Shown: positions 1 to 64,000 of the stretch, one piece after another | How positions within the stretch are numbered: the first letter of the stretch is position 1 | How the letters are laid out: every line of letters starts with the position of its first letter | Assembly (NCBI RefSeq): GCF_000429645.1 | Contig: NZ_AUCG01000016.1 | Coordinates: forward strand, 620,001 to 684,000 | DNA length: 64,000 nucleotides | Direction of reading: 5' to 3' | DNA from: Niveispirillum irakense DSM 11586 | Lineage (GTDB): Bacteria; Pseudomonadota; Alphaproteobacteria; Azospirillales; Azospirillaceae | The notes under the pieces: model-generated | What the model was told of the DNA's origin: nothing | The model's database searches: none | Seen by the model: the letters and a program-made list of their open reading frames with translations, nothing else | Translations under genes and position numbers: made by a program

Positions 1-839
1 CGATTTCCGCCAATAGCCGATCCAGCGGTCTGAACACCGATAGCGGTGCTTTCAGCTTCAATGAACGCAAGATCGAATTTTATATTGAAAGCAAGCGCCT
101 GGGTCGCCTGACCGTGGGCCAGGGCGATACCGCTTCCAACATCACCTCTGAAATCGATCTGTCGGGCACGGCCAATCTGGGCGGCTATTCCGACATTGGC
201 GCCACCTTCGGCGGTATCGCCATGCGCAACAAGGCCACCGGGGCTGCCGGCGGCACCATCAATGCCCTGTTCAGCAATCTGGACGGCCTCCATCGCGAGG
301 ATCGCGTCCGGTACGACACACCGACCTTCGGGGGCGGCTTCGTCGCCTCCACCAGCGTCACCGAAGGCGGCGCCACCGATGCCGTCCTGCGCTATAACGG
401 CAAGATCGGAACCGCCACCGTGGCCGGTGCCATCGCCTATGCCAATTCCGACAGCCGGGATCTGGCCGGCTTCGACTTCAACGATCAGGTTAACGGCTCC
501 GTCTCCGTCCGGTTGGAAAATGGCTTCAACGCCACCTTTGCTGCCGGCACGCGCGACCAGAAGGCCGGTTTTGATACCCAGTTCTATTATGGGAAGCTGG
601 GATATCTGACCAAGCTTAACAGCCTGGGTACTACTGCCTTCTCCATCGACTACTTCACCCAGGACGATTTCGGCGTCCGCACCGCCAAGGGCGATGCATA
701 TGGCGCCTACGTGGTACAGGTGATCGACGCCCTGTCGACCGACCTGTATGCCGGCGTGCGCAATCACGAGTACAGCACCAGCACGACGGATTATCACGAC
801 GCGATCGCCTTCATGACCGGTGCCCGCGTCCGCTTCTGA
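1..839 (+). CDS. Outer-membrane porin, C-terminal part (5' end outside window)
   Basis: The frame is open from base 3 to the stop at 837-839, giving about 278 residues without a start, so the gene begins before the window. The protein is rich in Gly, Ala, Ser, Thr and alternating aromatic residues, as in a transmembrane beta-barrel. It ends in ARVRF, and a C-terminal phenylalanine is the usual signal for BAM-dependent outer-membrane insertion. A stretch near the visible N-terminus (ERKIEFYIES, then GRLTVGQGD) resembles general diffusion porins of alphaproteobacteria. The expected role is passive solute passage across the outer membrane. A strong terminator follows about 130 nt downstream. The family call rests on barrel character and the terminal residue; substrate specificity cannot be told. 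Confidence 0.8.
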   Translation, partial: ISANSRSSGLNTDSGAFSFNERKIEFYIESKRLGRLTVGQGDTASNITSEIDLSGTANLGGYSDIGATFGGIAMRNKATGAAGGTINALFSNLDGLHREDRVRYDTPTFGGGFVASTSVTEGGATDAVLRYNGKIGTATVAGAIAYANSDSRDLAGFDFNDQVNGSVSVRLENGFNATFAAGTRDQKAGFDTQFYYGKLGYLTKLNSLGTTAFSIDYFTQDDFGVRTAKGDAYGAYVVQVIDALSTDLYAGVRNHEYSTSTTDYHDAIAFMTGARVRF

Positions 840-972
840 TCCTCTCTGCTTTCGTCTCCGTTGGGTGTGGCCGGCGTTTTGCGACAGTCGGCTGCGCTCT
901 TCACTCGATACCCTGTTTAGCATTCTCTGCGATTAGACTGCCTTTCCATGGCCCGTGTTATGGACACGCTCT

Positions 973-1002
973 GGGTCCGGCTGATCAGCCGGACCCTTTT
1001 TT
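973..1002 (+). terminator. Rho-independent terminator of the porin gene
   Basis: A perfect 24-nt palindrome (973-996, arms GGGTCCGGCT / AGCCGGACCC around GATC) is followed directly by six T. It lies 133 nt after the porin stop and is a textbook intrinsic terminator. Confidence 0.9.
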
Positions 1003-1016
1003 CTTGGTGCTGCCTA

Positions 1017-1063
1017 GAGCAGATCGCGGAAAAGCGGAATCGCTTTGGAGCGTGAATCTGCTC
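1017..1063. repeat. Extragenic palindromic element
   Basis: Outer arms GAGCAGAT (1017-1024) and ATCTGCTC (1056-1063) enclose an inner pair AAGCG (1032-1036) / CGCTT (1041-1045). The nested design, with GC-rich spacers around a central AAGCGGAATCGCTT, resembles the dispersed palindromes common between genes in alphaproteobacteria. It lies between the porin terminator and the IS remnant. Only one copy was found here, so repeat status is inferred from the design. Confidence 0.55.
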
Positions 1064-1214
1064 GCTGAACAAGGGCTTAGAGCCGGGTGCGGAAGAATCC
1101 GTGAATGGCCTCCTTTCCCCGTTGATCAGCTTTGTTTTGCGGCGCTGATGCGGGGTTACGGGCCGCGTTTGTGGCCATTTTTGCCATTTTCCGCTGATCT
1201 GGGACGGAGTCCGG

Positions 1215-1530
1215 GTGTTATCAGGCAGCCTGTATGAGCTTTGACATCCTGATGAGGTTGTAGGCGGCGGCGTTCGGGGTAAAGGTCCAGTCGACGCGGT
1301 CTGTGCCCTTGTGACGGGTTTTGCGCAGGCCCGTAGCAGCCTTGATCCAGCCGAACACCTCCTCAATCCGCTTGCGAATGCGCAAGGACACGGCATAGCC
1401 GGGGTGGCGGGTGATGCGGCCCCTGGGTTTCAGACCGTCGATCAAGGCCAAGGCGGCTTCACGCCCCGGTACAGGACCGCAGCGAATCACGATCAAATCC
1501 CAGCCGAAGACTATTTCAGCAGCCTGCTAA
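1215..1530 (-). mobile_element. Truncated IS5-type insertion sequence
   Basis: The right boundary is marked by 1515-1530, which on the minus strand reads TTAGCAGGCTGCTGAA, a typical IS5-group terminal inverted repeat. Directly inside it the sequence passes into the C-terminal part of a transposase, so most of the element has been lost by internal deletion. No matching inverted repeat was found on the left side, so that boundary is approximate. The terminal repeat contains the stop codon of the adjacent helicase gene. Confidence 0.75.
1221..1496 (-). pseudogene. IS5-family transposase remnant (C-terminal end only)
   Basis: The 91 residues carry the highly conserved end of IS5-family DDE transposases: ITRHPGYAVSLRIRKRIEEV, then FGWIK, and further on a DRV.W.FT..AAAYNLIR stretch ending near KLI. 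The glutamate of the DDE triad lies in the RIEE segment. The N-terminal DNA-binding region and both catalytic aspartates are missing, because a full transposase of this family has roughly 300 or more residues. The reading frame starts almost at the element end, showing an internal deletion rather than a frameshift. It cannot be active. The neighbouring terminal repeat supports the call. Confidence 0.85.
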
Positions 1531-4418
1531 GCGACCGGGCCGGTGCCGGTGACAGCCGTGCGCCGGGCCTGATCGTGATGCAGGAAAGCGCGGGTCTGGC
1601 GGACAGCCTCGGCCAGACCCACCCGCTGAATCTCCACCCCTTCCGGAAAGGCGCCGGCCAACCGTGTCGGCATCATAGGGTCCAGCAGCACGAAAACGCC
1701 GACATCATTGGCCCGTCGCACCAGCCGGCCAAAGGCCTGACGCAGGCGCAGACGGGTGATCATGTCATCAAAGCCGCGCCGTCCCTGCACCTTGTCGAAA
1801 TAGTTGCGCCGCGCCTTGTGCAGAATGTCGGGCCGGGGCCAGGGCACCCGGTCGAACACGATCAGGCGCAGGGAACGGCCCGGCACATCCACCCCGTCGC
1901 GCACCGCATCGGTGCCCAGCAGGCAGGCATCTTCCTCGCCCCGGAAAATATCCACCAGGGTGGGCACATCCATGCCATCCAGATGCTGGGCCAGCAGGGG
2001 AATGCCCGCTTCCTCCAGCGGTTCGGCGATACGTTCATGCACGCCGCGCAGCCGCTGGATGGCGGTGAACAGGCCCAACCCGCCACCGCCCGCCGCCAGA
2101 AACAGTTCCCGGTAGGCGGCGGCCACCTGGCCCAGATCATCCTTGCGCACGTCATTCACCACCAGAACCCGTGTCTGGCCGGCATAATCAAACGGGCTGG
2201 GCACGGCGGCGCGCAAGGGCAGGGCGCCCATATGGTTGGCCCCGGTGCGCACCGATGCCGCCTGCCAATCCTGTTCCACATTGCCGGTGCCGTCGGTCAG
2301 GGTGGCGCTGGTCAGCACCAGCCCATGGGCCACCGCCCCCACCGTATCGGCAAAGGGAATGGTCGGGTCCACCCAGTGGCGATACATACCGGTATCGAAA
2401 TCCCGCCCCTCCACCCGCTCAATGCCGAACCAGTCGACATATTTGCGCGGGGCCTCCTCCTTCAGGCTTTGCAGCATCAACCGCCAGCCATTCACCTCAT
2501 TCTGGGCGCGGCGCTTCAAGGCGCGGGAGATGCTGTCCATACGGCGGCGGGTTTCGCTGTCCAGCTCATCGGATTCCTCCTCCAGCATTTCCCGCAGCCG
2601 ATCAGACAGCTTTTCCAGCGGCATGGCCAGCTTGGCCAGGGCCACATCCAGTTCCAGGGCCGTTTCCAGCAGCGTATCCACCACCGGCCGGCATTCAGTT
2701 TCCAGGCTGTAGGGATTATCCACGCCTTGTGCGCGGGCCAGCACTTGGCCCCGTACCTGGGACAGGAACTGTTCCAGCACGCCCTTGGGTTCCCCGCCAT
2801 GGATGCGCTGCGGCCAGGCATCGCCCGGCAGCACCTGGGCCGCCTGCTGGATTTCGGCCAACAATTCCAGCGATGTCTGGTCGCCGCCGACCAGATCTTC
2901 CACCCGGCGGCGCAGGCCCCTTGCCCGGCTGCGGCCCGATACCTCCGCCCCCAGCAGCCAGCGCCGCAGTTCCGAGGTTTCCGTCGCCGTCAGATGGCCG
3001 GCAAAGGCATTGTCGGCGGCATCAAACACATGATGCCCCTCATCAAACACATAGCGGGTTGGCACATAGGCATCATCCCCACCGCCCAGCGCCGCCTGCA
3101 CCATCACCAGCGCATGATTGGCCACCACGATGTCGGCCTTGCGGGCACGGCGCACGCTTTTTTCAATGAAACAGCGGGTATAATGGGCACACGCATTATA
3201 GACGCACTCACCGCGCCGGTCGGCCAGCCCCATGGTGCGGCCCTTGCCCAACAAATCCACCAGCCAGCCGGGGAAATCCCCGCCCGCCATATCACCATCG
3301 CGCGTCGCCGCCGCCCAGCGCGCCATCAGCCCCATGGATGTCGCATAGGCGGGCTGGGTGTGGGCAATGTTGGTCGCCTCCTCCAGATTCAGCAGGCAGA
3401 GGTAATTTTCCCGCCCCTTGCGCACCACCACCTTGCGCGCCTTGATCACCGGGTCCGGGTGCAGCCGGTCCAGTTCCTTGTCGATTTGGTGCTGAAGCTG
3501 GCGGGTATAGGTTGAAATCCACACCGGCCCGCTGTTTTTCTCTGCCCACAGGGTGGCGGGGGCCAGATAGCCCAAAGTCTTGCCCACGCCCGTGCCGGCC
3601 TCTGCCAGCACCAGATTGGGCACGCCCTGTTCATCGCGCGGGGTGAAGGCAGACGAAACGGCGCTGGCATAATCGGCCTGCTGCGGGCGCGGTTCGGAGG
3701 CGGCACCGCTGGCCACCAGTTCGGCCAGCCGCCGCCGCGCCTCGTTCGGTTCCACCGGGATATGGCCCGGTGGCGGCTCCGGCGCTTCGGCCTGCCATTC
3801 CTTCAACCCGTTCCACACCATCAGACCACGCCGCGCCCGGTCATTCCCCGGCCCGTGCGGCAGGCCCAGGGCTGCCATCACCGATGGCGCCCAGGTCCAG
3901 CCGGCCTGCCCCATGAACCAGCCGATGCCGGCGGCATCTGATTTCTCCCGCAATTGCTTGCGCTTTTCGCCATCCGGTTCCGGTCGGTTATTTTCCGCCA
4001 GCTCGCCCAGCAGGATGCGGGCAGAGTCGATCAGCGACAGGGCCTCAGCCTCTGCGTCCTGCGGCACCGGCTGGCCCGTGGCTTCCGCCAAGCCCTTTGG
4101 TGTGGGCAGGCAGAACCGGGCCGGGCGGACAAAGGCGAACAGTTCCAGCAGGTCGAAGGCATCGGCCATCCGGTCGGTCTTCAACCGCCGCGCCACGGCG
4201 CGGCCATGGGCCAGGATGACGCTGTTATGTTTCAGCCGATACGCCGCCTCATCATGGGGGATCAGTTCCACCTCGCCATCCGGCGTCACCCAGGTGACAC
4301 CGCGCGCCCCCACCACAATGGCCGGCGCATCGGGCAGCAGCAGGCGCGGCGGTGCTGTGCGCACAGGCGCGGCGTCTCGCCGGCCCGTACCGGGAAAGGG
4401 AACGATGCGATCATCCAT
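1527..4418 (-). CDS. DinG/XPD-like ATP-dependent DNA helicase
   Basis: A 963-residue superfamily 2 helicase. Walker A is AEAGTGVGKT (about 272-281), and the Walker B/DEAH-type box is FDEGHH (about 458-463). Four cysteines at about 341, 405, 410 and 416 lie between them, matching the 4Fe-4S cluster of DinG/XPD helicases. The last motif (RQAFGRLVRR) is near the C-terminus. The 260-residue N-terminal extension before Walker A is typical of the alphaproteobacterial form. The likely role is 5'-3' unwinding of DNA with bound structures or R-loops during repair. The stop codon TAG lies inside the terminal repeat of the neighbouring IS remnant, so the original C-terminus may have been altered. ATG at 4418 is the first plausible start. 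Confidence 0.88.
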   Translation of the reverse strand: MDDRIVPFPGTGRRDAAPVRTAPPRLLLPDAPAIVVGARGVTWVTPDGEVELIPHDEAAYRLKHNSVILAHGRAVARRLKTDRMADAFDLLELFAFVRPARFCLPTPKGLAEATGQPVPQDAEAEALSLIDSARILLGELAENNRPEPDGEKRKQLREKSDAAGIGWFMGQAGWTWAPSVMAALGLPHGPGNDRARRGLMVWNGLKEWQAEAPEPPPGHIPVEPNEARRRLAELVASGAASEPRPQQADYASAVSSAFTPRDEQGVPNLVLAEAGTGVGKTLGYLAPATLWAEKNSGPVWISTYTRQLQHQIDKELDRLHPDPVIKARKVVVRKGRENYLCLLNLEEATNIAHTQPAYATSMGLMARWAAATRDGDMAGGDFPGWLVDLLGKGRTMGLADRRGECVYNACAHYTRCFIEKSVRRARKADIVVANHALVMVQAALGGGDDAYVPTRYVFDEGHHVFDAADNAFAGHLTATETSELRRWLLGAEVSGRSRARGLRRRVEDLVGGDQTSLELLAEIQQAAQVLPGDAWPQRIHGGEPKGVLEQFLSQVRGQVLARAQGVDNPYSLETECRPVVDTLLETALELDVALAKLAMPLEKLSDRLREMLEEESDELDSETRRRMDSISRALKRRAQNEVNGWRLMLQSLKEEAPRKYVDWFGIERVEGRDFDTGMYRHWVDPTIPFADTVGAVAHGLVLTSATLTDGTGNVEQDWQAASVRTGANHMGALPLRAAVPSPFDYAGQTRVLVVNDVRKDDLGQVAAAYRELFLAAGGGGLGLFTAIQRLRGVHERIAEPLEEAGIPLLAQHLDGMDVPTLVDIFRGEEDACLLGTDAVRDGVDVPGRSLRLIVFDRVPWPRPDILHKARRNYFDKVQGRRGFDDMITRLRLRQAFGRLVRRANDVGVFVLLDPMMPTRLAGAFPEGVEIQRVGLAEAVRQTRAFLHHDQARRTAVTGTGPVA

Positions 4419-4597
4419 GCGGCTGGATTATAGGCAAGCCGGCGGCAGATGCATCAACAAAACGGGAACAGGGGGATGAAGAACACAAAGGTTCGTAGGC
4501 TGAACTCCCTATGAGAACTACAATTTTTCCTGCCATGCCTTGAAACGGGAAAAGCAGGGCAGTAGATATGAAATCTGCAATCTATGGAGGATATAAA

Positions 4598-4852
4598 ATG
4601 GATGAAACTTGGAAAATCAAAGCATACCAGACAATCAAAGAAATTGCCCTTAGCATGAAGGAATTTACAGTCGACGATGTTTGGGCGACAGGTCTTAAAA
4701 AACCCAGTGAAGCAAGAGTACTGGGCCCTATAATGTCAAAGGCAAAGAACGATGGATTGATAAAAAAAAGCGGCAGATCTCGACCGACGACGCAAAAAGA
4801 AAGCCATAGTGCGGATGTGACCATTTGGGAGTCTCTTATATATGATCAGTAA
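4598..4852 (+). CDS. Small AT-rich protein, possibly winged-helix-like, of foreign origin
   Basis: The 84-residue frame starts at ATG 4598 behind GGAGG (4586-4590, 7 nt spacing); an earlier in-frame ATG at 4568 lacks this. The base composition is clearly poorer in G+C than the surroundings and codons such as AAA and ATA are used freely, so recent acquisition is likely. The protein begins with a helical stretch and contains FTVDDVWATG, then EARVLGPIMSKAK and GLIKKSGR. I recall similar small phage- or element-borne proteins with a DDVW motif and a winged-helix look, but this is from memory. It sits between two minus-strand genes and ends 3 nt before the convergent stop of the SGNH gene. The function is unknown. 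Confidence 0.65.
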   Translation: MDETWKIKAYQTIKEIALSMKEFTVDDVWATGLKKPSEARVLGPIMSKAKNDGLIKKSGRSRPTTQKESHSADVTIWESLIYDQ

Positions 4853-4855
4853 ATC

Positions 4856-5668
4856 TCATCTATTCAGCACCTTCTCCAGCGCCTCTGCCTGTGCCGTCAT
4901 GCCGGCTAGGTTGGGGTGGTAGGGGACGCCGCCCGCCGCCGGGAAGCCCGTCGTCCAAGGTGTCGCGGCACAGGCGTCATGCCCCTGGGACAATGTGGAG
5001 ACCTTGACCAGCTTGGCGCCGGTTTCCTGCGCCACCTGGGCGGTCAGCGCCTCCACACGGGCTGTGGCGGCGCGCGCGGCATCGGCGGCTTTATCAGGCA
5101 ACGGGGTGGCGCTACAGGTGCCCTGGGGCGGCAGCACGGCGGGGTAATCCAGGAACATCAGGGTCGCGTTGGGCGCCCGTTGTTTCACCCCGGCAGCGAT
5201 GCGGCGCAGACCTTCTTCCAGCCGGGCATAATCGGCTTCTGTTGCAGTCTGGGGCGGGCGGCATTTATCGGCCGGCATCTTCCCCTGCCCTGCCAGTTCC
5301 TGGCAGGAGATCGACATTATATTACCGATGTAAAACACATCATTACCGCCGATCGTCACCGTCACCAGCGTGGTGTCGCCATCCACCGCGTCGATCTGGG
5401 CCGGCAACTCGTTCCACGGTTCCAGAATGGCGGCGGTGGTGGCGCCGCTGCAGCTCACATCCACCAGATCCAGCCCACGCCGTTCCGCCAGTTGCTGGGC
5501 ATAATTGCGGGTGGAGCGGCCACAGCGTTGTGGGGCATCGGCCACATAGGGCGTGATACCGGGGCCGGCGGCAAAGGAACTGCCCATGGCGACATATTTC
5601 GGGGCGGCCTGGGCCGCAGCGGGCAGAAGAGACGCCCCCAGAACCAGGGCAAGAAAACCAACCCGCAT
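4856..5668 (-). CDS. Secreted SGNH/GDSL-family hydrolase
   Basis: A 270-residue protein starting at ATG 5668, preceded by AAGGGG. It opens with a signal peptide (MRVGFLALVLGASLLPAAAQA). The block I serine is in AMGSSFAAGPG, block III is TIGGNDVF, and the C-terminal D..H region contains VPYHPN. A DACAA segment and paired cysteines resemble the secreted lipase/esterase branch better known from actinomycetes. The protein should be an exported serine esterase or lipase acting on an unknown ester. The frame stays open upstream to 5764, but that stretch lacks a ribosome site and would bury the signal peptide. It stands alone, 120 nt from the methyltransferase stop. Confidence 0.85.
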   Translation of the reverse strand: MRVGFLALVLGASLLPAAAQAAPKYVAMGSSFAAGPGITPYVADAPQRCGRSTRNYAQQLAERRGLDLVDVSCSGATTAAILEPWNELPAQIDAVDGDTTLVTVTIGGNDVFYIGNIMSISCQELAGQGKMPADKCRPPQTATEADYARLEEGLRRIAAGVKQRAPNATLMFLDYPAVLPPQGTCSATPLPDKAADAARAATARVEALTAQVAQETGAKLVKVSTLSQGHDACAATPWTTGFPAAGGVPYHPNLAGMTAQAEALEKVLNR

Positions 5669-5788
5669 CGCATTCCCCTTATGTGACTGGCTCGCCACGA
5701 TAAGTCTGTCCCGCTGTCGGCGCCAGCGCCAGGGGACTGAACCATCCGGCAGGCGGAGGCTCACGGGTCCTTGCCGGCCGGCTGCGTG

Positions 5789-6559
5789 TCAATCTTCCTT
5801 CGTCTCCGGATCGCCCTGGCGACGTTCCGCCGCGATGCGACCGAAGACGGGCTGGGCGGCGGGGGACAGCAGACGGTGCCGCTCCTTCTGCTTGACCCGG
5901 CCGGCATTGGCGTAAATCTGCTTTGACGCCTCAATCATATGCACGCCAGCAATGGCCCGGAACCAGCGCCGGCCCAACTCCTCCACCGGACCAGCACTGG
6001 CCAGCAGGAAGCGGGATTCGGTGGGCGGCAGGAACAGGGCGTAATCCTCCCGCTCCGGCACAAACATGTTGGCGCGCAGGGTGCGTTTCAACTGGGAGGG
6101 GGAGAAGGGGCTGCCCATGCCAAAGGGGGTGCGGTCGGAACGGGCCCAGATGCCGCGCCGGTTGGGCGCCACCGTGATCAAGCGACCGCCACCGCCCATG
6201 ACCCGCCAGATTTCCCGCATCAGCGGCCGCAATTCCTCGGTACATTCCAGCCCGTGGATCAGCAGCACCCGGTCCACACTCATATCCGGGAAGGGCAATT
6301 CCGCCTCTTCCGCCAGGGCGACAAGGCCGGGGCCGCTGCGGGGCCAGGCAATCACGCCCTGGCCGGCCGGCATCACCGCCATTACCCGTTCCGCTTCCTT
6401 GAACAGGCCCAGATAAGGGGTGGCATAGCCAATGCCCAGCACGCGCATCCCCGCCAGGTCGGGCCACAGCGCGCGGATGCGACGGCGGATCAGGCGCCGC
6501 ACCATCTGTCCGGTGCTGCCCTTGTAAAAATCGGCAAGGTCGAGAACATCGCTGTACAT
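5789..6559 (-). CDS. Class I SAM-dependent methyltransferase-like protein
   Basis: The 256-residue protein carries a Rossmann methyltransferase core. Motif I is the loop MRVLGIGYATPYLG (about 38-51); a post-II acidic/proline segment AELPFPDMSVDRVLLIHGLE follows; and a WRVMGGGGRLITVAPNRRG segment is typical of motif III. The glycine loop is GIGYATP rather than the usual GCGTG, so S-adenosylmethionine binding should not be taken for granted. The region after about 140 (ARSDRTPFGMG) is typical of small alphaproteobacterial methyltransferases often found near glyoxalase II genes. The substrate is unknown. An intrinsic terminator and a structured region lie just upstream of its start, suggesting it is either separately transcribed or controlled by read-through. 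Confidence 0.75.
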   Translation of the reverse strand: MYSDVLDLADFYKGSTGQMVRRLIRRRIRALWPDLAGMRVLGIGYATPYLGLFKEAERVMAVMPAGQGVIAWPRSGPGLVALAEEAELPFPDMSVDRVLLIHGLECTEELRPLMREIWRVMGGGGRLITVAPNRRGIWARSDRTPFGMGSPFSPSQLKRTLRANMFVPEREDYALFLPPTESRFLLASAGPVEELGRRWFRAIAGVHMIEASKQIYANAGRVKQKERHRLLSPAAQPVFGRIAAERRQGDPETKED

Positions 6560-6615
6560 GATGACAGCTTAACACAGCCGGAAGAGAAGATGGCTTCAAC
6601 GGCGTGAAAGAAGCC

Positions 6616-6650
6616 AAAGAAAAAGCCGGCTGTGCCATGCACGCCGGCTT
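6616..6650 (-). terminator. Rho-independent terminator on the minus strand, upstream of the methyltransferase
   Basis: Arms AAGCCGGC (6623-6630) and GCCGGCTT (6643-6650) with an inner GTGC/GCAC pair form a strong hairpin. Read on the minus strand it is followed by TTTTTCTTT (6624-6616). No minus-strand protein gene ends here, so it should close a non-coding transcript or act as an attenuator for the gene starting at 6559. Confidence 0.8.
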
Positions 6651-6826
6651 CCAGATGATCATCCCCGGATCGGCGAGACACGCCCGGGGTTCCATCCTGT
6701 TGTGGCGTCGATCGCTCGCCACTAGGCAGAACGGACAATACGCGAATTGCCGGGGGCCGCCAGCCCCCTCACCGTGCCGCCGTGACGCATTTGCCCCGAC
6801 GTAACATTTCGGCAACAGGGCGGGGC
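6616..6826 (-). ncRNA. Candidate structured RNA (sRNA or leader) between feoA and the methyltransferase
   Basis: On the minus strand about 210 nt contain four hairpins in a row: 6752-6768 (GGGGGC/GCCCCC, 5-nt loop), 6702-6722 (GTGGCG/CGCCAC), 6663-6689 (CCCCGG/CCGGGG) and the terminator at 6623-6650. A promoter-like pair is placed just ahead of it. No convincing protein frame fits. I do not recognise SRP RNA, RNase P, tmRNA or a known riboswitch core in it. It could be a free small RNA or a terminating leader of the methyltransferase gene. The hairpins are seen directly; transcription is inferred. Confidence 0.5.
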
Positions 6827-6832
6827 CGATAG

Positions 6833-6860
6833 GTAATATTTATGCGTGCGCCCTTTTCAA
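6833..6860 (-). promoter_or_regulatory. Putative sigma-70 promoter for the structured RNA
   Basis: On the minus strand TTGAAA (6860-6855) is followed after 16 nt by TATTAC (6838-6833). The predicted start is near 6826, which would place the four hairpins in one short transcript ending at the terminator. Confidence 0.4.
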
Positions 6861-6965
6861 AAATATCACCCACCAGAGTCGTCCGGCGCTGGCTGGGCAA
6901 AGGAGAGCCTCCCGCACTCCCCTGCGGCAGCCGGCCGCACAGGGCCGAGAGAAGTCACGAAAGTT

Positions 6966-7110
6966 CATTTAATATATTGATATGTATATAAGTTTCTTAC
7001 CGTCGCCGACCTCTCCGCTTACAGTCGGCATGTCCATGCAGAGATAAGAGTGACTTGCATTCGTGTTCGCGCAGGCATAAGCCCGCCTCTTATCCTGATT
7101 GGAGGCCCGC
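6966..7110 (+). promoter_or_regulatory. feoAB promoter region and leader
   Basis: The stretch 6966-7003 is strikingly AT-rich for this genome (contains TAATATATTGATATGTATAT) and is the likely feoAB promoter/operator. Downstream, in what should be the leader, GATAAGAG (7043-7050) and CTCTTATC (7087-7094) form a perfect 8-bp inverted repeat around a 36-nt loop, ending just before the ribosome site GGAGG (7101-7105). No consensus Fur or Irr box was recognised with confidence. Confidence 0.45.
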
Positions 7111-7344
7111 ATGAAATTATCGACCATGCGCCGGGGCGACCATGCCCGCATCCGTCACATTGAGGCATCCGACGCCCTGACCCGCAAATTGCTGGAGATG
7201 GGGCTGGAGGAAGGCATGGATGTGACCTTGCTGCACGAGGGCCCGGTCGGCCGCTGCCCGATTGCCATCCGCATCGCCGGAGACAGGGTGATCGCCCTGC
7301 GCCGCCGCGATGCCGAGGCCATCCATCTCGAACATTTATCCTGA
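7111..7344 (+). CDS. feoA: Ferrous iron transport protein A
   Basis: A 77-residue SH3-like protein that supports FeoB in Fe(II) uptake at the inner membrane. Typical FeoA features are the early turn MRRGDHARI, the segment LTRKLLEMGLEEGMDVTLLH, and the late IAIRIAGDRVIALRRRDAEAI. ATG 7111 is chosen because GGAGG lies 5 nt upstream; an in-frame TTG at 7099 is less likely. It is 5 nt from feoB and surely cotranscribed. The AT-rich region ahead of it suggests iron- or oxygen-dependent control, but the regulator is not evident. Confidence 0.93.
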   Translation: MKLSTMRRGDHARIRHIEASDALTRKLLEMGLEEGMDVTLLHEGPVGRCPIAIRIAGDRVIALRRRDAEAIHLEHLS

Positions 7345-7349
7345 GCATC

Positions 7350-9209
7350 ATGGCCACCCAACCGCTGATCGCCATTGCCGGCATGCCCAATTCCGGCAAA
7401 TCGGCCCTGTTCAACCGGCTGACCGGCAGCCGCCAGAAGGTGGCGAACTATGCGGGTGTGACGGTGGAGCGCAAGGAAGGCAGCTTCACCACACCCGCCG
7501 GTCGGCAATGCCGCCTGCTGGACCTGCCGGGCGCCTATTCGCTGCGCGCCCGCAGCCCGGACGAGGCCGTAACGCGCGATGCGCTGCTGGGCCGGCTGCC
7601 GGATATTGGCCGGCCGGATTTCCTGATCTGTGTGGCCGATGCCACCAATCTGAAGCTGCATCTGCGCTTCACCCTGGAAGCCAAGGCCCTGGGCGTGCCC
7701 ATGGTGCTGGCGCTGAACATGTTCGACATTGCCGAGCGGCGGAAATTCACCATTGATCCCGCCGCCCTGTCACACCTGCTGGGCGTGCCGGTTGTCTCCA
7801 CCGTCGCCGTGCGCGGCGGAAAGCTGGATGCATTGCTGGCGGTGATTGACCAGTATCTGGCGAACCCGGTGGAAACCTCTCCACCGGCTGACTGGCAGGA
7901 ACCGACAACGGCGGAATTGCGGGGGATGAATCGCAAGGCCATGACGTTGCTGGATCAGTCCGGCATCGCCTATGGCGTACCGCCGGTCACGACCTATGCG
8001 ATCGACCGGGTGCTGCTGCACCCGGTATTCGGCCTGCTGATCCTGATGGGGCTGATGTTCTTCGTGTTCCAGTCGGTCTTCACATGGTCGGCCTGGCCGA
8101 TGGACCAGATTGATACCGGCTTCTCGGCCCTGGGCACCTGGCTGGGGGATCTTTTGCCAGATGGGCTGTTGCGCAGCTTCCTGGTCGATGGGCTGGTGGC
8201 GGGCATCGGCTCCGTCATCATCTTCCTGCCGCAAATCCTGGTTCTCTATTTCTTCATCCTGATACTGGAAGATAGCGGCTATATGGCCCGCGCCGCCTTT
8301 TTGCTGGACCGGTTGATGGGCGGGGTGGGGCTGCATGGCAAAAGCTTCATTCCCCTGCTCTCCTCCTTCGCCTGCGCCATTCCCGGCGTGATGGCGGCCC
8401 GCACGATTGAGCATAAGCCCGACCGGCTGACCACCATCCTGCTGGCGCCGCTGATGACCTGTTCGGCCCGGCTGCCGGTCTATACGCTGCTGATCGCCGC
8501 TTTTGTGCCCAACCGCGATGTGGCTGGCGGTTTCAGCCTGCAGGGGCTGGTGATGTTCGGCCTCTATATGGCGGCGCTGTCATCCGGCCTGCTGGTCGCC
8601 TTCGTGCTGAAGCGCTTTGTCTATACCGAGCAGGTGGATAGTTTCGTCATGGAACTGCCCACCTATAAGATGCCGTCGCCCCATAACCTGCTGTTTGGGC
8701 TGATCGAGCGCGCCAAGATTTTCCTGCGCCGGGCCGGCGGCATCATCTTCGTCGTCATGGTCATCATCTGGGTTCTGTCCACCTTCGGCCCCCAGGGCGT
8801 GACGGACAATATCAACCAGAGTTTCGCCGGCATCATCGGCATCACGCTGGCCCCGTTGTTTGCCCCCATCGGCTTCACCTGGCAGATGGTGATCGCGCTG
8901 ATCCCCGGCATGGCGGCCCGCGAAGTGGCAGTGGCCGTGCTGGGCACCGTCTATTCCATCAGCGCCGATAATGAGGAAGGCCTGGCCAGCGGTCTGGCCG
9001 CCACCCTGCAATCAAGCTGGGCCTTGCCGGCGGCCATTTCCTTCCTGGTCTGGTACATCTTCGCGCCGCAATGCATCAGCACGCTGGCGGTCATCCGGCG
9101 AGAGACGAACAGCACCCGCTTCATGTGGGCGACCTTCGCCTACCTGTTCGTGCTGGCCTATGTGATGTCGTTCCTGGCCTATCAGGTCAGCAGCGCGCTG
9201 CTGGGGTAA
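7350..9209 (+). CDS. feoB: Ferrous iron permease with N-terminal GTPase domain
   Basis: The 619-residue inner-membrane protein imports Fe(II). The N-terminal G domain shows G1 GMPNSGKS (about 11-18), G3 DLPG (about 57-60) and G4 NMFD. The membrane region starts near residue 225 and includes the FeoB gate motifs around GLHGKSFIPLLSSFACAIPG and, further on, APLMTCSARLPVY with its conserved cysteine. The C-terminal gate repeat (IPGMAAREVAVAVLGTVY) is present. The protein is shorter than the roughly 770 residues of E. coli FeoB, as is common in alphaproteobacteria, and lacks a long cytoplasmic tail. No separate FeoC gene follows. Confidence 0.95.
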   Translation: MATQPLIAIAGMPNSGKSALFNRLTGSRQKVANYAGVTVERKEGSFTTPAGRQCRLLDLPGAYSLRARSPDEAVTRDALLGRLPDIGRPDFLICVADATNLKLHLRFTLEAKALGVPMVLALNMFDIAERRKFTIDPAALSHLLGVPVVSTVAVRGGKLDALLAVIDQYLANPVETSPPADWQEPTTAELRGMNRKAMTLLDQSGIAYGVPPVTTYAIDRVLLHPVFGLLILMGLMFFVFQSVFTWSAWPMDQIDTGFSALGTWLGDLLPDGLLRSFLVDGLVAGIGSVIIFLPQILVLYFFILILEDSGYMARAAFLLDRLMGGVGLHGKSFIPLLSSFACAIPGVMAARTIEHKPDRLTTILLAPLMTCSARLPVYTLLIAAFVPNRDVAGGFSLQGLVMFGLYMAALSSGLLVAFVLKRFVYTEQVDSFVMELPTYKMPSPHNLLFGLIERAKIFLRRAGGIIFVVMVIIWVLSTFGPQGVTDNINQSFAGIIGITLAPLFAPIGFTWQMVIALIPGMAAREVAVAVLGTVYSISADNEEGLASGLAATLQSSWALPAAISFLVWYIFAPQCISTLAVIRRETNSTRFMWATFAYLFVLAYVMSFLAYQVSSALLG

Positions 9210-9217
9210 GGATCGAG

Positions 9218-9249
9218 GGTCAGCGGCAGATGAGGCGATGCCGCTGACC
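9218..9249. terminator. Bidirectional hairpin between feoB and the MOSC gene
   Basis: A perfect 11-bp inverted repeat, GGTCAGCGGCA (9218-9228) and TGCCGCTGACC (9239-9249), lies between two convergent stops. It has no T-tract on either side, so termination would rely on hairpin strength or Rho. Confidence 0.6.
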
Positions 9250-9263
9250 GCCCTGTCTGGCCC

Positions 9264-10028
9264 TTAGTCCAGCACCCGCACTGCATCGCCCTGGCGGATC
9301 TCGCCCCCCGCCACCACGCGGGCATAGACACCGCAGACCGCATGGCCGAAGCCGGTCTTCAGCGCTTTCAGCAAGGCCATGTCCCGTTCACCGGAATGGG
9401 GGTTGACCTCCACCGCGGCACAACGGGTCGTGGTCTTGAAAACCTCAAGCTCCACCCCGCCCACGGCGATGCGCTTGCCAACCCACTGCATCTCCGCCCA
9501 GGCCGGCAGGCCGGCCAGATGCAGGTTGCCCCGCATGCGCAGCGGATCGACCGGGGCCTTGGTCACCCGTTCAATGTCCTGCACGCTGGCAAGGTTGATC
9601 AGCGACACCGCCTTGTCCGGGATGTCCGTGAAATTATGACCGGGGCTTTCCACCAGCTTGTAAGGGCCGGGCGCTGCCGTGCCGTCCATATAGGCGGACA
9701 GGAACTGGTCGATCAGCAGCCGGCCGGTGGCCGTGTCAATCCGGCCGCGCGCCACCGCCTTGCCATTACGATGCAGCACCAGCATGGCGCTTTCCGCATC
9801 ATAGACGGCATCCAGCGTCGCCAGCTTCTCATCCCGGACCAGGGCCAGGAAGTTGGTCTTGGGCTTCCAGACCGGGTTGGCGAGGTCGAAATGGGTCGCC
9901 CTATGCAGGATGGCGAAGCGCCGGTCCTGCGGCAGGCATTCACCCGGCATCAACTGGACATGGTCCAGCCGCTGGGCCGTCAGGCCCTTCACCGGATAAT
10001 AATGGATGGCGTCGATGGTCATGGACAT
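9264..10028 (-). CDS. MOSC domain-containing protein
   Basis: The 254-residue protein starts at ATG 10028 with MSMTIDAIHYYPVKGL, the typical opening of the MOSC N-terminal beta-barrel. The C-terminal MOSC domain contains TTTRCAAVEVNPHSGERD (about 191-208), with the conserved arginine-cysteine pair thought to bind or transfer sulfur or the molybdenum cofactor. Known relatives include YcbX and the mARC reductases, which reduce N-hydroxylated compounds. There is no ferredoxin domain, so a separate electron donor would be needed. The open frame continues to 10181, but the extra sequence is Arg/Pro-rich and looks untranslated. A sulfite-oxidase-fold molybdoenzyme is encoded at 35.8 kb, though no direct link is shown. 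Confidence 0.85.
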   Translation of the reverse strand: MSMTIDAIHYYPVKGLTAQRLDHVQLMPGECLPQDRRFAILHRATHFDLANPVWKPKTNFLALVRDEKLATLDAVYDAESAMLVLHRNGKAVARGRIDTATGRLLIDQFLSAYMDGTAAPGPYKLVESPGHNFTDIPDKAVSLINLASVQDIERVTKAPVDPLRMRGNLHLAGLPAWAEMQWVGKRIAVGGVELEVFKTTTRCAAVEVNPHSGERDMALLKALKTGFGHAVCGVYARVVAGGEIRQGDAVRVLD

Positions 10029-10199
10029 GATGCGGCAACTTAAGCATCCACCCCACACCCGCGCAACCGTGCCGAAGGTCATCCTCCGTCGGGTGCGGGC
10101 GTCGGATACAGGCGGCAAGGGGCGGGATTTCGCTGAAATGGCTGGGGGCCGGGCCGTTCCCCGGCCACGACCCCCGACCAAAGTCGCGGGTGCTGCAGA

Positions 10200-11495
10200 T
10201 CAGAAGCCCAGCGTGATCAGAACGGACGCGACATCCTCCGGCCGGCCCAGGCCGGGCAGGGAGACATCCGCCGCCGCGACCGACAGCAGCCGCTGTGCAG
10301 AAGCCAGCGTGCCCGTGCTGCGGGCATAGGTCAGGATATCCTCCCGGTCCGGCAGGATATTCAGGTGGCCATGGCCATAGACCAGCACCGGCAGCACAAC
10401 CACACCCGGTTCCGTCTGCTCCACCAGGCTGGCCGCCCCCAGCAGGGCGCGCCAGCAGGCGGTGCGGACAGAGGCCGGCCGATCCGCCGTTTCAGCCGAC
10501 GACATTTCCGTGCCGCCAGCCCCCAGCGTCCAGGTCCGGCCGCACAAATCCTCCGTCGCCACCAGAACGACCAGGGATTTGCCGTCGCGCCGGCCGGTGC
10601 CAATGGCAACGATGCCGGAGCCGCGCGCCGTCTGCGGTGGCACCACGACACTATCCAGCCGTGTGCGCACCGCAGCCACCGTGGTGCCCACCGCGTGGCG
10701 CAAGGCTTCCGCCCCCGCTGGCTGGGCCAGCCGGTTCCAGGCGCCCATCACCAGGGCGGCAAGGGCAGTGGCTGAAGGGCCTGCCACGGGTGCGGGCGTC
10801 GGAGCCGGCACAGGCGCGGGAGCCTTGGCAAAAGCGGCAACCTTGTCTTCCAGCAGCCGCAGCCGCTGGTCCAGATCGGGGGGCAGTGCGGGAGAGGGGG
10901 CGCCATTGCCGCCGGCGCGGACATCGCTGCGCAAATCCCGCAGGTCAAGCTGCAGGTCGCGCACAGCGCCGACAACCCGCATCAGGCTTTCATGCACCTG
11001 CCCGATCACGGCGTTCAACTGGTCCTGGCCGACAAAGCCCCCCGTCGGCGACGGCAGCGACGGGGCATCGCCCTGCGCCAGGGTCTGACGGGCGGCTGCG
11101 ATCCAGGATTCCAGGCCCGCCACCCGGTTCAGCAGGTCGGAGGACAGTTTGGCCACCCGGTCCAGTTCTTCCGGATAACGGGTGACCTGCTGGCTGACCA
11201 CGCCGGTCAGATGGGCCAGCCGTTCCCGCAATTCCTGGATGGACTGGCCCAGGGCGTTGATCTTCATCGTCTCCGGCAGTTGCACCACCGCTGTGTGCAT
11301 CGCCGCCAGATCGGAACGGAAATCGCGCAGGCGCGTGCCGACATGCAGGGCCAGATCGCGGACGATCGTCTCGGCATAATCGAACGGATCGACCGCTTCC
11401 TGCAGCTCACCTGTCAAGGGCGGGGTCATGCTCGTCGCCGGGTCGGCGGCGGCGCTCTTCTGCCCGTCGGGGAGGTCGCTGGACGGCAGGCTCAT
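10200..11495 (-). CDS. Unknown protein with helical/coiled-coil N-terminal half
   Basis: A 431-residue protein I do not recognise. Residues about 30-210 are mostly long amphipathic helices with regular leucines and valines (such as LGQSIQELRERLAHLTGVVS and LMRVVGAVRDLQLDLRDLRS), so coiled coil is likely. A Pro/Ala linker (about 228-245) leads to a compact C-terminal part of about 180 residues rich in beta-type sequence, with SGIVAIGTGRRDGKSLVVLV and CWRALLGAASLVEQ. No signal peptide or membrane segment is seen. It overlaps the upstream gene by 4 nt (ATGA), so the two are almost certainly translated together and may act together. Confidence 0.75.
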   Translation of the reverse strand: MSLPSSDLPDGQKSAAADPATSMTPPLTGELQEAVDPFDYAETIVRDLALHVGTRLRDFRSDLAAMHTAVVQLPETMKINALGQSIQELRERLAHLTGVVSQQVTRYPEELDRVAKLSSDLLNRVAGLESWIAAARQTLAQGDAPSLPSPTGGFVGQDQLNAVIGQVHESLMRVVGAVRDLQLDLRDLRSDVRAGGNGAPSPALPPDLDQRLRLLEDKVAAFAKAPAPVPAPTPAPVAGPSATALAALVMGAWNRLAQPAGAEALRHAVGTTVAAVRTRLDSVVVPPQTARGSGIVAIGTGRRDGKSLVVLVATEDLCGRTWTLGAGGTEMSSAETADRPASVRTACWRALLGAASLVEQTEPGVVVLPVLVYGHGHLNILPDREDILTYARSTGTLASAQRLLSVAAADVSLPGLGRPEDVASVLITLGF

Positions 11496-12478
11496 GGGGC
11501 GGCCTCGCTGGAAGAAAGGTGGTCGGACAGGGCGGCCATCAGCCGGGCCCGGCGGTCTTCGGCATCGGTGCGTGTCAACCGGGGGACACCCGGCACCGTC
11601 GCGGCGGGCCGGGGGGCCGGCGGCGGCGGCGGCATGGGGGCCGGCGGCTCAGTGATCGTCACCGCAAGGGGGACCGTTTCCACCGGCGGGGCCGGGGGAA
11701 CGGGGGGGAGAGGGTCGAATAACGGTGCCGACGGGCGCGGCGGGTCCACCGGCTGGGGACGCGGCGGGCTGGCCGGTCCCAGCCGGGGGCGGGCCAGGGG
11801 CGGCGGCACAGGCGCAGGCTTGGCAGCCGGGGGGGGCGGCACGGGCGCCGGCGGCTGGGTGGGCCGGGGGGCCATCACGCCGGGGGCCGGGGTAGCCGGG
11901 GGCGGCATGACAGGGGGGGGTATTGGCGGCGGCGGCGGCGAGGGCCGGGCCACAGGCGCCAGCGGCGGCACCACCGGCATCTTCGGCGCGACCAGCGGGT
12001 TGAGCCGGCCCTTATCCGGAAAGGGGCCGCCAGCCAGATCATCCAACAGCTTGCGCAATGAGGCGATCCGGGTGCCCTTCATCGGTTCCACCCGGCGCTG
12101 TGCCCGGCCGATCAGGCCCGGTTCGGCGGAAAGCTGAAGGAAATTGGTCTGTTCCGCCGTCAATGCCTCCAGGCGGCGGGCCAGTTCATCCACCACATCC
12201 TGGCCGGCGACAAACCGTCCCAGCGTGTCCAGCGTGGCGGTGACCACAGTGGCATCGCGTACCGCGCGGGAGGAAAAGACAGGCCCATTGCTCCCGCCAT
12301 TTCCCGCATCCGTGTTTCCAGTCGGCACAGGGATGGAAATGGACTCGTCCCCCTCATCCGCTGTCGGGGCGCCATCCGGCTCCCCTTCCGGCGTCCCGGG
12401 GGACAATGTCAATGAACGTACAGGGGCCGCCGACTCAGGCCGGCGACCGCTCAACCGGCGCAGCAAAGTGCCCAGCAT
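11492..12478 (-). CDS. Unknown protein with long proline-rich region
   Basis: A 328-residue protein of unknown function. After a basic N-terminus (MLGTLLRRLSGRR) and an acidic, disordered stretch comes a small helical region (about 73-145, including VDELARRLEALTAEQTNFLQ). Residues about 160-300 are extremely Pro/Ala-rich with runs such as PPPPPIPPPVMPPP. The last 30 residues are charged and helical (TRTDAEDRRARLMAALSDHL). Proline-rich linkers of this kind usually span the periplasm or display binding sites, but no membrane segment or signal peptide is visible, so it looks cytoplasmic. It overlaps the following coiled-coil gene by 4 nt. The frame is supported by steady codon bias. Confidence 0.7.
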   Translation of the reverse strand: MLGTLLRRLSGRRPESAAPVRSLTLSPGTPEGEPDGAPTADEGDESISIPVPTGNTDAGNGGSNGPVFSSRAVRDATVVTATLDTLGRFVAGQDVVDELARRLEALTAEQTNFLQLSAEPGLIGRAQRRVEPMKGTRIASLRKLLDDLAGGPFPDKGRLNPLVAPKMPVVPPLAPVARPSPPPPPIPPPVMPPPATPAPGVMAPRPTQPPAPVPPPPAAKPAPVPPPLARPRLGPASPPRPQPVDPPRPSAPLFDPLPPVPPAPPVETVPLAVTITEPPAPMPPPPPAPRPAATVPGVPRLTRTDAEDRRARLMAALSDHLSSSEAAP

Positions 12479-12882
12479 CCCGCTTCCCTCCGTCCCGTCC
12501 AGGCGGACGGGCCATTACGAACAGCCGCGCACCGTTCCCGGTCCCGGCAAGCGGCCCACCCCGCCAAACCTGAAACCGGAACCTTTCCATCCATCCGCAT
12601 CACAAGGGGCGCACTCCGGCCTGACCATCCTTTTGCCATTATCGTTATCACGTCATCCGGTTGTGATGCAATTTCGTGGCTTCCGCAGCAGCCACTATAC
12701 GAAAGGATTATTTTTTTCGAGAAGCCTGTTGCACCGGACGGGCAAGAGCCACATGCTCGTCGATAGAGAAGAAACACCTGATCGGTTCTAATTTGGAACC
12801 GTGATGCAAACCAAATATTAACAACCTAAACCTACTCTGGCGGTCGGGTCCGCAGCCTGAAAGATGATGGTCTAGCGTTTCG
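12479..12882. other. 404-nt intergenic region with divergent promoters
   Basis: It separates the proline-rich gene (minus) from the phytochrome-like gene (plus) and must hold both promoters. The part 12620-12840 is relatively AT-rich, with a T-run at 12710-12717 and a weak 6-bp inverted repeat CGGTTC/GAACCG near 12782-12800. No RNA gene, repeat or known operator was recognised. Confidence 0.5.
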
Positions 12883-15633
12883 ATGGTCCAGCCGACTGCA
12901 TCCTCCCTCCCTGCAACCACCACGCTCGCACCGGGCCAGCAGCCCTGGCCGGGATTGATGGATCACATCCAGGCCCATGGCTGGCTGATGATCCTGGATC
13001 GGGATGACATCATCCGCCATGCCAGCGCAAATCTGGCTCTCCTGGCCCATCAGCCTTTGGAAATGATTCTGGGTCGTCCGGTGCGGCAGGTCATCGGGCG
13101 CGTTGCCGCACAGGCGTTGAGCCGGGCGCGCCGGCATGATGGCGATGGCGGCGTCGGTCCCCTGACCGTAACCGTGGTGACCGGTAAAGGCCGGGTGCGC
13201 GCCGTCATGCAGGGCCATCTGGAGACCTATGGCCTGGTTTTGGAACTGGAACCGGTTTTCCAGGGGGACAGCAGCCTGGTCGCCGCTTCCTTCGGTGCCG
13301 CCATCCGCCGTTACCGCCACCTGCAGGATATCGAAGCCCTGGCCAGGGCCGTCACCCGTGACGCCCGGCTGCTGACCGGCTTTGATCACGCGATGATGCT
13401 GCGGATCGGGGATAAGGGCCAGCCGGTGATGATCGCCAGCGATGCCGCGACGGAGGTGCCGCCGCTTCCCGCGCCCGCGTTCGAGCCCCTGTCACCGGCC
13501 CTGCAATATCTGCTGGAATTGAACCGGGTGCGCCTGCTGGCCGACATTCCCGTTCCACCTGTTCCCGTGCTTCCCGGCCATGATCCGGCAAGCGGCGCCC
13601 CCATTGCCCTGCCGCGCGCGGTGCTGCGCCCGGCCACCCATGGGTTTGCCGAGTTTGCCAGCGCGCGCGGGGTGCGATCCGTGCTGATCGTGTCGCTTCT
13701 CTGCGCCGGGCGGCTTTGGGGATATATCTGGTGTGAAAACCGGCGCCCCCGCCATGTCAACGTGCCGGTCCGCTCCGTCTTTGAGGGGTTGGGGGAAATT
13801 GCCGCCGCCCAGATCGCAGCGATGGAAGAACGCGATGCCGGGCATGCCCGCACCCGCGCCACCCGCGCACTGACCCGGCTGGGCCGGCTTATGCAGGGCG
13901 AGATGGATATCGTCCAGGCCCTGGCGCGGTTGCACCCGGTGCTGGAGGAAATTCTTCCCCATGATGCGCTGGCCATCACCATTGAAGGCAAAAGCTGGCA
14001 ATCCCCCGATACCCTGCCGGCCAGCCATTGGCTGGAACAACTGGACCGGCAGGACAGCCCCCGGCATGAGGGGTTGCGCTGGGGCAGCCGCGATTTAAAC
14101 GGGCTTTCCCGGGAAGAGAGCGGGCTGACCGATATCCTGGATATCGACCTGCAGGGCGGCCATATCCTGATCTTGCGCCGGGGCCAGCAGCCCTGGTCAA
14201 CGGCGGAACTGGAAGCCGCCCACGAATTGCATCATCTGCTGGCCGAACGGCGGGCCGAACTATACCGCCGCAATGCCGAGCGGCAATTGCACCGCCTGAC
14301 CAATTTCGACCGGGCCACCGGCCTGCCCAACCGCGCGCATCTGCTGCGCGCGCTGGAACAGGCGCTGGAGGTGGAGGCCGATGTCGCGGTCACCGTGCTG
14401 GGGCTGGACCGGTTCCGTGTGCTGAAGGCAGCCTTTGGCGAGGAGGCAGCCGACCGGCTGCTGGCCGCCGTCGGCCAGCGTCTGCGTGAGCATCTGGACG
14501 GGGGCGATCTGGTTGCCCGGATTGATACCGGTGAACTGGCCGTGCTTCTGCTGGAAGAGGGGCCGCAACGGATTGACCGGCTGACGGCCAGGGTCCGCGA
14601 TGCGCTGCGCGCGCCGATCAGCCTGGATGGGCGTGACATTTTCGTCAGCGCCAGTGTGGGCGTGGTGGTGACGGGTTCCGATGCCGCCGGCATGCTGCGC
14701 GACGCGGAAATCGCCAGCGCGGAGGCTGAAGCGGCCGGCGGGGGCCGGCGCGTGTTCGACGACGCCATGCGCACGCGCCTGACCGAGCGGCATGAGATTT
14801 ATGACCGGCTGCGGCAAGCGATCTATATGGATGAAGGCGTTTATGCCGCCTATCAGCCCATCATCCGCCTGTCCGATGGCCATCTGGCCGGTTTTGAGGC
14901 GCTGGCCCGCTGGACGGATGGGGAGCGGGGCAATGTTCCCCCCTCCATCTTCGTTCCTGTAGCGGAAGAGACGGGCCTGATCATGGCACTGGGAAACCAT
15001 ATCCTGGTGCAGGCCTGCCGGCAGGTGGTGCGCTGGAACCAGGGCCGGGTTGGCAAGCCGCTTTATATTTCCGTCAACCTGTCGCCCTACCAGTTCGACC
15101 CGTCACGGCTGGATCTGGTGCGCTGGGTGTCGGGCGTGCTGGACATGACCGGGTGCCGGCCGGAATGGCTGCAGCTTGAAATCACCGAAAGCGGGCTGAT
15201 CGGCCAGGGCGGGGTGGCGCCGGAACTGCTGCGCGGGCTGCGTCAGTTGGGCGTGGGGCTGGCGATCGATGATTTCGGTACCGGCTATTCCTCCCTGGCC
15301 TATTTGCAGGAACTGCCCGTCGATACGATCAAGATCGACCGCAGCTTCGTGGAGCGGATGATGGAGAGCGAGAAGGGCAAGGCCCTGATCACAGCCATCC
15401 TGCATATTGCCGGCATCATGGAATATGGCGTGGTCGCCGAAGGGGTGGAAACGGTCAGCCAAGCCGATCTGCTGCGCCAGATGGGCTGCGAACGCGCCCA
15501 GGGCTATCATTATGCCCGCCCCCTGACGCCCGACGCCGCAACGGCGATGGTGCGGGAAATGGCTGGTCTGGTGGCAATCCAGGGCGGGGAAGCCGCAGCG
15601 CCGCCGCCGATGCTGGACCTGCGGACCGCATGA
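12883..15633 (+). CDS. Phytochrome-like PAS-GAF-PHY protein with degenerate GGDEF and intact EAL domain
   Basis: A 916-residue cytoplasmic protein. Residues 25-330 follow the bacteriophytochrome core: DHIQAHGWLMIL (PAS), LLTGFDHAMM (GAF start), RVRLLADI, an AVLRPATH segment and GRLWGYIWC. A PHY-like region (about 340-455) ends in GGHILILRRGQQPW. The GGDEF domain (about 470-630) has DTGEL (548-552) in place of GGDEF, so cyclase activity is unlikely. The EAL domain (about 650-900) has FEALARW, VNLSP, EITES, DDFGTGYSSL, KIDRSF and AEGVET, so c-di-GMP hydrolysis is likely. The biliverdin-binding cysteine is missing: the first cysteine is residue 274. It may sense something other than red light. 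Confidence 0.9.
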   Translation: MVQPTASSLPATTTLAPGQQPWPGLMDHIQAHGWLMILDRDDIIRHASANLALLAHQPLEMILGRPVRQVIGRVAAQALSRARRHDGDGGVGPLTVTVVTGKGRVRAVMQGHLETYGLVLELEPVFQGDSSLVAASFGAAIRRYRHLQDIEALARAVTRDARLLTGFDHAMMLRIGDKGQPVMIASDAATEVPPLPAPAFEPLSPALQYLLELNRVRLLADIPVPPVPVLPGHDPASGAPIALPRAVLRPATHGFAEFASARGVRSVLIVSLLCAGRLWGYIWCENRRPRHVNVPVRSVFEGLGEIAAAQIAAMEERDAGHARTRATRALTRLGRLMQGEMDIVQALARLHPVLEEILPHDALAITIEGKSWQSPDTLPASHWLEQLDRQDSPRHEGLRWGSRDLNGLSREESGLTDILDIDLQGGHILILRRGQQPWSTAELEAAHELHHLLAERRAELYRRNAERQLHRLTNFDRATGLPNRAHLLRALEQALEVEADVAVTVLGLDRFRVLKAAFGEEAADRLLAAVGQRLREHLDGGDLVARIDTGELAVLLLEEGPQRIDRLTARVRDALRAPISLDGRDIFVSASVGVVVTGSDAAGMLRDAEIASAEAEAAGGGRRVFDDAMRTRLTERHEIYDRLRQAIYMDEGVYAAYQPIIRLSDGHLAGFEALARWTDGERGNVPPSIFVPVAEETGLIMALGNHILVQACRQVVRWNQGRVGKPLYISVNLSPYQFDPSRLDLVRWVSGVLDMTGCRPEWLQLEITESGLIGQGGVAPELLRGLRQLGVGLAIDDFGTGYSSLAYLQELPVDTIKIDRSFVERMMESEKGKALITAILHIAGIMEYGVVAEGVETVSQADLLRQMGCERAQGYHYARPLTPDAATAMVREMAGLVAIQGGEAAAPPPMLDLRTA

Positions 15634-15693
15634 CCCGCCCGCTGCGGGTTGCGGGGAAGGCGCCCGCACCTGAATGATGCGGTGCCTGCATAA

Positions 15694-15707
15694 TTGTCCT
15701 GGATCAA
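15694..15707 (+). promoter_or_regulatory. Possible FNR/FnrL-type box upstream of ccmC
   Basis: TTGTCCTGGATCAA matches the usual alphaproteobacterial FNR site TTGATCTGGATCAA at 12 of 14 positions; the right half is perfect and the left half has two changes. It lies 64 nt before the chosen ccmC start, a suitable place for activation by low oxygen. Binding is inferred only. Confidence 0.4.
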
Positions 15708-15770
15708 ATCAACGCAGGCGGCGTGTCCCCCGGTGTGAAAACCGGGTCGCGCATGCTACATAGGGCCATC

Positions 15771-16499
15771 ATGCATCGCTTCGCCAACCCTGCCCGCTTC
15801 CTGCGACTGGCCGCCGTGATCCTGCCCTGGACCACGGGTGCCGCGCTCATCCTTTTCGGTGTCGGCCTGTATCTGGCCCTGTTCGCCAGCCCGCCCGACT
15901 ATCAGCAGGGCGACACGGTGCGCATCATGTATGTGCATGTGCCCGCCGCCTGGATGAGCATGTTCACCTATAGCAGCATGGCCGTGGCCGCCGCCTGCGC
16001 CCTGGTCTGGCGCCATCCGCTGGCGGAGGTATATGCCCGTGCCGCCGCCCCCATCGGGGCTGGCTTCACCCTGCTCTGCCTGGTGACCGGCAGCCTGTGG
16101 GGAGAGCCGATGTGGGGCACCTGGTGGGTGTGGGATGCGCGGCTGACCAGCGTGCTGATCCTGTTCTTCCTGTATCTGGGCTATATGGCGCTGGCCAATG
16201 CCTTTGATGATCCGGTGCGCGGCAACCGGGCCGGCTGCATCCTGCTGCTGGCAGGTGCGGTGAATGTGCCGATCATCAAATTCTCGGTCGATTGGTGGAA
16301 TACGCTGCACCAGCCGGCCAGTGTGCTGCGCATGGGCGGGCCAACCATCCATGGTGACATGCTGTGGCCGCTGCTGATCATGGCGCTGGCCTTCCAGACC
16401 TATTTCATGGCCGTGGTCATCCTGCGTATGCGGGCAGAACTGGCCGACCGCAAAATCCAGACGCTGCGCATGGCCCGCGCGGCATCCGGCAGTGCCTGA
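15771..16499 (+). CDS. ccmC: Cytochrome c maturation protein CcmC (haem handling)
   Basis: A 242-residue inner-membrane protein with six hydrophobic segments. It carries the tryptophan-rich WWD motif (WGTWWVWDARLTS, about 121-133) that presents haem to CcmE in the periplasm. Conserved histidines occur in YVHVPAAW and in TLHQPAS. The start MHRFANPARFLRLA is the common alphaproteobacterial N-terminus; the frame remains open to 15723 but without a better ribosome site. It is the first ccm gene here; ccmA and ccmB, which normally complete the CcmABCD release complex, are not upstream. Confidence 0.95.
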   Translation: MHRFANPARFLRLAAVILPWTTGAALILFGVGLYLALFASPPDYQQGDTVRIMYVHVPAAWMSMFTYSSMAVAAACALVWRHPLAEVYARAAAPIGAGFTLLCLVTGSLWGEPMWGTWWVWDARLTSVLILFFLYLGYMALANAFDDPVRGNRAGCILLLAGAVNVPIIKFSVDWWNTLHQPASVLRMGGPTIHGDMLWPLLIMALAFQTYFMAVVILRMRAELADRKIQTLRMARAASGSA

Positions 16500-16509
16500 C
16501 GGGGCGGTG

Positions 16510-16785
16510 ATGAGCGAGTTTTTTGCCATGGGCGGCTACGCGCCCTATGTCTGGGGCAGCTACGGGCTGGCCTTTCTGGTGCTGCTGGTGCTGCTGGTGG
16601 TCAGCCTGCTGTCGCTGCGCCGGACGGAAGCGACCCTGCGCACGCTGGAGGCGGGCCTGCCCCGCCGTCGCCGGCGCAAGGAGACGGCGCAAGTGGCCGG
16701 CCAGGATGATACTGGCCTGCTGGCCATGACCGGTGGGGCGACCACCGTGCAGGGACCAGCCGGCAATGGTGGAGGCGAGCGATGA
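16510..16785 (+). CDS. ccmD: Haem exporter accessory protein CcmD
   Basis: A small 91-residue protein with one membrane helix (about 17-36, FLVLLVLLVVSLLSL), preceded by the family signature GGYAPYVWGSYG. CcmD helps release haem-loaded CcmE from CcmABC. A basic patch (PRRRRRKE) follows the helix on the cytoplasmic side, as expected. It is longer than the roughly 50-70 residues of most family members because of a Gly/Thr-rich tail. ATG 16510 gives the standard opening MSEFFAMGGYAPY. It starts 10 nt after ccmC and overlaps ccmE by 4 nt. Confidence 0.92.
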   Translation: MSEFFAMGGYAPYVWGSYGLAFLVLLVLLVVSLLSLRRTEATLRTLEAGLPRRRRRKETAQVAGQDDTGLLAMTGGATTVQGPAGNGGGER

Positions 16786-17252
16786 TGACGCGCAAGAAGC
16801 GCCGGCTTTACATGCTGGGTCTGGCGATGCTGGGCCTGGGCACCGCCACGGCCCTGACGCTTTCCGCGTTTGAGGAGAATGTCGCCTATTTCTTCTCCCC
16901 CTCCGATCTGGCGGCCAAACCGCCGGGGGATAAGCGCATCCGCGTCGGCGGTCTGGTGCAGGATGGCAGCGTGACCCGGCCGGATGATGTGACGACCAAT
17001 TTCACCATCACCGATGGCGCGCAAAGCGTTGCCGTCACCTTCTCCGGCGCCCTGCCTGACCTGTTCCGGGAAGGACAGGGCGTGCTGGCGGAAGGGCGGA
17101 TGCGCCCGGATGGCGTGTTCCAGGCCGCTGAGATCCTGGCCAAGCATGATGAAAATTACATGCCCAAGGAAGTGGTCGATGCCTTGAAGAAGGCTGGCGA
17201 GTTCCGTCCCGAGCCGCCGGGCAAGCCCGTCTATGGCGGGGCCGGTTCCTGA
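16782..17252 (+). CDS. ccmE: Haem chaperone CcmE
   Basis: A 156-residue protein with an N-terminal membrane anchor (about 9-28) and a periplasmic beta-barrel. The haem-attachment histidine is H122 in AKHDENYMP, with the haem-ligand tyrosine Y126. CcmE binds haem covalently from CcmC and passes it to CcmF. The barrel stretches (IRVGGLVQDGSV, TNFTITDG) fit the family. It overlaps ccmD (ATGA). After its stop a 125-nt gap with a strong hairpin separates it from ccmF. Confidence 0.95.
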   Translation: MMTRKKRRLYMLGLAMLGLGTATALTLSAFEENVAYFFSPSDLAAKPPGDKRIRVGGLVQDGSVTRPDDVTTNFTITDGAQSVAVTFSGALPDLFREGQGVLAEGRMRPDGVFQAAEILAKHDENYMPKEVVDALKKAGEFRPEPPGKPVYGGAGS

Positions 17253-17314
17253 TCTGCGGGTCCGGTGGCGCGGCCCTGTGGCGCACGGGCATCGACGCTG
17301 AATGATGGTAGGAA

Positions 17315-17362
17315 CGGCTGGGGGTGACCAGGTTCGCCCCCAGCCGGCTCCGGATGTTTTTT
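17315..17362 (+). terminator. Hairpin plus T-run inside the ccm operon, before ccmF
   Basis: A perfect 10-bp repeat, CGGCTGGGGG (17315-17324) and CCCCCAGCCG (17337-17346), is followed after 10 nt by TTTTTT (17357-17362). The delayed T-tract makes it a weak terminator or an RNA-stability hairpin that could lower or separate expression of ccmFGHI from ccmCDE. Confidence 0.5.
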
Positions 17363-17377
17363 GAGGGAAGAGACGAG

Positions 17378-19369
17378 ATGATCCCCGAGATTGGTCATTA
17401 CGCGCTGGTGCTGGCGCTGCTGCTGGCCATCATCCAGGGGACATTGCCGCTGGCCGGCGCCGCCCGGCGCAATACCGCCTGGATGGAAGCCGGGCGCGTG
17501 GCCGCTTTCGGCCAGTTGGCCCTGGTCTTCATCGCCTTCTTCGCCCTGATGTGGGCCTATGTCGTTTCCGATTTCAGCGTCCTGAATGTGGTCCAGAACA
17601 GCCATAGCCAGAAGCCGATGCTGTATAAGGTGGCCGGCGTCTGGGGCAATCATGAAGGCTCGATGCTGCTCTGGGTCATGATGCTGGGCCTGTTCGGCGC
17701 CGCCGTGGCCGGCTTTGGCCGCAACATCCCGCCAACGCTGAAGGCCCGCGTGCTGGGGGTGCAGGGGTTGATCGGGGTCGGTTTCCTGCTGTTCATCCTG
17801 GCGACCAGCAACCCCTTCATCCGCGTGCTGCCGGCCCCGCCGGATGGCAATGACCTGAACCCGCTGCTCCAGGACCCCGGCCTCGCCTTCCATCCGCCCT
17901 TCCTCTATCTGGGCTATGTCGGTTTCTCCGTCGCCTTCAGCTTCGCGGTGGGCGCCCTGATCGAAGGGCGGGTTGATCCCGCCTGGGGCCGCTGGGTGCG
18001 GCCCTGGACGCTGGTGGCCTGGGCATCACTGACCCTGGGCATCGCCATGGGGTCCTGGTGGGCCTATTACGAATTGGGCTGGGGCGGCTGGTGGTACTGG
18101 GATCCGGTGGAAAATGCCTCCCTGATGCCGTGGCTGGCCGGGACCGCCTTGCTGCATTCCGCCATCGTGGTGGAAAAGCGCGACGCGCTGAAAACCTGGA
18201 CCATCCTGCTGGCCATCCTCACCTTCTCCCTCTCCCTGATGGGCACCTTCCTGGTGCGGTCGGGCGTGCTGACCTCCGTCCATGCTTTCGCCGTCGATCC
18301 CAAGCGCGGTGTCGCCATCCTGGCGCTGCTGGGGCTGGCAACCGGGGGCGGGCTGCTGCTGTTCGCCATGCGGGCGCATGTGCTGAAGGTGGGCGGCCTG
18401 TTCGCCCCGGTCAGCCGTGAAGGGGCGCTGGTGCTGAACAATCTGCTGCTGTCGGTTTCTACCGCCGTGGTGCTGATCGGCACGCTGATGCCGCTGGTGC
18501 TGGATGCGTTCGGGCACAAGATTTCCGTCGGCGCGCCCTATTTCAATTTCATCACCCCGTTCCTGGCCATCCCGCTGGTGCTGGCCATGGCGCTCGGCCC
18601 CTTCCTGCCCTGGAAGCGGGCCGATCTGGCCGGTGTGCTGGGCCGGCTCTGGGTGGTGGCGCTTTTCACCCTGGCGGCGGTGATGGTCGCCCTGTGGCTG
18701 CAGGGCGTACGCCCGGTGATGGCACTGGTCGGCATCGGGCTGGCCGCCTGGGCCTTTATCGGTGCCTTCTGGGAAGTGGCGGACCGGGTGCGCCTGTTCC
18801 GTATCCCGCTGGGGGAAAGCCTGACACGGGCCGGTGGCCTGCCACGCGGGGCCTGGGGCACGGCCCTGGCCCATGCCGGCATGGGCATCGCCATTGCCGG
18901 CATGATCGGCACCAGCTTCTGGCTGACAGAAGATGTGCGCGTGATGGCGCCGGGGGCCAAGGCCACCATCGCCGGCTATGAACTGACCCTGGAGAAGGTG
19001 GAACAGGGGCGTGGCCCCAATTTCACGACCGAGATGGGTTATTTCACCGTACGCACCCTGAATGGTGACATGGTGGGCACCCTGACGCCGGAACGGCGCT
19101 GGTATCCCGTGGCCCGGATGCCAACCACGGAGGCCGCCATCCACACCACCTTCTTCGCCGATCTTTATGCCGTGCTGGGGGAGCCCAGCGCCGACGGGCG
19201 TGGCTGGGTGGTGCGGCTTTACCATCATCCGCTGGTGCCCTGGATCTGGATCGGCTCCCTGGTGATGGTGGCAGGCGGGCTGCTCAGCCTGTCTGACCGG
19301 CGCTTACGGGTGGGCGTGCCGCAGCGTCGCACAGCATCCCTGCCCACCGCCATCCAACCCGCCGAATAA
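17378..19369 (+). CDS. ccmF: Cytochrome c haem lyase CcmF
   Basis: A 663-residue polytopic membrane protein that joins haem to apocytochrome c. It contains the WWD domain (SWWAYYELGWGGWWYWDPVE, about 227-246) and the conserved histidines of VWGNHEGSMLLW and AFHPPFLYLGYVG that hold haem b and the incoming haem. The soluble periplasmic part lies near the C-terminus (about 525-625) before the last helix. ATG 17378 is used because MIPEIGHYALVLAL is the normal N-terminus and GAGGGAAG lies upstream; an in-frame ATG at 17324 would start inside the hairpin. ccmG follows after 13 nt. Confidence 0.95.
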   Translation: MIPEIGHYALVLALLLAIIQGTLPLAGAARRNTAWMEAGRVAAFGQLALVFIAFFALMWAYVVSDFSVLNVVQNSHSQKPMLYKVAGVWGNHEGSMLLWVMMLGLFGAAVAGFGRNIPPTLKARVLGVQGLIGVGFLLFILATSNPFIRVLPAPPDGNDLNPLLQDPGLAFHPPFLYLGYVGFSVAFSFAVGALIEGRVDPAWGRWVRPWTLVAWASLTLGIAMGSWWAYYELGWGGWWYWDPVENASLMPWLAGTALLHSAIVVEKRDALKTWTILLAILTFSLSLMGTFLVRSGVLTSVHAFAVDPKRGVAILALLGLATGGGLLLFAMRAHVLKVGGLFAPVSREGALVLNNLLLSVSTAVVLIGTLMPLVLDAFGHKISVGAPYFNFITPFLAIPLVLAMALGPFLPWKRADLAGVLGRLWVVALFTLAAVMVALWLQGVRPVMALVGIGLAAWAFIGAFWEVADRVRLFRIPLGESLTRAGGLPRGAWGTALAHAGMGIAIAGMIGTSFWLTEDVRVMAPGAKATIAGYELTLEKVEQGRGPNFTTEMGYFTVRTLNGDMVGTLTPERRWYPVARMPTTEAAIHTTFFADLYAVLGEPSADGRGWVVRLYHHPLVPWIWIGSLVMVAGGLLSLSDRRLRVGVPQRRTASLPTAIQPAE

Positions 19370-19382
19370 GGGCCGGACCCGC

Positions 19383-19925
19383 ATGTCGCCCCATACCAAG
19401 CACCGCCTGCTGCTGCTGCTGCCCTTCACCATCTTTCTGGTGCTGGCCGCCTATTTCGCCATCGGGTTGACGGGCGATCCGTCCAAGCTGCCCTCCAACA
19501 TGATCAACAAGCCGGTGCCGGAATTCGCCCTGCCGGGGCTGGATGGCGGGCCGGGTCTGGCCAGCACCGACCTGAAGGGGCAGGTGCGGCTGGTCAATAT
19601 CTTCGCAAGCTGGTGTGCGCCCTGCCGGGTGGAACATCCGCTGCTGGTGCGGCTGGCGCGGGAAGAAGGGATCACCATCCACGGCATCGCCTATAAGGAC
19701 AAGCCGGTCGATTCGCAGGCATTTCTGGACAGTCTGGGCAACCCCTATACCAGCGTGGGCAGCGACCGGGATGGCCGGGTCGGCATCAATTTCGGCGTTT
19801 ATGGCGTGCCGGAAACCTATGTCATCGATAAGGAAGGCCGCATCCGCTATCGCCATGTCGGGCCGCTGATGGCCTATGACATGGACGAAGTGATCCTGCC
19901 GATGCTGCGGGAACTGGCGAAATGA
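19383..19925 (+). CDS. ccmG: Thiol:disulfide interchange protein CcmG/DsbE
   Basis: A 180-residue thioredoxin-fold protein tethered to the inner membrane by one N-terminal helix (about 9-27). The active site is WCAPC (77-81), and the family-specific GVYGVPETYVID segment is present. It reduces the CXXCH cysteines of apocytochrome c, or the disulfide of CcmH, in the periplasm before haem attachment. It overlaps ccmH by 4 nt, so translation is coupled. Confidence 0.95.
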   Translation: MSPHTKHRLLLLLPFTIFLVLAAYFAIGLTGDPSKLPSNMINKPVPEFALPGLDGGPGLASTDLKGQVRLVNIFASWCAPCRVEHPLLVRLAREEGITIHGIAYKDKPVDSQAFLDSLGNPYTSVGSDRDGRVGINFGVYGVPETYVIDKEGRIRYRHVGPLMAYDMDEVILPMLRELAK

Positions 19926-20455
19926 AGAGGTTTTTCTGTTCCCTCAAGCGCCGTTCCGCGATTGGTTTGACCACGCTTGCCCTGGCCTCCCTGCTGTCCG
20001 CCCCCGCCTTCGCGGTGATGCCGGACGAAAAACTGTCCGACCCGGTGATGGAGGCGCGCGCGCGCGACATCTCCAAGGAACTGCGCTGTCTGGTCTGCCA
20101 GAACCAGTCCATCGATGACAGCAATGCCGATCTGGCGCGCGACCTGCGGGTGCTGGTGCGCGAACGGCTGGTGGCCGGCGACAGTGACCAGCAGGTTCTG
20201 GCCTATGTCACCGACCGGTATGGTGATTTCGTGCTGCTGCGCCCGCCAGTGAAAAGCTACACGATCGCGCTGTGGGCCGGCCCCTTTGTCGTGCTGCTGC
20301 TGGCCGGTCTGGGCACCGCGTTTTATCTGCGCCGCCGCCGCCACGAGGTGGAAACCACCACCCTGCCGGAATTGACGGCGGAAGAAGAAACACGGCTGCA
20401 GGCCCTGCTGGATGATCTGGGCACTGACAAGGGACAGCGGGGGCCGTCAGCATGA
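19922..20455 (+). CDS. ccmH: Cytochrome c maturation protein CcmH
   Basis: A 177-residue protein with a signal peptide ending near PAFA (about 31). The LRCLVCQNQSI redox motif (54-64) acts in apocytochrome reduction, and a C-terminal membrane helix (about 112-133) follows. In E. coli CcmH this domain is fused to a TPR part; here the TPR part is the separate next gene, ccmI, the usual alphaproteobacterial arrangement. It overlaps both neighbours by 4 nt. Confidence 0.95.
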   Translation: MKRFFCSLKRRSAIGLTTLALASLLSAPAFAVMPDEKLSDPVMEARARDISKELRCLVCQNQSIDDSNADLARDLRVLVRERLVAGDSDQQVLAYVTDRYGDFVLLRPPVKSYTIALWAGPFVVLLLAGLGTAFYLRRRRHEVETTTLPELTAEEETRLQALLDDLGTDKGQRGPSA

Positions 20456-21879
20456 TTGGGTTCTGGTTGGCGGCCGCCATCATGACGGCCCTGGTCGTGC
20501 TGCCGCTGGTGCGGGTGCTGCTGCGCCCGCGTGCGGAAGCGGGCAACGCGGCGGAATTTGCCCGGGGCGTCTATGCCCAACAGGTGGCAGAGGTGGAGCG
20601 CGATCTGGCGCGCGGCATCCTGTCCCCCGATCAAGCCAAGGCGGCGCGTGCGGAAATTGGCCGCCGGCTGCTGAACGCCGCGGCAGAGGCGGAGCGGGCT
20701 GCCGATGGCACGGCGACCAAACCCAGCACCAAGCTGGCTTTGCTGGTCACGCTGGCCCTGCCGGTGCTGGCGCTCGCCCTCTATCTGCCGTTCGGCAATC
20801 CCAACCTGCCGGCCCAGCGCTTTGCCGAACGCACCGACCGGCGGGAAGTGCCGCCCCAGGTGCTGACGGCGGTAGCCAATCTGGAAAAGGCGCTGCAGGA
20901 AAACCCGAACGATCTGGGCGGCTGGACCCTGCTGGCCCAGACCTACAGCGCCATGGGCCGGCCGGATGATGCCGCCACGGCCTATCGCCATGCGCTGGGC
21001 CTGTCACAGGGCGACCCGGAATTGATGAGCGCGCTGGCCGAAGCGCTGACCGGCGCCACCGATGGCATTGTCGGGGAGGAGGCACAACGCCTGTTCACCG
21101 CCGCAGCCGAAGCCGACCCGATGAATGCGCGCGCCCGCTTCTTCTTAGGTGTGGCCCGGCAGCAGGCCGGCGATGTGAAGGGCGCGCTGGAGCGCTGGTC
21201 TTCCCTGGTGGCGGACAGCCCCGCCGATGCGCCCTGGCTGCCCATGCTGCGCCAGCAGATCCATCAGGCCGCCGTGACCGTAGGCCTGGACCCCATGACC
21301 TATACGCCCCAGCCCAAGCCTCCCGCCGGCGGCAGCCCGGCCCCGGAAGGCGCGCCGGCAGCGCCGGGCACCCCGCCTGCCGCCGGTGCCCCGGCCTTGT
21401 CCCCGGAACAGATGCAGGCCATGGCCGCCCTGTCGCCGGAAGAACGCCAGGCCGCCATTGGTGGCATGGTGGAAGGGCTGGCAGCCCGGCTGAAGGATAA
21501 TCCCGACGATGCCGAAGGCTGGATGCGTCTGGCCCGTGCGCGGGAAGTGCAGGGGCGGGTGGATGAAGCGCGCGAAGCGCTGCGCAACGCCACCAAGGCC
21601 GACCCGCAACGCCTGGATGCCTGGCTGGAACGGGGCCGCCTGCTGGCCCCCGATGACCGGACCGCCCAGGCGGGGGATGAGTTCATCAGGGTGATGGAGC
21701 AGGTGCTGGCCCTGCGCCCGGACAATCCCCAGGCGCTTTATTATCTGGGCCAACAGGCTGCGAACCAGGGCGATAAGGACACAGCCCGCCGCCATTGGCG
21801 CAAATTGCTGGAAACAATGCCCGCCGACGCCGCCGAACGCCCGGAATTGCAGCGCCGTCTGGACGGGCTGGAAGGGTAA
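20452..21879 (+). CDS. ccmI: Cytochrome c-type biogenesis protein CcmI (TPR)
   Basis: A 475-residue protein. Two membrane helices flank the conserved N-terminal loop (VYAQQVAEVERDLARGILSPDQ). Two TPR blocks follow, at about 140-280 and 345-475, with typical repeats such as DLGGWTLLAQTYSAMGRPDD and DAEGWMRLARAREVQGRVDE. They are separated by a Pro/Ala-rich linker (about 284-320). CcmI chaperones the C-terminal part of apocytochromes to the haem lyase. It is the last ccm gene; 10 nt later the convergent helicase gene ends. Two TPR blocks with a linker make it longer than minimal CcmI proteins. Confidence 0.93.
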   Translation: MIGFWLAAAIMTALVVLPLVRVLLRPRAEAGNAAEFARGVYAQQVAEVERDLARGILSPDQAKAARAEIGRRLLNAAAEAERAADGTATKPSTKLALLVTLALPVLALALYLPFGNPNLPAQRFAERTDRREVPPQVLTAVANLEKALQENPNDLGGWTLLAQTYSAMGRPDDAATAYRHALGLSQGDPELMSALAEALTGATDGIVGEEAQRLFTAAAEADPMNARARFFLGVARQQAGDVKGALERWSSLVADSPADAPWLPMLRQQIHQAAVTVGLDPMTYTPQPKPPAGGSPAPEGAPAAPGTPPAAGAPALSPEQMQAMAALSPEERQAAIGGMVEGLAARLKDNPDDAEGWMRLARAREVQGRVDEAREALRNATKADPQRLDAWLERGRLLAPDDRTAQAGDEFIRVMEQVLALRPDNPQALYYLGQQAANQGDKDTARRHWRKLLETMPADAAERPELQRRLDGLEG

Positions 21880-21889
21880 GCCCCCCGCC

Positions 21890-24424
21890 CTACCGGAGCT
21901 TGGCCAGGGCGGCGAACGGGTGATCGGTATCCAGGGGCACCGGACGCGCCGCCTTTTCCGCCTTGGCGCGGGTGGGGCGGCGGCGGGTCCAGACCGGGGG
22001 TTTTGCCGCCTCCCCTTCCGCCGGGGGGGGCTGGCGCTTTTCCCGCCAGCCCAGCGCCGCCAGGATGCCCGGCACTTCCGCTGCCGTGCAGGCGGCCAGC
22101 GGGGCCAGCCCTGACAGGTCAGATAATTCTCCCTTCGGGGCCCGTTCTGCCAGAACGGCCTCTAGCCGGTCGGCCATATCCACCCGCACGGCGCGCGGCC
22201 CCAGCGGCAGGAAGCCGACCGCCGCCAGCAAACCATCGGGCAAATGCCCCCGCGGGACGGAGATACGGCCCGGCGGTGGCAGGGCAACCGGCAGGTCCCC
22301 CCCTTCCCGCACCGACCAGAGCAGACCCAGCATCGCCATGCACCGCGGCTTGGCCAGTGCCGGCAGGAACACGCGGCTGAAGCCCAGCCGCACACCCAGC
22401 CGGGCCAGGGCCTTTCGCCCGTCCCTGTCCAATGTCTGGATCAGCGGGTCCAGGGTGGCGCGCGGCAGGTTGCCGGTGGCATCAGCCAGTTGGAAGGCGA
22501 TGCCGCGGGCGGGACCCGACAGATCGGCATCACGCAGACGCAGCAGCGGTGAAAGGTCCGCGGCGATGCGGGCCTGGACAAAAGCGGTTAGCCGCTGGCG
22601 CACCCGGTCGCGCTGGGTACCCTCCAGCAGGTCATCGCCCGTCACCCGCACCGCTGGCACCAGCAGGCCGGTCCCCGGCACCAGCCGGGCCAGCGCCACA
22701 TCCTGCCATAGCAGATTGCCATCGGCGCCCAGCGTAAACGCCTCGTCCCCTGCCGCTTCCAGGGCGGCCACCCGGCGGGCCACCTCGTCGCGCAGCACGC
22801 GGCGGGCGGCACTCATCAGCGTGGGCCGGTCATCCTCGCCCACATCGGCTTCCATGGCGAAGGACAGGCCGGAGAGCGCGCCCACCGGGTGACTCTCCAC
22901 CCGGACGATCCCGGCCTCGTCGATATGGCCCAGCAGGTCGCGCCCATCGCGCAGCACCTTGACCAGCCCGGCGGAACGCTTATCGACAAAGCGCTGGGTC
23001 AGCCTTTCATGCAGGGCATCGGACAGCCTATCTTCCACCGCCCGCGTCACGCCCTGCCAATGGCGCGCATCCTTCAGCCAGTCGGGCCGGTGGGCGACAT
23101 AGGTCCAGGTGCGGACATGGGCGATACGGGCGACCAGCGCGTCGATATCACCTTCCATCTTGTCCAGCCGCTGCACCTGGGCGGCGATGAAATCGGTGGG
23201 CAGCCGCCCACCCGGCGCCATCAAATGCTGATAAATCTGGGCCAGCAGCTTGGTATGGGCATCCGTCATCGTCTTGCGGAAATCGGGGATCTGGCAGACC
23301 TCCCAAAGCTGCTTAACCCCGTTGGGCCGCCTTGTCAGCGCCATGACATCGCTATCCTGCGCCAGCGCCTGCAAAGCCAACTGGTCATCCGCCGGACGGG
23401 CGCGGATCAGCAGTGGCGAGGGGGGCCGCGCCTCCAGCGTGCGCAGCAAGCCGTCAACAGAGCGCAAATCCAGATCGGCATTGCGCCAGGTCAGGCTGGT
23501 GAGCGGCTGGAATGTGTGGTTTTCCACCGCCTGCACCGTCTGTTCATCCAGGGGCGAACAGTCCCAGGTGGTGCCGAAGGTGCCATCGGTCAAATGGCGC
23601 CCGGCGCGCCCGCCAATCTGCGCCACCTCCGGCGCGGTCAGCCGGCGCGGGCGCTGGCCGTCAAACTTGGACAGGCGGGCGAACCAGACATGGTCCACAT
23701 CCATGTTCAGGCCCATGCCGATGGCATCGGTGGCCACCAGATAATCCACATCACCCGCCTGATACATTGCCACCTGGGCGTTGCGGGTGCGGGGGCTGAG
23801 CGCGCCCATCACCACCGCCGTGCCGCCGCGTGACCGGCGCACCATCTCCGCCAACTGATAGACCTCCGTCACCGAAAAGGCGGTGATGGCGCTGCGCGGC
23901 GGCAGCTTGGTCAGCTTCTTGTGCCCGGCATAGGTCAGGCTGGAGAAGCGGGGCCGGGAAATGATCTCCACCCGGGGGATCAGCTTCTGGATCAGCGGCC
24001 GGATCATGTCCGATCCCAGAAACATCGTCTCCTCACCGCCGCGCGCATGCAGCAGCCGGTCAGTGAAGATGTGCCCGCGTTCATCATCGGCACAAAGCTG
24101 GATTTCATCGACGCAGAGGAATTGGACCTGCCGGTCCAGCGGCATGCTCTCCACCGTGCAGACCCAATAGCGCGGCGCGGGGGGGATGATCTTTTCCTCC
24201 CCCGTCACCAGGGCCACCTGGGCCTCGCCCTTCAGCTTCACCAGCTTTTCGTAATTTTCCCGCGCCAGCAGGCGCAGGGGAAAGCCGATCATGCCGGTGC
24301 GGTGGGCGCCCATCCGCTCCATGGCCAGATAGGTCTTGCCGGTATTGGTCGGGCCGAGAACGGCGACGATGCGGCCGCCGGGTGTGGCGAGGGAGGCAGG
24401 TGCGGAAGACATGGCCTTATCCAT
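21890..24424 (-). CDS. Suv3-like DEXH-box RNA helicase
   Basis: About 844 residues. Walker A is GPTNTGKT (about 21-28), the DEXH box is CVDEIQLC, and motif VI is QIGGRAGRH; all three match the Suv3/mitochondrial RNA helicase family. In mitochondria Suv3 works with an exoribonuclease in RNA decay; alphaproteobacteria carry homologues, in line with mitochondrial ancestry, but their role is less known. The C-terminal 300 residues are less conserved, and the last 60 are basic and Pro-rich. The start is uncertain: ATG 24424 (MDKAMSSAPAS) and ATG 24412 are both possible. Longer forms would overlap the divergent gene starting at 24537. Confidence 0.88.
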   Translation of the reverse strand: MDKAMSSAPASLATPGGRIVAVLGPTNTGKTYLAMERMGAHRTGMIGFPLRLLARENYEKLVKLKGEAQVALVTGEEKIIPPAPRYWVCTVESMPLDRQVQFLCVDEIQLCADDERGHIFTDRLLHARGGEETMFLGSDMIRPLIQKLIPRVEIISRPRFSSLTYAGHKKLTKLPPRSAITAFSVTEVYQLAEMVRRSRGGTAVVMGALSPRTRNAQVAMYQAGDVDYLVATDAIGMGLNMDVDHVWFARLSKFDGQRPRRLTAPEVAQIGGRAGRHLTDGTFGTTWDCSPLDEQTVQAVENHTFQPLTSLTWRNADLDLRSVDGLLRTLEARPPSPLLIRARPADDQLALQALAQDSDVMALTRRPNGVKQLWEVCQIPDFRKTMTDAHTKLLAQIYQHLMAPGGRLPTDFIAAQVQRLDKMEGDIDALVARIAHVRTWTYVAHRPDWLKDARHWQGVTRAVEDRLSDALHERLTQRFVDKRSAGLVKVLRDGRDLLGHIDEAGIVRVESHPVGALSGLSFAMEADVGEDDRPTLMSAARRVLRDEVARRVAALEAAGDEAFTLGADGNLLWQDVALARLVPGTGLLVPAVRVTGDDLLEGTQRDRVRQRLTAFVQARIAADLSPLLRLRDADLSGPARGIAFQLADATGNLPRATLDPLIQTLDRDGRKALARLGVRLGFSRVFLPALAKPRCMAMLGLLWSVREGGDLPVALPPPGRISVPRGHLPDGLLAAVGFLPLGPRAVRVDMADRLEAVLAERAPKGELSDLSGLAPLAACTAAEVPGILAALGWREKRQPPPAEGEAAKPPVWTRRRPTRAKAEKAARPVPLDTDHPFAALAKLR

Positions 24425-24536
24425 GGGCGGGAAGCTGCCCGATTGCAAGGGCCGGACGGTCAGGCGAACCACGGGGCCGCGTGAACGCCCCGCCACGGCC
24501 ATAGAATCGCCATGGCGAAGCGCCAGATCATGTTCC

Positions 24537-25961
24537 ATGCGACAGATCATCCGCCTTATCGCCCGCCCCGCCCTGGCCCTGGCTTTGCTGGCCGGGGCCG
24601 GCACCACCGCGATGGCCCAGACGGCCAGCCCCGCCGGGGCCGCCGGTTTGCAGGCCATGATCCAGGAACGGCTGACCGCGGCCACCCGCACCGAACCCGA
24701 CCAGTTCCGCCTGGAACGGGTGCCCGAGGTGGAGGTGACGGCCCAGGGCGACCGTTATGCCGTGACCATCCCCAAGCTGCGGGTGCTGACAGCCGATGGC
24801 TGGCTGCTGGAAGCCCCGCTGGTGGAGGTGGAGGTGATCCCCGAAGCGGGCGGCGGCTGGCAGGTGGAGGCGGAAATCCCGCAGCCCCTATCCGTCTTCA
24901 GCGAACGGGGCTTCCGCGCCGGGGATCTGACCCTGGGGCAGCAGAAATTACGCGCCCGCTGGTCGGCAGATGGCTATCTGCTGACGGCAGCGGATCTGTC
25001 GCTGGGCAAGGTTGCCTTCACCCCCATGGTCGGTGGCGGTGCGTTCTCGCTGGGTTCCTTCAGCCTGAAGCTGGAGCCGAAAAGCATCAGCGGGGAGAGC
25101 TGGACCGGCCTGTTCAATCTCACCCTCGCCAACCTGTCCTGGCGTGATCCCGCCGGGGTGCAGCGTCTGGCCGTGGGTAATTTGTCCGTAAAGGGCGATG
25201 CTACCAGCCTGGACCTGACCCGCTTTGCCCATGTTGCCCGTGCCTGGCGCGGCGGCACGGTGCCGGCCGCCAATCAGGCGGAGAGGATGGCCAATGCCTT
25301 GAAGCTGGATGTAAATCTGACCGGCTTCCGGGAGGTACGCGATGATGGCCGGGCGACCAAGCTGGATAACGCCACCGGCAAACTGTCCCTGACCAATCTT
25401 GAAGGTGACCGGGCCGGCCTCCGGCTGGATTGGCGCCATAGTGGGCTGGACCGGCGCGGCCCCGATGCCAACCCGGCCCTGACCCCGGCCAGTGCCGATC
25501 TCTCCCTGGCGGGTGAGCGGATGCCCGGCCAGCCTTTGCTGACCATGATCACCCTTTATGCGGCAAGCGAGGATGAAGCGGCGCGCAAAGCGGCCTGGAA
25601 CCGCCTCTCCGACGCCATGGCCCGTGCCGGGTCACAAATTTCCATCACCCGGATGGATATGCAGAACGCCACCAGCGCTGCCAGCGGCACCGGCGATTTC
25701 CGCTTCGGGTCGCAATCACCACGCGGGGTGACGGGGCAGGCCGATATCACCATGCGCGGCATCGACCGGCTGATAGCCGCCGTCAATGCCACCGGCGGGG
25801 CCAAGGCCACGGGCACGGCGATTGCGCTTTATGCCCTGCAAGGGCTGGGGCAACCGGCCGATGGCGGCACACACCGCTATGAGGTGCGGTTGATGCCCGA
25901 TGGCCGCATGCTGGTAAATGGCGCCGATATGGCCTCCATCGCCGGGATGATGGGGCGGTAA
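24537..25961 (+). CDS. DUF2125-type secreted protein
   Basis: A 474-residue protein with a signal peptide (MRQIIRLIARPALALALLAG, cleavage near AMAQ at about 29). The mature part is made of alternating beta-type segments without cysteine-rich or catalytic motifs, and its length and character match periplasmic DUF2125 proteins of alphaproteobacteria. It has no known function; the fold may resemble lipid-binding AsmA-like proteins, which is my inference. An earlier in-frame ATG at 24336 would run through the helicase promoter and hide the signal peptide. The next gene starts 50 nt downstream, so they may be cotranscribed. Confidence 0.7.
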   Translation: MRQIIRLIARPALALALLAGAGTTAMAQTASPAGAAGLQAMIQERLTAATRTEPDQFRLERVPEVEVTAQGDRYAVTIPKLRVLTADGWLLEAPLVEVEVIPEAGGGWQVEAEIPQPLSVFSERGFRAGDLTLGQQKLRARWSADGYLLTAADLSLGKVAFTPMVGGGAFSLGSFSLKLEPKSISGESWTGLFNLTLANLSWRDPAGVQRLAVGNLSVKGDATSLDLTRFAHVARAWRGGTVPAANQAERMANALKLDVNLTGFREVRDDGRATKLDNATGKLSLTNLEGDRAGLRLDWRHSGLDRRGPDANPALTPASADLSLAGERMPGQPLLTMITLYAASEDEAARKAAWNRLSDAMARAGSQISITRMDMQNATSAASGTGDFRFGSQSPRGVTGQADITMRGIDRLIAAVNATGGAKATGTAIALYALQGLGQPADGGTHRYEVRLMPDGRMLVNGADMASIAGMMGR

Positions 25962-26011
25962 CGCTTGCCCCGCACGGTGCCTTTGGGGAAACTGTCCCAT
26001 CGCATCTGGTG

Positions 26012-28399
26012 ATGGGGGATATTTTGGGCAAAAGCAGCGTGGCCAGCCGTCTGGGACGGGGATTGGCCTATGGCGTGGCCGGTATTGCCGGTCTAGTGCT
26101 GCTGGCGGCGGGTGGTGTCACCTATACGCTGATCGCGTCCAAACCGATGCTGGACGGGGCGATGGCCGTAACCGGCCTTTCCGCCCCCGTCACCATCACC
26201 CGCGACAATCAAGGGGTGCCCACGATCCAGGGGGCCACCCGTGCCGATCTGGCCCGCGCCCTGGGCTTCCTGCATGGGCAGGAACGGTTTTTCCAGATGG
26301 ACCTGATCCGCCGCGCCTCGGCGGGGGAATTATCCGGCCTGCTGGGCCCGATCGAGGCGGTGATGAATATCGACCGCCAGCGCCGGCTGCACCGCTTCCG
26401 CCACCGGGCCGAACAGGCCGTGGCCAATGCCAGCCCAGAAGAAAAGGCCCTGCTGAGCGCCTATGCCGAGGGGGTAAATGAGGGCTTGTCCAGCCTGGGC
26501 GCCCGGCCTTTTGAATATGCGCTGCTGCTTTCATCCCCCCGGCCCTGGCAGCCGGCGGATAGTATCCTGGCAGGATATTCCATGTATCTGGACCTGCAGG
26601 ACGACAGGGCCGTGATGGAGCAGAGCCGCGCCACTGTGCTGGAGAAGCTGGGGCCGGACCTGACGGCCTTCCTCTATCCAGGCGGCACCGCCCTGGACAG
26701 CGCCATTGATGGCACCATCCTGCCGGCCCCGCCCTTGCCCGCCGCCCTGCCCCCGGCACCGGCCAAGGCCGCCCTGGACCTGCCGCCGCTGCCGCCCCCC
26801 ACACCGGGCAGCAATGCCTGGGCCGTGGGCGGCGGGCTGACCGATAGCGGGGCTGCACTGGTCGCCAACGACATGCATCTGGGTATTTCGGTGCCCGGCA
26901 CCTGGTACCGGGCACGGCTGGTGCAGACGGGCGGTGAAGGGGGCATGGATATTACCGGCGTGACCCTGCCCGGCACGCCCATGATCATCGTTGGCGCCAA
27001 TGGCCATATCGCCTGGGGTTACACCAATTCCTATATCGACACCGCCGATCGCATCCTGCTGGACCCGGTGCCGGGCCAGCCCGACCAGTACCAGACCCCG
27101 GAAGGCCCGAAACCCATCACCCAGGTGACGGAGAAAATCTGTCCCGCATGGACCGGCTGCACCGATCTGGTGGTGGAGGAGACCATCTGGGGGCCGGTGG
27201 TCGATAAGGATGGCCAGGGCCGCCGCATCGCCCTGCGCTGGACCGCGCACGAACCAGACGCCGTCCGCCTGGGCCCGATGGCCCGGATGGAGCGGGCGCG
27301 CAGCGTGGAAGAGGCGATCACCATCGCCCATGAGGCCCGCCAGCCGCAGCAGAATTTCGTGGTCGGCGATGCCGCGGGCGCCGTCGCCTGGACGATCATC
27401 GGCGTGGTTCCGGCCCGCTATGGCCATGATGGCACGCTGCCGACAAGCTGGGCCGATGGCAGCCGGGGTTGGCACGGCATGCTGCCGCCGGAAAAAGTGC
27501 CGGTGGTGCTGAACCCAGAGCATCAGCGCATCTGGACCGCCAATGCCCGCATCGTGGGCGGTGAGGCTTATGCGCTGCTGGGCGATGGCGGGTACGATAT
27601 GGGCGCCCGCCAGGGCCAGATCCGCGACGAGCTCTTTGCCAAAACCCGCCTGACACCCGCCGACATGCTGGCCATCCAGCTTGATGATCGCGGCCTGGTG
27701 CTGGATTTCTGGCAAGGGGAGATGCTGGCCGCGCTGCAGACCCGCACCACACGCCCCGGTCTGGCGGCCATGGTTGACCCGGTGAAAAGCTGGGGTGGGC
27801 GCGCCATACCGGAAAGCATCGGTTACCGGCTGGTGCGGGAGTTCCGCTCCCGTCTTTCCCAGCGGCTTTATGGCGCCTATCTGGCCGCCGATGGCGACCT
27901 GTCCCGCCGCGAAATCGCCCGGCAGATGGAAGCACCGCTGCGCCGCCTGCTGACCGAACGGCCCCCCGCCCTGGTCCCCGCCCCCTACAAGGATTGGGAC
28001 GCCCTGATCGATGCCACCCTGGCTGATGTGGCCCAGGCGGTGGAAAAGGCCGGCGGGATCGACGCCTTCACCTGGGGGGCCCGCAACAATGCCGGGGTGA
28101 AACATCCGCTGGCACGCCTGCTGCCGCCCTTGTCAGCCCTGACCGACCCGGAAGATGTACCCGTGCCCGGCGACGCGCTGCAGCCCCGCGCCCAGGCCCC
28201 GGGTTTTGGCGCCAGCGAGCGGTTTGCCGTATCGCCAGGGCGGGAGAAGGATGGGTATTTCCACATGCCGGGCAGCCAGAGCGGCAATCCACTCTCTCCC
28301 TATTATCTGGCCGGGCACCAGGACTGGGTGCGGGGGCGACCCAGCCCCTTCCTACCCGGCCCCGCCCGCTGGATCCTGACCCTGAAACCAGCCACCTGA
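26012..28399 (+). CDS. Penicillin acylase family (Ntn-hydrolase) protein
   Basis: A 795-residue precursor with an N-terminal membrane anchor (about 19-41). The autocatalytic site is in PGSNAWAVGG, with the nucleophile serine at about residue 267 becoming the first residue of the beta chain after self-cleavage. The preceding linker (about 238-265) is extremely Pro/Ala-rich, as in spacer peptides. Also typical are RDNQGVPTIQG near the N-terminus, ANDMHLGISVPGTWYRARL and the late MPGSQSGNPLSPYY. Family members hydrolyse amide side chains of beta-lactams or acyl-homoserine lactones; the substrate here is unknown. GTG 26009 directly before the ATG is an alternative start. Confidence 0.9.
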   Translation: MGDILGKSSVASRLGRGLAYGVAGIAGLVLLAAGGVTYTLIASKPMLDGAMAVTGLSAPVTITRDNQGVPTIQGATRADLARALGFLHGQERFFQMDLIRRASAGELSGLLGPIEAVMNIDRQRRLHRFRHRAEQAVANASPEEKALLSAYAEGVNEGLSSLGARPFEYALLLSSPRPWQPADSILAGYSMYLDLQDDRAVMEQSRATVLEKLGPDLTAFLYPGGTALDSAIDGTILPAPPLPAALPPAPAKAALDLPPLPPPTPGSNAWAVGGGLTDSGAALVANDMHLGISVPGTWYRARLVQTGGEGGMDITGVTLPGTPMIIVGANGHIAWGYTNSYIDTADRILLDPVPGQPDQYQTPEGPKPITQVTEKICPAWTGCTDLVVEETIWGPVVDKDGQGRRIALRWTAHEPDAVRLGPMARMERARSVEEAITIAHEARQPQQNFVVGDAAGAVAWTIIGVVPARYGHDGTLPTSWADGSRGWHGMLPPEKVPVVLNPEHQRIWTANARIVGGEAYALLGDGGYDMGARQGQIRDELFAKTRLTPADMLAIQLDDRGLVLDFWQGEMLAALQTRTTRPGLAAMVDPVKSWGGRAIPESIGYRLVREFRSRLSQRLYGAYLAADGDLSRREIARQMEAPLRRLLTERPPALVPAPYKDWDALIDATLADVAQAVEKAGGIDAFTWGARNNAGVKHPLARLLPPLSALTDPEDVPVPGDALQPRAQAPGFGASERFAVSPGREKDGYFHMPGSQSGNPLSPYYLAGHQDWVRGRPSPFLPGPARWILTLKPAT

Positions 28400-28482
28400 T
28401 GGAAAGTTTACTTTCCATGTAAAGCTCGCTTGACACATCAGCAATCCGCACCCCATATGTAAAGCACACTTTACATATGGGG
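28399..28482 (+). promoter_or_regulatory. Three operator-like palindromes around a sigma-70 promoter
   Basis: Site 1 is ATGGAAAG-TTTA-CTTTCCAT (28399-28418). Site 2 is ATGTAAAG-CTCG-CTTGACAC (28417-28436, imperfect). Site 3 is ATGTAAAG-CACA-CTTTACAT (28457-28476), extending to a perfect 14-bp repeat at 28451-28482. All share an 8-4-8 layout with AAAG/CTTT inner edges. TTGACA (28430-28435) within site 2 is a good -35 element, and site 3 covers the -10 region and the ribosome site of the next gene. The array is well placed for repression by the HTH protein encoded at 28881. Confidence 0.7.
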
Positions 28483-28488
28483 GCCATC

Positions 28489-28869
28489 ATGGGTAATGCA
28501 CGACGCTATGTGATTGAACTCTCATCCACCATCCTGGCTTACGCGCTGATGCTGGTAGGTGTGAACAAGGCCATGCAATGGGGTTGGGTGCCCGACGGCA
28601 TGCAGATCCCGGTAGCGCTGCTGCCGATGCTGCCCTGCCTGCTGGTGGTATGGGTAATCATGCGTCACATCCGGCGCCTGGACGAGTTACAGCGCCGGAT
28701 GCAGTTCGAGGGGCTGGCCTTTGGCTTCGCCATGACGGCGCTGCTCACCTTCTCCTACGGCTTTCTGGAGAATAAGGGACTGCCCCGCCTCTCCATGCAT
28801 GTCGTCTGGCCAGTAATGTCGTTCTTCTGGGTCACAGGATATGTCCTTGCCTGCCGCCGCTATCGCTGA
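28489..28869 (+). CDS. Small membrane protein paired with an XRE regulator
   Basis: A 126-residue protein with four predicted membrane helices (about 10-27, 39-59, 76-92 and 102-122). A conserved-looking RRLDELQRRMQFEGLAF segment lies between helices two and three. Many bacteria carry a small four-helix protein of this type beside a short XRE regulator, but its function is unknown to me. ATG 28489 follows a G-run that could serve as ribosome site; ATG 28477 lies inside the operator palindrome and is less likely. The HTH gene follows after 11 nt, so the two form one operon. Confidence 0.8.
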   Translation: MGNARRYVIELSSTILAYALMLVGVNKAMQWGWVPDGMQIPVALLPMLPCLLVVWVIMRHIRRLDELQRRMQFEGLAFGFAMTALLTFSYGFLENKGLPRLSMHVVWPVMSFFWVTGYVLACRRYR

Positions 28870-28880
28870 GGGGGGGCGGC

Positions 28881-29072
28881 ATGAAGAACCGATTGAAAGA
28901 CCTGCGCGCCGAGCGCGGCTGGTCACAGGGTGATCTGGCGGAAAAGCTGGCCGTGTCCCGCCAAACGGTGAATGCGCTGGAAAATGGCCGCTATGACCCG
29001 TCCCTGCCGCTCGCCTTCACCATTGCGCGGCTGTTCGCCCTGCCGATTGAGGCGATCTTCGATCCGGAATGA
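28881..29072 (+). CDS. Small XRE-family transcriptional regulator
   Basis: The 63-residue protein is almost entirely a Cro/C1-type HTH: LKDLRAERGWSQGDLAEKLA, then VSRQTVNALENGRYDPSLPLA. It ends with PIEAIFDPE, as in the compact YozG-like group. It has no ligand or dimerisation domain beyond the fold. A GGGGGGG run upstream may serve as ribosome site. It is cotranscribed with the membrane protein gene, and the palindromes ahead of that gene suggest it represses its own operon. Small regulators of this class typically bind short symmetric sites, matching the 8-4-8 arrays seen. Confidence 0.9.
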   Translation: MKNRLKDLRAERGWSQGDLAEKLAVSRQTVNALENGRYDPSLPLAFTIARLFALPIEAIFDPE

Positions 29073-29112
29073 ACGCGGCGGTCTTGTTGCGGGCAAGGAA
29101 GGCGGGTTGCTG

Positions 29113-29331
29113 TCACCCTTCCCGCAGCATCCGGCGGATCGCTTCTGCCAGCACAGCGTAAGGGTCTTTGCCGCCGGCACCGGCTGCCTTTTGCAGATTG
29201 TCGCGCAAGCCCGTCTCCGACGCATGACGCCGCAGCCGGTCCAGTTCAGCCTGCTGGATACGATCATCCAGCGGGGTGGTCTTGGGAACCGGCTTCGGTC
29301 CCGGCTTGGCCGGCGGGGGCGCCACGGCCAT
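29113..29331 (-). CDS. Small basic hypothetical protein
   Basis: A 72-residue protein with a Pro/Lys-rich N-terminus (MAVAPPPAKPGPKPVPKTTP) and a helical, charged C-terminal half (IQQAELDRLRRHASE, then LAEAIRRMLRE). Its ATG (29331-29329) overlaps the stop of the upstream DUF2807 gene by one nucleotide (TGATG), strong support for coupled translation. There is no signal peptide or membrane segment. The function is unknown and I recognise no family. Confidence 0.65.
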   Translation of the reverse strand: MAVAPPPAKPGPKPVPKTTPLDDRIQQAELDRLRRHASETGLRDNLQKAAGAGGKDPYAVLAEAIRRMLREG

Positions 29332-30596
29332 CACTCGCCCAGATGGATGCCGCCGCTGCCGCTGCTGTTCAGGCTGGGGGTACCCTCATGCTTCGCGATG
29401 GAGACAGAGCCGGAGCCGGCGGCCGTAACCTGCGGATTGACCGCCACACCGCCAAAATCCAGCGAGCCCGCACCGTTCAACGTGGCCTGAAGCGGTTCCG
29501 CCCGCCCGTCCTTGATTGAAATATTGCCGGCCCCGCCAAACTTCACCCGGACCGGGCCATTGACGCGGTCAATATTGATATCGGCATACCCCGGTACGGC
29601 AATGTTGGTGGCATCATTGATGCGACCGATGGAAATGTCGGCGCGGCCCATCACTTCCAGGTCTGCCGTTTCGGTCCGATCCACCCGGATATCCGCTGAA
29701 CCGCCGATCCTGGCCCTGAACGGGCCATCGACCCGCTCAATATAAACCGACCCCGACTCGGCGATATTAACCGTGGCACCGCTCGTGCGGTCAGCCCGCA
29801 GGGTGCCCCGCCGCATCTGTACATCAAGGGGCGCTTCGGAACGGCCGGCGATGGTGACATCGCCAGCATGGCCGGCAATATTCATGCGGGCGCTTTCCGG
29901 CACAACCAGGCGCACATCGGCCCCATCATCGCCCCGCCCGCTGATGGTCAAAACCCCATTGGTCAGGCTGGTGCGCAGCCCGCCGCCGCCATCCACATTT
30001 ACCTGCACTTTCTCCGCGCGGGAGGAGACCTCGATCATCACGTCGCCCTGGATATTGGCAAGGCGCACGCCACCGGGGGCCGTAAAGCTCTGGCGATAGC
30101 TATCCCCGACAATTTCAGATTCTTGGGTGGCTACCCCGGCAACCGAGTTCGAAACGATGCGGGCGCGTTCGGCCTGCACCTGGGCCTTGGCCGCCGCCAG
30201 CGCCTCCTGGGCTGCCTTGGGGATCATCCCTTCCATGGCCGCCAGCTTTTGCTGCGCCATGGCCAGCTTTTCTTCCGCCATGCGCAGCTTGTCCGGATCG
30301 TTATTCATCTCCGCCTGACGCATTGCCTCTGCCACAGAGCGGCGGATGCCTTCCACATCCACATTGATGGACGGGGCTTCCGGCGGGGCGGGAGGGGCAG
30401 GGGGCGCAGGGATGGAGAAGTCCGTATCAACCTTGAAGCTGACCGTGTCGCCCACCGGATCGCCGGCGATGGAGCCCCAGACAATGACGCCCAGCGCAAC
30501 CAGCACGGCAGCCACGCCACCGGCCGGCACGCCAGGGGTCAGGCGCGGGCGATGCGACAAGGGGGAAGGGGCGGAACCGGAAGGATGGGCATCCAT
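29331..30596 (-). CDS. Membrane-anchored DUF2807-type beta-helix protein
   Basis: About 421 residues. An N-terminal membrane segment (about 26-44, GGVAAVLVALGVIVWGSIAG) is followed by a Pro/Ala-rich stalk. A helical stretch (about 88-150, with repeated KLAMAQQKLAAMEG-like heptads) precedes a long right-handed beta-helix-like part. That part has repeats of about 20 residues such as DADISIGRINDA-type turns ending in G-[SA]-[AG]-[DN]-I. DUF2807 is usually found in putative autotransporter-like or adhesin proteins exposed outside the inner membrane. ATG 30596 has AGGA 8 nt upstream; ATG 30617 is an alternative. The small gene at 29113 is translationally coupled to it. Confidence 0.75.
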   Translation of the reverse strand: MDAHPSGSAPSPLSHRPRLTPGVPAGGVAAVLVALGVIVWGSIAGDPVGDTVSFKVDTDFSIPAPPAPPAPPEAPSINVDVEGIRRSVAEAMRQAEMNNDPDKLRMAEEKLAMAQQKLAAMEGMIPKAAQEALAAAKAQVQAERARIVSNSVAGVATQESEIVGDSYRQSFTAPGGVRLANIQGDVMIEVSSRAEKVQVNVDGGGGLRTSLTNGVLTISGRGDDGADVRLVVPESARMNIAGHAGDVTIAGRSEAPLDVQMRRGTLRADRTSGATVNIAESGSVYIERVDGPFRARIGGSADIRVDRTETADLEVMGRADISIGRINDATNIAVPGYADINIDRVNGPVRVKFGGAGNISIKDGRAEPLQATLNGAGSLDFGGVAVNPQVTAAGSGSVSIAKHEGTPSLNSSGSGGIHLGE

Positions 30597-30733
30597 GGCA
30601 CGTATCCTGCGCGTCATCTTAACGTCGGTTCCTTGACTATGCGGCCCTTCCGCGCCCCTGTCCGCCGCATTTTCAGGAGCGTTACAATTTCACCGCCGGC
30701 CGTTACGGACCGGTCCACCCTGTTACAGGGCGC

Positions 30734-31567
30734 TTAACTTTTCATGTGCCAGCCGATGGAATAAAGCCGGGCAGACAGGGCGTACAGCAGCGCGCAGGCT
30801 GCCAGCACGATCAACGCCGCCACAGCCGGATCCGCGTGACCTTGCCCTACCATGCCGTACCGGAAACCATCCATGGCATAAAAGATGGGATTCGCCTGCA
30901 CAATAGCCGCGAACAGGGGGGGCATACCCGCCACCGGCGCAAAAACGCCGGACAGGAACGACAGGGGCGTGAACAGGAAGGTGAAATAGGCTGCCATATG
31001 GTCCCACTTGGTGGAGGCCAGACCGGTCAGCAGCCCGCACATCGACATGAGCAAGCCTGCCAGCACGGCAAAGCCCAGCGCCACCAGCGGATGGGCCACC
31101 GGCTGCGGCCAGAGCAGAAGCGACCCCAGCCAGACAAACAGGCCGGAGATGAAACCGGCCACGGTGCCGGTCACGGCATAGACCAGCACCACCTCCCGCG
31201 CGCCGATGGGCGCCATCAACTGGTCCAGCACATGGCCTTCGATCTTGGCATAGAGCAGGGAAAACCCCGTATTCTCCGCCGCGCGCAGCAGGATGGACAG
31301 CATCACCAGACCCGGCACCAGGAAGGTCAGCACCGCATCGCCTTCCGGCGTGCCGCGCTGCGGCCCCAGCCCGAACAGGAAGCAGACGAAATAAATCACG
31401 GCCATGAGCGCAGGCGCGATGATGATCATCGCCGCCATCTTCCATACCCGCTTCATCTCCTTCACCAGCAGGGTCTTGAAAGCCTGCCAGAAAAAGGCCG
31501 GCACCTGACGGCGCATATGCGGCCGGAAGGCGCCTGCCGGCAGGGTATTGGCATCCGGAGCGGACAT
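30734..31567 (-). CDS. ABC-2 type transporter permease (second of a pair)
   Basis: A 277-residue protein with six membrane helices and the ABC-2 signature near the C-terminus: TPLSFLSGVFAPVAGMPPLF, then ANPIFYAMDGFRYGMVG. ATG 31567 is chosen for the AGGGGG upstream; ATG 31591 overlaps the previous stop by one base. It closely resembles the preceding permease in layout, so the pair likely arose by duplication and forms a heterodimer. ABC-2 permeases export polysaccharides, drugs or lipids. No ATPase gene is adjacent, so the energising subunit must be encoded elsewhere. Confidence 0.87.
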   Translation of the reverse strand: MSAPDANTLPAGAFRPHMRRQVPAFFWQAFKTLLVKEMKRVWKMAAMIIIAPALMAVIYFVCFLFGLGPQRGTPEGDAVLTFLVPGLVMLSILLRAAENTGFSLLYAKIEGHVLDQLMAPIGAREVVLVYAVTGTVAGFISGLFVWLGSLLLWPQPVAHPLVALGFAVLAGLLMSMCGLLTGLASTKWDHMAAYFTFLFTPLSFLSGVFAPVAGMPPLFAAIVQANPIFYAMDGFRYGMVGQGHADPAVAALIVLAACALLYALSARLYSIGWHMKS

Positions 31568-31590
31568 CGCTTTTCCCCCTGTCCCGGCCA

Positions 31591-32394
31591 TCAGGCCTTC
31601 AGCTTGTAGCCGCGCTTGATCATGGACCAGGCGACAAAACCCAACACAAGATTGATGCCCAGCATCACCAGAATGCCGGTGCCCAGCGTGCCATCCGTGC
31701 GGCCGATGAAGCCATAACGGAACCCGTCGATGAAATAGAAGAACGGGTTGAGATGGGCGATGAAATGGAAGGTCGGCGGCAGGCTGTCCACGGAATAGAA
31801 GGTGCCGGACAGGAAGGAGAGCGGGGTGACGATGAAATTGGTTACCGCCGCCATATGGTCGAACTTGTCAGCCCAGATACCGCCGATCAGCCCCAGCAGC
31901 GACAGCAGCATGGCCGCCGCGATGCCGTGGAACAGGATATAGAACGGGTGCGCCACCGTGACCGGCACGAACAGCGAAATGGTCAGCGCCGTCACCAGCC
32001 CGACCAGCGCCCCACGCACCACCCCGCCCACCACATAGGCCGCCGTCAGTTCCAGGGCGGAAATGGGCGGCATCAGCACGTCCACGATATTGCCCTGGAC
32101 CTTGGACACCAGGACGGAGGAGGAGGAATTGGCAAAGGCGTTCTGCGCGATCGCCATCATGATCAGGCCCGGCGCCAGGAAGGTGAGGAAAGGCACATCC
32201 CCCACCATCCGCACCACGCCGCCCAGCGCCAGGGCGAAGACGGAATAGAAAAGCAACGTCGTCACCACCGGTGCGGCGATGGTCTGGACCCAAACTTTCA
32301 GGAAACGGCGGATTTCCTTTGCGATCAGGGTGGAAAGCCCGATCCAGTTGACGGCACCCACATGGCGGGGCATGGGAAAGCTCGGCTGCGTCAT
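31591..32394 (-). CDS. ABC-2 type transporter permease (first of a pair)
   Basis: A 267-residue inner-membrane protein with six helices, including the amphipathic IRRFLKVWVQTIAAPVVTTL near the N-terminus. The ABC-2 signature is TPLSFLSGTFYSVDSLPPTF, then LNPFFYFIDGFRYGFIG. It starts with MTQPSFPMPRHVGAVNW; the frame continues far upstream to 33057, but that part is antisense to recX and clearly non-coding. The next permease follows within 23 nt. Together they look like the two halves of an export channel without a local ATP-binding protein. Confidence 0.87.
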   Translation of the reverse strand: MTQPSFPMPRHVGAVNWIGLSTLIAKEIRRFLKVWVQTIAAPVVTTLLFYSVFALALGGVVRMVGDVPFLTFLAPGLIMMAIAQNAFANSSSSVLVSKVQGNIVDVLMPPISALELTAAYVVGGVVRGALVGLVTALTISLFVPVTVAHPFYILFHGIAAAMLLSLLGLIGGIWADKFDHMAAVTNFIVTPLSFLSGTFYSVDSLPPTFHFIAHLNPFFYFIDGFRYGFIGRTDGTLGTGILVMLGINLVLGFVAWSMIKRGYKLKA

Positions 32395-32546
32395 GGCGCG
32401 GAATTGCCTTTTGGGCGAAGGGAAGCGACAGAGGCGGCGGGGTCGCCAGCCTTTGATTGGCCGCAACACTACGCCCCACAACAGATCGGGGCAATTACGG
32501 CCATCACACCGGGGCCATGAAACCGGCCAAAGGGAGGGAAAGAGCG

Positions 32547-33170
32547 ATGGAAGAACGCAAGGCCCCACAACCGGGGCGCAAGATAAGGCGGGTGACGCCG
32601 GATTATCTGGACCGGGCCGCCCTGCATTATCTGGAGCGGTTCGCGACTTCCAGCGCCAATCTGCGCCGGGTGCTGATGCGGCGCGTGCTGGCCTCCGCGC
32701 AGGCCCACGACACCGATCCGGCACAGGGCGCGGAATGGGTGGAAGCCCTGATCGCGCGCTATCTGCGCTCCGGTCTGCTGAATGATGCGCTTTATGCGGA
32801 GATGAAGGCTGGCGGTCTGCAACGGCGTGGCGGCTCCACCCGCGCCATCCGGCAGAAGCTGCGGGCCAAGGGGCTGGACGAGACGGAGGTGGAAAAGGCC
32901 ATTGGCGGGCTGGAAGGGGCGGCGGAAGGCGAAGCCGACCTGAACGCCGCCATCGCCTATGCCCGGCGCCGCCGGCTGGGTGGTTTCCGCCCCGACCGGG
33001 ATGGCACGGGCGAGGCGAGGCGCCAGCGCCGCGACAAGGATATCGCCGCCATGGCACGGGCCGGGTTTGACCTGGCCACCGCGCGCCGGGTGATTGATGC
33101 CGACCGGACGGGGGATGATCCCGACGGGATCACCCCCGACGAAGCCGATACGGACTGCCTGGAGGATTGA
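32547..33170 (+). CDS. recX: RecX-family regulatory protein
   Basis: The 207-residue protein fits RecX, which caps RecA filaments and limits recombination. It shows the family's tandem helical modules: LDRAALHYLERFATSSANLRR at the start, then YLRSGLLNDALYAEMKAGGL and STRAIRQKLRAKGLDE. The DLATARRVIDA stretch lies near the C-terminus. ATG 32547 is preceded by AGGGAGGG; ATG 32517 is possible but less supported. recA is not adjacent. It is divergent from the permease pair and convergent with the MscS gene. Confidence 0.85.
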   Translation: MEERKAPQPGRKIRRVTPDYLDRAALHYLERFATSSANLRRVLMRRVLASAQAHDTDPAQGAEWVEALIARYLRSGLLNDALYAEMKAGGLQRRGGSTRAIRQKLRAKGLDETEVEKAIGGLEGAAEGEADLNAAIAYARRRRLGGFRPDRDGTGEARRQRRDKDIAAMARAGFDLATARRVIDADRTGDDPDGITPDEADTDCLED

Positions 33171-33194
33171 GGTCGCCCGCCGGATTTGATCCCG

Positions 33195-35564
33195 TCAGGC
33201 GTCCCCGCCCGCATTGCCCGGCAGGGGGACCGGAGGCACCGTAGTGCCACTGGCCATATGCAGCGTGCGCTGAGGATAGGGGATGGAGATCCCCTCCTGC
33301 TCGAACCGGCGACGCATGCGGCGGTTGAACTCACGCCCCACGCCCCATTGCTGGATGGGGCGTGTCTTGATACGCGCCCGGATCGTCACCGCATTTTCGC
33401 GGATGGCATCAACGCCCGCAATATCGATCGGATCCAGGATCACCGCGGCGAAATTGGGCTCCGACATCATCTCGGTACAGATTTCACGCAGGATGGCGAC
33501 GACGCGGTCCGTATCCTCCTTGAAGTCGATATTCACGTTGAAGACATAGAAGCTGAAATCCTTGGTCAGATTGGTGGCTGTGGTGATGGAACTGAACGGG
33601 ATCGTGTGGACAGACCCATCATAGTCGCGCAGCCGGATGGTGCGGATGGTGATCGCTTCCACCACCCCGCCCTTCTCGGCGACATTCACCACATCGCCGA
33701 CCGACAGCGTATCCTCGATCAACATGAACAGGCCGGTGATCACATCCTTCACCAGGGTCTGGGCCCCAAAACCGATGGCCAGACCAACCACGCCCGCGCC
33801 CGCCAGCAGCGGCGCAATGTTAATGCCCATTTCGGACAGCACGATCAGCCCGACCATGGTGATCATCAGGATCATCAGGGCGTTGCGGGCCAGCGGCAGC
33901 AATGTGCGCATGCGGGCACTGCGCTGGATGGCGGTGCCGCTTTCATCCTTGGCGTTCAGATAGCGGAAGATGGCACCACTGGCCATTTCCCACACAATCA
34001 GCGACACCGCCAGCACGATCAGGATGGTGATGGTGGATGCCGTCAGCCGCTGCCCGAAATCCGTATCGAACCAGCCCAGGGCATTGGCGCCCCAGGCCTG
34101 GAGCAGCAGCAGAATGGTGAATATCCACAATATCGTCAGCAGCAGACGCCGCAGAATGGGCAGATAGCGGTTGGCCCGCTGCTCCAGACCGGGGAACTGG
34201 ATCAGCAGATCCGGAGAAATGGCAAAGCCACGCCGCAGGCTGCTGTCGATCCCCTCCCCGATCAGGCGGGAACCGACCAGGATGGCGCCGGTGACCAGGG
34301 TAGCCCGCATCACAAAATTAAAGCCGTCGGCGATTTCCAGCACCCAGATGAAATAGATGGCGGACACATAGAGAATGGCCAGGATATGCCAGATATCGGC
34401 CAGCCGCCGCCGCACGGCCCGAACGGCAACACGGCGCTGCGCATGCGCATGGACGGTCCCAGCACCAGCAGGTGCGATGACGGGATTGTCCAGATCACTG
34501 CCATCGCTTTCCCCCGCCACCACGGCGCGCAGGGCATCATCCACCGGATCGACAGGGGGCTGCGGATCGGCAGGCCGGTCACCACGGATCCATTCCGCCA
34601 CCATGGTGCGGTTCTGCAGGATCAGCACCACCACCATGACCGTCACCACCAGCCCCAGCAGTTTCAGAAGCGCGGCATAAGGCTGCTGCGGCAGCCCCAG
34701 CACCAGCGCCGCCTGGGCGATGAAATAGCCATAGATGGCGACCATGACGATGCGCCGGACCCAGATCACCAGATAGTTCGCCGTTTCATCCGATACCTGC
34801 ACCAGCCGCAGATTGGCGGTGGAAGGTGACAGCAGGAACCGCGACACGGCCAGCACCCCCTGTACGATCAGGCTGGCATTCAGGATGGTGAGAGACGCCA
34901 GACGCACCGACCGCGGTGCTTCACTCAGGGACAGGACGCCATAACCGGCAATGGCGAAGGCGGCCATGGGCAACAGGTCGATCAGCAGCCGCAGGGTCAG
35001 CAGCGGGATCTTGGTCCACCAGTAATGGCCATTGCGCCGGCCCAGGGACTGGCGCGGCTGCGCCAGCAGCCGGCTGGTCACCCAATGGGCCAGGAAGCCC
35101 GCCGCGATAATGGCCACCAGATGCACGGCCAGACGCAGCCAGTTATTGCGGCGCGCCGGGTCGGATATCTGCTGCTCAGCCCAGCGCAAGGCGCGCGGCG
35201 TGTCGATAATGGCTTGGCTGGCGCCGGCGATCTGCTGGCTCAACCGCTCAATCCGGTCGGACAGGGTCGCCAGGAACCGGCTGCCGACACTACCGACGGG
35301 CGTCTCCTCCCGTTGCTGCTCCACCACCGTCAGCGCCTTCAACTGGGCCAACAGCGCGTCGCGTTTGGCCGGATCTTCCAGCGTGCGGACCAGATTTTCC
35401 ACCTGCTCGCGATCCACGCCCGCATCCTCTTTCGCGGCGGCGGCCGATGCCGGCACCATCTGGGCGCGAACGGGAGAAGCGAAGAAGAAGGTAGCGGCGA
35501 TCAACAGCAGGGCCAGCAGGCCGGGCAGCGCCCTGATAAGGGGCGGGCAGGCGAAGCGGTTCAT
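33195..35564 (-). CDS. Large MscS-family mechanosensitive channel
   Basis: A 789-residue protein with a signal peptide (cleavage near SPVRAQ) and an N-terminal periplasmic region. About ten membrane helices precede the MscS core near the C-terminus: AIGFGAQTLVKDVITGLFML, then EDTLSVGDVVNV and RLRDYDGSVHTIPFSSI. The vestibule domain contains NVNIDFKEDTDRV. Such large forms resemble E. coli YbiO/MscK-type channels that release solutes on osmotic downshift. An extra N-terminus from ATG 35585 (MPEKRR) is possible but lacks a ribosome site. The gene is convergent with recX. Confidence 0.9.
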   Translation of the reverse strand: MNRFACPPLIRALPGLLALLLIAATFFFASPVRAQMVPASAAAAKEDAGVDREQVENLVRTLEDPAKRDALLAQLKALTVVEQQREETPVGSVGSRFLATLSDRIERLSQQIAGASQAIIDTPRALRWAEQQISDPARRNNWLRLAVHLVAIIAAGFLAHWVTSRLLAQPRQSLGRRNGHYWWTKIPLLTLRLLIDLLPMAAFAIAGYGVLSLSEAPRSVRLASLTILNASLIVQGVLAVSRFLLSPSTANLRLVQVSDETANYLVIWVRRIVMVAIYGYFIAQAALVLGLPQQPYAALLKLLGLVVTVMVVVLILQNRTMVAEWIRGDRPADPQPPVDPVDDALRAVVAGESDGSDLDNPVIAPAGAGTVHAHAQRRVAVRAVRRRLADIWHILAILYVSAIYFIWVLEIADGFNFVMRATLVTGAILVGSRLIGEGIDSSLRRGFAISPDLLIQFPGLEQRANRYLPILRRLLLTILWIFTILLLLQAWGANALGWFDTDFGQRLTASTITILIVLAVSLIVWEMASGAIFRYLNAKDESGTAIQRSARMRTLLPLARNALMILMITMVGLIVLSEMGINIAPLLAGAGVVGLAIGFGAQTLVKDVITGLFMLIEDTLSVGDVVNVAEKGGVVEAITIRTIRLRDYDGSVHTIPFSSITTATNLTKDFSFYVFNVNIDFKEDTDRVVAILREICTEMMSEPNFAAVILDPIDIAGVDAIRENAVTIRARIKTRPIQQWGVGREFNRRMRRRFEQEGISIPYPQRTLHMASGTTVPPVPLPGNAGGDA

Positions 35565-35777
35565 GGCGCGGCGTTTCTCCGGCATCGGACGGGAAAGGGC
35601 GTCAGGCCACGATAGCGGCCCTACCCGGTAAAGCCAACCCACGGGGGTGGGGTCCTGTTCCCCGGTGCCTGACAGGCATGCGCATGGTGGGCCTGCATTA
35701 TCCGGCAATCCCTCGCCGGACGGCAGCGGGAACGCTATCTTGTCCCGCATCAGCATTCCAAACCCAACGGACCCACC

Positions 35778-36440
35778 ATGTCGCAGGATGATGGCCTGAT
35801 CCCCCCACCCAATGCCAAGCTGGTCGATCGTAAGGAGAAATGGGCCGAGGAGGGCCGGCTGATGACCGGTGCCGCCGCCCCGCGCGCCCAGCGCCTGCCC
35901 CCCGGCCAACGCGAGGTGAAGAACTGGCCCGTGCTGGATCTGGGCATCCAGCCGGAAATCCCCGTCGATCAGTGGGAACTGACTATTGATGGTCTGGTGG
36001 CCAACCCCTTGACCTGGGGCTGGACCGATTTCCGCACCCAGCCGCCCTTTACCGACATGTCGGATATCCATTGCGTCACCGCCTGGTCACGCTACGACAA
36101 TCATTGGGAAGGGGTGTCGGCGCGGCACATCCTGGATCTGGTAAAGCCGCTGCCCCAGGCGCAGCACATCATCTTCCATTCCTATGATGGCTACACCACC
36201 AATGTCGCCCTGTCGGTCTTTGATGATGCCGATGTGCTGCTGGCCCATAGCTGGGAAGGCAAGCCGATCACAGTGGAACATGGCGGCCCGGTCCGGGTGA
36301 TCATCCCGAAATTCTATTTCTGGAAATCAGCCAAATGGATCAAGCGCATCGAGTTTGTCGATGCTGACCGCCCCGGTTTCTGGGAAGAGCGCGGCTACCA
36401 TAATGAAGGCGACCCCTGGACCGAGCAGCGTTATAGCTGA
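35778..36440 (+). CDS. Sulfite-oxidase-fold molybdopterin oxidoreductase
   Basis: A 220-residue single-domain protein of the oxidoreductase molybdopterin-binding family. The Mo-ligand cysteine lies in SDIHCVTAWSRYDNHWEG (about residue 99), and the region EHGGPVRVIIPKFYFWKSAKW is typical of the fold. It lacks a Tat signal, haem domain and dimerisation domain, so unlike YedY it seems cytoplasmic; its partner and substrate are unknown. The opposite MscS gene starts 213 nt away, leaving room for divergent promoters. The ribosome site is weak (CCCACC). Confidence 0.88.
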   Translation: MSQDDGLIPPPNAKLVDRKEKWAEEGRLMTGAAAPRAQRLPPGQREVKNWPVLDLGIQPEIPVDQWELTIDGLVANPLTWGWTDFRTQPPFTDMSDIHCVTAWSRYDNHWEGVSARHILDLVKPLPQAQHIIFHSYDGYTTNVALSVFDDADVLLAHSWEGKPITVEHGGPVRVIIPKFYFWKSAKWIKRIEFVDADRPGFWEERGYHNEGDPWTEQRYS

Positions 36441-36466
36441 CGGCTAGCGCGGATTGTGGCCGGGGA

Positions 36467-37096
36467 TCAGCCCCCGGCCAGGTCGGCCAGCGTCTTGGAC
36501 ATGGAAAAGACGGCAAGGCTGATCGTCAGATCCAGCAGCACCATCGCGCTGGCCAGCAGCCCGCCGCATGCCAGCGCCTGGCGCACAACGAACCAGCCAT
36601 AAAACACGGTCCAGATCATCGCGCAGAACAGCAGTAAGCCCGCCGCCGGGGGCATGGCCTCCCCCTCCGCGCCCAAGGCGCGGGCCAGAAGCAGGGCGGT
36701 GCCATAGAAAATGGCGGAGATGACGCCCGACCAGTTGGACGCCATGACAAAGCGACCAATCCTGTTGCCATAACCAAATGCCTGGGCCAGACGGCAAGCT
36801 GCCAGCAAGCTGGCAGCCACAGTCAAAACCGTACGCACGGCATCCTGCAGGATGAATAAAGGCAGGTCCACCTGTTCAAGACCCTTGTCCCCCATCAGCA
36901 GGGACAAGATCAATCCCGCCGGGATGATGAAGAAATAGGCGTTGAAACTGTGCCAGAGGGCGACATCACTCTCGTCCCGGAACTCCTCCACCCCACCCCG
37001 ATCCAGGCGAAACAGGCGCCACGCGCCGCGCAGGCCGCGCGCCGTCAGACTGGCCCCTGACGGACCGGGTTGCGGGGTCTCAGGATGGTCGCTCAT
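36467..37096 (-). CDS. Predicted inner-membrane protein
   Basis: The 209-residue protein has a hydrophilic N-terminus of about 50 residues (with [20 protein letters not shown]) and five hydrophobic segments (about 54-70, 83-100, 117-140, 149-167 and 176-197). I do not recognise a functional motif; it resembles Yip1-like or uncharacterised alphaproteobacterial membrane proteins found beside dapE. It overlaps the dapE stop by 4 nt (ATGA), so it is translated with dapE. Confidence 0.75.
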
Positions 37097-38247
37097 GCCG
37101 CCGGCTTGCCGAAAAAGTCTGACAGGATGCGATCATAGATCGCCGTCAGTGACAGGATATCGGACAGGGCGACATTTTCATCCACCTTATGCATGGTGGC
37201 GCCGACCAGACCAAACTCCACCACCGGGCAATGGTCCTTGATGAACCGGGCATCGGACGTGCCGCCGCTGGTGGACAATTCCGGCTCCCGCCCCGTCACG
37301 GCCTGTATGGCACCGGCCACGGTTTTCACCAGCGGGCCGGGCGGGGTGAGAAAGGCAACGCCGCTGACCTGCATCTTCAGGTCCCAGGTGCCGCCCACCT
37401 CTTCCAGCACATCACGGATATGGGCTTCCAGACTGTCCGGCGTATGCAGATCGTTGAAGCGGATGTTGAATTTGGCCGTGCCCTTGGCCGGGATCACATT
37501 GCTGGCCGGGTTGCCGACATCAATGGTGGTCAGGGCCAGGGTGCTGGGCTGAAAATGGGCCGTGCCCTCATCCAGCGGGCTTTGGGTCAAGAGGGTCAGC
37601 GCCTCTGTCAGACGGGGCAGCGGGTTGTCGGCCAGATGCGGATAGGCCACATGACCCTGGGCGCCATAGGCGGTCAGGGTGGCGGTGACGGAGCCGCGAC
37701 GGCCGATCTTGATCATATCGCCCATGGCGCGGGGATTGGTCGGCTCCCCCACCACACAGGCATCCATCACCTCTCCCTGCTGGCGCATCCAGTCCAATAC
37801 CTTGCGGGTGCCATTGATGGACGGGCCTTCCTCATCCCCCGTGATCAACAGGGAAATGGAGCCATCGGGCATACCGTTGCGATCCAGGAATGACCTGACG
37901 GCGGCAACGAAGCAGGCAATGGCCCCCTTCATGTCGGACGTGCCGCGACCGTAAAGTTTACCGTCGATAATTTCGGCACCGAAAGGATCAACGCTCCAGC
38001 CGGCGCGGTCCCCCGTCGGCACCACGTCGGTATGGCCGGCGAAGCAGAAATGGGGGCTGGCCGTGCCCAGACGGGCATAGAGATTATCCACCGGATCGGT
38101 GCCCGCCTCCTCAAACCGCAGCCGGGTGCAGGTAAATCCCATAGCGGTCAATTCCCGTTCCAGCACACCCAGCGCCCCTGCATCCGCCGGGGTGACGCTG
38201 GGGCAACGGATCAGGTCCTGGGTAAGGGCGATGGGATCGATAGGCAT
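37093..38247 (-). CDS. dapE: Succinyl-diaminopimelate desuccinylase
   Basis: The 384-residue M20-family metallohydrolase removes succinate from N-succinyl-LL-diaminopimelate in lysine and peptidoglycan synthesis. Zinc ligands and catalytic residues are visible in [27 protein letters not shown], and [17 protein letters not shown]; a late histidine occurs in MHKVDENV. Length and start are standard for DapE. The downstream membrane protein gene overlaps. dapD lies upstream on the same strand but is separated by 282 nt with a large inverted repeat, so the two may be transcribed separately. Confidence 0.95.
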
Positions 38248-38320
38248 AGGGACGGCTCGGGGGTTGGGAAACTGAACAAGGGGTCGATAAGCTTAAGCTT
38301 GCGTCCGTCAACGTTTCTCT

Positions 38321-38406
38321 ACCGTCACCCCGGCGAAGGCCGGGGTCCAGATTGACAGGCACATTGCTCTACGAAACTGGACCCCGGCCTTCGCCGGGGT
38401 GACGGT
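38321..38406. repeat. Perfect 30-bp inverted repeat between dapD and dapE
   Basis: The arms are 38321-38350 and 38377-38406, exactly complementary over 30 bp, with a 26-nt spacer. The core CCCCGGCGAAGGCCGGGG is itself palindromic. The arrangement matches a common alphaproteobacterial intergenic repeat built around GTCACCCCGGCGAAGGCC. It may serve as a transcription terminator or mRNA-stability hairpin. The rest of 38248-38529 has no gene. Confidence 0.85.
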
Positions 38407-38529
38407 TGTGGAGGAGTAGCGCCCGCAAACGCCGGAAAGCAATTCCAGACGATTATTGGCAAGCCATCCCCGCTTTCATGAACGCAGCCGAAGGGCCCAG
38501 CGTCACCGCCCTGCCCTTCGTCACATCGC

Positions 38530-39372
38530 TCAATCGCGCAGCAGGTCGTTGATGCTGGTCTTGGAACGGGTTTGGGCATCCACGCGCTTCACGATCACGG
38601 CGCAGGACAGGCTGGGGCCGGGCGTGCCATCGGGCAGCGGCTTGCCGGCCAGGCTGCCGGGCACAACGACGGAATAGGCCGGCACGCGGCCCACAAACAC
38701 TTCACCCGTGGTGCGGTCGATGATCTTGGTGGTGGCGGAGATAAAGACGCCCATGGACAGGACAGCGCCCTGTTCGACGATCACGCCTTCCACCACTTCC
38801 GACCGGGCGCCGATGAAGCAATCATCCTCGATGATCACCGGGCCGGCCTGCAGGGGCTCCAGCACGCCACCAATGCCCACGCCGCCGGACAGATGCACAT
38901 TCTTGCCAATCTGGGCGCAAGAACCAACGGTGGCCCAGGTATCCACCATCGTGCCCTTGTCCACGAAGGCGCCGACATTGACGAAGCTGGGCATCAGCAC
39001 CACGCCCGGTGCCACATAGGCGCTGCGGCGCACGACGCTGCCCGGCACGGCGCGGAAGCCGGCCTGACGCCAGGTCGCCTCATCCCAGCCGACAAACTTG
39101 GACGGCACCTTGTCCCACCAGGTGGCCCCGCCGGGGCCGCCTTCGATGACGCTATTGTCATTCAGGCGGAAGGACAGCAGCACCGCCTTTTTCAGCCACT
39201 GGTTCACCACCCAGGTGCCGTCGATCTTTTCCGCCACGCGGGCCTCGCCCTTGTCCAGCAGGGACAGGGCCGTCTCCACCGCGTCGCGGACGTCACCCTT
39301 GGTGCTGAAGCCCAGACCGTCGCGGTTGTCCCAGGCGGTGTCGATGGTGCGGGAAAGATCGGCGTGGCTCAT
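38530..39372 (-). CDS. dapD: Tetrahydrodipicolinate N-succinyltransferase
   Basis: The 280-residue left-handed beta-helix acyltransferase transfers succinyl from succinyl-CoA to tetrahydrodipicolinate, two steps before dapE. Hexapeptide repeats are clear (for example [20 protein letters not shown], then [20 protein letters not shown] and [20 protein letters not shown]). The N-terminal helical part starts at [17 protein letters not shown]. An upstream in-frame ATG at 39420 lies in the dnaJ terminator and is excluded. Confidence 0.96.
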
Positions 39373-39399
39373 GATTCCAAAAATCCGGCTGATGGGGAC

Positions 39400-39434
39400 A
39401 AAAAAATAGCGCCCGGACAATGGGTGCCGGGCGC
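39400..39434 (-). terminator. Rho-independent terminator of dnaKJ
   Basis: Arms GCGCCCGG (39409-39416) and CCGGGCGC (39427-39434) are followed on the minus strand by TA and a run of seven T (39406-39400). It lies 59 nt after the dnaJ stop and cuts dnaKJ off from dapD. Confidence 0.9.
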
Positions 39435-39492
39435 CTGCCTGTCAACGCGCAAGGGGGGCCAAGGTGCTATGCCCCGGCCCCCTGCCCGACTG

Positions 39493-40632
39493 TCAGTCCT
39501 TCAGGTCGGCCCAGAGTTCCTTGACCTTGGCGAAGAAGCCTTCCGATTCCGGGTTCTGGCCCGTGCCGGCATCCGCTTCCTTGTTGAATTCACGCAGCAA
39601 TTCCTGCTGACGCTTGGTCAGGTTCACCGGCGTTTCCACTACGACCTGGATATACATGTCGCCCCGCGCCGGGCTGCGCAAAACGCTCATCCCCTTGCTT
39701 TTCAGGCGGAACTGGTGGCCCGTCTGGGTGCCGGCGGGAACGTTGATCTTGGCGCGCGTGCCTTCCACCGTCGGCACCTCGATCGTGCCGCCCAAGGCTG
39801 CCGTGGTCATCGGGATCGGCACCCGGCAATGCAGGTTGGCCCCGTCGCGCTGGAAGAAGCGGTGGGGGGCGATCGACAGGAAAATATAAAGATCGCCGGG
39901 GCTGCCACCCCGCAGACCCGCCTCGCCCTCACCGGCCAGACGGATGCGGGTGCCATCTTCCACGCCCGCCGGGATATTGACCTGCAGGGTCTTTTCCTTG
40001 CGCACCCGGCCCTGGCCGCCACAATGGCGGCAGGGATCCTTGATCACCCGGCCAGCGCCGCCACAGGTGGGGCAGGCACGCTCGATGGTGAAAAAGCCCT
40101 GCTGGGCGCGTACCTTGCCGCTGCCGCTACAGGTGGTGCAGGTGGTCGGGCTGCTGCCATTCTCCGCGCCGGACCCACCGCAGGGATCGCACATCACGCT
40201 GGTGGGCACGCGCACCTGGGTGGTGCTGCCCTTGAAGGCATCTTCCAGCGAGATTTCCAGGTTGTAGCGCAGGTCGGCACCGCGATTATTCGCCTGCCCC
40301 CCACGACCACGGCCCATGAACTCGCCGAACATCTCGTCGAAAATATCCGCGAAACCGCCGCCGAAATCGAACCCGCCAGCGCCAGCCCCCGGACGACCAC
40401 CGCCATTTTCAAAGGCAGCATGGCCGAAACGGTCATAAGCGGCGCGCTTCTGTTCGTCCTTCAGGCAGTCATAGGCTTCGCTGACTTCCTTGAATTTCTG
40501 TTCCGCAGCCTTGTCACCCTGATTGCGGTCAGGGTGGTACTGCATGGCCAGCTTGCGATAGGCTTTTTTCAGATCGTCCGCGCTGGCGGATTTGGTGACG
40601 CCGAGAACGTCGTAATAATCACGCTTGGACAT
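39493..40632 (-). CDS. dnaJ: Chaperone DnaJ
   Basis: The 379-residue co-chaperone stimulates the DnaK ATPase and binds unfolded substrates. The J domain has HPD at 33-35. The Gly/Phe region (about 73-105) ends in a [12 protein letters not shown] segment, and four zinc-finger repeats are present: [24 protein letters not shown] and CRHCGGQG. The C-terminal substrate domain follows. The start [11 protein letters not shown] at 40632 is standard. It is downstream of dnaK with a 195-nt gap holding a hairpin, and a strong terminator follows. Confidence 0.97.
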
Positions 40633-40742
40633 GGCGGCTTCTAGCCCCTTCGCATCCGGTCCGGCCGCCCTCCAGAGGCACGGCTGCCGGTTTCCGCAAA
40701 ATAATCCACAACATCTGGCATGGCCGGCCCCATCATGCAACA

Positions 40743-40772
40743 GGCCCGCCCGGAAACCTTTCCGGACGGGCC
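40743..40772 (-). terminator. Hairpin between dnaK and dnaJ
   Basis: Arms 40743-40756 (GGCCCGCCCGGAAA) and 40759-40772 (TTTCCGGACGGGCC) pair along 14 positions; the single mismatch becomes a G-U pair on the minus-strand RNA. There is no T-tract, so it is more likely a stability or partial-termination element that sets the dnaK:dnaJ ratio than a full stop. Confidence 0.55.
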
Positions 40773-40827
40773 CGCGCATCAATCAGCAACCGGCGGTCCC
40801 GCCCCCAAACAGGGGGAAGGGCTGGGA

Positions 40828-42756
<1,929 letters not shown>

Positions 42757-42841
42757 GACGACCTCTCGTTTCCGGCAGATCACCCGCAGCCCAATATGCT
42801 TGGCACCGCAGGGGCGATCCCCATGGGTTTTGCTGATCCAT

Positions 42842-42928
42842 ATATAGCCGGCCTGCTGCCGGCCCCAAGGGCAGAAACCTCTGCCCCCAACGCAGACCAG
42901 ATATAGGCACCTCCGGCCCTGGCTGCAA
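42842..42928 (-). promoter_or_regulatory. Two tandem dnaK promoter candidates (one sigma-32-like)
   Basis: Proximal: minus-strand CTTGGG (42869-42864), 16 nt, CTATAT (42847-42842), close to the alphaproteobacterial heat-shock pattern CTTG...C-T-A-T-A-T. Distal: TTGCAG (42928-42923), 16 nt, CTATAT (42906-42901). The leader from the proximal site would be about 80 nt. Promoter use is inferred. Confidence 0.5.
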
Positions 42929-43118
42929 CTGGCAAACCCCCGCATCCTTTTTGTGACCGGCGGAACCATCCCGGTTTCAGCGTCAACATAATACGCAGGT
43001 ATGCTGCGACGTCGTCGGTTGCATTTATCAACATAACCATTTGGATATAAGTAATGACCTTGCTGCATTCGATCTGTATGTCAGAGCACAACCAGCGTTT
43101 GCCGCCCATCTTTCAGTA

Positions 43119-43226
43119 ATCAATGATTGATCTATTATGAGACACGAAATATTAATGCGTTTATGTCTCCCAAATGGCCGGAATAATGTGTATTATTGCC
43201 GCCACAAGGGCTAACCGAAAGGTTAG
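43119..43226 (+). promoter_or_regulatory. AT-rich control region with three short palindromes
   Basis: The gap 42757-43249 carries the dnaK promoters on its left. The right part is AT-rich and holds ATCAAT-G-ATTGAT (43119-43131), AATAAT-GTGT-ATTATT (43182-43197) and a CTAACC-GAAA-GGTTAG hairpin with a GNRA-type loop (43211-43226). They lie within 130 nt before the small gene at 43250 and could be operators or a structured leader. Confidence 0.4.
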
Positions 43227-43249
43227 GGTCAACGCGGGGGCGAAGTACC

Positions 43250-43507
43250 ATGACCTATTCAAGCAAGAATGCTGAAATAGACGATGGCCTGATGCAGACG
43301 GCTGGCGGAGAGCGGGAGGTGGCCATTGCCATCAAGCGCTGCCTGGAAAGTCTGGTTCAGGACGCCAAACGGTCCCATATGGGTGATCTGGCCGAGTTTC
43401 TGGCCCTGGCGGCCCTGGCGGCTGAAGATGCGGCCCGCGCCGCCTCGGCCCCGGTCAACAGCCATTTCGGCGACCTGCGCAGCCGCAAGGCTGTCGGCTC
43501 CTGCTGA
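43250..43507 (+). CDS. Small hypothetical protein, mostly helical
   Basis: The 85-residue protein starts at ATG 43250 after a GGGGGCGAAG stretch. It is predicted helical and Ala-rich in its second half (LAEFLALAALAAEDAARAAS), with no signal peptide, membrane helix or known motif. A polar N-terminus (MTYSSKNAEIDDGLMQ) precedes a helix ending VQDAKRSHMGDL. The dense cis-elements ahead of it suggest tight control. It is followed by a hairpin at 43522-43553. The function is unknown. Confidence 0.65.
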   Translation: MTYSSKNAEIDDGLMQTAGGEREVAIAIKRCLESLVQDAKRSHMGDLAEFLALAALAAEDAARAASAPVNSHFGDLRSRKAVGSC

Positions 43508-43521
43508 TCCGCTTACAGGAC

Positions 43522-43553
43522 GGGATGGCCGGCGTTCAGCAGCGGGCCATCCC
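43522..43553. terminator. Hairpin after the small gene
   Basis: Arms GGGATGGCC (43522-43530) and GGCCATCCC (43545-43553) match perfectly over 9 bp. No T-run follows directly, so it is a probable Rho-assisted or bidirectional terminator between convergent units. Confidence 0.55.
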
Positions 43554-43594
43554 GCCGCATTATAGTTTTATCGTAATAACCCCGCGTCCCCGCA

Positions 43595-43810
43595 TCAATG
43601 CAGGGTGACCTGCCCTATCCAGGCGGAAACGATATCCTCCGCCTTGGGGGGCGACGCTTCGGGATGGTGCCAGCGATAGACTGTCAAGGCCGCGTCCAGG
43701 CAGTGGCTGTCGGGCGCGCCACTGGCCTGCATTTCCCGGTAGGCCCGTGTCACCGCCAGGCGGCAGCAATCGCGACCGCCGCCACCATCCCCTGCCCGGT
43801 CATGGCACAT
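43595..43810 (-). CDS. Small hypothetical protein downstream of fur
   Basis: A 71-residue protein with three cysteines (MCHDRAGD, GRDCCRLAVT and DSHCLDAAL make four counting the adjacent pair) and an HHPEASPPKAEDI segment. It starts 6 nt after the fur stop and is almost certainly cotranscribed. The alternating Cys/His character might suggest metal binding, but no known finger is formed, and I do not recognise a family. The helical middle (ALTVYRWHH) and conserved-looking end (VSAWIGQVTLH) look like a folded domain. Confidence 0.6.
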   Translation of the reverse strand: MCHDRAGDGGGGRDCCRLAVTRAYREMQASGAPDSHCLDAALTVYRWHHPEASPPKAEDIVSAWIGQVTLH

Positions 43811-43816
43811 GATGGA

Positions 43817-44272
43817 TCAAACCTTGGGGAAACTGGTGATATTGGCCGTGGGCAGGGAGCTGACGCGATCCTTGCGCACGCCGTAAAGTTCCAGCCGGTG
43901 ACCGATCAGCTTATAGCCCAGCTCGTCGGCGATCTTTTCCTTGATCAGCTCCAGCTCCTCGCTGGAAAATTCCACCACGGCGCCGGTCTGCACATCGATC
44001 AGGTGGTGGTGATGTTCGTCGCGCGCTTCCTCGTAGCGGGCGCGACCGTCACCGAAATCCAGACGCTCGATCACATTCGCCTCTTCAAACAGACGCATGG
44101 TGCGATAGACCGTGGCGATGGAGATATGCGGATCGATCTCGATGGCCCGCCGGTATACCTGCTCCACATCCGGGTGGTCCTGGCTGTCCGACAGGACGCG
44201 GCTGATGACGCGGCGCTGCTCGGTCATCTTCAAGCCCTTTTGGACGCAAAGCTGTTCAAGGCGGGAAGGCAT
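43817..44272 (-). CDS. fur: Fur-family metalloregulator
   Basis: The 151-residue regulator has the Fur winged helix (GLKMTEQRRVISRVL, then DPHISIATVYRTMRLFEE) and a metal site with HHHHL (87-91), H33 and E81. It has only one cysteine (C9) and lacks both CXXC structural zinc pairs, as usual for the alphaproteobacterial Fur/Mur group, which answers to manganese or iron. Irr is less likely because its haem regulatory motif is absent. The target feoAB operon lies in this window but shows no certain binding site. A small gene is cotranscribed downstream. Confidence 0.9.
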   Translation of the reverse strand: MPSRLEQLCVQKGLKMTEQRRVISRVLSDSQDHPDVEQVYRRAIEIDPHISIATVYRTMRLFEEANVIERLDFGDGRARYEEARDEHHHHLIDVQTGAVVEFSSEELELIKEKIADELGYKLIGHRLELYGVRKDRVSSLPTANITSFPKV

Positions 44273-44404
44273 GTCGGTCGGCTCCGGAAAATGGTCAGCG
44301 GCGAATTATTGGCCCAGCATATGGACGCCAACTTACATCAAAGGGAAGGGAGAGGCGGCAAAAATTTGCAGCCCCTGGCGACCGGATATCCTTTATGGCG
44401 CCAA

Positions 44405-44773
44405 TCAGGGGGAACCACGGTCATGCCGGCGCAGCACGGCCAGGATCGCCGCGAGATCCGACGCTGACAAAAGATTGACCCGCCGGGCCAGCATATTGGC
44501 CAGCAGCGTATGGTCCGGCGTCAGCCCGGCCGTATCCACAATGGCGCGGGGATCGCTATAGGCGGCCAGCCGCTCCATCTCCTCCGCCTCGTCCCAGATC
44601 AGACCGAAATAGGTGCAGATCTGGCGCAGCAGCATGGGCGAGGGCAGCCCCTTGCGGCCATGTTCCAGGGCAGAAAGATAGGCGGAGCTGATTTCCAGTT
44701 CCGTGGCCATCTGTTTCAGGGAAACGCCCTTGCGTTCCCGCAGGCGGCGGACACGGTCACCAAACGGCGTCAT
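44405..44773 (-). CDS. XRE-family helix-turn-helix regulator
   Basis: The 122-residue protein has an N-terminal HTH (about 4-60): GDRVRRLRERKGVSLKQMAT, then ISSAYLSALEHGRKGLPSPMLL. The C-terminal helical region (EEMERLAAYSDPRAIVDTAG) matches the group seen in many alphaproteobacteria and may contact other proteins. ATG 44773 gives the expected N-terminus; upstream sequence to 44914 is unlikely to be coding. It is divergent from a short Hsp70 gene, with 230 nt between the starts. Confidence 0.85.
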   Translation of the reverse strand: MTPFGDRVRRLRERKGVSLKQMATELEISSAYLSALEHGRKGLPSPMLLRQICTYFGLIWDEAEEMERLAAYSDPRAIVDTAGLTPDHTLLANMLARRVNLLSASDLAAILAVLRRHDRGSP

Positions 44774-45003
44774 CAAGGCACCGGCTTTAAGGGGAAAGAC
44801 GAGGTGAAGAAGGATAAAGGTCGATATCCAGGACATAACGCCCCCTGGCGCGGCTGGCAACCGGGCTGGCGCATCCCCTCTCTTGACGGCAGGCTGTCCA
44901 TCCTTTAGCAACACTGCCCCTTTTGGCGACCCGGCCGCAGCGCCGCTTGCATCCCCCCGTTGAACCGGTATGCCCGCCAGGGTGCGCCGGTCGAAAGATG
45001 TTG

Positions 45004-46257
45004 ATGATGACGGCTTGCGGCCTTGATTTCGGCACCTCCAATTCCACCCTGGGCATTGCCGGGCACAACCAGTCGGCCCTGGTGGCGCTGGAGGGGGATC
45101 ACACCACCCTGCCCAGCGCCATCTTCTTTGATTTCGAGACGCATCGGCCGGCTTTTGGCCGGGCGGCCATCCGGTCCTATGTCGCGGGCGGTGAGGGGCG
45201 GCTGATGCGGTCGATCAAATCAGTGCTGGGCACCAGCCTGATTGATGAAGAAACGCTGCTGGGCCGCCGGCGCATCGGCTTTCGCGATGTGATCGGGCTG
45301 GTGATCCGCCATATCAAGGAAGTGGGGGAACAGGCCGCGGGGCGGGAACTGACCCATGTCGTCCATGGCCGCCCGGTCCATTTTGTGGATGGGGATGCGG
45401 CGGGCGATGCACGGGCGGAAACCGCACTGGCGGAAATCGCCCGGTCCTGCGGCTTCCAGGATGTCAGCTTTCAGTATGAACCGATCGCCGCGGCCCTGGC
45501 CTATGAGGCGCAGATCACGCGGGAAGAGATTGCCCTGATCGCCGATATTGGCGGCGGCACCTCGGACTTTTCCATTGTCCGCATCGGGCCGGACCGGGCC
45601 GGCAAGCCCGACCGGGTGGATGATATCCTGGCCAATGACGGCCTGCGCATCGGCGGTACGGATTTCGACCGGCTGCTGAGCCTGGAAGCGGTGATGCCGC
45701 ATCTGGGCTATCGCGCGCCGCTGAACCGGGCCGGCCTGCTGACCCCCAACCATCTGTTTGTCGATCTGGCCAGTTGGGCCAAGATCAACTTCCTGTATGC
45801 GCCGGGCGTACTGGCCGATGTGCGCCGCCTGACCCGCGAAGTCCAGCAGCCGGAATTGCTGGAACGTCTGGCCACCGTACTGGAACAGCATCTGGGCCAC
45901 GCCCTGGCCATGAAGGTGGAAGAAACCAAGATCGCCTTGTCGGATGCCGATGAGGTGGCGGTGGACCTGTCGCTGGTGGAAGACGGGCTTAAGGCCCCCG
46001 CCAGCCGTGCAGGCCTTGCCCGCGCCGTGGCCGACCCCGTGGCACGGCTGGGGGCCATGACGGCGGACTGCCTGACACAGGCGGGCATCACGACTGACCG
46101 GATTGACGCTGTGTTCCTGACCGGCGGTTCCACCCTGCTGCCCGCCGTGCGGGCCGCCATTACCGGCGCCCTGCCCCAGGCCCGCATTGTGGAAGGCGAC
46201 AAGTTCGGCGCCGTCGGCTATGGGCTGACGCTGGAAGCCAGGCGCCGCTACGGCTGA
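45004..46257 (+). CDS. Short Hsp70-like protein (YegD type)
   Basis: A 417-residue protein with only the actin/Hsp70 ATPase fold. It has CGLDFGTSNSTLGIA at the start, IADIGGGTSDFSIVRIG for the second phosphate loop and VFLTGGSTLLPAVRAAI for the adenosine motif. The substrate-binding domain of DnaK is missing, as in E. coli YegD. The ATPase should couple to another partner; the role is unknown. ATG 45004 has GAAAG 6 nt upstream; ATG 44998 and 45007 are close alternatives. It ends in a 10-nt overlap with the convergent LysR gene. Confidence 0.88.
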   Translation: MMTACGLDFGTSNSTLGIAGHNQSALVALEGDHTTLPSAIFFDFETHRPAFGRAAIRSYVAGGEGRLMRSIKSVLGTSLIDEETLLGRRRIGFRDVIGLVIRHIKEVGEQAAGRELTHVVHGRPVHFVDGDAAGDARAETALAEIARSCGFQDVSFQYEPIAAALAYEAQITREEIALIADIGGGTSDFSIVRIGPDRAGKPDRVDDILANDGLRIGGTDFDRLLSLEAVMPHLGYRAPLNRAGLLTPNHLFVDLASWAKINFLYAPGVLADVRRLTREVQQPELLERLATVLEQHLGHALAMKVEETKIALSDADEVAVDLSLVEDGLKAPASRAGLARAVADPVARLGAMTADCLTQAGITTDRIDAVFLTGGSTLLPAVRAAITGALPQARIVEGDKFGAVGYGLTLEARRRYG

Positions 46258-47159
46258 CCTTCCTGCGACCGCAGCAGGGAAACCAGCCCCTCGGCCAGCG
46301 CATCGAAGGCCGCCCGGCAGCGCGGCTCCTGGCGCAGATCCTCGTGCATGGCGATCCATGTATCCAGGTTCATCTGGAACTGGTCGGCCAGCAGCCGCAC
46401 CAGTGCCGGATCACGCTGCGCCAGCAGGCTTTGGCAAATGCCGATGCCAAAACCCGCCCGGATGGCCGCCAGTTGCGCAAGATCACTATCCGCGCGCAGG
46501 GAAAAGGGCGGCATGACAATGCCTGCCCGTTCCCGCATGGCGCGGATGGCTGGCGTTTCCCGGTCGTAACCGATCACGCTATGGCTGGCGAGGTCGGCCC
46601 AGCTTTCCGGTACACCGCGCCGGTCCAGATATCGGCGATGGGCATAAAGGCCCAGGCGCACAACGCCGACATGCCGGGCCAGCAGACTGTCCTGGGCCGG
46701 CGCCACCATCCGGACCGCAATATCCGCCTGCCGCAGCAGCAGATCATCGACCTGATTGCTCAGGACCAGTTCGACAACAAGGCCCGGATGCCGCTGGTTG
46801 AGGTCCGCCAGGATCGGCGGCAGCAATTCCGCCCCCACCACTTCACTGGCGCTGATGCGCACATGACCGGTGATGACGCCTTCCCGGCCATGGCCGCTGG
46901 CGGTCCGCCGCATTGCCGCGACTGTCGCGGCCAGGCTTTCCGCATCCGGCAACAGGGCATGGGCGGCATCGGTGGGCGCCAGCCCCCGTTGAGACCGGGT
47001 GAACAGGCCGCATCCCAGCGCCTGTTCCAGCAGGTCAATATGGCGGGCCAGGGTCGGCTGGGTCAGGCCCAGCGTACGCGCCGCAGCCGAAAGGGAACCC
47101 TCCCGCATGACGGCGAGAAAGCTGCGATAAAGGTCCCAGCCCGGGTCCGCTATGTTCAT
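46248..47159 (-). CDS. LysR-family transcriptional regulator
   Basis: The 303-residue protein has the LysR HTH at residues about 7-65 (FLAVMREGSLSAAARTLGLT, then QPTLARHIDLLEQALG) and a periplasmic-binding-like effector domain after it. Such regulators normally act on the divergent gene, here the epimerase at 47265. A TATAGC-ATC-GCTATA site lies just upstream of its start. The 3' end overlaps the convergent Hsp70 gene by 10 nt. The effector is unknown. Confidence 0.93.
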   Translation of the reverse strand: MNIADPGWDLYRSFLAVMREGSLSAAARTLGLTQPTLARHIDLLEQALGCGLFTRSQRGLAPTDAAHALLPDAESLAATVAAMRRTASGHGREGVITGHVRISASEVVGAELLPPILADLNQRHPGLVVELVLSNQVDDLLLRQADIAVRMVAPAQDSLLARHVGVVRLGLYAHRRYLDRRGVPESWADLASHSVIGYDRETPAIRAMRERAGIVMPPFSLRADSDLAQLAAIRAGFGIGICQSLLAQRDPALVRLLADQFQMNLDTWIAMHEDLRQEPRCRAAFDALAEGLVSLLRSQEGQP

Positions 47160-47168
47160 CGGTTTTTC

Positions 47169-47183
47169 TATAGCATCGCTATA
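47169..47183. promoter_or_regulatory. Putative LysR box
   Basis: TATAGC-ATC-GCTATA is a perfect palindrome with T-N11-A spacing, 10 nt upstream of the LysR start and 82 nt before the divergent epimerase start. Position and form fit the autoregulatory site of LysR proteins. Confidence 0.65.
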
Positions 47184-47264
47184 ATTTCATCTAATTTCCT
47201 TTATCGCCTACCCAGGTGATCCTGTCACCACGGCATCTGGCTGGAGACAGGGAAGAAGACGATC

Positions 47265-48269
47265 ATGACCAAGGCCAAGACTGCATTGATCCTGGGCACC
47301 ACGGGCGGGATTGGCGGCACATTGGCGCGCCGTCTGCTGGCTGGCGGCTGGGCCGTGCGCGCCATGCATCGCCAGCCGCAGGGGCGGCAAAGCGGCACGG
47401 GGATCGAGTGGGTACCGGGCGACGCGATGGTGGCGGCGGATGTGGTCGCCGCGGCCACGGGCGTGGACTGGATTGTCCATGCCGTCAACCCGCCCGGATA
47501 TCGTGATTGGGACCGGCTGGTGCTGCCGATGCTGGATCATTCCATCCTTGCCGCCCGCCGGCACGGGGCCCGCCTGCTGCTGCCGGGCAATGTCTATGTC
47601 TTTGGCCCCGATGCCTTTCCCGACCCGGACGAGGACGCACCCCAGAACCCGCAAACAGCCAAAGGCCGTATCCGTGTGGAGATGGAAGCCCGGTTACGGC
47701 GGGCCGCTGATACGGGCGTCGCCTGCCTTGTGGTGCGCGCGGGCGATTTCTTTGGCCCGCAACCGGGGAATAACTGGTTCTCGCAGGCGATGGTGAAACC
47801 GGGCCGTTCCATGCGGGCCATCACCTATCCGGGCAAACCCGGCATCGGCCATCAATGGGCCTATCTGCCCGATGTGGCCGAGACCATGGCCCTGCTGATG
47901 GAACGGGGCGACACGCTTCCCGCCTTCGCAGCCTTCAACATGGAAGGGCATTGGGATGGCGATGGCACGCAGATGGTACAGGCAATCCGTCGGGCCATCG
48001 GACGGCCAGACCTGCCCGTCCGCGCCATGCCCTGGTGGATGATGCGCCTGCTATCCCCCTTTGTGCCCCTGTTCCGGGAACTGCTGGAGATGCGGTATCT
48101 GTGGCAGCAGCCGGTGCGGATGGGCAATAGCAGGCTCCGCGCCCTGCTGGGGGCAGAGCCGCATACCGATTGGGATGCTGCCGTCACCGCCAGCCTGCGC
48201 GGCCTTGGCGTGCTGGATCAGGGGGATGGCGGGCGCCAGCGGCTGTCCGGCGGCGGCAGTTCTTCCTGA
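47265..48269 (+). CDS. NAD(P)-dependent epimerase/reductase-like (extended SDR) protein
   Basis: A 334-residue protein with the dinucleotide loop GTTGGIGG (11-18) and an extended SDR layout: NPPGYRDW, the LPGNVYVFGPDAF strand/active-site region and VRAGDFFGP. The usual YXXXK catalytic pair is not clear: the tyrosine of NVYVFG lacks a lysine four residues on, so activity may differ. It is divergent from a LysR regulator that probably controls it. The last 52 nt overlap the convergent fxsA frame, which is unusual but both frames look real. Confidence 0.85.
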   Translation: MTKAKTALILGTTGGIGGTLARRLLAGGWAVRAMHRQPQGRQSGTGIEWVPGDAMVAADVVAAATGVDWIVHAVNPPGYRDWDRLVLPMLDHSILAARRHGARLLLPGNVYVFGPDAFPDPDEDAPQNPQTAKGRIRVEMEARLRRAADTGVACLVVRAGDFFGPQPGNNWFSQAMVKPGRSMRAITYPGKPGIGHQWAYLPDVAETMALLMERGDTLPAFAAFNMEGHWDGDGTQMVQAIRRAIGRPDLPVRAMPWWMMRLLSPFVPLFRELLEMRYLWQQPVRMGNSRLRALLGAEPHTDWDAAVTASLRGLGVLDQGDGGRQRLSGGGSSS

Positions 48270-48733
48270 TCCGGCGGCGGACCGGGTCGGTTGACCTCCA
48301 CATAATCGGCATCAATCACGGTGCTGGTACGGGAGCGCGGTTGCCCGGTGCCGGGGTCATAGCTTGCGGACATATGCACCGTGCCATTGGCCACCAGCAC
48401 CGACAGACGGCGGTACAGCATGGTGCGCAGCGGCGGCAGGAACAGGGCCAGCGCCATCAGGTCGGTGACGAAACCGGGGATCAGCAGCAATATGCCCGCC
48501 AGGGCGAAGCACAGCCCGTCGAACGCATCGCGCAGCGGCGCTTCCCCGGCCTGCATGCGCCCCTGGGCCTTGCGCAGTGCCTCCAGACCCTGACGCTGCA
48601 GGATCAGCACGCCTAGAATGGCCGACAGCAGCACCAGCATCAGGGTGTTCAGCACGCCGATCTCACTGCCTACCCAGGCAAATCCAGCGATCTCCACCAG
48701 GGGCAGAAGCAATAGGGGTAACAGGAAACGCAT
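48218..48733 (-). CDS. fxsA: FxsA-family membrane protein
   Basis: A 171-residue protein with membrane helices at about 4-21, 27-47, 74-90 and a shorter hydrophobic stretch to about 103. FxsA marks include PLVEIAGFAWVGSEIG near the start, GVLILQRQGLEALRKAQGRM and LAGILLLIPGFVTDLMAL. In E. coli FxsA eases F-exclusion of phage T7, but its cellular role is unknown. The C-terminal 60 residues are hydrophilic and Pro-rich. It is divergent from the Tim44-like gene, a pairing common in alphaproteobacteria, with a long hairpin between them. Confidence 0.92.
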   Translation of the reverse strand: MRFLLPLLLLPLVEIAGFAWVGSEIGVLNTLMLVLLSAILGVLILQRQGLEALRKAQGRMQAGEAPLRDAFDGLCFALAGILLLIPGFVTDLMALALFLPPLRTMLYRRLSVLVANGTVHMSASYDPGTGQPRSRTSTVIDADYVEVNRPGPPPDQEELPPPDSRWRPPSP

Positions 48734-48812
48734 GGGCTCCTTGCTCTTTCCGGGTTCAGGGCCTATCTAAAACAACAGGACGCGGGTGGCGATGCCGCCC
48801 CTGATACCAGAT

Positions 48813-48925
48813 TGCGCGGCATTATATGCCTTTGGGGCGCTGATCGCGCACCAAAAGGACAGATGGAAGAAATAGCGGGCACCTTTTGGCGCCAGCGCCG
48901 TTCCTTCCAGATATAATGCCGCACA
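48813..48925. repeat. Long three-tier inverted repeat between fxsA and the Tim44-like gene
   Basis: Three nested arm pairs are seen: GCGGCATTATAT (48816-48827)/ATATAATGCCGC (48911-48922), GGCGCTG (48836-48842)/CAGCGCC (48893-48899), and CCAAAAGG (48851-48858)/CCTTTTGG (48882-48889). With a mismatch the outer arms extend to 48813/48925. The parts are separated by 3-11 nt bulges, giving an imperfect stem about 113 nt long. No ORF or known RNA fits. Confidence 0.65.
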
Positions 48926-49002
48926 CTCGTCAGTTGAAGGGCCGGCATCAGAACCGGGCGCGAAACGTCGTTGGCTTGGCAATTGGATTGGATGGGCGTC
49001 GC

Positions 49003-49704
49003 ATGGGTGGAGGCTCCGCTTTGCTGGAAATCGTGATCTTTGCCATGGTTGCGGCTTTCTTCATCTACCGGCTCCGCAATGTGCTGGGGCGCCGCCATGG
49101 CGAAGAACGCGAACGGCCCAACCCCCTGGCCCAGCGCCAGGGTGACGCGCGCGCCGATGCGCCGCAGGGCCCCACCAATGATGGCGACAATGTCATCAAC
49201 CTGCCGGGCCGGCGGGATATGCCGGACCTGCCGCCGGTCGATGGCCCCGTCTCGGTCCTGGATGGCGTGCGCCTGATCCAGGCCGCCGATCCGAATTTCT
49301 CCGAAAAAGGGTTCATCGCCGGCGCCCGTGGCGCGTTCGAGATGATCGTCGGTGCCTTCGCGGCTGGTGATACCGCCACGCTGCGCCCGCTGCTGGCCGA
49401 TGATGTCTATGACCGGTTCGCCGCCGCCATCCGGCAGCGCCAGCAGGCTGGGGAAACGCTGGAAAGCCGCATCCACAGCATTGAGATGGTGGATTTGAGC
49501 GCCGCGCGCCTGGAAGGGCGCCACGCCCACTGCACCGTCACCTTCACCAGCCATCAGACCCATGTCACCCGCAACGCCGCCGGCGACATCATCGATGGCG
49601 ATCCTGATCGTCCGGAAGAAGTGGTGGATATCTGGACCTTCAGCCGTAATACGCGCGCCAGCGACCCGAACTGGCTGCTGAGCGAAACCCGCACGCCCGA
49701 ATAA
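49003..49704 (+). CDS. Tim44/TimA-like membrane-associated protein
   Basis: The 233-residue protein starts at ATG 49003 with one membrane helix (about 5-23, LLEIVIFAMVAAFFIYRLRN). A charged linker (about 28-75) and a Tim44-like domain (about 85-230) follow, with DPNFSEKGFIAGARGAFEMI and VDIWTFSRNTRASDPNWLLS. In mitochondria Tim44 links the import channel to Hsp70; in bacteria TimA is inner-membrane-bound and of uncertain role. Neighbours fxsA, mltA and more distant secB fit the usual set. A terminator lies 18 nt after the stop. Confidence 0.9.
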   Translation: MGGGSALLEIVIFAMVAAFFIYRLRNVLGRRHGEERERPNPLAQRQGDARADAPQGPTNDGDNVINLPGRRDMPDLPPVDGPVSVLDGVRLIQAADPNFSEKGFIAGARGAFEMIVGAFAAGDTATLRPLLADDVYDRFAAAIRQRQQAGETLESRIHSIEMVDLSAARLEGRHAHCTVTFTSHQTHVTRNAAGDIIDGDPDRPEEVVDIWTFSRNTRASDPNWLLSETRTPE

Positions 49705-49721
49705 GGCTGGACCGCATTGCC

Positions 49722-49749
49722 AAGGGGTGGCCCGACGCCACCCCTTTTT
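49722..49749 (+). terminator. Rho-independent terminator after the Tim44-like gene
   Basis: GGGGTGGC (49724-49731) and GCCACCCC (49737-49744), extended by AA/TT, are followed by a T-run to 49749. mltA, starting 78 nt later, therefore needs its own promoter. Confidence 0.88.
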
Positions 49750-49826
49750 GCTGTCTTGGTGCCCGCGCCGCCGCGCACCCTCCGCCCCGCCCTTACCCAC
49801 CATTCCCCGTCGTTTGAAGGTTACCG

Positions 49827-51053
49827 ATGCGTTATCCGTCGCGCCTGCTGACCGGTCTGGCCCTTGTCCTGTCGCTGGGCCTTTTCACCGCCTGCACCCA
49901 GGTGCGCCCGCCGGCAGAACCCGCGAAACCGGGTACGGCAGGGCCGGTGGCGCCGGTACCGAAGCTGACCCTGCGCGCGGCAACCTTCACCGATCTGCCG
50001 GGCTGGACCGCCGACCGGCAGGCCGAAGCCCTGCCCGCGCTGGCAAAAAGCTGCGAGCGGTTGATGCGCCAGCCCGCCGACCGTGCCCTGGGGCCGGATG
50101 GCGCCATGGGCCGTATCCAGGACTGGAAGGCCCCCTGCGAAGCGCTGGCCGCCGTGCCGCGCGGCAATGACGCCGCCGCCCGCGCCTATGTGGAACGCTG
50201 GTTCCAGCCCTGGGTTGCCGCCAATAACAGCGATGAGAAGGGCCTGTTCACCGGCTATTATGAAAGCGCGCTGCGCGGCAGCCTGACCAAGCAGGGCCGT
50301 TATCAGCATCCGCTGTATAAGCGCCCGGCCGATCTGGTCATGGTCGATCTAGGGGAATTCCGTCCCCAGTTTAAGGGGGAGCGGATCGCCGGTCGGGTAG
50401 AGGAGGGGCGCCTGCGCCCCTATGCCGACCGCAAGGCCATTGATGCCGGCGCCCTGGCCGGTAAGGGGCTGGAACTGCTCTATGTCGATGATGCGGTTGA
50501 TGCCTTTTTCCTGGCCATCCAGGGATCGGGCCGGGTGACCCTGCCCGATGGCAAGGAAATCCGCGTCGGTTATGATGGGCAGAATGGCCATCCCTATGTC
50601 GCCATTGGCCGGGAACTGGTGGCACGCGGCGCGCTGACGCGCGAAGAAGTGTCGATGCAGTCCATCCGGGCCTGGCTGGATGCCCATCCGGGTGAGGCGC
50701 TGGGGCTGATGCAGGCCAACCCGTCCTATGTCTTTTTCCGCAAGCTGGATGGCGACGGGCCGGTGGGCGCCCAGGGCGTAGCGCTGACGCCGGGCCGGTC
50801 ACTGGCCGTGGACCGGAACTTCATTGCCTATGGCGTGCCGGTCTGGCTGGAAGCGGATGATCCGCTGGGCGCACCCAGCCCCATCCGCCGCCTGCTGGTA
50901 GCCCAGGATACGGGCGGCGCCATCCGGGGGCCCGTGCGGGGTGACCTGTTCTGGGGTCACGGCAAGGACGCGGAAAACCGCGCCGGCCTGATGAAGAGCA
51001 ATGGCCGTTACTGGCTGCTGCTGCCCCGTGGCGTGACGCCGGCGGTGAGCTGA
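49827..51053 (+). CDS. mltA: Membrane-bound lytic murein transglycosylase A
   Basis: A 408-residue lipoprotein: lipobox LFTAC with the lipidated cysteine at 23. The MltA domain (about 120-270, including GLFTGYYESALRGS and YVDDAVDAFFLAIQGSGRV) is followed by the 3D domain with the catalytic aspartates around VAQDTGGAIRGPVRGDLFWG. It cleaves peptidoglycan glycan chains to 1,6-anhydro products from the inner face of the outer membrane. Downstream sits a strong hairpin. No smrA-type gene follows it here. Confidence 0.95.
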   Translation: MRYPSRLLTGLALVLSLGLFTACTQVRPPAEPAKPGTAGPVAPVPKLTLRAATFTDLPGWTADRQAEALPALAKSCERLMRQPADRALGPDGAMGRIQDWKAPCEALAAVPRGNDAAARAYVERWFQPWVAANNSDEKGLFTGYYESALRGSLTKQGRYQHPLYKRPADLVMVDLGEFRPQFKGERIAGRVEEGRLRPYADRKAIDAGALAGKGLELLYVDDAVDAFFLAIQGSGRVTLPDGKEIRVGYDGQNGHPYVAIGRELVARGALTREEVSMQSIRAWLDAHPGEALGLMQANPSYVFFRKLDGDGPVGAQGVALTPGRSLAVDRNFIAYGVPVWLEADDPLGAPSPIRRLLVAQDTGGAIRGPVRGDLFWGHGKDAENRAGLMKSNGRYWLLLPRGVTPAVS

Positions 51054-51061
51054 AGGCATGG

Positions 51062-51095
51062 ATTGAAGGGTGCAGCAAGCGCTGCGCCCTTCAAT
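51062..51095. terminator. Hairpin after mltA
   Basis: A 14-bp stem, ATTGAAGGGTGCAG (51062-51075) with CTGCGCCCTTCAAT (51082-51095), contains one T-G wobble and a 6-nt loop. No T-tract is present, so it probably serves convergent transcription units. Confidence 0.65.
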
Positions 51096-51119
51096 GTGAC
51101 AGCTTCTATCAGCAAGCCC

Positions 51120-51311
51120 TTACTGCGACGATTCGCCACGGGCAAAGGCGGCCGCACCGCGCATCAATCGTTCCATTTCCCGGACACGATCTGCCTGCAA
51201 ACGCGGCAAATCAGGGGGCAGGGTGGTTACTGCCTGACGTCGCTGCCTACTATCCTCATCGGATGGTTCCCCCTTGTCCGGCCGATCCCCCGCCTCGTCC
51301 CCAACGCCCAT
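51120..51311 (-). CDS. Possible small hypothetical protein
   Basis: A 63-residue frame, ATG 51311 preceded by AAGGGG with 9 nt spacing. It is hydrophilic: acidic N-terminal part (MGVGDEAGDRPDKGEPSDED) then basic helix (LPRLQADRVREMERLMRGAA). The codon pattern is not decisive, and the ribosome site is the main support. A longer in-frame form reaching 51530 would overlap the lipoprotein gene and is rejected. It has no known domain. Confidence 0.4.
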   Translation of the reverse strand: MGVGDEAGDRPDKGEPSDEDSRQRRQAVTTLPPDLPRLQADRVREMERLMRGAAAFARGESSQ

Positions 51312-51387
51312 CAACCTAACCCCTTGATAATAATCATCTCCAGGTATGCTTCTCCAGACCGATCCCTGTCGGTCCCGCCCCCGCTGA

Positions 51388-51837
51388 TTATTGTCCGGCA
51401 GGAAGGGAGCCAAGGCAATTCTCGACAATGGCGTAACAGGCGTCGGTGTCATAACGTTGCGGCAGGAACTGCAGCGACGTAACAATTCCATCGCGCAGGG
51501 CGAAACGCGCCTCGCAGGTCGGTTCATCATTACTGGTCAGGGGCAGGCTGAACCCGATACCCCCGCCCACGCGGCCCCCGCCGCCACCCAGGCCGATGCC
51601 GACACGGCTGCCATCATCGGCAGCATTATCCATGATGTAGCTGAAATAGCGGGTGCCATCCGGCCCGGTACCCTGGCGCAGCGGCACCCCGGCACAGGAC
51701 AGCAGCGCCGTTTCCGACAGGCCCACCATCCGCGACGGCGCGCTGGCCACCAGATCGGCATGGCGGCTGGTGCATCCGCCCAACAGGGGCAGGGCCAGCA
51801 GGGCCGCCATACCGGCGGCCATGGACAGGAACTTCAT
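51388..51837 (-). CDS. Small outer-membrane or periplasmic lipoprotein
   Basis: The 149-residue protein starts at ATG 51837 with a lipoprotein signal (MKFLSMAAGMAALLALPLLGG before C22, lipobox LLGGC). The mature part contains PSRMVGLSETALLSCAGVPL, a glycine-rich stretch (VGIGLGGGGGRVGGGIGFSL) and five further cysteines, some of which could form disulfides. I do not recognise a functional family. A frame extension to 51888 would put residues before the signal sequence and is excluded. Confidence 0.8.
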   Translation of the reverse strand: MKFLSMAAGMAALLALPLLGGCTSRHADLVASAPSRMVGLSETALLSCAGVPLRQGTGPDGTRYFSYIMDNAADDGSRVGIGLGGGGGRVGGGIGFSLPLTSNDEPTCEARFALRDGIVTSLQFLPQRYDTDACYAIVENCLGSLPAGQ

Positions 51838-51960
51838 CGCCCATCTCCGAATTGAAATGCCCCTTGGGGAGAGATGGGGCATCCGCATCCCGCCGCCAAG
51901 TCAGCCACCCGGTCCAAAAGGGCAGGGGCCTTCGTCTCATCCACACAAGGCAACGGCCTG

Positions 51961-52440
51961 TCAGACATAATGGCCCAGATGGTGGAAATTTTCCTGGCTG
52001 GCCGTATCCAGGATCAGCCCGCGTTCAATCACCGCCTCCGCCACCTTGCCGGCAATCGCATCAAAACCGGCAAGCTGACTTTCCAGGGCAATGCTGCGGC
52101 CCCCGCCCGTCACTTTCAGCCGCATCCAGCCCCCGGACCGGTCCCGCTTGGTGGAATAATAGGTCAGCCTGACCGATTGCAGGCACGACCAGGGGATATG
52201 GCGCGGGCGCAAGCTTGTCAGATGCAACCCCGCATCATCCGCCCGCACCCGCAGCCATTGCCGTTCCGCCGTGCGCAGGGCGAAGATCAAGAACAGGGCC
52301 GCCATCGCCAGCAGCGGCACGGCCACCAGCGGATGCGGCCAGACGAACAGGAACGGGCCCAGCGCCACCGCCAGACCCGCCCCCGCCCGCAGCCAATCCG
52401 CCTTCAGCGCATCGGGCGGATAATGGCCCTCCACACTCAC
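51961..52440 (-). CDS. Small membrane protein coupled to the S9 peptidase gene
   Basis: A 159-residue protein with two close membrane helices (about 18-57), followed by a soluble part with TSLRPRHIPWSCLQSVRLTY and SGGWMRLKVTGGGRSIALES. This pattern (two helices, then a small beta domain) resembles PH-like or DUF-type membrane proteins. It overlaps the peptidase stop by 4 nt, so both are translated together. It may be an uncharacterised partner of that peptidase. Confidence 0.75.
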   Translation of the reverse strand: MSVEGHYPPDALKADWLRAGAGLAVALGPFLFVWPHPLVAVPLLAMAALFLIFALRTAERQWLRVRADDAGLHLTSLRPRHIPWSCLQSVRLTYYSTKRDRSGGWMRLKVTGGGRSIALESQLAGFDAIAGKVAEAVIERGLILDTASQENFHHLGHYV

Positions 52441-54689
52441 GGCGTGATGCCATGGGCGCGCAAGATGAAGGCCTGGGACAAGGCCACTTCCTTCAGCTTG
52501 TCAAAACGGCCGGTGGAGCCGCCATGGCCGGCACTCATCTCCGTCTTCAGCAACAGGACATTATCGTCCGTCTTCAGGGTGCGCAGCCGTGCCGCCCATT
52601 TGGCCGGCTCCCAATAGGTGACGCGATAATCATTGAGGCCCGCCGTAATCAGCAGGGGCGGGTAGGGGCGCTTGGCCACATTGTCATAGGGGCTGTAGGT
52701 CTTCATGACATTATAGACCGCCGGATCGTTGGGATTGCCCCATTCCGGATAATCGCTGGCGGTCAGCGGCAGCGTGTCGTCGAACAAGGTGTTCAGCACA
52801 TCGACAAAGGGCACATGCGCCACGGCACCCGCGAACAGCCCGTCAGACGCCATGTTCAGCACCGCCCCCATCAGGGTGCCGCCAGCCGACCCGCCCTCGA
52901 TGGAGATATGGCCGGGGCTGCTATAGCCCTGGTTCACCAGGAACTGGGCCACATCGATAAAGTCGGTGAAGGTGTTGGGCTTGTTCAGCACCCGCCCAGC
53001 ATCGTGCCAGGGGCGGCCCATCTCCTCGCCCCCGCGGATATGGGCGATTGCATAGGCAAACCCGCGATCCAGCAGGCCGATGCGGCTGGTGGAGAAGCTG
53101 GGATCAATGGCGATGGAATAGGAACCATAGCCATAGAGATGCAGCGGCGCCTTGCCGTCCTTCTTGAAGTCTTTGCGATAGACGATGGAGACGGGGATCA
53201 GCGTGCCATCGCGCGCCGGCGCCATCAGGCTTTCCGACGTATAGAGCGAAGGATCATAGCCGCTGGGGATTTCCTGCACCTTGCGGGTGGTCAGGGTGCG
53301 GGCGGCCAGATCGTAATCATAGGTGGTCGGCGGCGTGACCAGGGAATTATAGCGCAGGCGCAGGGTGCCCGTGTCATAGACCGCATTATTCATCGGGCCG
53401 ACGGCGAAGGCGGCGTCGGGGAAGGCGATCGTATGGGTGTCGCCCTTGGCATCGCGCACCCAGACCTGCTGGTTGCCGTCCTGGCGGCCAAACACGACCA
53501 GCCAATCCTTCAGCGCCAGCAGGCCGGTCAGGTATTGACGGTCCGAGGCCGGCATCACCTCTTCCCAGTTCTTCTCCGACCAGTCGGACAAGGGGGCCTT
53601 CACCAGCCGGAAATTCAGGTGCTTGTCGTTGGAAAGGATCCACAGGCTGTCGCCCTGGTCGGCCACGCTATAGAGATGCTCGTCCCGGCGCGGGATCACC
53701 ACCTTGGGCGCGGCCGTGGGATCATCGCTGGGGATCAGCATCGTCTCGCTGGCGACCAGCGTGCCGCTGCCGATCTCAATAAAGCGGCCGGACTGGCTTT
53801 CGGAAATGCCCACCCACCAGGACGGGTCTTTTTCCTCATAAACCTCCACATCCGTGTCATTGGCCGTGCCCAGCGTGTGGCGCATCACGCGCTTGGGGCG
53901 CTGGCTCTCATCCCGCAGCACATAGAACAGGGTCTTGTTATCTGCGGCCCAGACGATGGGGCCGGAGGTATCGGGGATCGGTTCCCCGATCAACGCGCCG
54001 CTTTGCAGATCCTTGACGATGACATTGAAGCTCTCCGAGCCATTATCATCGTAGCTATAGGCGAGATAGCGGCCATCGGGGCTGGGCTCCGCCGCTTCCA
54101 CATCGAAGAAATCCTTGCCCTCGGCCAGCGCATTCACGTCCAGGATGGCAGTTTCAGACCCTTCCGGCGCATCCAGCGGCCGGCGCAGATAGACCGGGTG
54201 GTCCTGGCCGGCGGAAAAGCGGACCTGATAGATGAAGCCGCCGCGCTGGTAGGGCACGCCGCTATCATCTTCCTTCACCCGTGCCTTCAGTTCAGCGAAC
54301 AGCTTGGCGCGGGCCCCTTCCTCCTCCTTGCCCATCACCTGCTCGGTATAGGCATTCTCCGCCTTCAGGTAATCCAGCACCTCGGCATCATCGACCTGGG
54401 GATAGGAGCGGTCGCGCAGCCAGTCATAGGGGTCGATATAGGTGTCGCCATGGCGCACATGCTCCACCGGCACCTGTTTGGCCACAGGCGCCGCAGGGAA
54501 GTTGCCCTGCTTCAACGGGGGCAGGGCGGCGGTTTCGCCGGTGGATGTCTGGGGATTATCGGGCATTTTGGGGCCGGGCTGGTTGCGGGAGACGAAGACA
54601 TAGGCGCCGGTCAGCGCCGCGACGATGGCGACGAAAAGAAGCAGGATGCCGGGCTTGCCACGCCGACGCCCCTGATGACTGGATGACAT
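52437..54689 (-). CDS. Membrane-anchored prolyl oligopeptidase-family (S9) peptidase
   Basis: A 750-residue protein resembling oligopeptidase B. One N-terminal membrane helix (about 13-34) and a Pro-rich linker precede the beta-propeller domain. The C-terminal alpha/beta-hydrolase has the catalytic triad S601 (GGSAGG), D687 (GLNDYRV) and H722 (SAGHGGSTG). A RGGEEMGRPWHDAGR segment is typical of S9A enzymes. It should cleave short peptides in the periplasm. ATG 54689 has GGGAGAGG upstream; longer forms would extend into the divergent promoter region. Confidence 0.9.
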   Translation of the reverse strand: MSSSHQGRRRGKPGILLLFVAIVAALTGAYVFVSRNQPGPKMPDNPQTSTGETAALPPLKQGNFPAAPVAKQVPVEHVRHGDTYIDPYDWLRDRSYPQVDDAEVLDYLKAENAYTEQVMGKEEEGARAKLFAELKARVKEDDSGVPYQRGGFIYQVRFSAGQDHPVYLRRPLDAPEGSETAILDVNALAEGKDFFDVEAAEPSPDGRYLAYSYDDNGSESFNVIVKDLQSGALIGEPIPDTSGPIVWAADNKTLFYVLRDESQRPKRVMRHTLGTANDTDVEVYEEKDPSWWVGISESQSGRFIEIGSGTLVASETMLIPSDDPTAAPKVVIPRRDEHLYSVADQGDSLWILSNDKHLNFRLVKAPLSDWSEKNWEEVMPASDRQYLTGLLALKDWLVVFGRQDGNQQVWVRDAKGDTHTIAFPDAAFAVGPMNNAVYDTGTLRLRYNSLVTPPTTYDYDLAARTLTTRKVQEIPSGYDPSLYTSESLMAPARDGTLIPVSIVYRKDFKKDGKAPLHLYGYGSYSIAIDPSFSTSRIGLLDRGFAYAIAHIRGGEEMGRPWHDAGRVLNKPNTFTDFIDVAQFLVNQGYSSPGHISIEGGSAGGTLMGAVLNMASDGLFAGAVAHVPFVDVLNTLFDDTLPLTASDYPEWGNPNDPAVYNVMKTYSPYDNVAKRPYPPLLITAGLNDYRVTYWEPAKWAARLRTLKTDDNVLLLKTEMSAGHGGSTGRFDKLKEVALSQAFILRAHGITP

Positions 54690-54932
54690 GTCCCCGCCTC
54701 TCCCTTGTTTCCTGATACGGGATAGATGCCGGATGGCCGGCAGGATGCCAGGATAAGGGGGCCGCATCCGCCCCGCCAGCATCTTCACCGATCCAGTAAT
54801 CATTGAATAAGTGCAAGCATTCCTTGTGCAGTCGCGATATAGTCGTGCCCGTTCGCCGGGCAGACCAGGGGGGAATCCGGTCTTTTCCCGCACAATATCC
54901 ATGACCCCATGGGGAGCGTTCAGGTGGGTGGG

Positions 54933-56498
54933 ATGGAAGATGATTTCCTGTTCGCGGCGGATGGTTCCCTGAAGGGTGAGCCGTCGCCAGCACTGGAAAA
55001 CCCATCACCCCTGACAGCGCCCTGGCGTCTGCTGGTCGTGGATGATGACCCGGAAGTCCATTCCGTCACGCGCTATGCGCTGCGCAAGGTCCGCTTCCGC
55101 GACCGGGGGCTGGAACTGCTTTATGCGTTCAGCGCAGCAGAGGCCCGTGACGTGCTGGCACGCGAAGCCGATATTGCCCTGGTCCTGCTGGATGTGGTGA
55201 TGGAGACGGATGATGCCGGGCTGCGGCTGGTCCATGCCATCCGCGACGAACTGGGCAATAATGCCGTTCGCATCATCCTGCGCACCGGACAGCCGGGACA
55301 GGCACCGGAAGAACGGGTGATCGTCGATTACGACGTGAATGATTATAAGGCCAAGACGGAGCTGACGGCCCAGAAGCTGTACACCACCGTCATCGCGGCC
55401 CTGCGCGCCTATGATGATATCATGGCGATTGAGGCCAACCGCCGCGCCCTGCGCCGGATGATCGCGCTGGATGACCGGCTGCGCCCGGATATGGGCCTGG
55501 AAGCCTATGCCCAGACCATGCTGGAACAGACGGGATCGATCCTGGGCACCCAGGTGGATGGGCTGGTCTGTGCCGTGGTGCCGGACGCGGACGGGTCGCT
55601 GGACGCGCCGCGCTATCGCCTGCTGGCTGCCAGTGGCGCCTATGCCGGCACGGCGCTGCCCCTGCCCGGCACCCCCCTGCTGGACACGCTGGCAATGATG
55701 GAAGCTGGCGGCCAGACATGGGTGGAGGGGCGCCGGGCCTGCCTGCACCTGCCCGGCGCGGATGGAACCCTGTTCCTGACCCTGCTGGAGTGCGACCGCC
55801 GGCTGGAGGGGCCGGATGCCGATATATTGGGCGTGCTGGCCGCCAAGCTGGCCACCGGCATGGCCAATATCGTGCTGTATGAACGGCTGCGCCGCGCCAA
55901 TGCCGACCTGCGCGGCATTACCCAGACGCTGGAAAGCCGGGTGGCGGAACGCACGCGCGAACTGATCGAGGCGAATGCCAAGCTGCTGAAGCTGGCCAGC
56001 ATCGACAGCCTGACCGGCGTCATGAACCGCCGCCGCTTCATGGAAGTGGCGGAGGTGGAGCGGGAGCGGGCCTGCCGCCATCGCCGGCCCCTGTCCCTGC
56101 TGCTGATCGACCTGGACCGGTTCAAGCTGATCAACGACAATTACGGCCATCATGCCGGCGACCGGGTGATCTGCCACGCCGTGGACCGGATCGCCGAGAC
56201 GCTGCGCACCGCCGACAGTCTGGCCCGCTATGGCGGGGAGGAACTGGTGGTGCTGCTGCCGGAAACCGGGCTGGAAGCGGCGGGCCGGGTGGCCGAAAGG
56301 GTGCGCGCCGTCATCGACAGCACCCCGATCCTGCATGAAGGCCACGCCATCCCGCTGACCATCAGCATCGGTGCCGCCGAATGGCAGGGGGAGAGCGAAA
56401 ATCTGGTCGCCCTGCTGGACAGGGCCGACCGCGCGCTTTATTGCGCCAAGCAGTCCGGCCGCAACCGGGTGGAACTGGCCGGCGAACAGATGGCGTGA
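54933..56498 (+). CDS. Response regulator with DUF3369 and active-type GGDEF domain
   Basis: A 521-residue protein. The receiver domain has LLVVDDDPEVHSV and the phosphoacceptor in VLLDVVMETDD. The DUF3369 region begins with VDYDVNDYKAKTELTAQKLY. A coiled link (RRANADLRGITQTLESRVAE) leads to the GGDEF domain with RYGGEEL and an intact I-site RTAD just before it. It is thus a likely diguanylate cyclase, feedback-inhibited by c-di-GMP and controlled by phosphorylation. No histidine kinase lies nearby. ATG 54933 follows GGTGGGTGGG; ATG 54909 is less likely. It complements the phosphodiesterase at 12.9 kb. Confidence 0.92.
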   Translation: MEDDFLFAADGSLKGEPSPALENPSPLTAPWRLLVVDDDPEVHSVTRYALRKVRFRDRGLELLYAFSAAEARDVLAREADIALVLLDVVMETDDAGLRLVHAIRDELGNNAVRIILRTGQPGQAPEERVIVDYDVNDYKAKTELTAQKLYTTVIAALRAYDDIMAIEANRRALRRMIALDDRLRPDMGLEAYAQTMLEQTGSILGTQVDGLVCAVVPDADGSLDAPRYRLLAASGAYAGTALPLPGTPLLDTLAMMEAGGQTWVEGRRACLHLPGADGTLFLTLLECDRRLEGPDADILGVLAAKLATGMANIVLYERLRRANADLRGITQTLESRVAERTRELIEANAKLLKLASIDSLTGVMNRRRFMEVAEVERERACRHRRPLSLLLIDLDRFKLINDNYGHHAGDRVICHAVDRIAETLRTADSLARYGGEELVVLLPETGLEAAGRVAERVRAVIDSTPILHEGHAIPLTISIGAAEWQGESENLVALLDRADRALYCAKQSGRNRVELAGEQMA

Positions 56499-56546
56499 TA
56501 GGACGGCCTTTGCCGCCCTGTCCTGTCACTACCCGGCCATCACATC

Positions 56547-57239
56547 ATGACGCTTTCCCCATCGCCGCTTCTGCGCTGCCCCGCCTTTCCCCAGCCCATC
56601 CAGGCCGTGATCTTTGACATGGATGGCCTGCTGATCGATACGGAACGCCATGTGAAGGTGGCGACGCTGGCAGCGGCCGAAGCCATTGGCCAGCCGATGC
56701 CCGAAAGTTTCTATGCCGGCATCATCGGCACGCCCTGGCCGGAAACCTATGCCATGCTGTCCGATTTCTTCGGTGGGGAGGAACGGCGCGCCGTTTTCAC
56801 CCAGGCCTTCCAGCCGCTGATGGAAAAACTACTGGCAGAGGTGGAATTGATGAAGGGGGTGGTGGAACTGCTGGACCATCTGGACGGGATCGGCATGCCG
56901 CTGGCCGTCGCCACCTCTACCGGGCGGGCCAAGGCCGATGAACATCTGCGCCATGTCGGCATCCATCACCGGTTCCGCACCATCGTGACACGCGATGATG
57001 TCAGCCGCGGCAAACCCCATCCGGAACCCTATCTGACCGCCGCCGCCCGGCTGGGGGTGGACCCCGCCGCCTGTGTGGCGCTGGAGGATAGCCATAACGG
57101 CATCCGCGCCGCCCATGCCGCCGGCATGATGGCGGTGATGGTGCCCGACATGCTGCCCGCGACGGACGAGATCAGCGCCCTGTGCCACCATGTCGCCACC
57201 GACCTGCACCATGTGCGCGGCCTGCTGACGGTTGATTGA
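56547..57239 (+). CDS. HAD-superfamily phosphatase (beta-phosphoglucomutase-like)
   Basis: A 230-residue protein with FDMDGLLIDTER (motif I, nucleophile aspartate at about 24), VATSTGRAK (motif II), the lysine in SRGKPHPEPYL (motif III) and VALEDSHNGIRAA (motif IV). The cap insert after motif I suggests the beta-PGM/phosphatase-like branch. The substrate cannot be deduced. It is 48 nt behind the GGDEF gene and probably cotranscribed; the operon ends in a hairpin at 57247-57285. Confidence 0.92.
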   Translation: MTLSPSPLLRCPAFPQPIQAVIFDMDGLLIDTERHVKVATLAAAEAIGQPMPESFYAGIIGTPWPETYAMLSDFFGGEERRAVFTQAFQPLMEKLLAEVELMKGVVELLDHLDGIGMPLAVATSTGRAKADEHLRHVGIHHRFRTIVTRDDVSRGKPHPEPYLTAAARLGVDPAACVALEDSHNGIRAAHAAGMMAVMVPDMLPATDEISALCHHVATDLHHVRGLLTVD

Positions 57240-57246
57240 GGGGTAA

Positions 57247-57285
57247 CGTTCCCCGGCCCTGATGCGATCACCAGGGCCGGGAACG
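57247..57285. terminator. Hairpin between the HAD gene and metZ
   Basis: CGTTCCCCGGCCCTG (57247-57261) and CAGGGCCGGGAACG (57272-57285) form a 14-bp stem with a single bulged C. It separates two convergent genes; no T-run is present. Confidence 0.65.
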
Positions 57286-57288
57286 GGA

Positions 57289-58485
57289 TCAGACCAACGT
57301 ATCCAGGCCGCGCTTCAGGTCAGCGATCAGGTCGTCAGCATCTTCCAGCCCGACGGACAGGCGGATGGTGCCGGGGCCGATGCCAAGGGTGGCCTTTTCC
57401 TCCACCGTCAGGCGCTGATGCGTCGTGGTGGCGGGATGGGTCGCCAGGCTTTTGCTGTCACCCAGATTGTTGGAAATCTTGATGACGCGCAGCGCGTTCA
57501 GCGTGGCAAAGGCGGCAGCCTTGGCATCGCCCTGATGCGGCTTCAAGTGGAAGCAGATCAGGTTGCTGCCGCTGGACATCTGGCGCTTCAGCAGGGCGCG
57601 CTGCGGGTGGCTGTCCAGCCCGGCATAGAGCACCCGTTCCACCGCCGGGTGGCTTTCCAGGAAGGTGGCGACCTTCAGCGCAGACGCGCTTTGCGCCTTC
57701 ACCCGCAGTTCCAGCGTCTCCAGCCCCTTCAGCAGGGTCCAGGCGTTGAACGGGCTCATCGCCGGGCCGGTATGGCGCAGATAGGGGGCCAGCAGACCCG
57801 CCACCTCGTCATCGCACAGGATGGCGCCACCCAGGCAGCGGCCCTGGCCATCAATATGCTTGGTGGCGGAATAGACGACGACATCGACGCCATAGCGGCG
57901 CGGCTTCTGCAAAACCGGCGTGGCGAACACATTATCCACCACGACGCGCGCACCGGCCTTGTGCGCCAGCGGCACCACATGGTCCAGATCCACCACTTCC
58001 AGGCAGGGATTGGACGGGGTTTCCAGGAAGACCAGATTGGTCGGCACCGACAGGGCCTTTTCCCATTCCTCCGGCTTGGTGCCGTCGATGATCACGCTTT
58101 CGATGCCGAAGCGCCGGGCCAGATCGCTGACGATGTAAAGGCACGAGCCGAACAGCGCGCGGCTGGCCACCAGCCGATCACCCGCCTTCAGCAGCCCGAT
58201 AACGGCGGCATGGACGGCTGCCATGCCCGACGCGGTGGCAAAGCAGCGCGGATAGCCTTCATACTGGGCCAGCCGATCCTCGAACATGGCCACGGTCGGA
58301 TTGCGGAACCGGCTATAGACGAAACGGGAACCGTCATTGGCGAACGCCGCCTCGGCGGCATCGGCGCTGTCATAGACGAAACCGGAGGTGAGGAAGATCG
58401 CCTCGCTCGTCTCCTCGAACTGGCTGCGGCGGGTGCCGCCATGGACGAGAAGCGTGGCGGGGTGAAGGTCGTCGGGCTGATCCAT
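57289..58485 (-). CDS. metZ: O-succinylhomoserine sulfhydrylase
   Basis: A 398-residue PLP enzyme of the Cys/Met metabolism family that makes homocysteine directly from O-succinylhomoserine and sulfide. The PLP lysine is in YSATKHIDGQGR, with further marks in FVYSRFRNPTVAMFEDRLA, TASGMAAVHAA and ETPSNPCLEVVD. The C-terminal substrate part has SNNLGDSKSLATHPATTTH. ATG 58485 has an AAGAG 6 nt upstream; ATG 58491 is close by. The SAM-II riboswitch upstream supports a methionine-pathway role. Confidence 0.94.
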   Translation of the reverse strand: MDQPDDLHPATLLVHGGTRRSQFEETSEAIFLTSGFVYDSADAAEAAFANDGSRFVYSRFRNPTVAMFEDRLAQYEGYPRCFATASGMAAVHAAVIGLLKAGDRLVASRALFGSCLYIVSDLARRFGIESVIIDGTKPEEWEKALSVPTNLVFLETPSNPCLEVVDLDHVVPLAHKAGARVVVDNVFATPVLQKPRRYGVDVVVYSATKHIDGQGRCLGGAILCDDEVAGLLAPYLRHTGPAMSPFNAWTLLKGLETLELRVKAQSASALKVATFLESHPAVERVLYAGLDSHPQRALLKRQMSSGSNLICFHLKPHQGDAKAAAFATLNALRVIKISNNLGDSKSLATHPATTTHQRLTVEEKATLGIGPGTIRLSVGLEDADDLIADLKRGLDTLV

Positions 58486-58602
58486 AGCCATCTCTTTTCC
58501 CAAAATCCCGGTGGTCGCAGGCGTGCGACCCAGGACATCCCGACCGGTCCGGATCGAGGCCGCTTGTCCGACTGCCGTGGGCGGGGGGATCAATGGCTTC
58601 GA

Positions 58603-58657
58603 CCTTTTAGCAGTTTCTTTTACGTGGTCTGCAATCCGGTCACCAAATCACCACGGT
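58603..58657 (-). ncRNA. SAM-II riboswitch aptamer in the metZ leader
   Basis: Read on the minus strand from 58656 the sequence has CGTGGTGATTTG, then CCGGATTGCAGACCACGTAA and an A-rich loop, ending in GCTAAAAGG (58611-58603). This matches the SAM-II consensus: stem P1 (GTGG/CCAC), the GATTTG loop, TTGCA and the conserved GCTAAA that forms the pseudoknot. Binding of S-adenosylmethionine should lower metZ expression. It ends about 120 nt before the start codon. Confidence 0.92.
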
Positions 58658-58664
58658 ACGGTTG

Positions 58665-58694
58665 TTTTAAGCGCGCCCGGCCGATGCTTGTCAA
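58665..58694 (-). promoter_or_regulatory. metZ promoter
   Basis: A perfect TTGACA (58694-58689) is followed after 17 or 18 nt by CTTAAA/TTAAAA (58671-58665). Transcription would start near 58659, right at the 5' edge of the SAM-II aptamer. Confidence 0.65.
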
Positions 58695-58807
58695 GCCCGC
58701 CCCCGGTGATGCCATCATTGCCGAAAAGGGGGTTTCCGTGCTAGTCCCGGCCAGAATAGCCATGCTGGCCATCTTTGCGATCCCTGCAACCGGAGCACTT
58801 TTCAGTC

Positions 58808-59308
58808 ATGACTGACGAGACCATTGCCAACGGCACCGACGAAACCGCCGATACGTCCAGCACCCCGCCCATGCCGCTCGTCGTCAATGTGCAGTACGTC
58901 AAGGATCTCTCTTTTGAGAACCCGAACGCCCCGCGCTCCCTGATGGCCGGCAACGAAGCCCCGAAGATCGACCTGTCGGTCGACCTGCAGGGCCAGTCCC
59001 TGGGTGAGAATGTGGCCGAGGTGCAGTTGCGCCTGCGCGCCGAAGCGACGGTCGGCGACGCCACCGCCTTCATCGCCGAGCTGGTTTATTGCGGCGTCTT
59101 CACCCTGCCGCCGCTGCCGCAGGACCAGCAGCGCGCCGTGCTGCTGATCGAAGGGCCGCGGCTGCTGTTCCCGTTTGCCCGCCAGATCATCGCCGATGTG
59201 ACGGCGCAGGGCGGTTTCCCGCCGCTGCTGCTGCAGCCGCTGGATTTCGTGGAGCTGTATCGCCGTCAGGTGCTGGGCCAGGGCATGGACACCCAGGGCA
59301 ACGCCTGA
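58808..59308 (+). CDS. secB: Protein-export chaperone SecB
   Basis: A 166-residue chaperone that keeps secretory precursors unfolded and hands them to SecA. Typical stretches are VVNVQYVKDLSFENPNAP near the N-terminus, LVYCGVFTLPPLPQDQQRAV and RLLFPFARQIIADVTAQGGF; the region FPPLLLQPLDFVELY follows. ATG 58808 (MTDETIANG) is chosen; upstream ATG 58775 would add 11 residues unlike the family. A strong terminator follows 32 nt after its stop. Confidence 0.96.
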   Translation: MTDETIANGTDETADTSSTPPMPLVVNVQYVKDLSFENPNAPRSLMAGNEAPKIDLSVDLQGQSLGENVAEVQLRLRAEATVGDATAFIAELVYCGVFTLPPLPQDQQRAVLLIEGPRLLFPFARQIIADVTAQGGFPPLLLQPLDFVELYRRQVLGQGMDTQGNA

Positions 59309-59340
59309 TCGCTTCGCGGCATTTTCCAAAAAGTACAAAG

Positions 59341-59371
59341 CAGGCGCCGGACCCGTTCCGGCGCCTGTTTC
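59341..59371 (+). terminator. Rho-independent terminator of secB
   Basis: CAGGCGCCGGA (59341-59351) and TCCGGCGCCTG (59357-59367) form a perfect 11-bp stem with a 5-nt loop, then TTTC and more T residues. Confidence 0.88.
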
Positions 59372-59383
59372 ATTTCCGACCGC

Positions 59384-59860
59384 TCACACCGGCTTGGGCA
59401 CAAAAACAAGCCGGATCAGGCCCGGTTCCAGATCCAGGATGCGCACAGGCCGGTCCGTCGCCCAGCCTCGGACGGTCAGATATCCTTCCTGTCCGCGATA
59501 AAGATCATCCGGGCCGGCACAGCAGAAAGCCGCGCTGGTACGCGACAGGCTGTGCGCCTCCCCCCGGATCACCTGCATATCATCCAGCATCAACAGAGCT
59601 GGCCCCTTCAGGGGAACCGACACAAAGGGCGGGCGGGGGTAGGGTGGGGCAGCGTCCGGCGGATCGTCGCGATGGGCCAACCATTGCGCCATATCCATCC
59701 AGCGGCGGCTTTCCTCCGGATCATCCGTGTGCAGGGCGCCCTGCCAACAGGCGATCAGCCGTGCATTCAGCCCGGCATCCACGCCCCTTTCCATCCCCAC
59801 CATATTCTGAACCACAGCGGTGTCTCCCCCTGCTTTGGCTCTAGTATTCAGCAACGACAT
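59384..59860 (-). CDS. Hypothetical protein
   Basis: A 158-residue frame on the minus strand with no signal peptide or membrane helix. It contains a helical part (ARLIACWQGALHTDDPEESRRWMDMAQWLA), a Pro-rich middle and a beta-type C-terminal half (LTVRGWATDRPVRILDLEPG, then LVFVPKPV). No family was recognised. Several in-frame ATG codons near the 5' end (59860, 59800 and 59791) leave the start open. It lies between the secB terminator and the ABC exporter terminator, so it has its own transcription unit. Confidence 0.6.
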   Translation of the reverse strand: MSLLNTRAKAGGDTAVVQNMVGMERGVDAGLNARLIACWQGALHTDDPEESRRWMDMAQWLAHRDDPPDAAPPYPRPPFVSVPLKGPALLMLDDMQVIRGEAHSLSRTSAAFCCAGPDDLYRGQEGYLTVRGWATDRPVRILDLEPGLIRLVFVPKPV

Positions 59861-59915
59861 TTAAAATGAAGTCAAAAGCGAGAGTCCTGGGAAACCAGAT
59901 AGCATCTGCACCGCC

Positions 59916-59960
59916 AAAAACAAAACCGGCGCCCCTATCTTGTGGATAGGGCGCCGGTTT
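59916..59960 (-). terminator. Rho-independent terminator of the ABC exporter operon
   Basis: A GC-rich stem (59923-59939 with 59945-59960, one bulged C) around TTGTG is followed on the minus strand by TTTTGTTTTT (59925-59916). It lies 39 nt after the permease stop at 59999. Confidence 0.85.
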
Positions 59961-59998
59961 CTTGGAACATATGGTGGGGGCGAAATCGCCCCGCCCGT

Positions 59999-62602
59999 TC
60001 AATCGTTACGCAGCAACGGGGCCGCCGGCTGGCCCAGCGCCCGCCAGGTGCCGATAAAGCCGAGGGTGAGGGTGATCCCGGTACAGAGCAGCGTGGTGAG
60101 CAGCACCGATTCGGGCAGGAAGACGAAATCGAATTCCATCACCCGGGTCAGCACACCCCAGGCCACGAGGGTGCCCAGCACCCCGGCAAAGGCCGCCGTC
60201 ATCAGGCCCAGCAGGCCATATTCCAACAGGAAGGCGCGCAGCACCGTGCCGCGTGTGGCCCCCAGCACTTTCAGCACCACGGCATCATAGACGCGGCGCT
60301 TATGCCCGGCGGCAATGGCCCCGGCCAGCACCAGCGTGCCGGCCACCAGCGTCACCGCCGCCGTCAGCCGCACGGCGATGCCGACATTGCCCAAGATGCC
60401 GGAAATGGTTTCCAGCGCATCCTTCACCCGCACCGCGCTGATATTCGTGAACTGGCGGGCGACATCGCGCTGGACCTGCATTTCTGCCTCTTCCGGGGCG
60501 CGAACAGTGGCAAGGTAGGTCTGGGGGGCCCCCTCCAGCACACCGGGGGAGAAGATCAGCGTGAAATTGATGGTGACGCTTTCCCAATCAATTTCCCGCA
60601 CCACCGCGACTTCACCCTCGATATCGCGGCCCAGGATGTTCAGCGTCATCCGGTCACCGGGGCCGATGCCGAAAGCGTTCGCGATATCCTTATAGATCGC
60701 CAGCTTGGGCGGACCCTGATAATCCGCCGGCCACCATTGCCCGGCCAGCACAGTGTCATCCGCCGGCGCTTCGGCCTGATAGGTGACGCCGCGATCGCCG
60801 TTCAGCACCCAGGCATGCTGCTTGTCCTTGACCGCATCCTCGGCATTGACGCCATTCACGGCGACGACGCGACCGCGCAGGTTGGGCACCATGTTCAGGT
60901 CTTCGGTACCCGGCACGGCCAGCACGGTGCGGCGGAAGGCATCCGCCTGATCGCCCTGGATATCAACGAAGAAGAAGGAGGGGGCATCGACCGGCAGCTT
61001 GTCCTGCACCTCGCGCCGGAAATTACCTTCAATCAAGGCAATGGCGACCAGCACGGTCAACCCCAGCCCCAGCGACAGGACCACGGCACTGGTCGGGTTG
61101 CCCGGCCGGTGGATATTGGTCACGGCCAGCCGCAGCACGGGGTTACGCGGCCGCCCCATGGCGCGGGCCAGCCGGGTGATCACCCAGCCCGAGGCCCAGA
61201 ACAGGCCCAGCGTCGCCGCCGAGCCAAGGACGAAGGCGGCGGCAAAGCCCTGCTCCCGCGCCGTGACAATGGCCAGCGCCGCCAGCCCCAGCCCGGACAG
61301 GGCGATGGCGACCAGATAGGCCGGGCCGGGCCGGCCGCCAACCTTCTGCACCAGATCGCGGAACAGGGCGATGGCCGGCACCTGCCGCGCCCGGCCCAAA
61401 GGCCAGAGCGAGAAGGCCAATGCCGTCAGCAGGCCGAAACAGGCCGCCATGGCCAGCGCACCGGGATAGACCCCGATCCGCGCCGTAATCGGCAGCAAGC
61501 CTGCCAGGGCTTGGCCCGTCAGCAGCGGGGCCAACGCCCCGATGACAAGGCCGATGGCGATGCCCACGCCGGCCAGCGCCAGGATCTGGATCAGATAGAC
61601 TTGGAAGATCAAAGCCCCCGGCGCGCCCAGGCATTTCAGCGTGGCGATGGTGGCAGATTTGGTATCCAGATAGGCCCGCACCGCATTACCGACGCCGACG
61701 CCACCGACCAGCAAAGCCGTCAACCCGACCAGGGTCAGGAACAAGGCCAGCCGGTCAATGAAGCGGGAAAGCTGGGGGGAGGCATTGGTGTAATCGCGCA
61801 GGCGCCAGTTAGCGTCTGCCATCTCCGCCTTAGCCTGATCGCGGAACTGGTCCACGCTGACGCCATCATGCAGCTTCACCTGATAAGACCAGGTGATCAG
61901 GCTGCCCTGCTGGATCAGGTCCGTCCGCTTCAGGGCCGCTTCCGACACCATCATGCGGGGGCCGAGCGTGAAGCTGCCGGACCCGGCCTTGTCCGGTTCG
62001 GACGCGATGATGCCGCGCACCTGCACGGTCAATTCCCCGATCCCGACATCATCACCGGGCTTCAGGTCCAGCCGGGTGGCCAGCGTATCCTCGATCACCG
62101 CGCCGAACCGGCCCTCCTTCTCCGCCAGCACCTGCTGGATATCCACAGTCTGGGGCTGGCCGTCCGGGCCCTGGATCTGGAAATCACCATAAAGCGGATA
62201 GGCGGTGCCGACCGATTTCAGCTCCACCAGCGCGCTGTGCCCGGCATCCGCCGGGTCGCGCGCCATGGCCCGCATTTCCGATGTGGTCAGCACCTGGCCA
62301 CGCGCGGCCAGCCATTGCATCTGTTCGGGTGTTGCTTCCCGGTACAGGATGCGCGCGGCGACATCGCCGCCCAGGATGGCCCGCCCGTCACTGCGCAAAC
62401 TGTCCGTGATCCCGGCGGAGATCGACTGCACCGTGGCAATAGCCCCGACGCCGATGGCCAGACAGGCGATGAAGATACGGAAGCCGGACAGGCCACCGCG
62501 CAATTCCCGCCGTGCGATGCGGAACGCCATGGCCAGTTGCGGCAGGAAGCCCCGGTCGGTGGCGGGGCGGGTGGTGCTGCCGGGCAGGGTCGTCACACTC
62601 AT
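59999..62602 (-). CDS. Large FtsX-like ABC transporter permease (YbbP type)
   Basis: An 867-residue membrane protein. One helix near the N-terminus (about 35-58) is followed by a large periplasmic domain (about 60-270), three more helices, a central pair, a second periplasmic domain and four C-terminal helices. The double FtsX layout matches YbbP-like permeases, which work with a YbbA-type ATPase. Such systems resemble lipoprotein or toxin exporters and act near the outer-membrane maintenance machinery; the substrate is unknown. Its ATG overlaps the ATPase stop by 4 nt. An esterase gene sits divergently beside the ATPase, an arrangement also known for E. coli tesA-ybbA-ybbP. Confidence 0.92.
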   Translation of the reverse strand: MSVTTLPGSTTRPATDRGFLPQLAMAFRIARRELRGGLSGFRIFIACLAIGVGAIATVQSISAGITDSLRSDGRAILGGDVAARILYREATPEQMQWLAARGQVLTTSEMRAMARDPADAGHSALVELKSVGTAYPLYGDFQIQGPDGQPQTVDIQQVLAEKEGRFGAVIEDTLATRLDLKPGDDVGIGELTVQVRGIIASEPDKAGSGSFTLGPRMMVSEAALKRTDLIQQGSLITWSYQVKLHDGVSVDQFRDQAKAEMADANWRLRDYTNASPQLSRFIDRLALFLTLVGLTALLVGGVGVGNAVRAYLDTKSATIATLKCLGAPGALIFQVYLIQILALAGVGIAIGLVIGALAPLLTGQALAGLLPITARIGVYPGALAMAACFGLLTALAFSLWPLGRARQVPAIALFRDLVQKVGGRPGPAYLVAIALSGLGLAALAIVTAREQGFAAAFVLGSAATLGLFWASGWVITRLARAMGRPRNPVLRLAVTNIHRPGNPTSAVVLSLGLGLTVLVAIALIEGNFRREVQDKLPVDAPSFFFVDIQGDQADAFRRTVLAVPGTEDLNMVPNLRGRVVAVNGVNAEDAVKDKQHAWVLNGDRGVTYQAEAPADDTVLAGQWWPADYQGPPKLAIYKDIANAFGIGPGDRMTLNILGRDIEGEVAVVREIDWESVTINFTLIFSPGVLEGAPQTYLATVRAPEEAEMQVQRDVARQFTNISAVRVKDALETISGILGNVGIAVRLTAAVTLVAGTLVLAGAIAAGHKRRVYDAVVLKVLGATRGTVLRAFLLEYGLLGLMTAAFAGVLGTLVAWGVLTRVMEFDFVFLPESVLLTTLLCTGITLTLGFIGTWRALGQPAAPLLRND

Positions 62603-63324
62603 GGCGTCACCGCCGCGAGACGGTCGGCTGTACTGTCGGACACGATCAGCCCATCCACCAGCCGGATTACCCGGTCGCACTGGTCGGCCAGTGACGGGTC
62701 ATGGGTGATCAGCACGATGGTGGTGCCCAACCGGTCGGCCATGCCGAACATCAGGTCAATCACCTTGCGGCCCGTATCGCCATCCAGATTGCCCGTCGGC
62801 TCATCCGCCAGCAGCAAGGCCGGCTCCGGCGCAAAGGCGCGGGCCAGCGCCACACGCTGCTGTTCACCACCGGACAGTTGGCCGGGATAATGGCTCAACC
62901 GATGGGCCAGCCCCACCGCCTCCAGCCCGCGCCGGGCGCGGTCAAAGGCATCGGGCAATCCGGCAAATTCCAGCGGAATGGCCACATTCTCCAGCGCCGT
63001 CATGGTCGGGATCAGATGGAAGCTCTGGAAGACGATGCCCACCTCGTCCCGGCGAAAGCGGGCCAGCGCATCCTCGTCCATGCGGGTCAATTCATGCCCA
63101 TTCACCCGGACAGAGCCGCTGCTGGGCGGCTGCAGCCCGCCCAAAATCATCATCATGGAGGATTTGCCCGACCCGCTGGGGCCGACCACACCCACCTTCT
63201 CCCCCCGCCCGATCGCGAGATCGATTCCTTTCAGGATGTTGACGCTGCCCGCCTCGCTCTCCAGCTTAAGGTGGACCCGGGTCAATGCGACGACGGAATC
63301 GGCCGGAGGAACAGGCTGCGCCAT
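62599..63324 (-). CDS. ABC transporter ATP-binding protein (YbbA type)
   Basis: The 241-residue ATPase carries Walker A GPSGSGKS, the signature QLSGGEQQRVALARAF, Walker B LLLADEPTGNLD and the switch histidine in LITHDPSLAD. It resembles the LolD/YbbA/MacB-type ATPases. It energises the large permease encoded next to it. ATG 63324 (MAQPVPPADS) is chosen; the longer frame to 63471 would overlap the divergent esterase. E. coli ybbA is likewise divergent from tesA. Confidence 0.93.
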   Translation of the reverse strand: MAQPVPPADSVVALTRVHLKLESEAGSVNILKGIDLAIGRGEKVGVVGPSGSGKSSMMMILGGLQPPSSGSVRVNGHELTRMDEDALARFRRDEVGIVFQSFHLIPTMTALENVAIPLEFAGLPDAFDRARRGLEAVGLAHRLSHYPGQLSGGEQQRVALARAFAPEPALLLADEPTGNLDGDTGRKVIDLMFGMADRLGTTIVLITHDPSLADQCDRVIRLVDGLIVSDSTADRLAAVTP

Positions 63325-63370
63325 GATGAGATCCCAAATGATGTTCAACCCGAAGCGATATGGCCCCGCG

Positions 63371-64000
63371 ATGCGCTTATTCAACCGAATGGCCGCGCTG
63401 GCCGGGGCTTTTCTGCTGCTCTGCACGCTATCCTTTCCGGCATCCGCACAACAGAGCCAGTCCATGACCATCGTGGTGCTGGGGGACAGCCTGTCCGCCG
63501 GCTACAAGCTGCCGCGCGAGGCCGCCTTCACCAGCCAGTTGGAAAAGGCGCTGCAGGAAAAGGGCTATCAGGTATCCGTCCCCAATACAGGTGTGTCGGG
63601 GGAAACAACAGCCGGCGGGCTGGCGCGGCTGGACTGGATTTTAGCTGACAAGCCCGATCTGGTGCTGGTGGAGCTGGGGGCCAATGACGGGTTGCGCGGC
63701 ATCGACCCCGCCAGCACGCGCGACAATCTGGACAAGATCCTGGTCAAGCTGAAAGAACGCGGCGTGCCCGCCGTGCTGGCCGGCATGATGGCGCCGCGCA
63801 ATCTGGGCAGCGCCTATGGCAAGCAGTTCGACGCAATTTACCCCGAGCTTGCAAAGAAGCATGATATTCCGCTCTACCCCTTCTTCCTGGATGGGGTAGC
63901 CATGGACCCGAAATTGAACCAGGAGGATGGCATGCATCCGACCGCCGAAGGGGTGGCGGTGATCGTGAACCGTATCCTGCCGACCGTGACGGCGGCCCTT
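63371..64000 (+). CDS. tesA: TesA-like SGNH esterase/lysophospholipase (3' end outside window)
   Basis: At least 210 residues are present and the frame runs off the window end. A signal peptide (MRLFNRMAALAGAFLLLCTL, cleavage near ASA about 26) precedes the SGNH blocks: VVLGDSLSAGYKLP (serine), NTGVSGETTAGG (glycine), ELGANDGLRG (asparagine) and EDGMHPTAEG (Asp/His). This is the thioesterase I/protease I/lysophospholipase L1 family, exported to the periplasm. In-frame ATG 63338 or 63341 would lengthen the signal region. Divergent YbbA-type ATPase and permease genes match the E. coli tesA neighbourhood. Confidence 0.93.
   Translation, partial: MRLFNRMAALAGAFLLLCTLSFPASAQQSQSMTIVVLGDSLSAGYKLPREAAFTSQLEKALQEKGYQVSVPNTGVSGETTAGGLARLDWILADKPDLVLVELGANDGLRGIDPASTRDNLDKILVKLKERGVPAVLAGMMAPRNLGSAYGKQFDAIYPELAKKHDIPLYPFFLDGVAMDPKLNQEDGMHPTAEGVAVIVNRILPTVTAAL

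Follow-up and report, generated by a model that had tools for sequence, protein, structure and literature searches.

Can a phytochrome lose the site of its pigment and still serve as the input module of an enzyme? The question is raised by a gene of Niveispirillum irakense DSM 11586, found in a stretch of 64,000 nucleotides (the window; positions below are counted from its first letter), in which a phytochrome-like N-terminal half precedes GGDEF and EAL domains. A preliminary description of this DNA had read it as a phytochrome scaffold without a biliverdin site, reused for another signal and driving c-di-GMP breakdown. The gene and its domains are as follows.

12883..15633, plus strand: phytochrome-like GGDEF-EAL gene, 916 amino acids
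12964..13257, plus strand: PAS domain, residues 28-125 (Pfam PAS_2, E 7.6e-08), with the bilin cysteine absent before the domain
13327..13812, plus strand: GAF domain, residues 149-310 (Pfam GAF, E 4.5e-08)
13837..14247, plus strand: PHY-like region without tongue, residues 319-455 (alignment and predicted structure)
14302..14742, plus strand: degenerate GGDEF domain, residues 474-620 (Pfam), with the signature DTGEL at 14524-14538
14806..15522, plus strand: EAL domain, residues 642-880 (Pfam)

The PAS_2, GAF, GGDEF and EAL profiles pass their Pfam cut-offs, and PHY stays below its own (17.2 bits against a cut-off of 27). Compared with solved structures, the N-terminal 476 residues find a bacteriophytochrome as best match (E 1.9e-30), far beyond chance, and the phytochrome motifs previously read in this half, IQAHG, LTGFD, RVRLLAD and LWG.I.C, are all found. 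The earlier claim that no cysteine lies ahead of residue 274 also holds, the only cysteines being 274, 284, 712, 758 and 869. A bilin cysteine masked by a wrong start can be ruled out for the window protein, since its stop-to-stop frame of 921 residues reaches just 5 residues further upstream than the ORF; among its relatives, described below, some stop-to-stop frames do hold an upstream cysteine, and none has a CxxEPIH-type segment before IQPHG.

A profile of the sensor half, run over 82 genomes of the order, sets apart 14 proteins (570-778 bits) from a next match at 197 bits. They are spread over 13 genomes of a single bacterial family, probably Azospirillaceae: the window's genus contributes all 11 of its genomes and two other genera contribute one each. 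One genome of the window's genus (G074) holds two copies, L044 and L045, one of them at the end of a short contig. A search for relatives with the window protein alone gave a single locus, which is a GGDEF match only. No description of the protein family was found in the open-licence literature, a weak indication since other papers lie outside this scope, and the family is likewise absent from the excerpted texts of PMC5845226 (which surveys GGDEF/EAL proteins of Azospirillum), PMC9756655 and PMC6532209.

Three sites of the window protein fall on key columns of the bilin pocket.

13486..13488, plus strand: P202, opposite the DIP aspartate D207 (alignment with BphG1-type proteins)
13645..13647, plus strand: F255, in the column of the pocket histidine H260 (alignments), with H253 two columns earlier
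13732..13737, plus strand: C284 and E285, the latter in the column of the pocket histidine H290

The aspartate matched to P202 is D207 in the numbering of D. radiodurans. F255 occupies the histidine column whether the protein is aligned to RpBphP3, to phytochromes of its own bacterial family or to BphG1-type proteins; with E285 in the other column, both pocket histidines are gone. The replacements of PASDIP by PAFEPL and of CHH by CEN are seen as first described, but the accompanying statement that only H253 is kept proved wrong, because this residue aligns with the proline of SPxH, two columns ahead of the pocket histidine. A role for H253 as a surviving pocket residue or heme ligand was rejected, since in the 14 members its column varies among R, G, H, L, P and S. 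A DIP at residues 221-223 lies elsewhere, outside the column of the motif.

The losses are common to the whole group: the N-terminal cysteine, the DIP aspartate, H260, H290 and PRxSF are absent from all 14 members and present in 5/5 BphG1-type proteins and in the window genome's own phytochrome. At the place of H260 nine members have F, four have L and one has V; at that of H290, 11 have E, and Y, F and S occur once each. The 23 ordinary phytochromes used for comparison share 42 invariant positions, of which the same 7 are retained by every member and another 9 by none; the 23 are non-family matches with many near-copies (17 come from L022-L038), so that ‘invariant’ leans on that group. Seven of the nine, namely Y176, D207, Y216, H260, M267, S272 and H290 (D. 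radiodurans numbering), are positions that we take to line or hold the bilin. All 14 members retain R249, which corresponds to R254, the arginine that binds the propionate, and they might therefore still bind some bilin-like ligand. Furthermore, the family has residues of its own, e.g., W34, G117, R142 and R145, found in 14/14 members and in 0/23 ordinary phytochromes.

A second loss affects the PHY-like region.

14178..14179, plus strand: site of the absent 40-column tongue, between R432 and R433 (alignment)

The 40 tongue columns are empty in all 14 members and hold 37-40 residues in six controls; in every member the strand ending at R432 (window numbering) leads directly into a PW or W segment. 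Over the 13 genomes the Pfam PHY profile matched three family members, at positions 3-69 or 152-176 of 183 only. The PHY-like region noted at the outset is thus present but incomplete, the entire tongue hairpin being missing. Structure prediction, the check proposed in the preliminary description, returned a PAS-GAF-PHY fold for the sensor half (mean pLDDT 86.1, pTM 0.79) from an alignment of 20 rows including 6 ordinary phytochromes, which may guide the fold. The model's best match in the PDB has an E of 6.9e-32, and phytochromes account for 50/50 among the matches listed; a fold unlike PAS-GAF-PHY was not seen. One match, 8bor, is a fragment of DrBphP from D. radiodurans that is likewise a tongue-less PAS-GAF-PHY, although it was engineered whereas the window protein is natural. 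Measured against a bacteriophytochrome, the protein has the PAS-GAF-PHY fold, in the predicted model, and lacks bilin attachment and the pocket residues. The protein is thus predicted to retain the fold, but it is without the lever by which a chromophore acts on the output.

The output half has changed on one side and been kept on the other. The GGDEF signature is gone in 14/14 members, reading DTGEL at residues 548-552 of the window protein as had been reported. The EAL set, described as complete, is indeed so: the EAL motif starts at residue 672 (EAL in 13 members and EVL in one), and E672, N732, E766, E769, D796, D797, K817, E853 and Q873, which we take to be the catalytic set of EAL phosphodiesterases, are invariant in 14/14. 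On account of these nine residues the window protein is expected to hydrolyse c-di-GMP. A second GGDEF-like match is found in the window at about 55902-56393 on the plus strand (G000:C2:675902-676393, in a 551-amino-acid frame, E 2.8e-11).

Phytochromes with this kind of output are exemplified by BphG1 of Cereibacter sphaeroides, reportedly the subject of work by Tarutina in 2006. BphG1 and other PadC-EALs share with the family the domain order PAS-GAF-PHY, GGDEF, EAL, and PadC-EALs are defined, in the excerpted text of PMC9587094, by the cysteine, DIP, PRxSF, GGDEF and EAL. An N-terminal cysteine was found in 0/14 members, an aspartate in the column of the DIP motif of the GAF pocket in 0/14, PRxSF in 0/14, its tongue columns being empty, GGDEF or GGEEF in 0/14, and EAL or ExL in 14/14. 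With four of the five features missing, the family is not PadC-EAL although it shares the architecture; the five BphG1 types examined, unlike the family, all have the cysteine, DIP, both histidines, the tongue, GGDEF and an adjoining heme oxygenase gene.

The output halves may also have a different history. In a tree of the GGDEF-EAL half (9/14 family members and 4/5 BphG1-type PadC-EALs), the family groups (99/99) with six alphaproteobacterial proteins, apart from the BphG1 types. The output halves nearest to the family are those of L161, which is 41% identical and also without the GGDEF signature, and of five other non-phytochrome alphaproteobacterial GGDEF-EAL proteins; a profile search for a phytochrome-type input found none in the 9 non-phytochrome GGDEF-EAL proteins examined. 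Forcing the family to join the BphG1 types makes the tree 20.8 log units worse, with a borderline AU p of 0.046. Descent from BphG1-type PadC-EALs is thus unsupported for the output half, at that borderline value, and is not resolved by the PAS-GAF tree (50 rows, 9/14 family members, midpoint root). Since the output half lies nearer to non-phytochrome GGDEF-EAL proteins, the identical domain order may have arisen by separate fusion.

Is the altered sensor decaying? In eight close pairs, which share members and hence are not independent, dN/dS is 0.06-0.22 for PAS, 0.04-0.21 for GAF, 0.02-0.18 for the PHY-like region and 0.01-0.11 for EAL. These low values speak against decay and indicate that, among close relatives, purifying selection acts on the sensor domains. 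In the distant pair of the window protein and L040, at a distance where the method is weak, the values are 0.35 for PAS, 0.38 for GAF, 0.79 for the PHY-like region and 0.31 for EAL, and constraint on the PHY-like part may have been relaxed in the window's lineage.

The same data bear on the main rival to a non-light input, which is a scaffold without a trigger: PAS-GAF-PHY would just dimerise or place the enzyme, and the EAL domain would be constitutive or controlled by GTP through the GGDEF remnant. Degenerate GGDEF domains of other proteins do exert GTP control over EAL, which counts for this explanation together with the signature lost in all 14 members, the drift of the pocket (F, V or L in the H260 column; E, Y, F or S in that of H290) and the PHY-like value of the distant pair. 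We nevertheless hold it to be unlikely, given a sensor dN/dS of 0.02-0.22 in the close pairs and residues such as W34, G117, R142 and R145 that all members, and no ordinary phytochrome, possess.

A different possibility is suggested by published proteins. RpBphP4 of Rhodopseudomonas palustris, presented by Vuillet in 2007 as going ‘from light to redox sensor’, is said to have lost its chromophore and to sense redox state; its output is reportedly a kinase, as against EAL in the window protein. The likeness, compared by description only, is that of a bacteriophytochrome without chromophore serving another sense. A further case, HmPadC+14 of Halomonas meridiana, is a single motif-less homolog that clusters with IsPadC and was unpurified in the excerpted text of PMC9587094; the same text names it a PadC and not a PadC-EAL, and it is set apart from the family by this description. 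The redox sensor RpBphP4 and the motif-less HmPadC+14 are the closest published cases.

Should the window protein work like RpBphP4, GAF thiols would sense redox state and control the EAL output. C284 is present in 11/14 members, and the gene precedes cytochrome c maturation genes: a ccmC to ccmH-like group (names assigned by eye) occupies 15723-20455 on the plus strand, 89 bases downstream. But C284 is no new feature, being the same residue in 23/23 ordinary phytochromes, and most members have V, I, M or some other residue in place of C274. The ccm genes were also rejected as a conserved partner, as they follow only 5/14 members (the contig of L045, which ends about 300 bases downstream, is uninformative). 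We therefore regard redox sensing as quite improbable.

The conserved neighbourhood lies on the other side of the gene.

11492..12478, minus strand: neighbour 1, 328 amino acids, proline-rich, uncharacterised, adjoining 13/14 family members
10200..11495, minus strand: neighbour 2, 431 amino acids, N-terminal half helical, C-terminal domain predicted with confidence, part of the same cluster in 11/14
12479..12882, no strand: 404-base stretch between the divergent genes (from gene ends), a probable control region

The exceptions to this divergent pair are members cut by contig ends. Neither of the two genes (10200-12478, minus strand) has a match in Pfam or NCBIfam, and the predicted fold of the 431-amino-acid protein (mean pLDDT 65.9) finds no PDB match at E 0.001 or better. 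The G055 copy of the 328-amino-acid neighbour has one in-frame TGA within the match. Genus g11 has the pair as well, in 7 genomes: the two genes are near each other in six of these and on separate contigs in G063, and none of the 7 has a member of the enzyme family; the pair is thus independent of the enzyme. In L091, from this genus, the pair stands beside an aconitase-like gene, recognised by eye. Scans for promoters gave 2 against 0.9 in shuffled sequences, and for terminators 2 against 2.4.

The bilin-free state could also be ancestral, the family then being an older type of PAS-GAF-PHY module from which bilin and tongue were absent from the start. Its members form one clade on a long stem, in trees rooted at midpoint only, as such an origin would allow; the narrow distribution speaks against it, since only 3 genera have the family in the set of 82 genomes from the order. 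In a class sample of 385 genomes, with the best candidates scored up to four per genome, the 3 matches at E 1e-60 all belong to the window's genus. We consider this origin very improbable. Searched with a full-length profile, the class sample yielded nothing but GGDEF-EAL matches beyond the genus, among the best candidates, up to two per genome, so that PadC-EALs could be missed.

Two further groups of phytochrome-like proteins were seen in the course of these comparisons, in a tree of 80/84 proteins (4 fragments dropped, midpoint root). Five short proteins of genus g3, Azospirillum (L148-L152, frames of 618-807 amino acids), form one clade (100/100) without bilin cysteine, DIP and PRxSF; their profile matches stop near position 342-349, and the PHY part may be missing. 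In genus g4, L132, L140, L141 and L142 (916-981 amino acids) form one clade (100/99) without DIP and PRxSF, in which three of the four lack the bilin cysteine and the fourth, L142, carries a cysteine near the expected position.

Whether the hosts supply biliverdin is indicated by heme oxygenase. An ordinary PHY protein is present in 7/13 family genomes, and a heme oxygenase (PF01126) in 6 of these 7, the window genome included; the remaining six genomes (G066, G068, G069, G070, G072 and G074), without an ordinary PHY protein, have none (0/6), and in G066 the sole PHY match is the enzyme itself. The association gives a one-sided Fisher value of 7/1716 = 0.004, uncorrected for relatedness. Where both genes occur, the heme oxygenase sits within about 6 kb of the ordinary phytochrome, on the same contig, in 5/6 genomes. 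Around the enzyme itself, three heme oxygenase queries found no match in the window or in 13 stretches surrounding other members (two of about 5 kb only), and the same queries detected the own-phytochrome locus as positive control; an annotated heme oxygenase adjoins 5/5 of the BphG1-type loci examined, out of 17 such loci listed. The screen may miss some genes, since G055 has an ordinary phytochrome and no heme oxygenase match. Judging by this distribution, the enzyme is maintained even in hosts that probably make no biliverdin. That the protein is still a photoreceptor, binding biliverdin or another bilin non-covalently and working without a tongue, is extremely improbable despite R249 in 14/14 members and a heme oxygenase in the window genome, because 9 of the 42 invariant positions are absent from all members, the tongue is gone and heme oxygenase was not found in 7/13 genomes.

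The reading of a reused phytochrome scaffold therefore stands as regards the scaffold, the loss of the bilin site and the intact EAL domain, and falls as regards H253 as pocket histidine; it is strengthened by the site loss in 14/14, the missing tongue, the predicted fold and the distribution of heme oxygenase. On sequence grounds, the window gene probably encodes a phytochrome-derived, light-independent c-di-GMP phosphodiesterase whose PAS-GAF-PHY part has been kept as a module for another input. Sequence comparison shows the loss of cysteine, pocket and tongue, a predicted fold that is retained, an intact EAL catalytic set and a conserved neighbourhood; from these we infer that the enzyme is blind to light, hydrolyses c-di-GMP, has a new input, dimerises and is bilin-free by derivation rather than by ancestry.

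The PAS-GAF-PHY module would descend from a phytochrome and would no longer be a photoreceptor. Attachment of biliverdin through the usual cysteine should be impossible, the residues that hold and protonate it in the pocket are absent and, without the PHY tongue, isomerisation of a chromophore could not be relayed to the output. The module would be maintained by purifying selection as an input scaffold, probably dimeric, and the other input may be a small molecule or a protein partner, possibly the product of the conserved divergent genes. From the PHY helix the signal would travel by way of the degenerate GGDEF domain and reach the EAL domain, where c-di-GMP would be hydrolysed. Downstream of the tongue the module would most likely work as in phytochromes, by helical spine and linker, with another trigger. 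In its specific form, a natural non-light phytochrome whose tongue-less and pocket-less module answers a new small-molecule or protein signal, perhaps via the divergent pair, and thereby controls an EAL phosphodiesterase, the proposal is put forward tentatively, as a serious possibility somewhat short of a probable one.

Phytochromes serve as a model of signalling that a single bound pigment drives over long distances within a protein. A conserved family in which pigment site and tongue are gone, while the rest appears to stay under selection, makes it easier to distinguish the parts that read the pigment from those that carry the signal. It is also a warning against annotating such proteins as light sensors, and it supplies a defined set of orthologs for learning what the phytochrome fold senses besides light. 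If the non-light reading is true, this bacterial family would have lost the bilin site repeatedly, two further groups within it showing partial losses.
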